Of a stretch of 35,005 nucleotides of DNA, positions 1 through 35,005 are shown one piece after another. Numbering within the stretch: position 1 is the first letter of the stretch; each line of letters starts with the position of its first letter. The position numbers and the translations under genes are program-made. The DNA comes from an uncultured bacterium (GTDB lineage Bacteria > Hydrogenedentota > Hydrogenedentia > Hydrogenedentales > CAILVY01), in NCBI GenBank assembly GCA_937951485.1, contig CALEDJ010000063.1:1-35005 (forward strand), written 5' to 3'. The notes under the pieces were generated by a model. The model had not been told where the DNA came from. It worked only from the letters and a program-made list of their open reading frames with translations, and did no database searches.

Positions 1-1047
1 GAAGGCGAAGGAGAGGGCGAAATCGTTTGCTCTCCGATGCCCCTTACCCCGATTCCGCCCGGTCCGGGCGACTTTGACTTCTGTGCCGCGATGAACACCG
101 TTTACTGTTCGCTGGAACCGCTGATGTGGCTTTTGCCGGAAATTGCGGAGTTCGCCAACCTGATCCGATGCGACCAGGCCGACATCAACGGGCCGGTGGA
201 CCCGGAGGCCGAACTGCCTGTATCTCCCAACGGCATGCTCGACGCCTGGGAACTGGCTGTGATCGCCATGGCGCTCAATGATCCGGATTTCAACAGGAAC
301 GGACTGACTCATGCGGTTGTCCTCGACGCCTTCAACAACAACTACTACGCCATCAAGGACCTGATCGAGCAGGCGCTTGCGTCGCAAGGCTACCTCGCCC
401 TGGTGAACATGCTCGCCCCGCATCTCATCTCTGCCTTGTCCTACGCCCTGTCCGGCTATGCCATTCTCGGCGATGAAAACACCATGGGCGCTATTACAGA
501 ATTGGTGGGGCTTCTGGAACAAATCGGCATTGAACCACCTGATCCGTCCATTTTCGCCTCCCTCCCCGAATGGTTCGCCCCGGATGCCGACGCCGACCGC
601 GACGGATGCACCAACCGCGAGGAGTATGAAGCATACGCGGCCCTTGGCGCGGAAACCTACGCCGAATATGCATGGGACGCCACGGTTCATCCCGACGACT
701 GCGTGGGCGGCGAGGGCGAAGGGGAAGGCGGCGGACCAGAATTCCACAGCGCGGACCAGAACGGCGACAATGTTATCAGCCTTTCCGAGTTGCTCCGGGT
801 GATCCAGTTCTTCAACTCGGGCGGCTATCACTGCGCCGACCCGCCCGAGAACACCGAAGACGGTTACGTGCCCGGCCCCGGCGAGAACACCGCCTGCGCG
901 CCGCACAGCAGCGACTACAACCCGCAGAACTGGCAGATCAGCCTCTCCGAATTGCTCCGGCTCATCCAGTTCTTCAACTCGGGCGGCTATCACGCCTGTG
1001 AGGACACCGAAGACGGCTTCTGCCCCGGCCTGCCGCCGGAACGCTGA
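1..1047 (+). CDS. Secreted protein with Gly-Glu linkers and dockerin-like C-terminal repeats (5' truncated)
   Basis: The reading frame is open from the first base, so the start lies upstream; 348 residues are visible. It opens with a GEGEGE-type spacer, and a second GEGEGE spacer precedes the C-terminus. Between them is a mostly helical region I do not recognise, ending in an EF-hand-like segment (DADADRDGCTNREEY) that looks calcium-binding. The last 100 residues are two copies of a dockerin-like unit with the core ISLSELLR(V/L)IQFFNSGGYH, each followed by a Cys and a TEDG motif. The first copy has an acidic loop (DQNGDN); in the second the loop is DYNPQNWQ and has lost most acidic ligands. 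Such tails are known to me from many Hydrogenedentes exported proteins. The role is probably extracellular or cell-surface attachment, but function is unknown. Confidence 0.8.
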   Translation, partial: EGEGEGEIVCSPMPLTPIPPGPGDFDFCAAMNTVYCSLEPLMWLLPEIAEFANLIRCDQADINGPVDPEAELPVSPNGMLDAWELAVIAMALNDPDFNRNGLTHAVVLDAFNNNYYAIKDLIEQALASQGYLALVNMLAPHLISALSYALSGYAILGDENTMGAITELVGLLEQIGIEPPDPSIFASLPEWFAPDADADRDGCTNREEYEAYAALGAETYAEYAWDATVHPDDCVGGEGEGEGGGPEFHSADQNGDNVISLSELLRVIQFFNSGGYHCADPPENTEDGYVPGPGENTACAPHSSDYNPQNWQISLSELLRLIQFFNSGGYHACEDTEDGFCPGLPPER

Positions 1048-1067
1048 GGCCGTTGCAGTACGCATGG

Positions 1068-1105
1068 TTGGGGCTGCGCTCCCATCGCGGGGGGCGCAGC
1101 CCCAA
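1068..1105. terminator. GC-rich hairpin after the secreted-protein gene
   Basis: A perfect 12-bp inverted repeat, TTGGGGCTGCGC / GCGCAGCCCCAA, encloses a 14-base loop and begins 20 bases after the stop codon. No T-tract follows, so it is not a textbook intrinsic terminator. Its position and strength make transcript-end or mRNA-protecting function the likeliest reading. Confidence 0.45.
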
Positions 1106-1160
1106 GCCGCATCCATGGCAGCCTGAAGCCTGTACTCCAGAACTCTTCGCTTGTTGTGGC

Positions 1161-1187
1161 GTCTGTCCTGTCCGACCCGTTCGACCT
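1161..1187. repeat. Short period-9 GTCC array (weak member)
   Basis: Three to four imperfect copies of a 9-base unit with a GTCC/GACC core lie in the spacer before the sensor kinase. It resembles the longer arrays elsewhere in the window but has no visible inverted partner. It is the weakest member of the family and may be coincidental. Confidence 0.35.
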
Positions 1188-1291
1188 GAAAGCCTGTATT
1201 CCACGGCCCCAAGACGCTTTCGTGGCAGGAGTGGGAAGGCGGGGATGTTTGTGCAAGTGACAACATCAATATATTTGTATAAAAATTCTTC

Positions 1292-1343
1292 TTTCGTATG
1301 CTGACAGACTTTGTTATCATAATAACCGATATTCGACATATCG
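1292..1343 (+). promoter_or_regulatory. AT-rich promoter-like region and small palindrome before the sensor kinase
   Basis: The 110 bases before the kinase start are much more AT-rich than the surroundings. A TATCAT -10-like hexamer at 1315-1320 has a poor -35 (TTTCGT, 1292-1297) at 17-base spacing. Just downstream, CGATAT at 1327-1332 and ATATCG at 1338-1343 form an inverted repeat around a 5-base loop, placed where an operator or leader hairpin could sit. The promoter assignment is tentative. Confidence 0.3.
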
Positions 1344-1359
1344 AGAATGGGGAAACATC

Positions 1360-4300
1360 ATGCAGCGGAGGCGCGGAAGCGAACAACCGGGATACATCAG
1401 CATCCTGTTGGTCCTCCTGATGGTGGTTGTCACGGGGGGGCTGATTTCCTGGTGGAACCTGTGGCAGACGGATCAGTGGATGCGCACGGAATTGCTCAGG
1501 CACGCCCGCAGCGCCGCAAGTGCAATCCCGCTGGACAGGGTGGCGGCAGTGAGCGGCACGGTATCAGATCGTGATTTGCCGCATTATCAGCGTCTGAAGG
1601 CGCAATTGCAGCGACTCTCCGTATTGTATCCTGAATTCGATTTTTTTTACCTGATGGGTCGAAAGCCGGACAGGACAATTTTCTTTTTTGTGGATTCCAG
1701 ACCTGACGGCGGGGAAGACGAATCGAAACCCGGGCAGATTTTCCACGAGGCCGATGCCAACCTTCATCGCGCCTTCGATACCGGCATTGCCGCAATCTTT
1801 CGTCCGTACACCAGCCGCAAGGACGTCCGGGTCCGCGTTTGCGTGCCCTTGATGGACCCGCGCACAAACGCCGTGCAGGCTGTCTTCGGCATGGATGTGG
1901 ACGCAGAAAAATGGCGCGCGCTGGCCATGCGCAGTCTATGCGTTCCTCTGGGCTTCACCGTCTTGTTGATGGGAATCGTGTTTTGCGGCGCCGCGCTGCT
2001 GCGACGGCGCAGCCGCCTTGCCTCAACGGAGCAGCAGGGATGGTTGATGCACAACGCTGAAGCGGTGATCGGCGCCGGCATTATGTTGGCCATTACGGCC
2101 ATGGTCACCTATGAAATCCATAGAGGAGAAAAACATCAGCGCCGGGAAGCCTTCCTGCAAATGGCGTTGGCCAAAACCGACGTTGTGATAGAGACCATGC
2201 TTGATATCCGCAACATTAAACTGGAAGGACTGGCCCGACTTTTTGAATCCAGTGATTATGTGGACCGCCGTGAATTTCGCCATTACGCCGAATTTCTGAC
2301 CAGGAACCCCGCCGTACACGCATGGTCATGGGTCCCCCGCGTTCCGGCGGCGGAGCGCCAGCGTGTCGAAGAGCAGGCCAGGCAAGATGGATTGACAGAC
2401 TTTGCGTTCTGGGAGTTCGATGATGGCGGCACGCGCATTCCAGTCAGACCGCGGGAACATTATTATCCCATCCTTTATGTAGCGCCGTATGAGGGCAACG
2501 AAGCCGCTTTGGGATTTGACATCGGATCGGACCCTGTTCGCCTGGCCACCCTGGAGGAGGCGATGCGCACTGGTCTTACCACCGCCAGCGATCCGGTCAT
2601 TTTGGTGCACAATGACCAGGAGAAGGTGGGCATGGTGGTGTTGCGCCCAATCTTCGCGCCCGACGCCAGGGACGGCCAAGAGGGTTTTGTCGTGTCCGTA
2701 CTGCGCCCGGAAACGTTGCTGCGGCACAGTGTCAAGCCCGCCGATTCCCGTCTGTTCCAAATCGAGATGGATTTGTATCAACTGGGACGTAATGCCCGGC
2801 CGGTGTTTCTGGCATCCACTGGCGCGAGCGATGCGCGCACGCTGGAAATGGAATCGTGGCTGCACCCCCCCTTTGAGGACACGCTGCGCCTGCTGACGCC
2901 GCTTTTCGCCTTCGGGAAGGTCTATGTGCTTGCGGCGCGTCCCCGTCCCGAATACGGGGCGTTGTATCCGCTGCGCGCCAGCCCGATCGCCGCAGTCTCC
3001 GGACTGGCGATCACCTGCATATTGATGGCTTTCCTCGCGTTTCTGTCAAGACGCCGCGAGGTCCTGGAGAGGGAGATTCGCGAACGCACCCTGGCCCTGC
3101 GGGAATCTCAGGCCATGCTTCGTCTGGTGCTTGACAGCATTCCGGTGCGGGTTTTCTGGAAAGACCGCCATTCGGTGTACCTGGGCTGTAATCGGCCCTT
3201 TGCGCGGGACGCCGGATTCGCTGCGCCGGAGGAACTCCTCGGCAAAGACGATTACGCCATGGGCTGGCGCGAACTGGCGGACAGGTACCGCGCGGATGAC
3301 CGCATGGTGATGGAAAGCGGTCAATCGAAACTTGGCTACGAAGAACCCCAGTTCACCCCTGATGGAAAGCGCTTGTACTTGCGCACCAACAAGGTGCCCC
3401 TGCGCAATGCCAAAGGAGAGGTTGTCGGCGTCCTGGGCACCTACGAAGACATCTCTGAGCGTAAACAGGCGGAAGAAAAGGTTAGGAAACTGTCCGTCGC
3501 CGTGGAACAAAGCCCTGCCAGCGTGGTCATCACCGACTATGAAGGCCTGATCGAATATGTAAATCCCCAGTTCACGGCCCTGACGGGCTATTCCCTGGAT
3601 GAGGTGCTCGGACAGAACCCGCGCATCCTGAAGTCAGGCGAAACATCGCCGGAAACATATAAGGAACTTTGGGATACCATTAAAGGGGGCCGGAAATGGC
3701 ATGGCGAATTTCATAACAAAAAGAAGGATGGCACGTTGTATTGGGAGCGGGCGCTGATTTCGCCGATTCGCGATGATGCGGGAAATATTACCCACTTTGT
3801 CGGACTGAAAGAGGACATCACTGTCCAGAAAATCCTGGAAGATCAACTCCGGCAGGCGCAGAAGATGGAATCGGTCGGCCGGCTGGCGGGCGGCGTGGCG
3901 CATGACTTCAACAACATGCTTCAGGCCATTCTGGGCTACGGGGACCTGGCGATGGACGCCCTGCCCGACAACCATCCCGCACGCGGCAGCATCGAGGAAG
4001 TGCAGAAGGCGGCGAAACGCTCCGCGGAACTCACCAGGCAACTGCTGGCCTTTTCCCGGCGCCAGCCCATCCGCCCCATCATACTGGACATAAACGACGT
4101 TGTCGCTGGCATGCTCAGCATGCTGCGACGCATCATCGGCGAAAACATCACGCTGATTTGGAAACCGGGCATGGACCTCTGGACGGTGCAGATGGACCCC
4201 ACGCAGGTGGACCAGGTGCTGGTCAATCTTGCGGCGAATGCGCGCGACGCCATCACCGGTGCGGGCAATCTGACCATCGAGACCGCCAACACAACGCTGG

Positions 4301-4989
4301 ATGAAGGCTATTGCAGAAGTCACGCGGGTTTTATCCCCGGCGAATACGTGCTGCTCGCAGTCAGCGACGACGGATGCGGGATGGACAGGCACACCCTGGA
4401 ACGGCTTTTTGAGCCGTTTTTCACCACCAAGGACATGGGGCGGGGTACGGGACTGGGTCTGGCGATCGTGTATGGCATCGCGAAACAGAACCATGGCTTT
4501 GTCAACGTGTACAGCGAGCCGGGAAAAGGCACGTCGTTCAAAATCTACCTGCCCCGTGCCTGTGCCGAAGCGGCCGAAGCGTTGGTTGCCGCCGAAGAGC
4601 GGCCCCTCCATGGCACAGAAACTGTGCTGCTGGTGGAAGACGAGGAAGCGATTCTCGGATTCGGGCACGCCATCCTCACCCAGTACGGATATACCGTGCT
4701 GACGGCAAGAACCCCCGGGGAAGCGCTGGCATTGGCCCGCCGCCATGAAGGCCCCATCCACCTCCTGATCACTGACGTGGTCATGCCCGAAATGAATGGC
4801 AAGGAATTAAAAAACCGTTTGGCAACGCTGCTGCCTGATCTCAAGGTCCTCTACATGTCCGGATACACCGCCAACGTCATCGCCCATCACGGCATCATTG
4901 ACGAGGGGGTCCACTTCCTGGCAAAACCCTTCTCCCCCAAGAGCCTGGCAAGAATTGTCCGCGACATCCTGGAACAAGAAAGTCCCTGA
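1360..4989 (+). CDS. Membrane-bound hybrid sensor histidine kinase (CHASE-PAS-PAS-HisKA-HATPase-REC)
   Basis: This 1209-residue sensor autophosphorylates on His and passes the phosphate to its own receiver. Four membrane segments are visible (about residues 12-32, 192-215, 234-254 and 543-563). They delimit two extracytoplasmic regions: an N-terminal sensor of about 150 residues and a CHASE domain (about 265-510). Two PAS domains follow (about 583-705 and 710-830), each ending in a PAC-like tail. The HisKA box is AHDFNNML with phospho-acceptor His848. The HATPase has an N-box (NLAANARDA), DDGCGMD and GRGTGLGLA. The C-terminal receiver (about 1088-1205) has acidic residues VEDEE, phospho-acceptor Asp1139 (ITDVVMPEMNG) and the Lys of AKPF. 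The start has a GGGGA upstream. There is no adjacent response regulator or HPt gene, so the output partner is unknown. The ligand cannot be read from sequence. Confidence 0.95.
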   Translation: MQRRRGSEQPGYISILLVLLMVVVTGGLISWWNLWQTDQWMRTELLRHARSAASAIPLDRVAAVSGTVSDRDLPHYQRLKAQLQRLSVLYPEFDFFYLMGRKPDRTIFFFVDSRPDGGEDESKPGQIFHEADANLHRAFDTGIAAIFRPYTSRKDVRVRVCVPLMDPRTNAVQAVFGMDVDAEKWRALAMRSLCVPLGFTVLLMGIVFCGAALLRRRSRLASTEQQGWLMHNAEAVIGAGIMLAITAMVTYEIHRGEKHQRREAFLQMALAKTDVVIETMLDIRNIKLEGLARLFESSDYVDRREFRHYAEFLTRNPAVHAWSWVPRVPAAERQRVEEQARQDGLTDFAFWEFDDGGTRIPVRPREHYYPILYVAPYEGNEAALGFDIGSDPVRLATLEEAMRTGLTTASDPVILVHNDQEKVGMVVLRPIFAPDARDGQEGFVVSVLRPETLLRHSVKPADSRLFQIEMDLYQLGRNARPVFLASTGASDARTLEMESWLHPPFEDTLRLLTPLFAFGKVYVLAARPRPEYGALYPLRASPIAAVSGLAITCILMAFLAFLSRRREVLEREIRERTLALRESQAMLRLVLDSIPVRVFWKDRHSVYLGCNRPFARDAGFAAPEELLGKDDYAMGWRELADRYRADDRMVMESGQSKLGYEEPQFTPDGKRLYLRTNKVPLRNAKGEVVGVLGTYEDISERKQAEEKVRKLSVAVEQSPASVVITDYEGLIEYVNPQFTALTGYSLDEVLGQNPRILKSGETSPETYKELWDTIKGGRKWHGEFHNKKKDGTLYWERALISPIRDDAGNITHFVGLKEDITVQKILEDQLRQAQKMESVGRLAGGVAHDFNNMLQAILGYGDLAMDALPDNHPARGSIEEVQKAAKRSAELTRQLLAFSRRQPIRPIILDINDVVAGMLSMLRRIIGENITLIWKPGMDLWTVQMDPTQVDQVLVNLAANARDAITGAGNLTIETANTTLDEGYCRSHAGFIPGEYVLLAVSDDGCGMDRHTLERLFEPFFTTKDMGRGTGLGLAIVYGIAKQNHGFVNVYSEPGKGTSFKIYLPRACAEAAEALVAAEERPLHGTETVLLVEDEEAILGFGHAILTQYGYTVLTARTPGEALALARRHEGPIHLLITDVVMPEMNGKELKNRLATLLPDLKVLYMSGYTANVIAHHGIIDEGVHFLAKPFSPKSLARIVRDILEQESP

Positions 4990-4992
4990 TGG

Positions 4993-5009
4993 CATGGCGA
5001 TGGGCCATG
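4993..5009. terminator. Small hairpin after the sensor kinase
   Basis: CATGGC / GCCATG, a 6-bp stem with a 5-base loop, lies 3 bases after the stop codon. No T-tract follows. It is a weak candidate for a transcript end. Confidence 0.25.
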
Positions 5010-5310
5010 AATGGACGAAGAGGACGGAGTGGACAGAGTGGGCGTAGTGGATTTCTCAATGATTGCGTCGGACTTTATTATTTCGTAACACTTTGGCGGA
5101 ATGGCATGGACTGTCGTGGCGCACTCTATGGCCTTTCACATCCACCGGCGCTTCGCGCCCGGGGATGTAAAAGAACACAACATTCCCCGCTGCACGCCAC
5201 ACCGCCAACATGTTATATTGTTTCGTGTTCCCATAACGCCGTTTTTGTCCCTTGTGTCCCTTTTGTCCCTTGTGTCCATCCTGTCCATTTCGTCCATAAT
5301 GTTCCTGTCT
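5009..5310. repeat. Inverted pair of period-9 GGAC/GTCC arrays enclosing a compound hairpin
   Basis: This 352-base spacer carries no gene. The left array (5009-5052) has about five 9-base units with core TGGAC. The right array (5241-5310) has seven units on the opposite strand sense (TTGTCCCTTGTGTCCC type), so the two can pair. Between them, 5133-5143 (CTTTCACATCC) and 5163-5173 (GGATGTAAAAG) form an 11-base stem with one mismatch around GGCGC-TTC-GCGCC (5147-5159), which is itself a hairpin. The right array ends about 30 bases before the next gene's start. Confidence 0.75.
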
Positions 5311-5341
5311 TCCCCCCAACAACCCCAGGCGCTCCCGCCCC

Positions 5342-6559
5342 ATGTGCGACACCGTAGTCATAGTGAAAAAAGAGCGCGTGCTTTTTGCCAAGAACTCCGA
5401 CCGCGACCCGAACGAGGCGCAGGCGCCGGAGTGGTATCCCCGGCGGCGGCATGCGCCCGGCGCGATGCTGCGCTGCACCTGGATATCCATCCCCCAGGCG
5501 GCGGAAACGCGCGCGGTGCTGCTGAGCCGGCCCTTCTGGATGTGGGGCGCGGAAATGGGGGCGAATGAAGACGGCGTGGTGATCGGGAATGAGGCGGTCT
5601 TCACGCGCCGGCCCTGCGCCGCGGCGGGCCTCACCGGCATGGACCTCGTGCGGCTGGGGCTGGAACGCGCGCGCAGCGCGGAGGAGGCATGCGGCGTGAT
5701 TGTCGCGCTGCTGGAGGCGCACGGCCAGGGAGGCGGCTGCGGTCACGAAAACCGGCGATTCACCTACCACAACAGTTTTTTGATCGCGGACCCTGCGGGC
5801 GCATTCGTCCTCGAAACGGCGGGGCGCGAATCGGCCGTCGAGCGGGTGACAGGTGTGCGCGCCATCTCCAACGGGCTGAGCATCCCCGCGTTTGCGGCGC
5901 GGCACGCGGACCGGCTGCGCACCGTCGTGTCCGCATGCCGCGCGCGGCGCCGCCGCGTGACGGCGATCGCGGAAGGGGTCCGCGACGCGGCGGGGCTTTT
6001 TTATATCCTGCGCGACCACGGCGAAGGCGCGCGCTATCCGCGCTATTCGGTGGTCAACGGCGGCATGGCCGCGCCATGCATGCACGCCGGCGGCCTGATC
6101 GCCGCCTCGCAGACCACCGCCTCGTGGGTGTCGGAACTGCGCGGCGATGCCTGCCGCCACTGGATCACCGCGACCGCCGCGCCCTGCACCAGCCTGTTCA
6201 AGCCGGTCGCCGTGGATGACCCGCTGGACCTCGGCCCGTTTCCCACCGACCGCGCCGACGCCTCGCTCTGGTGGCGGCACGAACGCCTGCACCGCGCCGC
6301 GATGCGCGACCCGGCGGCCGCGTTCGCCGTGTTCCAGGGGGAACGCGACGCCCTCGAACGGGAGTGGTTGCACGCGCCCCCCGATGCCCGCGCCGCCTTC
6401 GCCGAACATGACCGCCTGCTCGAACAATGGACCGACCGCGTCATCGCGGCATGCCGCCGCGACACCCGCCCCCTCTTTGTGCGGGCCTACTGGCGCAAAC
6501 GCAACCGCCGTGCGGCGATCCCGTCGGGGGACTTGCGCTCTGCGGGGCTGTGCGGGTAG
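5342..6559 (+). CDS. Secernin-like peptidase family C69 (Ntn-hydrolase)
   Basis: The protein has 405 residues, close to the usual secernin length. It begins Met-Cys-Asp-Thr; in family C69 the residue exposed after Met removal, here Cys2, is the Ntn nucleophile. The following FAKNSDRDPNE segment matches the family's conserved K-N-S-D-R block. Further family features are the GANEDGVVIGNEAVF stretch and YHNSFLIADPAGAFVLET. Known members are dipeptidases or amidohydrolases, while many secernins have no assigned substrate. No signal peptide is seen, so the protein is probably cytoplasmic. The Shine-Dalgarno is poor (AGGCG), but only this start places Cys at position 2. The 3' end overlaps the promoter-like sequence of the next gene. 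Confidence 0.85.
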   Translation: MCDTVVIVKKERVLFAKNSDRDPNEAQAPEWYPRRRHAPGAMLRCTWISIPQAAETRAVLLSRPFWMWGAEMGANEDGVVIGNEAVFTRRPCAAAGLTGMDLVRLGLERARSAEEACGVIVALLEAHGQGGGCGHENRRFTYHNSFLIADPAGAFVLETAGRESAVERVTGVRAISNGLSIPAFAARHADRLRTVVSACRARRRRVTAIAEGVRDAAGLFYILRDHGEGARYPRYSVVNGGMAAPCMHAGGLIAASQTTASWVSELRGDACRHWITATAAPCTSLFKPVAVDDPLDLGPFPTDRADASLWWRHERLHRAAMRDPAAAFAVFQGERDALEREWLHAPPDARAAFAEHDRLLEQWTDRVIAACRRDTRPLFVRAYWRKRNRRAAIPSGDLRSAGLCG

Positions 6560-6562
6560 GAT
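6533..6562 (+). promoter_or_regulatory. Sigma-70-like promoter for the Ser/Thr kinase gene
   Basis: TTGCGC (6533-6538), an 18-base spacer and TAGGAT (6557-6562) form a good match to a housekeeping promoter. It overlaps the stop codon of the C69 gene and lies 62 bases before the kinase start. The same arrangement is seen before the genes at 10862 and 33312. Confidence 0.5.
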
Positions 6563-6624
6563 GTAAGGGCAGGCAGGCGGCGGCAGACCGAAACAGCATA
6601 CCCGCCTGGAGGGTGAGGGCAGAC

Positions 6625-8634
6625 ATGGCCAAGGTGAAATGTCCGCGGTGCTTCTATGTGAATCCTGACGGACAGGAGACCTGTGTCAAATGCAATACGA
6701 CCCTGCCGAAAATCAAAATTGAAGTCGCCCAGTCGGCCGCAGCGCCGCCCCCCAACCCGAACGAAATCCAATTGCGGCGGGGACAGGTGCTCGCCAACCG
6801 CTACACGGTGCTGAATCTGATCGGCCGGGGCGGCATGGGCTGCATCTACAAAGTGCACGACAACGTCCTCGGCGAAGATGTGGCGCTCAAAACGCTGCTG
6901 CCCCAGTTCGTCCAGGACAAACTGGTGCTTGAGCGCTTCTTCAACGAGGCGCGCATCGCGCGGCGGCTGGCCCATCCCAACATCGTGCGCGTACACGACA
7001 TCGGCAGCGCATCGGGCGTGGTGTACATTTCCATGGAATTTCTCCGGGGAAAATCACTGCGCAACGTGCTGGAATCGCTGGGGCCGAATCAGCGTATTCC
7101 CCTGCCGGAGGTGCTTCGCATCATGGACGAGTTGTGCGCCGCGCTGGAATACGCGCACCAGTACACGATCCACCGCGACATCAAACCGGAAAACATCATG
7201 ATCGGGCTTGACGGGACCATCAAGTTGATGGATTTCGGCATTTCCAAACTGATGGCGACCCAGCGGCTCACGGGCGCGTCGGTGGTGATGGGAACGCCGT
7301 ATTACATGCCGCCGGAACAGGTGCGCAACAGCCGCGATGTGAACCCAAGCAGCGACATCTACAGCGCGGGCGTGGTGCTCTACGAGATTCTCACGGGGTA
7401 TGTGCCCTCCGGGGTGCCCAAGCCCGCGTCGGAACTATATCAGGACCTGCCGAAGGAACTGGACGCCATCGTGGCGAAGTGCGTGGACCCCGACCCGAAG
7501 AAGCGCTTTCAAACCGCGGCGGAACTGCGCGCCGCGCTCCGCCCCCTCCGGGAACGCCTGGATGGAAAAGGACCCGTCCTGGCCACGCCCAAGGTAGCGG
7601 CGCTTCCCGCGCCGCCCCCCGAACGCGGCCGCCGCATCGCGGGCATCCTGGCCGCGCTGGGGATTCTGATCGCGGCCGCCGCCGGCGTGTATGGTTTTGA
7701 GTTGCGGCGGCAGCAGATGTCGGCGGCGACGGTTACGCCGGTGGCGGATGCTGATACCGGCGCGGCGTTCGACGCCATGCGGCAGGCCATTGCGCGGATA
7801 CGGGCGCATGCGGAAATCCGGGCGCAGCATTCCCAGGAGCGCAAGCGCATCTTTGAGGACGCCGAGAAACGCTGGAACGCCGCCCAGATGGAAGCGCGCA
7901 ACGATGAAGCGCAGGCGCTGACGTTGGCGCAGCAGGCGATGCAGCATTACATGGCCGTCATCCTCCTGCGGGAAGGCATGGCGTTTGTGCCCCCCGGTCC
8001 CGTTTCCCTGAACGGCGCAACGGTGCATGTGCCGGGGTTCCTGATAGATACGCGCGAAGTGACGCTGGAGGAATATGCGCGCTTCTGCAACGCGGTGACG
8101 GGCGGCTGGCCCTTTCCACAGGCGCTGGAGGAACATTTGACCGCGCAACCGCGCCTGCCCGTCAGCATGGTGGCGTTCTATGACGCGCAGGCCTACGCGG
8201 CCTGGGCCGGCAAACTGCTGCCGACCGAAGCGCAGTGGGCGCGGGCGGCCTATGGGGGGCCGGGCGCATCGAGCATGTACCCTTGGGGCGACGCCTGGGA
8301 GGAGGACGCGTGCAATTGCCAGGGCGATGCGGAATGGGCAAGTTTGGCGCCGGTCGGCAGTTTTGAAAAAGACCGCACCTGGTCGGGCTGCTATGACATG
8401 GCGGGCAATGTCGCCGAGTGGACGCGGACCCCCGCCAACAGCGGCCAGGAGCCCGATTTCGGAAGGTCTATGGTGCTGCGCGGCGGCCATTACCGGAGCC
8501 AGGGGATTCCCCTGGATGCGGCGGACAAGGCCGCCTATGAGTCCAAGCACCTGCATCATGTGGGTTTCAGGTGCGTCATCGAACTGCCCACGGACCCGGG
8601 CGCGGCGTTGGCGGCCCTTGATCGCCCCTCGTGA
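6625..8634 (+). CDS. Zinc-ribbon Ser/Thr protein kinase fused through a membrane helix to an FGE/SUMF1-like domain
   Basis: The start at 6625 follows a GGAGGGTGAG ribosome site and gives 669 residues; an in-frame upstream extension lacks support. An N-terminal zinc ribbon (Cys6, Cys9, Cys20, Cys23) precedes a complete Hanks-type kinase (about 59-325) with GRGGMG, Lys89 (VALK), HRD with Asp185, DFG with Asp203 and GTPYYMPPEQ. One membrane helix (about 338-355) and a helical, charged segment follow. Residues about 450-655 match the formylglycine-generating/sulfatase-modifying fold (LIDTREVTLEEYARFCN, LPTEAQWARAA, YPWGD, AGNVAEWT, LRGGHY, VGFRC). The topology suggests a cytoplasmic kinase with the FGE-like domain outside acting as sensor or binding module. 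Such C-terminal domains are known in planctomycete-type kinases and are often non-enzymatic. Substrates are unknown. Confidence 0.93.
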   Translation: MAKVKCPRCFYVNPDGQETCVKCNTTLPKIKIEVAQSAAAPPPNPNEIQLRRGQVLANRYTVLNLIGRGGMGCIYKVHDNVLGEDVALKTLLPQFVQDKLVLERFFNEARIARRLAHPNIVRVHDIGSASGVVYISMEFLRGKSLRNVLESLGPNQRIPLPEVLRIMDELCAALEYAHQYTIHRDIKPENIMIGLDGTIKLMDFGISKLMATQRLTGASVVMGTPYYMPPEQVRNSRDVNPSSDIYSAGVVLYEILTGYVPSGVPKPASELYQDLPKELDAIVAKCVDPDPKKRFQTAAELRAALRPLRERLDGKGPVLATPKVAALPAPPPERGRRIAGILAALGILIAAAAGVYGFELRRQQMSAATVTPVADADTGAAFDAMRQAIARIRAHAEIRAQHSQERKRIFEDAEKRWNAAQMEARNDEAQALTLAQQAMQHYMAVILLREGMAFVPPGPVSLNGATVHVPGFLIDTREVTLEEYARFCNAVTGGWPFPQALEEHLTAQPRLPVSMVAFYDAQAYAAWAGKLLPTEAQWARAAYGGPGASSMYPWGDAWEEDACNCQGDAEWASLAPVGSFEKDRTWSGCYDMAGNVAEWTRTPANSGQEPDFGRSMVLRGGHYRSQGIPLDAADKAAYESKHLHHVGFRCVIELPTDPGAALAALDRPS

Positions 8635-8736
8635 CGCGGGAATGGCGTGCGCATGTGCGTGTGTTTTCCTTGATACTGCCGGTGACGAAACCGCCTTGAA
8701 AAAGATCATGCGCGGGTTTTGACGCGGGGCGCGCAT

Positions 8737-8765
8737 TTGACTGTTTGCAACGATTCCGGTATCAT
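8737..8765 (+). promoter_or_regulatory. Near-consensus sigma-70 promoter before the zinc-ribbon gene
   Basis: TTGACT (8737-8742), exactly 17 bases, then TATCAT (8760-8765). Each box differs from consensus at one position, and the pair lies 50 bases before the start codon at 8816. This is the best promoter match in the window. Confidence 0.6.
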
Positions 8766-8815
8766 ATTCTTGACGCTCGCAGCGCGTCGCCACGGGCACA
8801 AGAGAGGACGGCGTT

Positions 8816-9229
8816 ATGGATTCAGTTATTTGTCCTCATTGCAAATCACAGCGCATCGTTACGTCGAAAATACCCAAAGATGTGGTGATTGTCGTTCCCT
8901 GTCCCGCATGCGAGGAATTATCCGTCCTGTTTCGCAATAAAGTTATCCCGTTGAATCGCCACATCCTTCAGCATGGCAGTTTTGAAGAGCGCAAGACACA
9001 CCTGGCCAGCGTGATCGCTGAATTTCTGGATGAGGCGTTCTTCCCGTTCCCGGAAAACGCGGAGCAGCCTGATCGCAAGGTGCCGCGCCGCAGACCCCCG
9101 CGCCCTGAAGCAGGCCCCCCGGCAGCCCCCCACGATTTGCCCATCACGGAAGAGGAGTTGGAGCGCTTTGTCAAAATTGATCTGAAGTGCATTGACAACT
9201 CCTCCTATTTCAAGAAGCATTTCGGTTGA
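8816..9229 (+). CDS. Small zinc-ribbon protein of unknown function
   Basis: The product has 137 residues and an AGAGGA ribosome site 9 bases upstream of the ATG. An N-terminal four-Cys ribbon (Cys6, Cys9, Cys29, Cys32) is followed by a helical segment, a Pro/Arg-rich linker (about 85-105), and a compact acidic C-terminus (ITEEELERFVKIDLKCID) ending YFKKHFG. Similar CxxC-plus-acidic-tail proteins occur in delta-proteobacteria and related phyla without an assigned role. It has its own strong promoter. Nucleic-acid or protein binding is plausible but only inferred. Confidence 0.75.
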   Translation: MDSVICPHCKSQRIVTSKIPKDVVIVVPCPACEELSVLFRNKVIPLNRHILQHGSFEERKTHLASVIAEFLDEAFFPFPENAEQPDRKVPRRRPPRPEAGPPAAPHDLPITEEELERFVKIDLKCIDNSSYFKKHFG

Positions 9230-9436
9230 TTCGGAGAGGCATTTGCGAAATGGGCGTTTCGGGCGTCAGTTCCATGTGGAATCCCGTATATTTTGTGTTC
9301 TTATGCGCAGCAACAGTCTATTTCGCCAATGCCTCCCGGCGCGTTGACCGGGAATGCGCTGCGTGATCCCTGAAAACCCGCCTGTGGATCGTGCCGGGCT
9401 GTACGTATCATTCCTGGGGGCACGTCGGGTTGGGCA

Positions 9437-10585
9437 TCAAGGAAGCGGGGTTTCATCGTTGTTTTCCACCCAGCGGCGGCGCCAGGCGGGATAGTCTTTC
9501 TCCAGAAGCGCTGCGGGCGCGCCGGTGTACCAGCCGTAGCCGGTGCGGCGTTCGTGGTGCACTTCGGCCAGGGAATAGACCTTCCGCCCGTCGCGATTGG
9601 CCATGAAGGGCCGGTTGGTTTCGATTTCGTAGAAGCGCGCCCAGATGGGCGGCGCATCGGGGTCTTCCACGGCGATGACATCCGTGGTGGCGGTGTGATG
9701 GTTATACCGGATGGGCGCTATGGGGATGCGTTCGATGCGCAGCCCGTAAATCCTGGAACGTTCAAACCACGCGGCGGCGGCCTCGACAGCGCGGATGATT
9801 TCCGGCGTGGGCGGCTCGATGGACATCAGATAACGCACTACACGGACGCTTTCCGCGCTGACCAGCGCGGGCAGTTCGTAGGCGCGCGCCTTCGTGGGTT
9901 GCAGGGTCTCATGGTCATACTGCCCCGCCCACACGGTCGGCGCGCCGTCCACCATGACCTGCAGGCGCAGGATGCACGCGTCGCCCTTTTCGACAGCCGC
10001 CACGATGCGCGCGCGCAGGTCGGAGGCAATGAAGTCATTGGGTGCCTCGCCGGAGGCCAGGCGGCGCAATGTGCGCAAGACCCCGACGGTGACATCGTCC
10101 ATGAAGGTGATATGGGGACGGTAGTTGCTGCGGTCCGGATAGGAGTGCGGCCAGCCGCCGCAGGGATGCTGGGCTTCGAGAATGAATTCGATGCCGCGCA
10201 GCGCTCCGTCGCGGAAGGCGGCATCGCCCGTGCGCGCAAAGGCGTGCGCCAGGTATTCCACCTGCGGATAGGTGGCGCGGTTGTCGAATGATGTGTCTTG
10301 CTTGCCTTTCTCTGCGCGCAATTGCGCCGCCTCTTCTTCCGAAAGGATGCGCAACGGGTCCCAATTGCACGGCCAACCCCCGTTGGCCCGCTGGTGCAAG
10401 AGGATGTTGTGCGCAATGGCCGCGGTATGGGCCGGGTCGTGACGGGGGCAGTCCTTCTGGTCTTTTCCCGACTGATAATGCTTGATGCCGTCGGAAAAGG
10501 CATCAATAGGGATCGGCGACGAGAAATCGGCGGCAAGGACCGCACCGCACGCCTGCATGGCCGCGACGAGAACGAAACGACGCAT
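9437..10585 (-). CDS. Secreted pectate lyase, polysaccharide lyase family 10
   Basis: The product has 382 residues, with a GGAGG ribosome site before the start at 10585 and a signal peptide cleaved near residue 19 (AVLA-AD). PL10 enzymes cleave polygalacturonate by beta-elimination. Recognisable blocks are NGGWPCNWD, FDNRATYPQVEYL, CGGWPHSYPDRSNY, HITFMDD, WAGQYDHETLQPTKARAYE and the C-terminal RFYEIETNRPFMANRDGRKVYS plus ERRTGYGWY. The length matches a single catalytic domain without a binding module. No other pectin genes are nearby, so it appears to be a stand-alone degradative enzyme. It faces the zinc-finger gene at 10862 across a shared 276-base upstream region. Confidence 0.92.
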   Translation of the reverse strand: MRRFVLVAAMQACGAVLAADFSSPIPIDAFSDGIKHYQSGKDQKDCPRHDPAHTAAIAHNILLHQRANGGWPCNWDPLRILSEEEAAQLRAEKGKQDTSFDNRATYPQVEYLAHAFARTGDAAFRDGALRGIEFILEAQHPCGGWPHSYPDRSNYRPHITFMDDVTVGVLRTLRRLASGEAPNDFIASDLRARIVAAVEKGDACILRLQVMVDGAPTVWAGQYDHETLQPTKARAYELPALVSAESVRVVRYLMSIEPPTPEIIRAVEAAAAWFERSRIYGLRIERIPIAPIRYNHHTATTDVIAVEDPDAPPIWARFYEIETNRPFMANRDGRKVYSLAEVHHERRTGYGWYTGAPAALLEKDYPAWRRRWVENNDETPLP

Positions 10586-10800
10586 GATCGAACCTCCGTT
10601 TTCGTCGTAGCATACGGCCTTTCATGAACGGAAGTCATTTTGGTTGTATTTTGACCGAGTGGGGTGCAGCGGGGGATCTAAAAGACCGTATAGATCGTCC
10701 CGACAATCTTTGCCGTTCCGCTAAAGTGTTTCTCATTTTGGATTCACCGGGGCACAGAAGAGTAACGGGATGCTGCGGGCGGGTGCGCCGGCGGATCGCA

Positions 10801-10829
10801 TTGCGCGCGGCAAGGGCCCGTGCTAGGAT
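10801..10829 (+). promoter_or_regulatory. Sigma-70-like promoter with extended -10 before the Cys-rich membrane protein
   Basis: TTGCGC (10801-10806), 17 bases, then TAGGAT (10824-10829). The -10 box is preceded by TGC, an extended -10 signature. It lies 32 bases before the start codon at 10862. The rest of the 276-base divergent spacer shows only a GATCT/AGATC inverted repeat around 10676-10698 and no gene. Confidence 0.55.
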
Positions 10830-10861
10830 GATCGCCGAACAAAGGCAGGGAGTGACCGATC

Positions 10862-11611
10862 ATGCAATGCGCCGTATGTCAGACGCGCAGCCCGGTGGGA
10901 TATTGCGCGAAGTGCCATATGATGTTGTGCGAGGTGTGCGGCGTGCCGTGCGAGGGGTGCGGGGGCATCGCATGCCGCAGGCACAGCGCCCGGGACACAG
11001 CGGGCCGGGCGCTGTGTCCGTTGTGCCAGGCGCGGGAAGGGGTGACGAAATCATCTCTGGAGGAAAAAGCGCGACCGCGCGGTTCGGAATCGTCGAAGCG
11101 CGAAGTGCTGACCTTCGAGGCGCTGTCCCGTGAGTTGGGGGATTCCGAATACAAGACGGGGGAGGATGAGGCCGCCGGGGAAACGCGTGAAGCATCGCTT
11201 CCAAGCGACCGCGATAAGCCGGAACGGAGACACAAGCCGAGTCATCACAAACGAGAAAAGCGCACCCTCCGTTACAGCGAAAAACTCGGCGCGGAGATTG
11301 ATGAGGATGCGATCAATGCCCGCGTGCTGACGGGCAGCGCGCCAAAGGGCACCCCCGTGTGGTTGAGCGGGGCTTTTATCGGCGTGCTGGCCTGCGTGAC
11401 GACATGGTTGTTGCGCGGATTCCTGGCGGACCCGCGTTTTCAGCGCATCGGCTTCGGCTTTGTCATCGTGATCGCGCTGGGCGCGGTGATCTGGAGCGGG
11501 AGCGGGCTGCTGAACCGGGAATTACCGCCCCGTGAGCGCAAGTTATCTCTGATCGGCGTGGTGCTGGGGCTGGCCGCCGCTGTTGCCGCCACGCTGATGC
11601 GGGCACAGTAG
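10862..11611 (+). CDS. Cys-rich zinc-binding membrane protein
   Basis: The product has 249 residues and follows an AGGGAG ribosome site. The first 60 residues hold eleven Cys (3, 6, 15, 18, 23, 26, 30, 33, 38, 52, 55) and His41 in CxxC pairs, resembling B-box or double zinc-ribbon modules. A charged, probably disordered stretch of about 100 residues follows. The C-terminus has three predicted membrane helices (about residues 165-185, 195-215, 230-247). This suggests a cytoplasmic zinc module tethered to the membrane. I do not recognise a named family. The peptide gene at 11710 follows 98 bases downstream and may be co-transcribed. Confidence 0.8.
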   Translation: MQCAVCQTRSPVGYCAKCHMMLCEVCGVPCEGCGGIACRRHSARDTAGRALCPLCQAREGVTKSSLEEKARPRGSESSKREVLTFEALSRELGDSEYKTGEDEAAGETREASLPSDRDKPERRHKPSHHKREKRTLRYSEKLGAEIDEDAINARVLTGSAPKGTPVWLSGAFIGVLACVTTWLLRGFLADPRFQRIGFGFVIVIALGAVIWSGSGLLNRELPPRERKLSLIGVVLGLAAAVAATLMRAQ

Positions 11612-11709
11612 CCGCGGAAATGCGGAATCGCATGCAGCGTCCGGCGGCTCCGATGCACTGCATCGGCCCTGCGGAACTGGAAATCGTTGGAACCGGAGGA
11701 TCTTCGATT

Positions 11710-11814
11710 ATGGATATAAGTGACGTCATCACCTTTATCGTTGCGAACAAGTGGTGGTTCTTTGCGCTGATCCCGATCGCAATTGTAATCATCGTGGTGA
11801 AAATACGGGGCTGA
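11710..11814 (+). CDS. 34-residue single-helix membrane peptide
   Basis: The ATG at 11710 follows GGAGGA at good spacing. An in-frame start 90 bases upstream lacks such a site and would add a stretch of no membrane character. The peptide begins MDISDVITFIVANKWW and continues as one strongly hydrophobic helix ending in KIRG, giving a short acidic N-terminus, aromatic belt and basic C-terminus. This layout is typical of small bacterial membrane proteins that bind larger partners. The preceding membrane protein gene and the convergent symporter are candidate partners, by proximity only. Confidence 0.6.
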   Translation: MDISDVITFIVANKWWFFALIPIAIVIIVVKIRG

Positions 11815-11823
11815 GGCGGGGGC

Positions 11824-13260
11824 CTATTCGGATGCGCCTTCCCCGACGGGGAAACCCTCGCTGCGCGAAATGACCATCGCGCCGGCGCAGTCGCCGGTGA
11901 CGTTGACGACGGTGCGGCACATGTCGAGGAAGCGGTCCACGCCGAGCACGATGCCCAGCCCCTCGAGGGGGATGCCGACCGTAGTGAAGATGATGCTCAT
12001 CAGGCCGATGCTCGCGCCGGGGATGCCGGCGGTTCCGATGGAGACCATGACGGCGGTGAGAAAGATCATGAGGTCGCCCCACAACCCGATCTGGATGCCA
12101 TAGACCTGCGCGACGAAGACGCTGGCGACGGCGACGTAGAGCGCCGTGCCGTCCATGTTGATGGTCGCGCCCACCGGCAGCATGAATCCGCAGATGTTGC
12201 GGTTTGCTCCGACGCGGCGCGCGGCGCAGTCAATGCTCACCGGCAGCGTGGCGGCACTGGAAGAGGTGCTGAACGCGACCTCGAAGGCGGGGGTCATGCC
12301 GCGCAGAAATCGCATGGGGGAAACGCGCGCGAACAGTGGACAGATGATGAAAACCAGCACGCAGAAATGGGCGATCAGGCCGGAGAGCACGGTGAAGCAG
12401 TATTTTGCGAGCGTGAAAATGTACTGCAAGCCCAATTCGGAGATCGCCCTGGCCATGAGCGCGAAAACGCCGATCGGCGCGAGCGCCATCACCCAGAGGA
12501 TGATGGTGATGAGGGCGCGGTCCAGCGATTTGAAGGTGCGCAGGGCGGCTTCGCCGTCTTTGCCGACGGCGGCCAGCGCCGCGCCGAGCAGGAGGGCGAA
12601 GAAGATGACTACGAGCGGACGCTGCTCCGCCATGATGGGGTTCTGGATGACGGCGGGCAGCAGGTCGCGCTGAATCATCACGCCAAGGTTTTGTGATGCT
12701 TCGATGCTGTCGGCGTGCAGCGTCTGGTCCCGCAGCGCATCCTGGCCGACGCCGGGCCGGATGGCGGTCACCAGTCCCAAACCGATGATGACGGCGACGG
12801 CGGTCGTGACAAGGTAATAACCGAGCATCTTCACGGTGAGCGCGCCCAGTTTGCGCGGATCGCCGATGCCCGCCACGCCGCAGACAATGGACACGAAGAC
12901 CAGGGGGATGATCACCACCTTGAGCAACAGGATGAACAGCGCGCCGAAGACGCCGATGTAATCGCTGACGAAACCCTCGTGGCCCAGCCGCGCCAGCAGC
13001 CAGCCCGCCGCGCCGCCCGACACCATCGCAATGAAAATCTGCATCGGCAGTCGCGCGTGCCGGGGCAGCACGACCAGAAAGACGGCCATGACAGCGAAGA
13101 GCAACCCCGCCCGCCACATGGCGCCCGCGAGCGCCCCCGGCGCGTTGACCGGCCAGGCCGACGCCGCACCCAACCCCGCCGCCATGATCGCGAAGGCGAT
13201 CAACAGCGGCGCGTTGCGCGGTCCGCGGGGGGCGGGGGGGGTGTCAGTGGGGGAAGTCAT
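11824..13260 (-). CDS. Sodium:dicarboxylate/amino-acid symporter (DAACS family, GltPh-like)
   Basis: This 478-residue inner-membrane protein has the DAACS topology with re-entrant hairpins. The serine-rich HP1 motif is seen as STSSSAATLPVS, the sodium-site motif as NMDGTALY, and the TM8 substrate site as FLDMCRTVVNVTGD. By alignment with archaeal GltPh, the Asp, Arg, Thr and Asn that hold aspartate are all present, including the Arg that binds the side-chain carboxylate. That favours glutamate or aspartate over neutral amino acids or C4-dicarboxylates; this is inference. The ribosome site is weak. An unusually long N-terminus with two hydrophobic stretches precedes the transport core. It converges with the small peptide gene, leaving 9 bases between stops. 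Confidence 0.92.
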   Translation of the reverse strand: MTSPTDTPPAPRGPRNAPLLIAFAIMAAGLGAASAWPVNAPGALAGAMWRAGLLFAVMAVFLVVLPRHARLPMQIFIAMVSGGAAGWLLARLGHEGFVSDYIGVFGALFILLLKVVIIPLVFVSIVCGVAGIGDPRKLGALTVKMLGYYLVTTAVAVIIGLGLVTAIRPGVGQDALRDQTLHADSIEASQNLGVMIQRDLLPAVIQNPIMAEQRPLVVIFFALLLGAALAAVGKDGEAALRTFKSLDRALITIILWVMALAPIGVFALMARAISELGLQYIFTLAKYCFTVLSGLIAHFCVLVFIICPLFARVSPMRFLRGMTPAFEVAFSTSSSAATLPVSIDCAARRVGANRNICGFMLPVGATINMDGTALYVAVASVFVAQVYGIQIGLWGDLMIFLTAVMVSIGTAGIPGASIGLMSIIFTTVGIPLEGLGIVLGVDRFLDMCRTVVNVTGDCAGAMVISRSEGFPVGEGASE

Positions 13261-13298
13261 GGAGCGCTTTCAGCAGCGCGGGCGGTACGCCCGCGGAG

Positions 13299-13513
13299 CG
13301 GGACAAGGGACAAAAGCGACAAAAGGGACAGGAAAAAAGCCGTAATGAACGAGATGGACGGAGCAGCCGGGAGGGACGGCAAGGACAACAAGCACAATAA
13401 AGCGAAGAGGGACAAGACGGAAAAACATGTTTTTCTTTCAGTGCTGTCCCTCTTGTCCATACAGTTCATGCCGTTCATCTTCATCGGCTTTCTGCGTTGT
13501 GTCCTTTTCTTTG
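13299..13513. repeat. Period-9 GGAC arrays with inverted partner
   Basis: The 269-base spacer between two minus-strand genes has no gene. Period-9 units fill 13299-13340 (GGGACAAGGGACAAAAG type) and 13349-13425 (GGGACGGCAAGGACAAC type). Opposite-sense GTCC units follow at 13443-13462, with a further TTGTGTCCTTTTC at 13496-13508. The inner part, GAGGGACAAGACGG to CTGTCCCTCTTGTCC, can fold around the small palindrome AAAAACATGTTTTT (13423-13436). Confidence 0.7.
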
Positions 13514-13529
13514 AAAACCGATGTCCGTG

Positions 13530-15185
13530 TTACGGCGTTGCGGGGCGGACGGGCAAGATCAGGGCGCTGGAACGCGCAGCGTCCATGTGGACGCGGTTGT
13601 TCGCGGGGCGCATGGCGTCGCCGGCCTGCTCCGGGTTGTCGTGGCCGGTATTGGGGTTCACCTCGAAGCGGGGGAAATTGCTGCTGGAGATATGCAATCC
13701 GATGCGGTGTCCGGTGTTGAAAATCCAACTGATGCTCCACAGGTCAATGGTGAGTTCCACAATTTCCTCCGGCCCCGTCAGGAGCGGTTCCGGCCGCTCG
13801 AAACTCTTGCGGAGTTTGACGCGCTGGATGCTGTCGAGCATCAGGATTTCACGGTCGTCGCCCGCGGGGTAGATGTCCAGCAGTTTGGCGGTGAAATCCG
13901 TATCGGGCGCGTCGCTGGAGATGTAGAGTTTCACTGTGACGCGGCCGGTGATCTCCATGGGTGCGGTGAGCGGCTCCGTGGCGAATTTCAGGAGATCGGT
14001 GCGTGTGGCGCTGTGCTTGCGCTGGTCGAAGGGTCCGGAGGGCAGCAGGAGGTTTGCGCCGCCGTGCGTGGGATAGGGGTCCTTCGGGTCGAAGGTGAAC
14101 CCCAGGGAGGCGGCCGCCGCGTCGGGCGCGGTGGCGGACAGCGCGCCGTCTGCGTGCAGGTACCAGGGCGTCTCGACGGTGGGGAACGGCGGCCATGTAT
14201 CGGCGGTGCGCCACTCGTTCCCCGGGGCGCCTTCCGTGTCCGCGCCCATCACATAATAATGCACTTTGGCGTAGGGCTTGAGCGCGTCCTCATTTCCTCT
14301 CAGGCGCGCCTCAAAAAAGGCCCTTCTGACCTCGGAAACCTTCAGATCAAACCGGTTTTCATTGAGTTTCAGGTCTTCTGTCACATCGGGTCCGTGCGGC
14401 GACCATTTCATGATCAGCATGTTCTTCCCGCGCGCGCCGTCGCCGCCGTACTGTTCCCGGGCGACGAAGGCGTTGATGGTGCCCTGCTGGAAGATGTCGT
14501 ACCAGCCGCCGACAAAGAGCGCCGGGGCCTGGATATCGGCCACCTTCGCGCCGACATCGAAATGTTTCCAGTAGTCGTCGAAGTAGCAGTGCTCTTTCCA
14601 CACGGCGATGATGTGGGGCTGGCCGATGGCGGTCAGCCATCCCTCGATGAGGTTCTTGCTCAAGACGCCGCCGATGTAGATGCCTTCGGTGTAGAAGTTC
14701 GCGGGGGCCACGTCAATGTATTGCGCGACGACGCCTTTGGCCACGGGGGCGAGCAGCATCTGGGTGATGCCAAGCGCGGAACCGCCGAAGGTGCCGATTT
14801 TGCCGTTGCACCAGGGCTGTTCGAGCATCCAGGCCGTTGTGTCCGCGCCGTCCATCAGGCCCTCACGCCAGCCGTCGGCGTAGAAGACATGCTTTTCGCC
14901 CGGGCTCATACCCATGCCGCGCACGTCCTGCACGACGGCCGCATAGCCCTCGCGCAGGAAGTCGTTCATGTTGCCGACATTGCGGCTGTAGGTGCTGCGC
15001 AGGAGGATGACGGGCCAGGGGCCTTCGCCTTTGGGCAGATACACATCCGTGGCGAGCAATGTGCCGTCGCGCATGGGAACGTCCACGTATTGGGTCGGCT
15101 TGGGTTTTTCCTGGGCGTGGACGGCGCATGCCGCTGCGATGATAAGCAGGGATGGGAGCAGGTGTCGGGGACGGATGAGGTTCAT
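13530..15185 (-). CDS. Secreted CocE/NonD-type hydrolase (X-Pro dipeptidyl-peptidase S15 family)
   Basis: The ATG at 15185 follows GAGGAAGG and gives 551 residues with a signal peptide (to about residue 24, AVHA-QE). A 74-residue upstream extension is open but lacks a signal and ribosome site. The alpha/beta-hydrolase core has the nucleophile in GTFGGSALG (Ser136), Asp230 in VGGWYDIF and His264 in WSPHGPD, a complete triad in family order. The C-terminal third, about from residue 330, is the jelly-roll domain of the family (DTDFTAKLLDIYP, SSSNFPRFEVNPNTG). Family members hydrolyse acyl esters (cocaine esterase), beta-lactam esters or X-Pro peptides. The substrate here is not predictable. It probably acts in the periplasm or outside the cell. 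Confidence 0.9.
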   Translation of the reverse strand: MNLIRPRHLLPSLLIIAAACAVHAQEKPKPTQYVDVPMRDGTLLATDVYLPKGEGPWPVILLRSTYSRNVGNMNDFLREGYAAVVQDVRGMGMSPGEKHVFYADGWREGLMDGADTTAWMLEQPWCNGKIGTFGGSALGITQMLLAPVAKGVVAQYIDVAPANFYTEGIYIGGVLSKNLIEGWLTAIGQPHIIAVWKEHCYFDDYWKHFDVGAKVADIQAPALFVGGWYDIFQQGTINAFVAREQYGGDGARGKNMLIMKWSPHGPDVTEDLKLNENRFDLKVSEVRRAFFEARLRGNEDALKPYAKVHYYVMGADTEGAPGNEWRTADTWPPFPTVETPWYLHADGALSATAPDAAAASLGFTFDPKDPYPTHGGANLLLPSGPFDQRKHSATRTDLLKFATEPLTAPMEITGRVTVKLYISSDAPDTDFTAKLLDIYPAGDDREILMLDSIQRVKLRKSFERPEPLLTGPEEIVELTIDLWSISWIFNTGHRIGLHISSSNFPRFEVNPNTGHDNPEQAGDAMRPANNRVHMDAARSSALILPVRPATP

Positions 15186-15320
15186 GGTGTTGCCTTCCTC
15201 AAATTCGCGGTGGGTTCCATTTCGCCAGGCTTCATTTCCCCTGCCCTGTGTTGTATTTTTCCGTCGCCGCAATCGGCGCGGCGGTTCGGAGACGGCAGAG
15301 GCAGATACCGTCGTTGCGCC

Positions 15321-15399
15321 ATTGTAGCACAGATGCCGCAGCGGCGGTTTTCTCAGCCTGCAGAAACTCTGGTGCATTTTCGGGCATATGGTGTACAAT
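15321..15399. promoter_or_regulatory. Divergent promoter region with TACAAT boxes on both strands
   Basis: The 251-base spacer separates two outward-reading genes. On the minus strand a TACAAT (15321-15326) is preceded by TGTGC, an extended -10, with no good -35. On the plus strand TACAAT at 15394-15399 lies 38 bases before the start at 15437, again with a poor -35. Two GGTGCA direct repeats flank the plus-strand box (about 15371 and 15401) and could be an activator site. Confidence 0.35.
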
Positions 15400-15436
15400 A
15401 GGTGCACTGCATAAGGGGCCGTTGAGGGGATTACGC

Positions 15437-17122
15437 ATGATTCCTCCGGAGGAACAGGAGCATTTCCGCAGGGCGCGGCGGCTGTATGAGCAGGGTAGAC
15501 CGGCGGAGGCGCTGGTGCTGCTGGATGATTTGGATCGCCGTCTCCCGAATCTGGCGGATGTGCTGTATGCGCGGGCGGTCTGCATACACGCGCTGGGCCG
15601 GGAGTATGAGGCGAACCTGCTGTGCAACAAGTTGAGCCACCTGCATGGCGACGCGCGAGCGCGGCGCCTGCAGGCGCTCTGGCGGGCGCGGCGCCTGGAT
15701 GCCGCCAATGCGGGGGTGGGCAAGGGGGGGGGAACCCCGGGACCGTTGGATTGGGAGACGGATGCTTTGGGGAAAGCGGTGACTATGGATGGGGGGGAGG
15801 AGGAAGGGGATGCTGCAGGGGAACATGCGAACAACACAGCATGGGTCGGGTTATCGCCGCCGGCTGGCGCGTTTCCTGTCCGGGGGAGTCGTCCAAACGA
15901 CCCGGAAATTATCCAGCGGTTGTTGGGGGGGCTGGCAGGCCGCGACGCGGTGAACGCGTTGTATGAACTCTGTGAGCGGGTCGGGGAAGCGGACCTGCCG
16001 ATGCTGCATGAGATGCTTCGGCGGCATCGGTCGCGGCGGGTGCGCGAGGGACTGGTGAGGTTGCTGGGCTATATCGGGTCGCCGGAATCCGTGGGGCCGT
16101 TGTCGGAGACGCTGCTCCAGGATACGCATGTGTTTGCGCGGGTGCGCGCGGCGGAGGCGCTGGGGCGGATGCATACCGAGGAGGCGCTGTCGGCGCTGGA
16201 GCAGGCGATACGGGAAGACGGGGCATCGCGGGTGCGCGCGGATGCGCTGGTGGCCTATCACCGCATTGCGGGCGCGGACCGCTTTGCGCAGTTTGCATCG
16301 AAACTGGAAGCAAAAGGCAACGGCGAAACGGCGCGGGTGTTGTCGTGGCTGCTGGGGCCGTTGAGCGGGCATGGGACGGAACCCGCGGCGATTGCGCCGG
16401 GCCGGATTCGCTACGGGTATGTTTCGGGCACATTATACGGCGTGTATCTTCCGCCAGGGGAGATTGCAGAGGGGCCGCCGGGGGTGCTGGTGGTGATTCA
16501 CGATTATATGGCGCTTCCGGAAAGCGTGGAGCCGTTGATGGAACAATTCCGGGCGGATGCCGCATCGCATGGCATGGCGATCATTGCGCCTTATTTTGAT
16601 CACCCCACGTTCCCCAATTTCGGGATGCTCAACATCGGGTTGCAGCGGACGCGGGCGGATTTGCGTCTGTTCGAGATACTGGACGCGGTCAGCAGGAATA
16701 CGCCGCTGCGGCTGGACCGGTTCATGCTGTATGAACATGGCCCGGCGCGGGGCTTTGTCAATTGGTTCGCATTGGCCTACCCGAAGCGCGTGGAACGCGC
16801 GGTGGTGTGTCTGCCGCGCCGTTTTGCGCCGATGAATGAGGAATTTCCATTCCCGTTCGGATTGCGGCCGAGTCCGTTAGCGCCGGAACTGGGACGTCCG
16901 TCGGCGGAACTGTTCCTGGGCGTTCCGCTGCTGCTGCTGGCGGCGAAGAAAGGTTCGGAAACGACCACGCAGGAATTGGAACAATTCCAGGCGGCGTTGG
17001 CGACGCGTATGGCGGTCCGGGACATGCCACTGCGCGTGCACCTGGAAGTACTGGCAACCGCGAATGAGGTGCGCGTGGAGGGCCTGGAGCGCGCGCGCGC
17101 GTTCCTGTTCGGCGAAGAGTGA
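15437..17122 (+). CDS. TPR-HEAT repeat protein fused to an alpha/beta-hydrolase-like domain lacking the nucleophile
   Basis: The ATG at 15437 follows GAGGGGA; the 63-residue open extension upstream has no ribosome site and crosses the promoter region. The product has 561 residues. The first 90 residues form TPR-like helices (RRLYEQGRPAEALVLLDDL). A Gly/Glu-rich linker follows. Residues about 155-310 are HEAT/PBS-lyase repeats (LLGYIGSPESVGPLSETL, RAAEALGRMHTEEALSALE). The rest matches secreted-type alpha/beta hydrolases (VLVVIHDYMALPES, YFDHPTFPNFGML, NWFALAYPKRVERAVV). The usual YGHSGGG elbow reads YEHGPARG, with Gly435 where Ser belongs, so hydrolase activity is doubtful. No signal peptide is seen. 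A scaffold or binding role is inferred. Confidence 0.85.
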   Translation: MIPPEEQEHFRRARRLYEQGRPAEALVLLDDLDRRLPNLADVLYARAVCIHALGREYEANLLCNKLSHLHGDARARRLQALWRARRLDAANAGVGKGGGTPGPLDWETDALGKAVTMDGGEEEGDAAGEHANNTAWVGLSPPAGAFPVRGSRPNDPEIIQRLLGGLAGRDAVNALYELCERVGEADLPMLHEMLRRHRSRRVREGLVRLLGYIGSPESVGPLSETLLQDTHVFARVRAAEALGRMHTEEALSALEQAIREDGASRVRADALVAYHRIAGADRFAQFASKLEAKGNGETARVLSWLLGPLSGHGTEPAAIAPGRIRYGYVSGTLYGVYLPPGEIAEGPPGVLVVIHDYMALPESVEPLMEQFRADAASHGMAIIAPYFDHPTFPNFGMLNIGLQRTRADLRLFEILDAVSRNTPLRLDRFMLYEHGPARGFVNWFALAYPKRVERAVVCLPRRFAPMNEEFPFPFGLRPSPLAPELGRPSAELFLGVPLLLLAAKKGSETTTQELEQFQAALATRMAVRDMPLRVHLEVLATANEVRVEGLERARAFLFGEE

Positions 17123-17126
17123 GGGG

Positions 17127-17495
17127 TCAGCGGCGTTTGAGGCGCTTTACGAGTTTTGCAATCCACACGCTGATCATGTCTTCGCCGAGTTCGCGCAACA
17201 GATCAATGCCTTCCTTGCGCGCGATGGCGACGGCGCGCGCGCGGGCCATTTCGCGGGCGCGGCGGCGCTCTTCGGGAGTGAGGCGGCCGCCGGGGCGCGT
17301 CGCCTTGAGGGATTCGACATAGGCACGGTAGGTTTCCTCGACAGCGGCTTCGAGCGCCTGGATCGCACGCAAATAACGTCTGCGGCGCAGCCGCGCATAA
17401 CACGCGCCTCCCTTGAACAGGGTCCAGATCGCGCCCATGATCGCGCCGAGAAGGGTGATACCGGCTTCAGTGCTGAGGATGGTGGTGAGGTTCAT
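17127..17495 (-). CDS. Small phage-cluster membrane protein with basic helical tail
   Basis: The start at 17495 gives 122 residues: an N-terminal hydrophobic segment (about residues 8-30, GITLLGAIMGAIWTLF) followed by a long, very basic helical region rich in Arg and Lys. It is last in the minus-strand phage cluster, immediately downstream of the M15 peptidase, where a holin or spanin-like lysis accessory is often encoded. No family signature is recognised, so a lysis role is positional inference. The ribosome site is weak (AAAGG). Its stop is 4 bases from the convergent hydrolase-fusion stop. Confidence 0.6.
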   Translation of the reverse strand: MNLTTILSTEAGITLLGAIMGAIWTLFKGGACYARLRRRRYLRAIQALEAAVEETYRAYVESLKATRPGGRLTPEERRRAREMARARAVAIARKEGIDLLRELGEDMISVWIAKLVKRLKRR

Positions 17496-17525
17496 GGTGG
17501 GGGCCTTTGCTGGGTTGGGGGAATG

Positions 17526-17561
17526 AGTCAGACGAATCAGACAGATCGGACAGATCGGACC
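17526..17561. repeat. Period-9 array overlapping the 3' end of the M15 peptidase gene
   Basis: Four 9-base units of the form ATCGGACAG run from the intergenic gap into the last codons of the M15 gene, so the protein's C-terminus (WVRSVRSV) is encoded by repeat sequence. No inverted partner is evident here. Confidence 0.6.
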
Positions 17562-18085
17562 CATGGGTCGGCGCTGTTGGATGCCGCTGCGCCGCGCCCA
17601 CCCTGCGTTGGCGTGGCGCGGAAGCGGTTGTCGGCGTGGACGTGGCCGTCGCGGTAATCGTCTTTGACGAAGTCGAAGTGTCTCCGGCAGACGCTGCCGA
17701 GGGTCTTCTGGGGCACGCGCGCGCGGGTGGCGGCGGTGACGGCGATGAGGTCCACGGCGATGCCGCCGTACCGGGCGAGGTGGCGGGAATCGCGGGCGAC
17801 GGCGCCGCCCTGATCGGTCCAGCCGAGCCGCGCAGCGAGGCGTTCGAGATCGGCTTGCGTGCGCACCGCGTTGGTGATGATGATCCAGACATCGGTGCGG
17901 TGCATCGCGCAGAGGTCGCGGCGGGTTTTTTCGAGGGAGACGAGGGTGTCGGCGTGGACCATCGCGAGGCCCTCGGGATTCTCGAACTCGCGGAGCCGAA
18001 AATGGCTGATCGGCTCGCCGTCCAGCAGACACAGCAGCGGGATGTCGTTCCTGCCGCACGGGGGACGGGGGTCATTCTGCTGCAT
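17537..18085 (-). CDS. Phage-type M15 peptidase (candidate endolysin)
   Basis: The ATG at 18085 has AGGA 10 bases upstream, and the upstream gene's stop lies 13 bases before it; an earlier in-frame ATG overlaps that stop but has no ribosome site. The product has 182 residues. The zinc ligands of the M15 family are in place: His102 and Asp112 in SRHLARYGGIAVD, and His150 in GHVHADNR. M15 enzymes are D,D-carboxypeptidases or L-Ala-D-Glu endopeptidases that cut peptidoglycan cross-bridges and serve many phages as endolysins. It has no signal peptide, so export would need a holin. The last residues are encoded by a period-9 repeat and may be a recent addition. Confidence 0.8.
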   Translation of the reverse strand: MQQNDPRPPCGRNDIPLLCLLDGEPISHFRLREFENPEGLAMVHADTLVSLEKTRRDLCAMHRTDVWIIITNAVRTQADLERLAARLGWTDQGGAVARDSRHLARYGGIAVDLIAVTAATRARVPQKTLGSVCRRHFDFVKDDYRDGHVHADNRFRATPTQGGRGAAASNSADPWVRSVRSV

Positions 18086-18098
18086 ATCCGGGCGATCC

Positions 18099-18620
18099 TC
18101 ACACATAGACGCGGGCGTCGGTGATGTAACCGTTGACACCGTCGTTGCTGTTTTTGATGCAAGTCATACCCGGGCGCAAATGCAAGTGCGCCAGGGCGAG
18201 ACAGTGGGCGTCGGCGTTGGGGGGAGCGGGCGATGCCGCCTCGTTGCCGCGTTTTACGCTGACACTCCAGGTGTCGAGGTTCGCTTGCACGAGGTCAATG
18301 CGGTTTTGCGCGGCCGGCGGGGGGATTTCGGCGGTTTCGGTCGTCTGCGTGAGGCGGAAGGGGTACCTGCTGATGAAGGCTGCGCCGGGCCGCACGTGGA
18401 CGGTCAGGCCGGGGGACGGCGTGGCGACCACCTTGAGGTCGTCGGCGGTGAAGCCGCGCACAACGCCGTTGCCCCCGCCCCAGGCATGACACAGCAGATG
18501 AAATGCCAGTTCAAGGGCGGCTTCGATGCGGTCGTCCCAGAGGTTGAGTTTGGCGGATGCCACAGGGCGTTCTTCAAAAGACCAGGTGGTCTTGAGGTAA
18601 GCAGGACCGCGAATGGCCAT
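18099..18620 (-). CDS. Phage tail-fibre or baseplate-like protein
   Basis: The ATG at 18620 follows GGGAGAA and gives 173 residues (MAIRGPAYLKTTWSFEERPV at the N-terminus). A 45-residue open extension upstream is built from repeat sequence and looks like a false hydrophobic leader. The N-terminal third is helical; a Gly-rich loop (WGGGNGVV) leads into a beta-rich region (LTVHVRPGAAFISRYPFRL) of the kind found in small fibre or receptor-binding proteins. The order tail hub, this gene, endolysin fits a distal tail component. No named family is certain. Confidence 0.65.
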   Translation of the reverse strand: MAIRGPAYLKTTWSFEERPVASAKLNLWDDRIEAALELAFHLLCHAWGGGNGVVRGFTADDLKVVATPSPGLTVHVRPGAAFISRYPFRLTQTTETAEIPPPAAQNRIDLVQANLDTWSVSVKRGNEAASPAPPNADAHCLALAHLHLRPGMTCIKNSNDGVNGYITDARVYV

Positions 18621-18649
18621 GGTGGGTTCTCCCGGGGTTGGGGAAGGGA

Positions 18650-18849
18650 CTGAAAAGAGGACGGAAGGCACAAAAGGGACCGAAAGGACGGCAAGGACAA
18701 CAAGGACGGCAAGGACATCAGGAATGAAAGACACAACAGCGGGGACGAAAGACACAACATAGACGCCAATGGCGCATGCCGCCGATGCTGCGCCGTCTAT
18801 TGTGCGTGTGCTTGCTGTCCTTTTCGTCCTTTTCGTCCTTTCTCAACAG
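18650..18849. repeat. Long imperfect inverted repeat built from period-9 GGAC arrays
   Basis: This gene-free 239-base spacer lies inside the phage cluster. The left arm (18650-18751) has about ten 9-base units (AAGGACGGC type) and the right arm (18812-18846) has four opposite units (TTTCGTCCT). Between them ACACAACATAGACG (18750-18763) faces CGTCTATTGTGCG (18794-18806), and GGCGCA / TGCGCC forms the inner stem. The whole spacer can fold as one long imperfect hairpin. In one frame it reads as hydrophobic residues. Confidence 0.75.
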
Positions 18850-18859
18850 GTGGGCTCCT

Positions 18860-20599
18860 TCAATCAAGGTGGTAGCCCATGTCGAGGCCGACGGCGTCGT
18901 CGTCAAGGCGGAACTCGAAGAGGCTGCGGGCGCTTTCCTGGCCGCGCACGATGAAGTGCAGGGGATTGCGCACGGAGCGCAGGGGGGAGCCGAGCAGGGC
19001 GGTGGTGGTGACGCGCTTGCCGGAGAAGCGGTGTCGCACGAGGCGCACGCGGCCCACGTGTTGTCCGGCGAATCTTCCGCCCCACTCGCCGGGAAGTTCG
19101 CGGTCCAAGCGGCGCAGAGGCAGTCCGCGCAATGCGACAAGGTCGCCGACGCGGATGTCCGGGTCGCCGTGATGGAAAATCACCTGGCCGGCGGGTTCGG
19201 GCCATGCGAGGTCTTCGAGCAGGCCGGCAGCGAGTTTCTCCGCGTCGTCCCGGCGGGTGAGCGAGAAATAGGCCAGGTGCGCACTGCGCAGACCGTATTC
19301 GCCGATGCTTTCCGGGCGGCTTACGCTGAATGGCGCGAGCGCGCTGAGGGGATGCCCTTCCACCGTGAGGTAGTTGACGATGCCTCGCGAATCGGAGCCG
19401 AGATGGATGCCGTTTTTTGTGGGATCGAAATAGACGACGCGGTCGGTGATGTCGGCGCGGCGGAAGCGGACCGCGAGGTCGGGGTCCACGGAGAAGACAT
19501 AGCCGTTCGCCATGCAGGCCAGCGCGGTGAGCACCTCGATGACGCCGCCTTTCACATCGAAATCGCTGAGAATTGCGTCAGTATTTTCGATGGAATCGTC
19601 ATGCCTGCCGACATACGAGTAGAATTCTTTGAGGGCCATTTCAGGCACATGATAGCGGCCATCCTCCCAGAGATAGACATCGGCAAGCCCCTGCTCCACC
19701 AGCGCGGCGTTGAAGCACTCGCCGCCCCCGAAGGCCAGGCCGAGATAACGTCCGTAGGCGTCCACGCGGTCGTCGAACGCGCCGTTGGCGTCGCGGTGCG
19801 GGTTCAACTCGATGAAGTCTATGCCCTTGGTGTCAATCAGGTGCTGGAGGAAAGCGGTCGCGGCATCGGCGCGGCGCTTGTAGGGGCCGGCGTCATACTG
19901 CGCGTCGGTCCATCCGGCGACTTCGGGGTGGCGCTTGACGGCGTGGGCGTTGCGCGTGCGTTCCTCGGCGTCAATCAGCATCATGCGGAGGTCGGGCCAG
20001 GGCATGCCGTCCACGACAATGCCCGCGATGGTGTCGCCGTCCTTGGCGCAGGCGTGGGAGAGGTCCATGCGGTCCGCGCCGACCCATTGGCCTTCGCTGA
20101 TGCCGCCGTGTTCGAGTTCGTTTTCGTCGGTCTTGCGGGTGAGAAACTTGGCGAATTCGCGCTGCGCGCCGTCGGGATAGGCGTCGTGCGCGACGGTGTA
20201 ATGGATGGGGCCGGGGGCGGCGTTGATGACGTCTTTGACGGCGGCGCTGATCTCGCGCTGCACGCATGCGCGGGAGACGCGGGTGTTTCCGGCGCGGATG
20301 GGGCTGCGTGCCTCGATTTCGAGCAGTTCGTGGAAGGTGACGTAGCGGTCGAGGATGAGTTTTTGGGTGTCGCTCCAGCAGGGCCGCAACAACTCGACGT
20401 GGCCTTCGCAGACGCGTTCGCCGTCCAGCCGGACCACCACGCGGTAGGCGTGGCCGAGGTCGGGCGTGTCGGCGGGGAGCAGGCCGCGGATGCAGTCGGC
20501 GTCGTCCGGCGTGGCGCGGATCACGTCGAGCAGCGGCACCTCGTCGAAGATGGCGATGCGGCGGCCCCAGGTGTCGTAGAGAATGACTTCGTAATGCAT
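18860..20599 (-). CDS. Phage tail-hub protein with an inserted staphylococcal-nuclease-like domain
   Basis: The ATG at 20599 lies 2 bases after the previous stop, with GGTGGTAA as ribosome site, giving 579 residues. The N-terminus (MHYEVILYDTWGRRIAIFDE) and the C-terminal half (about 340-579) resemble siphophage tail-hub or Tal/Gp37-like proteins that follow Dit. Residues about 176-335 match thermonuclease: DGDT (187-190), Arg205, LIDAEE with Asp210 and Glu213, and YGR with Arg284. These correspond to Asp19/Asp21, Arg35, Asp40/Glu43 and Arg87 of the Staphylococcus enzyme, so calcium-dependent nuclease activity is likely retained. The domain could cut DNA at or after injection, or be a toxic payload. 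Placement as hub is inferred from order and general fold. Confidence 0.8.
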   Translation of the reverse strand: MHYEVILYDTWGRRIAIFDEVPLLDVIRATPDDADCIRGLLPADTPDLGHAYRVVVRLDGERVCEGHVELLRPCWSDTQKLILDRYVTFHELLEIEARSPIRAGNTRVSRACVQREISAAVKDVINAAPGPIHYTVAHDAYPDGAQREFAKFLTRKTDENELEHGGISEGQWVGADRMDLSHACAKDGDTIAGIVVDGMPWPDLRMMLIDAEERTRNAHAVKRHPEVAGWTDAQYDAGPYKRRADAATAFLQHLIDTKGIDFIELNPHRDANGAFDDRVDAYGRYLGLAFGGGECFNAALVEQGLADVYLWEDGRYHVPEMALKEFYSYVGRHDDSIENTDAILSDFDVKGGVIEVLTALACMANGYVFSVDPDLAVRFRRADITDRVVYFDPTKNGIHLGSDSRGIVNYLTVEGHPLSALAPFSVSRPESIGEYGLRSAHLAYFSLTRRDDAEKLAAGLLEDLAWPEPAGQVIFHHGDPDIRVGDLVALRGLPLRRLDRELPGEWGGRFAGQHVGRVRLVRHRFSGKRVTTTALLGSPLRSVRNPLHFIVRGQESARSLFEFRLDDDAVGLDMGYHLD

Positions 20600-20601
20600 G
20601 G

Positions 20602-21288
20602 TTACCACCATCGGTCGCGAAAGCGGATAATCGCCGTGGCGCAAGGCGACGCTTCGGCGAGACCGGTCCAGGTGAGGGTCGCGCCGTGGGGCGCGACGCA
20701 CGGAAACAGCCCCTCCGCATAGGGCGTGACATCCGTGTCTTCCCAGACCACGCGGGCCGACCCGCCGTCGAAGACAATCGTCTCGCCGGCGGCGACGCGG
20801 CCGGGATAGGCGATGCTGCGGCGGTCGTCGGTGATTGCGATATTCTCCAGGGGGGTCAGGGCGGTCAGGGCGATGGTCAGCGGCGCTTCGGCGTTGCCGT
20901 TCGTCTGAACGTGGACGGTCGCGCCGGAGGCGGCGATTTCCCACGCCAGTTCAGTTTCATCCAGCGCGACCTCATAGGGGTTGCGCGCTTCGAGATGCAG
21001 CGTGAATGCGCCGGACGGCGGGTCGCGGCGCACATCGCGGATGAAGCCCGTGCGCCGCACGAACAGACAACGGCGGGGCCGCAAGACGAGCGGGGTGTTG
21101 TCGGCGCGATCGGAGGCGGACGCGAGGATGGCGTCGAGCGCGGCCTCGACGGCTTCCGGAGTGGAAGGGTCTTCGATCACGCCCTTGATTTGGATGACGC
21201 GGGCGTCGCGCCCGCCGATTTCCGCGTGTTTTTCGGAGACGGCGGTGCGGGCGGGGTCGAAGGCGTGGTCGCCGAGGAGGATGGTCAT
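20602..21288 (-). CDS. Dit-like distal tail protein
   Basis: The ATG at 21288 follows GGAG and gives 228 residues. A 36-residue open extension upstream is encoded by the period-9 array and reads like a signal peptide (FLSLLFLLSLPSF), so it is probably spurious. The N-terminal half (ILLGDHAFDPARTAVSEKHA, ending NPYEV) and the C-terminal beta-sandwich (LTPLENIAITDDRR, GETIVFDGG) fit the two-domain plan of siphophage Dit proteins, which form the ring joining tail tube to hub. It is tightly coupled to the hub gene. There is no tail-tube or tape-measure gene for it to join. Confidence 0.7.
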   Translation of the reverse strand: MTILLGDHAFDPARTAVSEKHAEIGGRDARVIQIKGVIEDPSTPEAVEAALDAILASASDRADNTPLVLRPRRCLFVRRTGFIRDVRRDPPSGAFTLHLEARNPYEVALDETELAWEIAASGATVHVQTNGNAEAPLTIALTALTPLENIAITDDRRSIAYPGRVAAGETIVFDGGSARVVWEDTDVTPYAEGLFPCVAPHGATLTWTGLAEASPCATAIIRFRDRWW

Positions 21289-21323
21289 GGGGGGAACTCC
21301 GGGTAGGCGCGGCTGCGCCGGGG

Positions 21324-21395
21324 AAAAGGACGGCAAGGACAACAAGAACAACAAGGACAGGAAGGTCCGTTGTGGCCGGTCTCCAGACCGTGCCA
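21324..21395. repeat. Period-9 GGAC array followed by a separate hairpin
   Basis: In the 143-base gap between adaptor and Dit genes, 21324-21362 holds four to five 9-base units (GGACGGCAAGGACAACAAG type). A distinct hairpin follows at 21373-21395: TGGC-CGGTCT-CC-AGACCG-T-GCCA. GGTCTCCA recurs at 21410-21417. No gene is visible here, although head-completion and tail-tube genes would be expected at this point. Confidence 0.65.
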
Positions 21396-21431
21396 CGCAG
21401 GCGATCGAAGGTCTCCAATGCCCCTGCTGCG

Positions 21432-21842
21432 TTATCCCAGCACCGGCTGGGAGTTGGTGATGGCGGCGGGGACGCGGACGGGCGGCCGCCGCAGGAATGG
21501 CGCGAGGGCGTTCCAGGCGGCGTTTTCGGTTTCGGCGCTGTATTGCATCAATGCCGCGAAGCGGCGCGCAGGGCCGATGCGGTGGCCGCCGATGGCGATT
21601 TCCTTCTGGTGCGCGGCGTCTTTGGCGGCGAGGGAGCGCATGAGATGCGCGCCGGCAAGCAGCGTCTCGCCGAGGACAAGCAGGTCGTCGGGCGGGTCCG
21701 TGGGCGCGTGGGGGTCGAGCAGCAGGAGGATTTCAGCGTGGGCGTCGGCGATGCTTCGCGTGATGATCGCATCCGGGACCAGGACGGCGTCGTCGAGTTG
21801 AAACTTCTCGCGCACGGCGTTTTCAGTCGTAAATGACGGCAT
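21432..21842 (-). CDS. Phage head-tail adaptor (gp6/DUF1320-like)
   Basis: The product has 136 residues and follows a GGGAG ribosome site. It is mostly alpha-helical with the common adaptor opening (MPSFTTENAVREKFQLDD), a helical bundle (TRSIADAHAEILLLLDP, LVLGETLLAGAHLMRSLAAKD) and an RRFAALMQYS segment. Adaptors of this type form the ring attached to the portal. It lies directly downstream of the capsid gene, the usual place. No head-closure gene follows. Family assignment is by size, helix pattern and order. Confidence 0.65.
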   Translation of the reverse strand: MPSFTTENAVREKFQLDDAVLVPDAIITRSIADAHAEILLLLDPHAPTDPPDDLLVLGETLLAGAHLMRSLAAKDAAHQKEIAIGGHRIGPARRFAALMQYSAETENAAWNALAPFLRRPPVRVPAAITNSQPVLG

Positions 21843-21935
21843 GAGACGGTCTCCCGGAAAAGTTGATGGAAGGGCCGCGGAGGCGGCTGGGGCGTGCGCG
21901 CCTCCGCGGCATGGGGTGGGAGTGGAGGGAAAGGG

Positions 21936-22988
21936 TCAGGGGGTCCAGGCGCTGTTCAGCACAACCCGGCCCTTGGCGTAGATGATCACGAAGTCGGTGA
22001 CGACGGTGAGGTAGGTGCGGTCCCACTGCTGGTTGATGAGTTTGTCGCTTTCGACCAGCAGGTCCTGTTCGGTCAGTTTCTGGACCGCATATCCGGCGTC
22101 GAGGAGGGTGATCATGCCGTCGGGCTGATCGGCGAGAGGGGTCAGTTTCACGCCGAGGGGGGTGGGCAGGTTGCCGGTTTTGGCGAAGTCGAAGAGGGCG
22201 CTGTCCTTGATCTCGGCGAGGTTGAGGATCGCGGCGAGGGTGTCCGCATTGGCGAGCATGTGCGTCGGGGTGAAGTAGTGTTCGAGGGTGAGCGCGTTGA
22301 ATCCGGCGACAAGGTCGGCGTAGGTCCAGGTGTGCGCCGTCTTCGTATTGATGATGCGGGCGGCGGTTTCCGGGCCGGAGGCATCGCCGTACACGAGCAC
22401 GTGGGCGAGGCGCTTGTCGAGGTTGCGGCCGAGGCTTTCGCCGATGCGGCGCAGATGCACGCGGAGCATGTCCACGGACATGCGGCGCACGACCTCGTAG
22501 GAGGCGATGACGCCGCGCCCGAACTTGTCGAGCCGGACCACGCGGTCGCCGTAGGTGATCTCCGATTCGGGAATGGCGGCGCCTTCGGCGACCAGGCGCA
22601 GTTCCTCGTTCTCCTCGCTTTCCTTGACGTAAGGCACGTCGTAGGCCGTGCTCTGGATGTGCTCGTCACGGATGATCAGCGCGGGGTAGGCGGGCTTGCG
22701 GGTCATGCCCGCGATGACCGCCTCGCGCACGATGTCCGGAAAGAGCCATTTCGCGTTCGGGTCGGATTGGAAGAACCTGTCCACGGTGATGCGACTGAGG
22801 TCCGCGCCGAATTCCTGGGCGCAGTAGTCCTGAAGCGACGTGCCGATCGCGCGGAAATACTGCGCGTGGCTCAGACCCAGCCCGTCGAGAGTCTCGTAGA
22901 GTTCGCGGCCGCGGATGGCCCGAAGTTTTTCGGGCTCCTGGCCGAGAAAACGGATTTGGTCTTTGATCAATGCGCTGTCATGTCGCAT
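21936..22988 (-). CDS. Phage major capsid protein, HK97-fold type
   Basis: The product has 350 residues and starts after AGGAGCCGCCC. The N-terminal 110 residues are helical, as in a delta or scaffold-like arm. The central part (VPYVKESEENEELRLVAEGA, ITYGDRVVRLDKFGRGVIAS, DMLRVHLRRIGESLGRNLDK) and the C-terminal P-domain-like region (TPTHMLANADTLAAILNL, LTEQDLLVESDKLINQQWD, VVTDFVIIYAKGRVVLN) fit capsid proteins of Mu-like and HK97-like phages. The frame is intact. Neighbours (decoration protein upstream, adaptor downstream) support the call. Confidence 0.85.
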   Translation of the reverse strand: MRHDSALIKDQIRFLGQEPEKLRAIRGRELYETLDGLGLSHAQYFRAIGTSLQDYCAQEFGADLSRITVDRFFQSDPNAKWLFPDIVREAVIAGMTRKPAYPALIIRDEHIQSTAYDVPYVKESEENEELRLVAEGAAIPESEITYGDRVVRLDKFGRGVIASYEVVRRMSVDMLRVHLRRIGESLGRNLDKRLAHVLVYGDASGPETAARIINTKTAHTWTYADLVAGFNALTLEHYFTPTHMLANADTLAAILNLAEIKDSALFDFAKTGNLPTPLGVKLTPLADQPDGMITLLDAGYAVQKLTEQDLLVESDKLINQQWDRTYLTVVTDFVIIYAKGRVVLNSAWTP

Positions 22989-23001
22989 GGGCGGCTCCTT
23001 T

Positions 23002-23382
23002 CTACAGCAGGACGTGGACGACCGAAGCCGCCGCGTCCACTTTCAGGTTGCGGCCCGCGCCGTTCCCGGCGGCGGGCGCTTTCACGCGGCCCGGTTCTTC
23101 CGACGCCGTCACGCCGGTCACGCCGTCCACCGCGGGGGCGGGGCCTTCGTAGGCGAACAGCGCGATGCCGCGCACCATGACGGGCAGCGCGATATCGTTG
23201 AGGGCCGCGTCGGCCATGGCCTGTCCGAAGACGGGGTCTTCGTCGTCCGCGATGTTGCTGACGGTGTAGGGGCCGACCAGTTTCAATGCGTCGCCTTTGC
23301 GGATGGCGACTTCTCCTTCATCGGGGGTCCGGCAGGTGATGACCAGTTCCGTCACCGCGCCGCCGACATCTCCAAATGCCAT
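23002..23382 (-). CDS. Capsid decoration protein (DUF2190-like)
   Basis: The product has 126 residues after an AAGGAGCACC ribosome site. It is beta-rich with alternating short hydrophobic strands (ITCRTPDEGEVAIRKGDALKLVG) and an Ala/Gly/Pro-rich C-terminus. Small beta proteins of this type directly upstream of the capsid gene are usually decoration or cement proteins. It ends 13 bases before the capsid gene and is probably translated with it. The assignment is from size, fold impression and position. Confidence 0.65.
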   Translation of the reverse strand: MAFGDVGGAVTELVITCRTPDEGEVAIRKGDALKLVGPYTVSNIADDEDPVFGQAMADAALNDIALPVMVRGIALFAYEGPAPAVDGVTGVTASEEPGRVKAPAAGNGAGRNLKVDAAASVVHVLL

Positions 23383-23424
23383 GATGGTGCTCCTTTGTGA
23401 TTTGTTGTTGCAGGTCTGTTGTTC

Positions 23425-24132
23425 TCACCCGCCCCAGAGAATCTCCAGGGCGCGTTCCGCGCCGGCGCTCTTGCCGGTTTCTTCGGGCAGGCGCTCCGGG
23501 CGCGACACGGGTTCCGGCGGGTATTTCCGGTCAAAACGCGCTTCGAGCGACTCCAGGTGCCTGAAGACCTCGCGCAGCGAGAGCGGTTCGAGCGTCTTGC
23601 GCCACACCGCCTCGTCAAAGCCCGCGCCGTCGAGTTCGCGGCCCAGCCCGACGAAGCGCGCCAAGGCGCGGCGGCGCGCTTCCAGGCCGTCGGCGATTAA
23701 TTGCGCGGCGCGATGCGGCGCGCAGCCCGTTTCCGCCAAGGTCTCGCAGACAGCACGGAGGCAGGCCGGGGGCAGGCCGTCCACGCGCTCCGCGCGGAGG
23801 ATGCGCACGCCGTTGCGGCCGTGGAGCGCCAGTTCGCCGCCGCGCGCATCGCGTCGCAGCCAGCGGTACGCGCCGTCATCCTCGCGCACGGCGTCGCCGT
23901 CCTGTTCGAGCCACGAGGCGGGATGCGGCGCTTTCTCGGCGGCCCAGACCTCGTCGTCCAGGGTCTCGGCGTCCACGCGCCAGCCGAGGCAATAACCGTC
24001 CTGTTCGAGGCGCAGGTCCAGATGCGGCCCCTGCGCATCGCGGTGGCGGTGGATCACGAAGCGTTCCTCCGGCGGGCCAGAGGCCGCCGCGTCATGTTTC
24101 CGGCTTTCCAGGCAAACCAGTTTCCAATACAT
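23425..24132 (-). CDS. LigD-type 3'-phosphoesterase-like protein in the head module
   Basis: The ATG at 24132 follows GGGGAGA and gives 235 residues. The N-terminal half resembles the phosphoesterase domain of bacterial NHEJ ligase LigD: FVIHRHRDAQGPHLDLRLEQ followed by LGWRV and, further on, PHPASW. His37, Asp39 and Arg41 match the metal and phosphate ligands (HYDFR in LigD) and His70 matches the DHP motif His. The first His is shifted by one position (His30). LigD PE domains trim 3'-phosphates and ribonucleotides from DNA ends. The C-terminal half is helical and Arg/Glu-rich with no ligase or polymerase domain. Such a protein between head genes suggests processing of packaged DNA ends, which is inference. 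Confidence 0.7.
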   Translation of the reverse strand: MYWKLVCLESRKHDAAASGPPEERFVIHRHRDAQGPHLDLRLEQDGYCLGWRVDAETLDDEVWAAEKAPHPASWLEQDGDAVREDDGAYRWLRRDARGGELALHGRNGVRILRAERVDGLPPACLRAVCETLAETGCAPHRAAQLIADGLEARRRALARFVGLGRELDGAGFDEAVWRKTLEPLSLREVFRHLESLEARFDRKYPPEPVSRPERLPEETGKSAGAERALEILWGG

Positions 24133-24161
24133 TGCGGTTGCGGTCTCCCCGTGTTGCGGTT

Positions 24162-24350
24162 TCAGATCAGTTGCCGCGCCAGCGTCACGAGCGCGCCCGC
24201 GAGGTTCGCGATCAGCAGCATCATGCCGCGCGCGAGCATGCCCTCGAGCCGGTTCACGCGCTCCTTCAGATCGCGCAGGTCTTCCTTCAGACTGTTGAAT
24301 TGCAGCGTGTAGGCCGCCTGATGGCGGCAATCTTGATGCGGGTCGTGCAT
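24162..24350 (-). CDS. XhlA-like coiled-coil membrane peptide (candidate holin-associated)
   Basis: The ATG at 24350 follows AAGGA; the protease stop lies 19 bases upstream. The 62-residue product has an amphipathic coiled-coil helix (about 17-38, LKEDLRDLKERVNRLEGML) followed by one membrane helix (about 41-58). This is the plan of XhlA-type haemolysin/holin partners of defective Bacillus prophages. Its place between the protease and phosphoesterase genes, far from the endolysin, is unusual for a lysis gene. Confidence 0.6.
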   Translation of the reverse strand: MHDPHQDCRHQAAYTLQFNSLKEDLRDLKERVNRLEGMLARGMMLLIANLAGALVTLARQLI

Positions 24351-24369
24351 GGTTGGATTCCTTTGCAGA

Positions 24370-25089
24370 TCATTCATCGGCCCAGGTGCGCCGCGAGAAA
24401 AGTTCGATCGGCGCGTGGAAGGCGCGGCGGGCCTGTTCCAGCGCGACGAGCGTCGGCAGCGCGCGGGTCTGCGCCACGAAGCCGGTGCCCTGCGACCCCG
24501 ACGGCACCACGGAGCCTTCGATGACACCCAGCACGTCGCGCATGATGAAGTGACACTGCTTGCCGCCGTATTCGCGGCCGGGCGCATGGTTGCACCTGCG
24601 CAGGTCCTCGCCGCAGATGGAGCACTCCGGCAGGCGGAAGGAGAAGCCGATGGACGTCTCGCGATAGACCCCGCCCTCGATGTTCTGGATGAACGCCGCG
24701 TTTTCCGGTGTGCGCAGCACATACACATCAGGCCGCACGGAGACGCGGTCACCGTCGTGGTGCAGGCAGGACCGGAAGAAGGTGCCGCGCGGCAGCGATC
24801 CGCGCAGGTCATGGCGCTCCATCAGTGGACGCCCCGGCGTCATCCGGTTGATCTTCTCCAGTTCCTCTTCGGGGAAGCGGCTGAAATGGCGGTCCACCTG
24901 GTTGTGGCAGAGGTCGAGCGTGAAGACGGCGAATTCCTCCGGACGCAACGGGCGCAGCGCGAAACGGTTCACCGCGGACGCGATGTCATCAGCGGCATCC
25001 GGCGCGGGCGCGTCCGTGGCGGCGGCATCCGCCGCGCGCATGCCGATCACCCAGCCCTCGCGCTGGAAGACAAAAGGGTCGAGGTCCAT
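24370..25089 (-). CDS. Prohead protease-like protein with a Cys/His zinc-type cluster
   Basis: The product has 239 residues and starts after AGGAGATACCCCC. The central part (TPGRPLMERHDLRG, NIEGGVYRETSIGFSF) resembles prohead proteases acting on capsid arms before packaging. An insertion follows with CSICG, CNHAPG, YGGKQC, a four-ligand Cys/His pattern found in a subgroup of these proteins, before the conserved EGSVVPSGSQGTGF stretch. His95 of MERHD and Ser of YRETS are candidate catalytic residues, but I cannot assign the triad firmly. It lies between portal and capsid genes, the expected place. Confidence 0.65.
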   Translation of the reverse strand: MDLDPFVFQREGWVIGMRAADAAATDAPAPDAADDIASAVNRFALRPLRPEEFAVFTLDLCHNQVDRHFSRFPEEELEKINRMTPGRPLMERHDLRGSLPRGTFFRSCLHHDGDRVSVRPDVYVLRTPENAAFIQNIEGGVYRETSIGFSFRLPECSICGEDLRRCNHAPGREYGGKQCHFIMRDVLGVIEGSVVPSGSQGTGFVAQTRALPTLVALEQARRAFHAPIELFSRRTWADE

Positions 25090-25117
25090 GGGGGTATCTC
25101 CTTGGTGTCGGGGTGTC

Positions 25118-25220
25118 TATGGACAGGATGGACGGAATGGACAGGATGGACGATGCTGGGGCACACACACTGCAACTGCAATTTCATTCATTCTGTCCAT
25201 CCCGTCCATATCGTCCATTA
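25118..25220. repeat. Compact inverted pair of TGGAC arrays
   Basis: The 232-base gap between the portal and protease genes has no gene. The left arm (25118-25155) is four 9-base units with core ATGGACRGRATGG; the right arm (25189-25220) is its inverse (CTGTCCATCCCGTCCATAT). About 30 bases of unrelated sequence separate them. This is the cleanest hairpin-forming member of the family. Confidence 0.8.
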
Positions 25221-25321
25221 AACAGCGTCGTCTTGCAGGGTGAATGAAACAGCGCGGAACCCGCCACAATCCTTGAGGACAGCCGATGGGTTTCTCTTTG
25301 CTGCCCCGCCTTATGAACCAT

Positions 25322-26584
25322 TCACGCGAGTTTTCCGGGGAGGTTGAGCATGGCGGCGGCGGTGTCGTGGTCGGTGAAGCCGAGTTCCCGCAGCCGCGCG
25401 GCGTTTTCGATTTCGCGGGCGCGGGCCTGTGCCGCCTTCAGGATGTCCACGGTGCGGTTGGCGCGCATGTGGACGCGAGCGCGCGCTTCGCCCCACATGA
25501 GGGCGAGTTCAAAGTTGTAGAGCCGCTCCAGGATGCGCTTGACCGCGCGGTTCACTGCTTCCACCTGCCGGTTCACGATCTCGAACTGCGCGGTGCCGTA
25601 GGTTTCCGTTGTGCCGTAGTTGCGGCCGATTAAAATCGGCATCAGGTGCATGCCGGTGATGACCTGCTCCTCGATGGCCTTGTGGTTCTCGTAAAAAACG
25701 TGGGCGGCCTGCCCGCCCTGGACCAAAGAAACCTTGACATTATCGTAGGTGACGAGGTTCTGGTCTGGCGAGAGGCCGCTGAGTTTGGATCGCAGCGTTT
25801 CGAGGTTCTGTCCCATCCGCGCCTGGTAGTCCTCGACGCTTTCGCCGCGCCGTCGTTCTTCAGGGACATATTGCACATGGAGTTTGCTCCAGCCGGCGTT
25901 GTGCGTCGCCTTGGCCATGTCTTCGAGCAGCCGCTGCTGGATTTTCACGACAAAGGGGATGCTCCGGAGCATGGACCTGCCGTAGGGATTGCTGCCGTCG
26001 CGGTCCATGCCCACATAGATGAAGCGTTCCGCGGGCAGCGGGATCATCTCGCCATCGTGGAGTTGATAGGGCAGCAGTCGCCCGCCTTCGCGCTTGAATC
26101 GGACGGTCCACACGTCCACCGGCACGACGTCCCAGATGGATTCGCGGCTGTGGGTCAGCACGATTTCCAGGGCGGCCGCGCCGTAGGTAAAGAGCGATGC
26201 GTAGAAGATGTCGAGCAGGCCGTCCATGCCCCGGTCGCCGCTGTTGACGCGGCGGTTCAGTTCATCCAGCAGGCGGCGGGCGCGGCGATCGGCCACGCCG
26301 GAACTCGCGTCGTGGATTTCGATGTCGAAGCCGGTCTGGCAGAGGCGCTTCCAGGTCCAGACCGCGTCGGAGATGTCGGGAATGGCGTCGCGCAGGTACC
26401 GATAGACGCGGAGCATTTCGAAGGGCGTCTCGTTCGGCAGCGGAATGCACTGATCCGCCGCCGCCGCGATGCGCGAGTGGTCTTCGGGCCGGGAGGCCGT
26501 GCGAAAGGTTTCCGCCGGTCCCGATGCGCGGGCCGCGCCGTTCCCTTTGCGCCGCTTCATCCATCGTCCAAGCCAGGTGGTCAT
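25322..26584 (-). CDS. Phage portal protein (DUF935/Mu gp29-like)
   Basis: The product has 420 residues after a GGAG ribosome site. Family features include YRYLRDAIPDISDAVWTWKR near the N-terminus, LFTYGAAALEIVL, RFIYVGMDRDGSNPYGRSML (the conserved YG-x-S block), NLVTYDNVKVSLVQGG, and a long C-terminal helical region (FEIVNRQVEAVNRAVKRILE). Portals form the dodecameric DNA gate of the head. It is the first gene of the block; upstream there is no terminase, only 146 bases and then a gene on the other strand. With no packaging motor encoded here, DNA loading would need a terminase from elsewhere. Confidence 0.85.
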   Translation of the reverse strand: MTTWLGRWMKRRKGNGAARASGPAETFRTASRPEDHSRIAAAADQCIPLPNETPFEMLRVYRYLRDAIPDISDAVWTWKRLCQTGFDIEIHDASSGVADRRARRLLDELNRRVNSGDRGMDGLLDIFYASLFTYGAAALEIVLTHSRESIWDVVPVDVWTVRFKREGGRLLPYQLHDGEMIPLPAERFIYVGMDRDGSNPYGRSMLRSIPFVVKIQQRLLEDMAKATHNAGWSKLHVQYVPEERRRGESVEDYQARMGQNLETLRSKLSGLSPDQNLVTYDNVKVSLVQGGQAAHVFYENHKAIEEQVITGMHLMPILIGRNYGTTETYGTAQFEIVNRQVEAVNRAVKRILERLYNFELALMWGEARARVHMRANRTVDILKAAQARAREIENAARLRELGFTDHDTAAAMLNLPGKLA

Positions 26585-26730
26585 TGTCGGTACTCCGCGT
26601 TTGACGCCGATATGTTTCCACTAAATAGCCGCGCACGTTGCACTGGGCAACCCATCGCTTCCGGACATGTGGATAACGCGGCTGTATTCGGTTTACTCTA
26701 TGTGCCAACCAAAGCATGGAAAGGACCGCG

Positions 26731-27795
26731 ATGAATGCCCGCGAATTGTTCCTGAGCATCATGCACTACGAGGCGTTTGACCGGATGCCGGTGTTTCACT
26801 GGACGGGTTGGCCGGAGACGCTGGCGCGGTGGCGGTCGGAGGGGTTTCCCGAAGGCGCGTCGGAGCAGGAGTTTTTCCAGGCCGCGCCGTTGTGCCGCGG
26901 CATCCCAATCAACCTGGGGTTGTACCCGTTGTTTGAAGAGGAAGTCTTTGAAGAGACGGATGACTACCGGATCATGCGGCAGAACGACGGGGTGGTGGCG
27001 CAGATTTACAAGAACAAATCGAGCATCCCGCATTATGTTGATTTTCTGCTGAAGGACCCGTCGGGCTGGCCGGAATACAAGAAGCGCTTGCAGCCCGATC
27101 CGGCCCGGATTCCCGCCGATTTTGATCAGCAACTCAAATCACTGCGCGCCGGCGACGCCCCGGTGGCCATCCACACGATGAGTTTCGTGGGATTCTTGCG
27201 CAACTGGATGGGCGTGGAAAACATGGCCTTGGCCAGCATGATCCATCCCGATTTCTTCGCCGAAACCGTGGAGATTATCGCCGACCTCGTCTGCTGGGCA
27301 ATAGACCTCGTCGCGGACAAGATTAAGATCGATCTTGGGTGGGGCTGGGAAGACATCTGCTTTCGCACGGGACCACTGATTCACCCGGACCGCTTCCGCG
27401 ATTTGTGCGGCCCCGGATACCGCAAGGTGGCGGACCGGCTGCGCGCACACGGATGCGACCTGTATTTGGTGGACTGCGACGGGTTCATTGATCATTTGAT
27501 TCCCCACTGGCTGGACAACGGGGTGAACCTCATGTTCCCGGTGGAAATCGGCGCATGGGGGGCGGACCCGTTGGCGATGCGGCGCAAATACGGCAAAGAA
27601 CTACGCATCTTCGGCGGCATTGACAAACTGGCGCTGGAAAAAGGCCCGGCCGCCATTGACGCGGAAATCGAACGGCGCATGCCTCTCATGGCCGAGGGCG
27701 GCTTTGTGCCCCTCCCTGACCACCTCATCACCCCGGACACGCCGTTGAGTCATGTGCAGTATTATCTCGACCGCATCCGCGCGCTGCGGTTTTGA
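26731..27795 (+). CDS. Uroporphyrinogen decarboxylase (URO-D) family protein
   Basis: The ATG at 26731 has AAAGGA 6 bases upstream; an ATG 15 bases earlier lacks one. The product has 354 residues of the URO-D barrel superfamily (AFDRMPVFHWTGWPETLARW, DLYLVDCDGFIDHLIPHWLD, LRIFGGIDKLALEKG, GGFVPLPDHLITPDTPLS). True HemE enzymes carry different N-terminal Arg motifs. This type is the divergent group common in Lentisphaerae and Hydrogenedentes, which includes corrinoid methyltransferases of the MtaA/MtbA kind. No corrinoid protein gene is adjacent. Methyl transfer is possible but unproven. A HAD hydrolase gene follows. Confidence 0.85.
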   Translation: MNARELFLSIMHYEAFDRMPVFHWTGWPETLARWRSEGFPEGASEQEFFQAAPLCRGIPINLGLYPLFEEEVFEETDDYRIMRQNDGVVAQIYKNKSSIPHYVDFLLKDPSGWPEYKKRLQPDPARIPADFDQQLKSLRAGDAPVAIHTMSFVGFLRNWMGVENMALASMIHPDFFAETVEIIADLVCWAIDLVADKIKIDLGWGWEDICFRTGPLIHPDRFRDLCGPGYRKVADRLRAHGCDLYLVDCDGFIDHLIPHWLDNGVNLMFPVEIGAWGADPLAMRRKYGKELRIFGGIDKLALEKGPAAIDAEIERRMPLMAEGGFVPLPDHLITPDTPLSHVQYYLDRIRALRF

Positions 27796-27848
27796 AGGAA
27801 CCGTACAGGGTATTCACATTGGGCCACAGAACGAATCAGACCTCAGAA

Positions 27849-28823
27849 ATGAAAATCCCCGCAATCGGGCGGATATCGAAGGACTCCGGGCTTGTTCCGC
27901 TGGAGACGTCGGGGGATGGCGCGTTCCGGGTGGGATGCGACGGCGTGCGGGCCATCGCGGCCACGGGCGACCGCAAAGTGGAGTTCATTGCATTCGCGGA
28001 CCACACGCTGGCGTATGTGCATTCCGCCATGGGATATCCGGCCTATTACCCCGTGCATCCCGTGCGCCTGGACAAGCCCATCGCGGCGGTGCTGATGGAC
28101 CTCGACGGCACGAGCGTCCACAGCGAGGCGTTCTGGATATGGATCATCGAGATGAGCACGGCCAGCCTGCTGGGCAATCCGCGCTTCCAACTCGAAGAAG
28201 CGGACCTGCCGTACGTATCCGGCCACAGCGTCTCGGAGCACTTGCAGTACTGCATCAGGAAATACTGTCCGGACAAGACGGTGGAAGAGGCGCGGCGGTA
28301 CTACTTCGAGCATACGGAGCGGGAACTGCAGGCCATTATGGAGGGACGCGGACGCCCGGGTGCATTTACGCCGGCGCCGGGTCTGAAGGAGTTTTTGTTG
28401 GAACTGAAGGGCATGGGCGTCAAGATCGGCCTGGTCACCTCCGGGTTGCACGAAAAGGCCTGGCCGGAAATCCTGTCGGCGTTTCAGGCGATGGACTTGG
28501 GCGATCCCCGCGAATTCTACGACGCCATCATCACGGCGGGCTTTCCCCTGCGGCGGGGCGCGCCCGGCACGCTGGGCGAACTCGCGCCCAAGCCGCACCC
28601 GTGGCTCTACGCGGAGACCTGCCGCGTCGGTCTCGGCATTGATTTCGCGCGCCGCCACCATGTCGTGGGGCTCGAGGACAGCGCGGCGGGCATCTGCGCA
28701 ATCCGTCTTGCGGGCTTTGCCGCCATCGGCGTCGCGGGCGGCAACATCGTGCAGGGCGGCGCGCGCGGCTTATGCTGCCATTATTGCGACAACCTCGCCG
28801 ACGTGCTGCCGCTCCTGAAGTAG
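27849..28823 (+). CDS. HAD-superfamily phosphatase with an N-terminal extension
   Basis: With the ATG at 27849 the product has 324 residues. The ribosome site is weak, and TTG codons at 27792 and 27819 are alternative starts. The HAD core begins at about residue 76: motif I MDLDGTSVHSE with nucleophile Asp84 and acid Asp86, a helical cap, motif II LVTSG, the Lys of KPHP and motif IV GLEDSAAGI. This is the beta-phosphoglucomutase/phosphatase-like subgroup. The first 75 residues are a small beta-rich domain I do not recognise. It follows the URO-D gene by 53 bases and may share its transcript. The substrate is unknown. Confidence 0.85.
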   Translation: MKIPAIGRISKDSGLVPLETSGDGAFRVGCDGVRAIAATGDRKVEFIAFADHTLAYVHSAMGYPAYYPVHPVRLDKPIAAVLMDLDGTSVHSEAFWIWIIEMSTASLLGNPRFQLEEADLPYVSGHSVSEHLQYCIRKYCPDKTVEEARRYYFEHTERELQAIMEGRGRPGAFTPAPGLKEFLLELKGMGVKIGLVTSGLHEKAWPEILSAFQAMDLGDPREFYDAIITAGFPLRRGAPGTLGELAPKPHPWLYAETCRVGLGIDFARRHHVVGLEDSAAGICAIRLAGFAAIGVAGGNIVQGGARGLCCHYCDNLADVLPLLK

Positions 28824-28832
28824 CAACAGGCA

Positions 28833-28855
28833 TTCCCCCCGATGATCGGGGGGAA
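28833..28855. terminator. Perfect hairpin between convergent genes
   Basis: TTCCCCCCGA-TGA-TCGGGGGGAA is a perfect 10-bp stem with a 3-base loop, 10 bases after the HAD stop and 30 bases before the convergent pseudopilin stop. It is symmetrical and so can act on both transcripts. Neither side has a long T-tract. Confidence 0.6.
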
Positions 28856-28884
28856 CGCCCCGGCATTGCTCAGGAATCCATCGC

Positions 28885-29856
28885 TCAGAACACCAGCCCG
28901 TTGGGGAAATAGGTGATGGCGGCAACCACCGGTCTGTTTACGGGCGGGTCCCCGGGATAGCGCAGAAACGCAACGTGTCCGTCCATATACAGCACATTGG
29001 CGCCGCCCGGCACATGATTGAAATATTGCTGCGATTCTGCCAGCAGATCAAACATGACCCATACTTCACTTTGCGCCTTGGCGCTTGCGGCGGCGTTGTT
29101 GATATCGGTGATGAGGAAGCGCTCTATTCCCTCCCGCAGCCGGTAGATGACATCGCCGCCGGCGTTGCCGTGCGGGGCCATGCCGCCAATGTCGCGGTCC
29201 GATGCGGGAATATCACGCTGCATCCCCAGTTGCATTCCCAACACCTTGAACAACGCATTCCACAGTTGCGCCGAAACGGTCTTGCCCGCCGCATAGGGCG
29301 GCGGAAGCGGCATGGGCGGCGTCACCGTCGTCGGGTGATCACTCCGGCACCGGTCGAAGACCCAGCCGAGGTACATGTAACTGTTCATGGCCAGGCGCAA
29401 CCCCTTGTTGGGCGCATAGTGATACGGGGGTGACGCCGGATCGTGGCACAGATGCTGCACCACCCAGTCGCCCCGGCTGTTTTTCAGGCTCTGGGCGGTA
29501 TAGCGTGAGTTGGAGGGACATACCAGGATGCCGGGGTCCGTAAGGTACTCCGGATAAAGTGATTTCAGCCACGGGTTGAGCGCATAGAAGCCATGGGGCT
29601 GAAGACCGACCGGTTGCAGCGTTTCGCAATCCACGATCGTTTCGAAGTCCGCCTGCATCCGCGGATAACGTTCGCCTGCTGCTTCGCACGCATACATGCA
29701 GAAAATGGTACCCCACTGCTTCAGATTATTCTGGCAACTGGCCCGCCGGGCCGCTTCCCGGGCGCGCGCCAGCGCCGGCAGCAGGATTGCCGCCAGGATG
29801 CCGATGATCGCGATAACCACTAGCAGCTCTATTAAAGTGAATCCTTTTTGTCTCAT
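28885..29856 (-). CDS. Prepilin-type DUF1559 protein (H-X9-DG family pseudopilin)
   Basis: The ATG at 29856 follows AAGGAGTC and gives 323 residues. The N-terminus is a class III signal, MRQKG followed by [20 protein letters not shown], with cleavage expected after Gly5 by a prepilin peptidase. A long helix and globular DUF1559 domain follow, with the C-terminal [11 protein letters not shown] motif. This family is greatly expanded in Planctomycetes, Lentisphaerae and Hydrogenedentes; members are exported and membrane-anchored, with unknown roles. AT-rich sequence with TATTAT on the minus strand near 29937-29946 may be its promoter. Confidence 0.92.
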
Positions 29857-29980
29857 GGATAATGACTCCTTGGACCGATGCGCGGAGATTGGACTTTTCC
29901 TCGTCCTGTCGCATTTCCCCGCAGACCGGCCGGTAATATAATAATTGGTTATGACCTTGGGGATGAAAAGACCGTCGGAT

Positions 29981-30307
29981 TTACAGCGCGGCGGGCGGAC
30001 CGCGCAAGGTCCAGGCGAAACAGAACTCGATGCGCGCGATCGGGTCGTCCGGCATCGGGTCCGGGACCGGCAACACCAAAACGCCCGCCAGAGACAGAAA
30101 CGGCAGCGCATTCAGATGTGGAAAAAAGATAATGAGGCGAAATGGACCATGCAATTCTTCGCCGTTAAAGGACCGCGCCCACAGGCCGGGCGCCATCCCG
30201 TGCAACGCGGCGATGACGACATAGGCAAGCAGCACGCCGGATATACAGCGGAATGCCGGACCGCGCTTCAGAAAGGACCACGTTCGCTTTTTGAATAGAA
30301 GGGTCAT
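29981..30307 (-). CDS. Small membrane protein of unknown function
   Basis: The frame encodes 108 residues: a basic N-terminus, a hydrophobic helix (about 21-40), a loop with aromatic and charged residues, and a second hydrophobic segment (about 63-82) ending in a Pro-rich tail. No other frame in this stretch looks coding, and the pseudopilin gene follows on the same strand. The ribosome site is poor. I recognise no family. Confidence 0.45.
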
Positions 30308-30380
30308 CGCTCTGTCGCTGGTGCTGTTGCGCCAAATCGGACAAACATTAGCACATTCAGCCGAGCAACATCACCTTTTC

Positions 30381-30440
30381 GTCGGACGGGGCGGACGGGG
30401 CGGACCGATCGGACCGCAAGGAACCGGCGGACCGGGCACA
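30381..30440. repeat. Period-9 CGGAC array
   Basis: About six units of a 9-base repeat (GCGGACGGG type, degenerating to GGAACCGGC) lie in the 186-base gap before the TlpA-like gene's 3' end. The units are GC-richer than in the other arrays, and no inverted partner is visible. Nothing else is seen in the gap. Confidence 0.6.
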
Positions 30441-30493
30441 GGGGGAATCAAAGCCGGTACAGCCGTCCCGCCTGAGGAACGGAATCCGATTGG

Positions 30494-31057
30494 TCAGATC
30501 AGGGCATCCACTTGGCGTGAGAGTTCCGCATAGTCAATGGCGCCTTCCCGGACATGACGAGGCGCGCCGCTGCGGTCGTAGAAAATGGTGACGGGGACCG
30601 CGCCGCTGAGTTCGGTCTGAATGGCCTTGCCGAGCGCGTCCGGGTCGCGTTCATCCACGATGTACACCGGAAAAGGCAAGTCCTGTTCTTTGTGGAAACG
30701 GCGCACGACGGCCTCATCGTCCGGGGCGTCCACCGAGAACGCAAAGAAAGCCACGTTTTTCGGGCGGTATTCCCGGTAGAACCGGGCAAGATAAGGCATC
30801 TCCTCGACGCAAGGCTTGCACCACGTCGCCCACAGATTCACCACGACAACCTTGCCGCGCGCGCCGCCCAGCATCTTCTCCACGTCTGCGCTGCGAACCA
30901 CCGTAACCGGGTCCGAAGGCACAGCGGCCTGGGGCGCATTGCCCGCAGGCTTGGAACATGCCGTCCCTGTGCCAACGGAAAGCAAGAGCGCGGCGACGCC
31001 AAGCGCAAACGTGATGCCCCTCGCCACGCTGCGACCATGTTCGGTCATGGAGAACAT
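30494..31057 (-). CDS. Exported thioredoxin-like protein (TlpA/ResA type)
   Basis: The ATG at 31057 follows AAGGAG; the 15-residue open extension upstream has no such site. The product has 187 residues. A signal sequence (about 12-33) ends in GTAC with Cys34, a poor but possible lipobox. The thioredoxin fold carries the redox pair WATWCKPC (Cys80, Cys83) and a cis-Pro segment (GAVPVTIF). TlpA/ResA proteins reduce periplasmic disulfides, for example in cytochrome c maturation. The peroxiredoxin-like gene lies 87 bases upstream on the same strand, suggesting an extracytoplasmic redox operon. Confidence 0.88.
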   Translation of the reverse strand: MFSMTEHGRSVARGITFALGVAALLLSVGTGTACSKPAGNAPQAAVPSDPVTVVRSADVEKMLGGARGKVVVVNLWATWCKPCVEEMPYLARFYREYRPKNVAFFAFSVDAPDDEAVVRRFHKEQDLPFPVYIVDERDPDALGKAIQTELSGAVPVTIFYDRSGAPRHVREGAIDYAELSRQVDALI

Positions 31058-31119
31058 CAGGACTCCTTTGTCAAGCACCTCCCTCCCCCGCCTGCTGTGC
31101 AACGCGCCGTCTGACCATC

Positions 31120-31137
31120 CGGCGGTTGAATCCGCCG
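31120..31137 (-). promoter_or_regulatory. Small hairpin between the two redox genes
   Basis: CGGCGG-TTGAAT-CCGCCG, a 6-bp stem, lies 7 bases past the peroxiredoxin stop and upstream of the TlpA-like start. It could weaken read-through so that the first gene is expressed more than the second. This is suggested only by position. Confidence 0.25.
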
Positions 31138-31144
31138 CGCACGG

Positions 31145-31765
31145 CTATTTACTGACGCGCTTGATGGTGCAGCCCCAGGCCTTCACCTGCTGCGGGTCAG
31201 GGTCTTTGCCCGCCAGGACCGCATCAATGGCCATCTTAATGTAAAATTCGGACCCCTTCTCTTCCGGCTTTGTGCGGTTGTCGAACGCGCCGTGATAGCG
31301 CAGTTTCCCTTCCTTGTCAATTACGAAGATTTCGGGAGTTACTTTTGCGCCGACTGCGTCGGCGTATTCATTGTTCACGTCCTTGAGAATAGGGTGCGTC
31401 AATCCCTTCTCTTCGGCGTACTTCTTGATTGCTTCCGTCGTGGTCTGGTGGTGCGAGTCAATTCCCAGGAAAACCACGCCCTTGTCCGCGTATTCCTTCA
31501 CCAGCGCCGCCAGGTGGGGATCAGCGCCGCGCGACCAGGGGCATTCGTGCGAACAGAAGTCCAACACCACCACCTTGCCCCGATACTGTTCCAGCGTGTG
31601 CTCCTTGCCATTGACATCTTTCAGTGCGAAATTGGGCATTTCCGCGCCCAGTTCCACCGCGGCGGACGCCTTGGGGACGCCTGCGAAACCCAGATACCAG
31701 CACGCCAGCCCCAGCAGCGCAAAGATGCCAACCGCCATCCCTATGCGCATCGCCTCCTTTTGCAT
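31145..31765 (-). CDS. Membrane-anchored peroxiredoxin/AhpC-TSA-like thioredoxin-fold protein
   Basis: The ATG at 31765 follows GAGGAGA and gives 206 residues; the open extension upstream lacks a signal. An N-terminal hydrophobic anchor (about 9-29) precedes a redoxin domain (PNFALKDVNGKEHTLEQYRG, VVVLDFCSHECPWSRGAD). Cys71 and Cys75 sit where the peroxidatic Cys region lies, in a C-x3-C arrangement rather than the CxxC of thioredoxin. A third Cys199 in the tail (WGCTIKR) matches a conserved end in this planctomycete-type subgroup. The likely role is peroxide or thiol redox chemistry outside the cytoplasm, paired with the TlpA-like protein. Confidence 0.85.
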   Translation of the reverse strand: MQKEAMRIGMAVGIFALLGLACWYLGFAGVPKASAAVELGAEMPNFALKDVNGKEHTLEQYRGKVVVLDFCSHECPWSRGADPHLAALVKEYADKGVVFLGIDSHHQTTTEAIKKYAEEKGLTHPILKDVNNEYADAVGAKVTPEIFVIDKEGKLRYHGAFDNRTKPEEKGSEFYIKMAIDAVLAGKDPDPQQVKAWGCTIKRVSK

Positions 31766-31956
31766 CGTTCTGTCTCCTCTTCCATGTTCCGGCGGTAAAA
31801 AAAGTTCGATCGTCACCCGGACACGTACTGCGTCCACTACGGTGGGCGGCCGGACTCCGCCGTACCGTCGCATGCAACCCTAACATTTTCTGCCAGAAAA
31901 ATAATCCCGCGAATCCCGCCACGGGCTGTGCTGTCATCGGGTTTCACGCAGAAACC

Positions 31957-31986
31957 TTGCGATGTAAGCCCTGTGACCGCTATCAT
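31957..31986 (+). promoter_or_regulatory. Sigma-70-like promoter before the cyclophilin gene
   Basis: TTGCGA (31957-31962), 18 bases, then TATCAT (31981-31986), 69 bases before the start codon. The remaining part of the 290-base divergent spacer (31766-31956) shows no gene or repeat. Confidence 0.4.
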
Positions 31987-32055
31987 ATGCACCACAATTC
32001 AACCGATGCGTGACGCTCGCGGCAGGCCTGCCGCGCAGCCGGAGGAGCCAAAACA

Positions 32056-32853
32056 ATGAATAAGACCCTTGGATTGGCGGCCCTTGCGGCGGCGATTGTC
32101 GCCGCCGGCGCAGTCTATTATCTGTTCTTTTCGCAACCCCGCCTGACCCAGACCCAGTTGGACCGTGCGCTGGAGGCGCAGCGCGCCGCTCACGGCATTC
32201 AGGCCGCCGAGGCGGCGGAAAACGCCGCCGCGCCTGGCGCCGCGCAGACGGCCCCGGCAGGTGCTGTGAGCGCGAAAGAACCGGATCAGGAAACGCAGCA
32301 GAAACCCGCGCCCGCCGGGGCGTGGCCGAAGGAGGCGCCCGACGTGTTCAAAGTCCGATTCGAGTGTTCGCATGGCGATTTCGTCGCCGAATTTCACAAG
32401 GAATGGGCGCCGCTCGGGGTGGCGCGTTTCCATGAATTGGCAAGCGCGAATTTCTACAACGGCGCCCGTTTCTTCCGCGTCGTGCCCGGATTCATGGCGC
32501 AGTTCGGCATTCCCGCCGACCCCGCCCTCGCCGCCGAATGGCGCACCAGAACCATCAAGGACGACCCCGTAAAGCAGAAAAATGTGCGGGGCATGATCAC
32601 CTTCGCCAAGACCGCCGCGCCCAATTCGCGCTCCACCCAACTCTTCATCAACACCGGCTCCAACGAATTCCTCGACAGTCAGGGCTTCGCCCCCATCGGG
32701 CGCGTGATAGAGGGCATGGACGTCGTCGAGCGCATCAACGCCGAATACGGTGAAACACCCAATCAGCAGATGATCCAGATGCAGGGCAACGCCTATCTCG
32801 AACAGATGTTTCCGAAGTTGGACTATATCAAGCGCATTGTTCCTGTGGAATAG
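32056..32853 (+). CDS. Membrane-anchored cyclophilin-type peptidyl-prolyl isomerase
   Basis: The product has 265 residues after a GGAGGAG ribosome site. A membrane anchor (about 5-27) and an Ala/Pro/Glu-rich linker (about 50-95) lead to a cyclophilin domain (about 98-262). Conserved blocks are FFRVVPGFMAQFG with the catalytic Arg (usual FHRVIPGFM), GMITFAKTAAPNSRSTQLFINTG and GFAPIGRVIEGMDVVERI. The enzyme speeds proline isomerisation in exported proteins. It probably faces the periplasm. The zinc-ribbon gene follows 41 bases later. Confidence 0.92.
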   Translation: MNKTLGLAALAAAIVAAGAVYYLFFSQPRLTQTQLDRALEAQRAAHGIQAAEAAENAAAPGAAQTAPAGAVSAKEPDQETQQKPAPAGAWPKEAPDVFKVRFECSHGDFVAEFHKEWAPLGVARFHELASANFYNGARFFRVVPGFMAQFGIPADPALAAEWRTRTIKDDPVKQKNVRGMITFAKTAAPNSRSTQLFINTGSNEFLDSQGFAPIGRVIEGMDVVERINAEYGETPNQQMIQMQGNAYLEQMFPKLDYIKRIVPVE

Positions 32854-32894
32854 GCGAACAGCCGCGCATATCCGATGACGGGCGGACGGCACAG

Positions 32895-33236
32895 ATGAAA
32901 CGCTGTCATAAATGCGGCGCGGAATGGGTGAGCGAGAAAAAGCAGCCCGCCGTGAAGGAGTACTGCGCGCAGTGCGGCGCATACCTGCACTGCTGCCGCA
33001 ACTGCCGCTTCCACGCCCCCCGCGTCCACAACCAATGCCAAATCCCCAACACCGAATGGGTGGGCGACCGCGCCGGCGCGAACTTCTGCGATGAGTTCGA
33101 GTTCAAAAACGATGAGGCCATCGCCGAAGACGCCGGTAAGAAGGAATCCGCCCGACGCGCCCTCGACCAACTCCTCGGCGGCGCGGACGACGCGCCGCGC
33201 AAGCCCAAAACCCTCGAAGACCTCTTCGGCGGGTGA
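32895..33236 (+). CDS. Small multi-Cys zinc-ribbon protein
   Basis: The product has 113 residues with nine Cys (4, 7, 24, 27, 33, 34, 37, 48, 65). The first four form a clear ribbon (CHKCG, CAQCG) and the rest a second cluster around CCRNCRFH. The C-terminus is acidic and ends KTLEDLFGG. Homologues occur in several bacterial phyla without a known role. The ribosome site is weak, and the gene may be translated from the cyclophilin transcript. Zinc or other metal binding is inferred. Confidence 0.8.
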   Translation: MKRCHKCGAEWVSEKKQPAVKEYCAQCGAYLHCCRNCRFHAPRVHNQCQIPNTEWVGDRAGANFCDEFEFKNDEAIAEDAGKKESARRALDQLLGGADDAPRKPKTLEDLFGG

Positions 33237-33247
33237 CGCGCCCGGGA

Positions 33248-33276
33248 TTGACCGATCCAACGCGGCGTGCTAGAGT
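33248..33276 (+). promoter_or_regulatory. Sigma-70-like promoter with extended -10 before the sigma-54 activator
   Basis: TTGACC (33248-33253), 17 bases, then TAGAGT (33271-33276) preceded by TGC. It lies 35 bases before the start at 33312 and repeats the TTGnnn-N17-TGC-TAGRnT pattern seen before 10862. Confidence 0.55.
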
Positions 33277-33311
33277 CTAATCGGTGGATCTTTTGTTCCA
33301 GGAGTACATTC

Positions 33312-34700
<1,389 letters not shown>

Positions 34701-34784
34701 CCGTCACCGGGGGCGGGCCGCCGATGAGGGGTTTTTTGCTCAGTGATCCCCAGTTTTCGGATGAAGCGATAGATAAAAGGCGCG

Positions 34785-34853
34785 CATGGTCTTTTTTGCC
34801 TTCAAATGGTCTCAAGTTGAGAAATCGAGTTCCATTTGGAGGGAAAGACCATG
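34785..34853 (+). promoter_or_regulatory. Hairpin sequestering the transposase ribosome site and start codon
   Basis: CATGGTCTTT (34785-34794) pairs perfectly with AAAGACCATG (34844-34853), and CAAATGG (34803-34809) with CCATTTG (34832-34838). Between them CCTT can pair with the GAGG of the ribosome site (GGAGGGA, 34838-34844). The ATG at 34851 is in the outer stem. In total about 21 base pairs enclose a 22-base loop. Transcripts reading in from outside would fold with translation blocked, a control known in IS10 and IS50. Confidence 0.7.
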
Positions 34854-35005
34854 TACGCCTCGAGCAGGATTCTGACATGGATAGTGGCCAATGTACAAGA
34901 CATGCGCTTGTCGCGGGCCGGGACGTTGGCGGCCATCGTAAGCGCCGCGCTGTTGATGAAGGGGGTTGGGGTATTGGCGTCAGGACGGGTCATGTCGGGG
35001 GAAAT
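34851..35005 (+). CDS. Probable IS4-like transposase, N-terminus only
   Basis: The frame opens at 34851 after GGAGGGA and runs off the window end after 51 complete codons. The visible residues (RILTWIVANVQDMRLSRAGT, then LAAIVSAALLMKGVGVLASG) resemble the helical N-terminal domain of IS4-type transposases, in which a conserved Arg-rich start leads to an L(T/A)xLGRA-like segment. The hairpin over its start also fits an insertion sequence. The DDE catalytic region is outside the window, so the call is provisional. The 150 bases between the sigma-54 activator and this gene hold the hairpin and presumably the element's left end, which I could not define. Confidence 0.5.
   Translation, partial: MYASSRILTWIVANVQDMRLSRAGTLAAIVSAALLMKGVGVLASGRVMSGE

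Follow-up and report, generated by a model that had tools for sequence, protein, structure and literature searches.

What is a compact block of intact virion-type genes, with no packaging motor beside it, doing between two chromosomal genes? The question was raised by contig C63 (35,005 bases, the whole stretch analysed and hereafter the window) of a 4.55-Mb genome in 77 contigs, whose closest named relatives were Candidatus Hydrogenedentota MAGs. A first-pass annotation had left three options: a domesticated particle (gene transfer agent-like, or a nuclease-carrying capsule), a split locus using a terminase encoded elsewhere, and a prophage with neat deletions.

Layout and gene content of the cluster

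Twelve minus-strand genes, all intact and mostly separated by short gaps, occupied positions 17127-26584 between two non-phage genes (Table 1), in the order that the first-pass annotation had described. The GC content of the block was 65.5%, versus 61.7% for the rest of the window. As had also been reported, the window lacked a terminase, tail tube, tape measure and integrase, and it held no replication genes; the motor, however, was missing only from the window, and a terminase was encoded elsewhere in the same genome (see below). A scan for promoters and terminators gave nothing above shuffled sequences. Gene starts were inferred throughout, and those of g4, g8, g9, g10 and g12 (24132, 21288, 20611, 18620 and 17495) were start codons inside the longest ORFs. 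The recurrence of the same genes in the same order throughout the phylum is a pattern far beyond chance.

Table 1. Features of the cluster, its flanks and the unlinked terminase.
Feature	Position	Strand	Evidence or remark
Flank, upstream coordinates: HEAT/TPR protein, non-phage	15248-17122	+	
g12, small membrane-anchored protein, holin-like by look	17127..17495	-	N-terminal hydrophobic segment; conserved last gene
g11, putative M15-like peptidase/endolysin	17537..18085	-	phrog_465 endolysin in 4/8 members, best 2.3e-4
g10, virion structural/baseplate-type	18099..18620	-	phrog_1220 3e-7; phrog_20556 1e-4
g9, tail hub with inserted staphylococcal-nuclease (SNase) domain	18860..20611	-	AlphaFold model; PF00565
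SNase insert in hub	about 19646-20059	-	
g8, Dit-like distal tail protein	20602..21288	-	phrog_33 2.6e-7; SPP1 gp19.1 (2x8k) 3.9e-6
g7, putative head-tail adaptor (by position)	21432..21842	-	~139 aa, directly after capsid gene
Major capsid protein, HK97-type	21936..22988	-	phrog_3922 2.2e-49; PF25209 9e-14
g5, decoration/virion structural protein	23002..23382	-	phrog_4588 6e-4; ~127 aa everywhere
g4, N-terminal LigD-type 3'-phosphoesterase (PE) domain and C-terminal helical scaffold-type domain	23425..24132	-	
PE domain within g4	about 23779-24132	-	PDB PE domains 2.9e-7 by profile
g3b, 62 aa, coiled-coil and transmembrane	24162..24350	-	conserved between protease and g4 at most loci
Prohead/head-maturation protease	24370..25089	-	phrog_16951 1.7e-33; conserved Cys/His motif
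Portal protein (Mu/DUF935 type)	25322..26584	-	phrog_3753 2.9e-51; PF06074 1.4e-10
Flank, downstream coordinates: URO-D-like protein, non-phage	26716-27795	+	
TerL, window's own genome	C19, about 17654-19114 (L202:9055-10515)		486 aa; phrog_2 1.5e-20

The portal, protease, capsid, Dit and structural proteins were matched by PHROGs, Pfam and PDB profile searches, and the hub by structure. In the protease, invariant H93 and S146 would fit a His/Ser protease, the family assignment being inferred. Functions for g3b, g7, g10, g11, g12 and the terminase small subunit (TerS) discussed below were based on position or weak matches: g3b looked XhlA/holin-like, its role being inferred; g7 had no family match; and the label of fibre given earlier to g10 could not be established, its matches being virion structural PHROGs. 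The peptidase label of g11 found weak support only, from endolysin PHROGs; four residues were invariant (H102, D112, H148 and H150), Pfam gave no match and the PDB search only noise.

Two DNA-acting domains in particle proteins

The top seven PDB matches in a Foldseek search with the predicted fold of g4 were all LigD PE domains, and residues H30, H37, D39, R41 and H70 were conserved at 90% or more. The strict PE motif was present in 47 of 53 genomes, presence being scored with a PE-only HMM. The g4 domain thus meets the fold and catalytic-residue requirements for a LigD PE (the same fold and the His/His/Asp/Arg/His active site), as judged from a predicted model and aligned residues, and its enzyme activity is inferred; unlike its LigD counterpart, it is joined not to a DNA ligase but to a phage-type scaffold domain, within a virion cluster. 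In a second phylum, protease fusions ended in a domain homologous to the C-terminal helical domain of g4, and in the sister genus (G001 and G002) the protease was fused directly to the scaffold-type domain, with the PE domain absent. Our inference is that the scaffold domain takes PE with it into the procapsid.

The AlphaFold model of the hub (pLDDT 86) matched hub/VgrG folds at 8e-13 and SNase at 2e-6, so the protein was assigned to the gp27/VgrG-type fold by structure. Its SNase domain (PF00565) scored above the cut-off, the equivalents of R35, D40, E43 and R87 were conserved, R209, E217 and R288 were invariant, and D214 was conserved at 90% or more. The earlier suggestion that the particle carries a nuclease thus gained a domain with its catalytic residues, though activity is inferred. 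No matching phage record was found for either hub or g4 by tblastn.

Spread through Hydrogenedentota

Sixty-eight genomes of the host order were sampled, 38 of them of high quality and many of them fragmented MAGs. The host order was taken as the whole phylum as sampled, since all closer relatives fell inside it and the next genomes shared only the domain. The portal was found in 56 of the 68 genomes (36/38 high-quality ones), nearly as often as the ribosomal protein L2 control (60/68 and 37/38 respectively), and the capsid in 52/68, with about 58-80% identity to the window copy. Matches to the cluster occurred in all 11 families sampled, nearly always in one copy. The two high-quality genomes without a portal (G034 and G054) both carried an orthologous TerL, and by our own count only G058 and G066 of the 68 had no component at all.

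A conserved terminase at a separate locus

Searches with Pfam PF03237 and PF03354, which returned sporadic prophage terminases only, had suggested that a terminase was lacking altogether. This was overturned when a TerL from outside the phylum, that of a related element (L101; phrog_2 2.2e-26), served as the query: a TerL-like ORF was detected in 37 of 38 high-quality genomes, a few being prophage paralogs. The copy in the window's genome lay between TolB/SmpB on one side and superoxide dismutase on the other, and orthologs with 55-75% identity to it were present in about 50 genomes. Across 16 orthologs, DGRDVGKT (Walker A), VDEAQE (Walker B), D301, D356 and D456/D458 were invariant, so by its motifs the predicted protein has both the Walker A/B ATPase and the RNase H-type acidic triad expected of a TerL. 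TerL was about 1 kb from the cluster in G016 and unlinked elsewhere. The split-locus option of the first-pass annotation was thus borne out, a dedicated TerL being found at a separate site. Of the TerL stretches searched, 28 had a short helical gene with the motif RxRKAxKELExxC just upstream of TerL or close to it. In G050 this gene overlapped the start of TerL and in G063 it directly adjoined it; it is a candidate TerS, by position only. Systems of this kind can escape both standard Pfam searches for terminases and prophage callers that consider one locus at a time.

Gene order, architectures and losses

The order portal, protease, g3b, g4, g5, capsid, g7, Dit, hub, g10, (g11), g12 was kept in about 28 loci, as far as each contig reached, with near-constant gene lengths. 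Relatives with the same gene set and the same flanks had been proposed as a check; the gene set recurred, but the flanking genes were mostly different. Relatives carrying the block inside a full prophage, which would have refuted the first-pass view, were not seen: readable relatives were compact or split. In G006 and G029 the portal-to-g4 and g5-to-g12 parts were on different contigs, and since each half was contig-interior, the cluster is physically split with both parts retained. Some relatives had a secreted fibre-like gene within the cluster.

Three architectures were distinguished: full; without hub and g10, g7 and Dit being retained (f10 genera such as G017, G047, G011 and G022); and head-only (portal, protease, g3b, g4, g5, capsid, g11 and g12, in f7 and in f10 genera g28 and g22). 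Family f7 and the greater part of f10 have lost hub and g10. A genome-wide search found the hub in 24 of 38 high-quality genomes and in none of f7, and its absence from the lineages lacking it is real; on the ribosomal tree, at least three losses are required if only losses are assumed. No tape measure was conserved (PF10145 was sporadic only, with none in G000), a weak negative resting on one Pfam model, with other families not covered. No tail tube was seen on inspection, which was confined to the cluster.

Inheritance and selection

A tree of concatenated portal, protease, g4, g5 and capsid (46 genomes, 1329 columns) was compared with a ribosomal tree (2877 columns). Twenty-six of 43 splits were common, 22 of them supported in both, against at most 4 in 1000 label shuffles; 4 supported splits were in conflict. 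TerL shared 17 of 40 splits with the ribosomal tree and 17 of 39 with the cluster tree (shuffled maximum 3). Pairwise NG86 dN/dS, for unsaturated pairs, was about 0.02-0.45 in cluster genes, and 0.03-0.19 (pairwise NG86) in TerL: far below 1, whereas values near 1 would have told against the first-pass annotation. Several comparisons had saturated dS, so the close pairs G044/G050 and G048/G052 weigh most. At the sequence level, the cluster genes and TerL show purifying selection and have diversified together with their host. The phylum-wide, vertical inheritance of the cluster favours the option of a domesticated particle.

Relatives outside the phylum and among viruses

Outside the host order, a capsid relative was found in 13 of 318 genomes. 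Family f40, of a phylum with three genomes sampled, had it in 3/3 (about 49% identity in G096), and G243 and G378 of this family had a head-only cluster (portal, protease-scaffold fusion, g5 and capsid) followed by an opposite-strand gene. Lineage f154 (G210 and G347) had decoration, capsid, g7, Dit, protease and g10 together, in G347 among housekeeping genes; since g7 and Dit were adjacent there too, the missing tube may be ancestral to the group and not a recent loss.

IMG/VR scans gave no close relative of capsid or portal among viral contigs; the nearest phage capsid was 34% identical, and TerL had 47 viral relatives, all at about 34% identity or below. Some tailed phages, among them Enterococcus phage fHoEfm07 and fecal phages MT836604 and MT835508, have a capsid of phrog_3922 and a portal of phrog_3753 and so are homologous in both proteins, but at only about 26-34% identity; fHoEfm07 shared a similar head order (portal, protease, small gene, capsid, adaptor) but had terS, terL and tape measure in a single locus. 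An induced provirus was reported in a Hydrogenedentes MAG (PMC9377139), its identity with the cluster being undetermined. No link of Hydrogenedentota to gene transfer agents (GTAs) or capsids was found in the open-licence PMC papers searched.

Discussion

We read the system (probability about 0.7) as a GTA-like phage particle of Hydrogenedentota that was domesticated long ago, is encoded at several loci and is inherited vertically, its packaging and transfer of host DNA being inferred. By homology, an HK97-type capsid, portal, maturation protease and scaffold domain make up the head cluster, and a conserved TerL and probable TerS are unlinked from it. The set was probably inherited from the common ancestor of the phylum, and these bacteria probably make their own virus-like particles. 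In the mechanism that we infer, TerL would dock on the portal and load any chromosomal DNA that it engages into heads matured by the protease, given that both loci lack replication and integration genes and that the gene for the motor is not linked to those for the head. The PE fused to the scaffold would be carried into the procapsid and could clean 3' ends of the packaged DNA; tailed lineages would add a very short adaptor-Dit-hub tip, the hub bearing the nuclease domain; and particles may be released by lysis through the small membrane proteins and peptidase. Of all steps the delivery of DNA to other cells is the least certain, as hub and g10 were lost in some lineages and g7 and Dit as well in others.

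Several points count against the GTA-like reading. Particles, packaged DNA and transfer all lack direct evidence; there is no conserved tape measure and no tube in the cluster, and the hub is limited to 24 of 38 high-quality genomes; the match of the trees is good but imperfect (four supported conflicts) and many genomes are fragmented MAGs; and one would not expect a device for delivering DNA to have a nuclease in its hub. In f7 and most of f10, hub and g10 are missing from the whole genome or from the cluster, and head-only clusters have also lost g7 and Dit, whereas selection has kept TerL, portal, capsid, protease and the PE-scaffold gene. This pattern would also be expected of a domesticated DNA capsule without gene delivery: a head filled by the motor that either serves within the producing cell or is set free by lysis, with possible roles in DNA processing, storage or removal. 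The two DNA-acting domains built into particle proteins fit such a capsule, but most lineages kept Dit, hub and g10, and the lysis-type genes g11 and g12, retained even in head-only lineages, suggest release; we consider it unlikely. Restricted to the head-only lineages and the second phylum, the proposal that a terminase-driven, protease-matured, DNA-filled head was kept and the tail mostly or wholly discarded, giving a capsule with a scaffold-borne 3'-end-processing enzyme and a host function other than injection into recipients, is possible but doubtful.

An apparently active SNase domain in the hub (judging from conserved residues and structure), together with the secreted fibre-like gene of some relatives, could point to a weapon or interference device: a lysis-released tailocin-like particle with a hub nuclease, or a capsid-based block on infecting phages. 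Killing needs no TerL, portal, protease or capsid, yet these are strongly conserved, and head-only lineages lack the nuclease hub altogether, which leaves this account very improbable. It is barely tenable that the cluster is what neat deletions have left of a prophage, or that a single phage group has infected these hosts repeatedly: every structural gene is tailed-phage-derived, and the phylum has sporadic cases of genuine prophage terminases and tape measures, but the phylum-wide spread in nearly single copy, the host-congruent trees, the low dN/dS, the unlinked TerL and the want of close viral relatives of capsid and portal contradict this option of the first-pass annotation. A functional temperate prophage does not agree with the lack of integration and replication genes in the window, the TerL elsewhere and the absence of PF10145 from G000; decayed prophage and active phage were both rejected, and an encapsulin was rejected because portal, protease and TerL are present.

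GTAs have been defined (PMC9662315) by caudoviricete-derived proteins forming caudovirion-like particles, an endogenized genome, often in several loci, mostly vertical inheritance with co-diversification with the host, particles containing mostly random host DNA, a GTA genome that cannot be fully packaged, and delivery of the packaged DNA to other cells. Three of these six features were met: portal, capsid, protease, Dit, hub and TerL are homologous to tailed-phage proteins (particle formation being inferred); the genes are endogenized in several loci, with TerL beside housekeeping genes and the head cluster split in G006 and G029; and inheritance is vertical, the cluster and TerL trees matching the ribosomal tree far above shuffles with a near-universal single copy. 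The system therefore resembles a GTA in everything that sequence can show, but it is not a proven GTA. The unlinked loci make packaging of the whole GTA genome implausible, the length of packaged DNA being undetermined, and the losses of hub and Dit argue against delivery in the lineages concerned.

The formally recognised GTAs are three independent exaptations, in Alphaproteobacteria and Brachyspira (PMC9662315). The Hydrogenedentota cluster shares with RcGTA, BaGTA and BhGTA/VSH-1 (PMC9662315) caudoviricete-derived head genes, several loci, an own TerL, vertical inheritance and co-diversification with the host; it differs in its phylum, phage ancestor and whole-phylum span (11 families), in having no tube or tape measure in the cluster, in its head-only lineages, PE-scaffold fusion and hub SNase, and in having no experiment yet. 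The Faecalibacterium candidate FpGTA (PMC12946183) is likewise a compact GTA-type cluster with head genes (10.5 kb, ten ORFs), but has TerL and TerS inside the cluster and packaging data, with no phylum-wide conservation reported.

A packaging machine as universal in its phylum as a ribosomal protein would be among the oldest and broadest viral domestications in bacteria. The Hydrogenedentota system is a test case for why GTAs are kept, and in its naturally tail-less lineages the purpose of GTA-like particles becomes directly testable.

Related clusters in other lineages

A head cluster related to that of the window was present in all three genomes of a small second phylum (G243, stretch L323; G378, L324; G096, L325), a count resting on these three genomes only. 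Two of them carried the head-only form, and the scaffold domain was joined to the protease as a fusion; in G096, a terminase large subunit gene (TerL) was located two genes beyond the capsid. In f154, a lineage outside Hydrogenedentota, two genera (G347 and G210) shared a compact cluster of capsid, g7, Dit, protease and g10 whose genes were almost equal in size between the two; in G347 it was surrounded by NADH dehydrogenase-type, SAICAR synthetase and CTP synthase genes. This cluster is possibly a further domesticated particle.

Variation within and around the cluster

Several relatives harboured an additional gene (267-622 aa) with a signal-peptide-like N-terminus and a fibre-like C-terminus, located in the protease/g3b interval or downstream of g12; this is atypical among phage fibres. 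The tail hub gene showed a single in-frame stop in G005 and an apparent frameshift toward g10 in G009 (contig C3), reflecting either assembly errors or early decay. Degenerate short tandem repeats of the GTCCATCCTGTCCAT type occupied the portal/protease gap of the window and recurred upstream of g10. Outside the cluster, a 477-aa protein with ATPase-like and HTH-like parts matched two phage families of unknown function.

Coordinates of the features described
Feature	Location	Strand	Matches
f154 cluster, G347	L327:3463-10169		
f154 cluster, G210	L329:422-7166		
Extra fibre-like gene	L040:848-2716		
Extra fibre-like gene	L049:6822-8501		
Extra fibre-like gene	L052:6828-8501		
Extra fibre-like gene	L056:11065-12072		
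Hub gene, G005	L055:6567-8315		
Tandem repeats, portal/protease gap	window 25110-25330		
Tandem repeats, upstream of g10	near window 18700		
477-aa protein	window 33267-34700	+	phrog_7998 (6.5e-62), phrog_731 (4.4e-33)
3D-domain gene by TerL, window's own genome	L202:8512-8955		

Gene neighbouring TerL

A peptidoglycan-enzyme-type 3D-domain gene (PF06725) repeatedly adjoined TerL in several families, being found at this locus in the window's own genome and in G004, G009, G011, G035, G038, G041 and G047; it possibly partners the packaging locus in lysis or at the cell wall.

Follow-up and report, generated by a model that had tools for sequence, protein, structure and literature searches.

A staphylococcal-nuclease-type domain within the tail hub of a candidate GTA-like element of Hydrogenedentota

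Experimentally established GTAs comprise a handful of lineages. In RcGTA (Rhodogtaviriformidae), the phage-derived particle genes are vertically inherited and spread over several loci, much as described below for the Hydrogenedentota. Its hub protein Rcc01696 likewise contains an internal OB-type domain (residues 168-249), although this domain owes its name to sugar binding and an Fe-S cluster is bound by the hub. Moreover, RcGTA particles possess a tail tube as well as a tape measure, neither of which was found in the Hydrogenedentota locus. BhGTA/VSH-1 (Brachygtaviriformidae), which belongs to another phylum, shares with our system a conserved terL that stands alone, away from the structural cluster, an endolysin and co-diversification with the host, whereas a nuclease hub is not reported for it in the accessible text of its description (PMC9662315).

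A fusion of a tail hub with a nuclease has a precedent in the BtI1 prophage of Bacillus thuringiensis israelensis, in which RBTH_07687, a homolog of T4 gp27, carries an SNase domain (PMC2147016). As in our protein, a gp27-type hub is joined there to a staphylococcal-nuclease-type domain, the role of which is unknown in that case, too. However, the BtI1 SNase domain is N-terminal and part of a large myovirus-like prophage, whereas in Hydrogenedentota it forms an internal insert with a conserved active site in an apparently domesticated locus. Because of this precedent, we regard the SNase-hub fusion itself as a variant. In gp27, domains 2 and 4 point away from the tube (PMC2147016), and the position of our insert resembles that of the OB-type domain found in the hubs of RcGTA and T4 (PMC7296036); for the T4 gp27, Mu gp44 and VgrG hubs compared, no catalytic nuclease is described at this position. 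The first-pass annotation had called nucleases unusual in such hubs. This is fair, although BtI1 and the entry A0A7R7G2A4 of BFVD, which is listed in two pieces and without a name and matched both our hub model and our SNase model, are precedents. Searched against phages by itself, the SNase domain retrieved free thermonuclease genes at marginal E-values. We found no literature linking Hydrogenedentota with GTAs, and the few papers on prophages or capsids in this phylum did not concern the present system by title or abstract. Within the literature open without a subscription, the internal placement of the SNase, the depth of its conservation and its domesticated, split-locus and phylum-wide setting appear not to have been described.

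Gene content of the capsid locus

The window, i.e. the whole stretch of 35,005 nucleotides analysed here, is one entire contig of a genome bin, the relatives of which are Candidatus Hydrogenedentota. The genes for capsid, portal and lysis make up a locus of 8-10 kb flanked by host genes, which occupies window positions 17127-26584. All of its features lie on the minus strand and are given below in the order of that strand. The locus begins with a Mu-type portal protein (25322..26584; phrog_3753, E=2.9e-51; PF06074, E=1.4e-10), followed by a conserved protein of 239 residues (24370..25089) that shows about 70% identity across the phylum. The latter matches phrog_16951, a family of unknown function, and found no match in a PDB profile search; by its position and look it is probably the capsid maturation protease. 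Next to it lies a protein resembling the LigD 3'-phosphoesterase (PE) domain (23425..24132), with a conserved start MYW at 24132. Its profile matched the PE-type structure 3p43 at E=9.8e-6 and contains invariant H/D/H/D/R and PH motifs; PF13298 scored below cut-off. This PE-like gene is located within the capsid operon and is present whether or not a genome has the hub.

A head decoration-like protein (23002..23382; phrog_4588, E=6e-4), syntenic in 26 other loci, precedes the HK97-type major capsid protein (MCP; 21936..22988; phrog_3922, E=2.2e-49; PF25209, E=9e-14). The small, conserved and syntenic protein between MCP and the distal tail protein (21432..21842) matched neither a family nor a PDB entry and is probably a head-tail adaptor, judging only by position and look. 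The distal tail protein itself (Dit; 20602..21288; phrog_33, E=2.6e-7; phrog_5577, E=4.6e-5) is also syntenic; its open reading frame extends to 21396, with the conserved start near 21288. It is followed by the hub (18860..20599) and by a tail-tip or fibre-like virion protein (18099..18620; phrog virion and baseplate matches at E 3e-7 to 1e-4) that is syntenic and occurs only where the hub occurs. The locus ends with two lysis genes, both retained by hub-bearing and hub-less genomes alike: a putative peptidase-M15-like endolysin (17537..18085), assigned at the level of motifs (SxHxxxGGIAxD .. DGHVHAD, with invariant H/D/H columns) and without a match in Pfam and PDB searches, and a holin-like small membrane protein (17127..17495), which is conserved with the locus and gave a weak phrog holin match (E=0.21).

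Outside the locus, we found genes of host type, i.e. those for a uroporphyrinogen decarboxylase-like protein, a DUF1559 pilin-like protein, a sigma-54 regulator and a sensor kinase. A comparison of 27 loci revealed no further widely conserved gene around the capsid locus. In G006 and G029 (L040 and L049), which belong to one genus, the capsid locus lacks the genes for the portal, the protease-like and the PE-like protein, which suggests a further splitting of the cluster.

The SNase domain of the tail hub

The hub protein comprises 579 residues from a start at 20599, or 583 from an alternative start. Antisense reading frames on the plus strand (e.g. 18776-20722) were rejected as genes, as the homology sits in the minus-strand frame. 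An alignment of 31 full-length homologues, to which all conservation figures for the hub refer, was used for an AlphaFold2 model with a pLDDT of 90.3 and a pTM of 0.88. By structure comparison, the chain splits in two. Residues 169-333 match the structure of S. aureus nuclease (Z 13.2, 2.4-2.6 Å over 126-128 residues; Z 12.4 when the domain was folded separately), and residues 1-168 together with 334-546 adopt the fold of T4 gp27/Mu gp44/VgrG-type hubs. For this hub part, the HFTV1 tail protein was the best structural match (Z 21.0), followed by eCIS hubs (Z about 17), Mu gp44 (Z 15.5) and T4 gp27 (Z 14.6), and a Foldseek search with the hub model returned hub matches at E 3e-13. This fold and the syntenic Dit-like gene immediately upstream bear out the proposal of the first-pass annotation that the protein is a Dit-adjacent tail hub.

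Sequence searches gave the nuclease assignment as well. PF00565 matched residues 204-312 with 23.6 bits (E=7.7e-5; curated cut-off 21) and reached 26.9 bits when the genome was scanned, and a PDB search with the 31-sequence profile retrieved S. aureus nuclease at E=2e-7. Pfam, profile, AlphaFold2 and structure comparison exclude that the SNase motifs arose by chance, and the presence of an SNase domain inside a tail hub is, in our view, practically certain. Earlier, the domain had been placed at window 19595-20074 (minus strand), i.e. residues 176-335 of the hub. These coordinates are exact and the motifs lie where they were said to lie, although the insert is slightly longer (residues 169-333; 19601..20095). 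The predicted fold is the SNase barrel and not another one.

The motifs DGDT, IDAEE and YGR and the arginine of DLRMML had been read as the catalytic and Ca2+-binding residues of an SNase, and the profile alignment to S. aureus nuclease agrees. DGDT (residues 187-190; 20030..20041) corresponds to D19-T22 of that enzyme, which includes the Ca2+ ligand D21; D187 and T190 are found in 31/31 homologues and D189 in 28/31. Arg205 (19985..19987; 30/31) aligns with R35, D210 (29/31) and E213 (30/31; both within 19961..19972) with D40 and E43, and Arg284 (19748..19750; 31/31) with R87. Thus, the window protein has equivalents of D21, R35, D40, E43 and R87 on an OB-fold barrel, and D187, G188, T190 and R284 are unchanged in every homologue. 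A search for other hubs with the insert had been advised, and conserved loss of R205, E213 and R284 was to speak against the proposal; these three are retained in 30, 30 and 31 of the 31 homologues. Unlike S. aureus thermonuclease, which is a free secreted enzyme, the hub SNase is embedded in a larger chain and has a longer stretch between the equivalents of E43 and R87. Judging from its residues and fold, the domain is probably an active nuclease.

Conservation differs between the two parts of the protein. Mean pairwise identity among the 31 homologues is 66% for the insert versus 45% for the flanking hub. In eight close pairs, dN/dS was 0.04-0.17 for the insert and 0.15-0.22 outside of it, with the lower value for the insert in 8/8, though dS was near saturation in several pairs. 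This indicates that the function of the insert is under selection and that selection is acting on the enzyme and not on the scaffold alone. The same data bear on the idea that the domain is now mainly a structural or a nucleic-acid- or sugar-binding OB domain, in which catalysis is a leftover. The RcGTA and T4 hubs do contain such a non-catalytic OB-type domain (PMC7296036), and 3/31 homologues lack metal ligands and keep the rest of the domain, i.e. those of G002 (D189N, D210E), G024 (D189R) and G039 (several residues). Nevertheless, the equivalents of D21, R35, E43 and R87 persist in 28, 30, 30 and 31 of 31 homologues across phylum-deep divergence, and no other part of the protein is as well conserved as the insert, so that we consider a mainly non-catalytic role doubtful.

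The hub SNases of G002, G024 and G039 (L014, L055 and L057) are possible pseudo-enzymes. The genome of the window also encodes a second SNase with a stronger match (E 2.9e-18) outside the locus (G000:C45:87005-87295; L004).

Inheritance of the element and its separate terminase

Of 68 Hydrogenedentota genomes, 52 encode the MCP, as do 34 of the 38 good ones; nearly all have it in single copy, and identities are 58-80%. Its distances follow those of RpoB (Mantel r 0.82, p 5e-4, 30 genomes); for the hub and TerL the correlation is looser (r 0.63 each). The RpoB and MCP trees have 10 well-supported splits in common and disagree on 3 splits supported in the RpoB tree, indicating that inheritance is mostly, not strictly, vertical. 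Host flanks are common to genomes of the same genus in 3/5 pairs compared. Among the 147 nearest genomes, 37 have homologues of the hub, and these genomes all belong to the same order; no relatives were found in IMG/VR (by single-sequence and hub-profile searches) or among GenBank phages.

No terminase is present within the capsid locus. A phrog_2 match near the locus in G016 led to the TerL family and, through a phylum-wide protein search, to TerL in 57/68 Hydrogenedentota genomes and 37/38 good ones, mostly in single copy and mostly at 60-78% identity; PF03237 by itself missed most of them. In the G016 sequence, Walker A (GRDVGKTT), Walker B (IVDEAQ) and the acidic nuclease motifs are readable. 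TerL is located on another contig in most genomes, and on another contig or at a distance in nearly all; in the genome of the window it lies at C19:17660-19096 (G000; L129). With TerL present, DNA packaging is plausible, although the split loci would make packaging of the element's own genes unlikely. In many genomes, TerL is preceded by two small conserved genes, which in L144 lie about 0.5 and 1.5 kb ahead of it; one of the two may be a small terminase subunit.

We compared these findings with the definition of GTAs in PMC9662315. The structural proteins derive from caudoviricetes (MCP, portal, Dit and TerL), the element is endogenised at several loci, with the capsid genes among host genes and TerL elsewhere, and it is inherited mostly vertically and has co-diversified with its hosts. 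We are fairly confident that it is a mostly vertically inherited GTA-like element. The first-pass annotation had spoken of a phage protein, which holds for its derivation, but the gene is part of a mostly vertically inherited, phylum-wide cassette and not of an ordinary phage. That the locus is an ordinary prophage or a host-restricted temperate phage of Hydrogenedentota, with the SNase hub incidental to it, is the least probable of the explanations considered here, even though all of its parts are caudoviricete-like and distant relatives of MCP and portal occur in phages. The single copy in each of 34 of the 38 good genomes, the congruence with RpoB, the terminase at another locus, orthologous flanks within several genera and host genes on both sides of the 8-10 kb locus, in which no integrase or replication gene was recognised, all argue against it. 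The phylum-wide single-copy capsid locus and the separate terminase point instead to a candidate GTA lineage, a proposal that reaches beyond the finding on the hub.

Tail reduction and possible roles of the hub nuclease

No tail tube, tape measure or sheath was seen in or near the 27 loci. With PF10145 as the one tape measure family queried, matches were obtained in 4/15 genomes, sporadically and on contigs other than that of the locus. As neither tube nor tape measure was found, delivery by the tail tip is uncertain. The hub is absent altogether from families f7 and most of f10, so that the nuclease is not essential to the role of the capsid. In f7 (L089-L091) and in some members of f10, the endolysin or holin-like gene comes directly after the capsid gene, and G047, G017 and G011 (L088, L092 and L093) have kept the adaptor-like gene and Dit without the hub. 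One could picture a tube-less GTA-like viriform, inherited by the Hydrogenedentota as a phylum and with its terminase and capsid genes at different loci, in which a stubby tip of Dit and hub bears a nuclease active in DNA transfer, with a 3'-phosphoesterase in the same operon. Some families would have lost the tip step by step, so that a tailless capsid that packages DNA remained together with the lysis genes. We consider this detailed scenario rather unlikely.

The first-pass annotation had offered antibacterial action as one role, pictured here as a tailocin-like particle that injects the nuclease into competitors. Hub and VgrG tips elsewhere do bear effector domains, and the position at the tip would suit delivery, but tube, sheath and tape measure were not seen and the SNase is embedded rather than a releasable terminal domain. 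In addition, the evolution of the insert is purifying and non-polymorphic, and no conserved immunity-gene candidate neighbours it in the locus; the pairing of a variable toxin domain with an immunity gene that marks polymorphic or T6SS-type toxins is thus not seen. Hence, we disfavour the effector role as very improbable and, among the earlier proposals, prefer a role on extracellular DNA.

The reading we favour, with a probability of roughly 0.4, is that the hub forms part of the tail tip of a domesticated GTA-like particle, known here from its genes, and that its nuclease cuts DNA outside the cell or at the envelope. The particle would be encoded by the host's own chromosome and would carry a catalytically intact SNase on the hub at its tail tip. 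SNase enzymes require millimolar Ca2+, so that the enzyme would be silent until lysis, kept idle by the low free Ca2+ of the cytoplasm. Lysis of the producer through the endolysin-like and holin-like genes would then expose the particle to millimolar Ca2+, with active nuclease domains on its tip, three of them if the hub is trimeric like its relatives. The SNase would cut DNA outside or at the recipient envelope; most likely, extracellular or lysate DNA would be cleared so that the tip could reach the surface. Particle formation, DNA packaging, nuclease activity, gating by Ca2+ and the extracellular role are inferred.

SNase-type enzymes leave 3'-phosphate ends, and PE domains remove them. This pairing, together with the intact catalytic-looking motif of the PE-like protein in the same locus and with a TerL that makes packaging plausible, would fit a hub nuclease that trims or nicks delivered dsDNA at the recipient envelope, like the surface nuclease of natural transformation, with the PE-like protein healing the 3'-phosphates. 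However, the PE-like gene persists where the hub is missing, so that the two do not form an obligate pair, and an unspecific nuclease beside the exit channel would damage the cargo. We regard this use as unlikely.

If the reading of a domesticated particle is true, Hydrogenedentota, a phylum known almost only from metagenomes, would harbor a very old GTA-like system. Its hub would be among the few tail hubs of phages or viriforms with a nuclease of conserved active site, and would allow a direct test of whether tail-tip DNases serve access to the cell or the handling of delivered DNA. Related families, which lack hub, Dit and adaptor to differing degrees, offer a natural series for asking what an adopted phage-derived particle needs.
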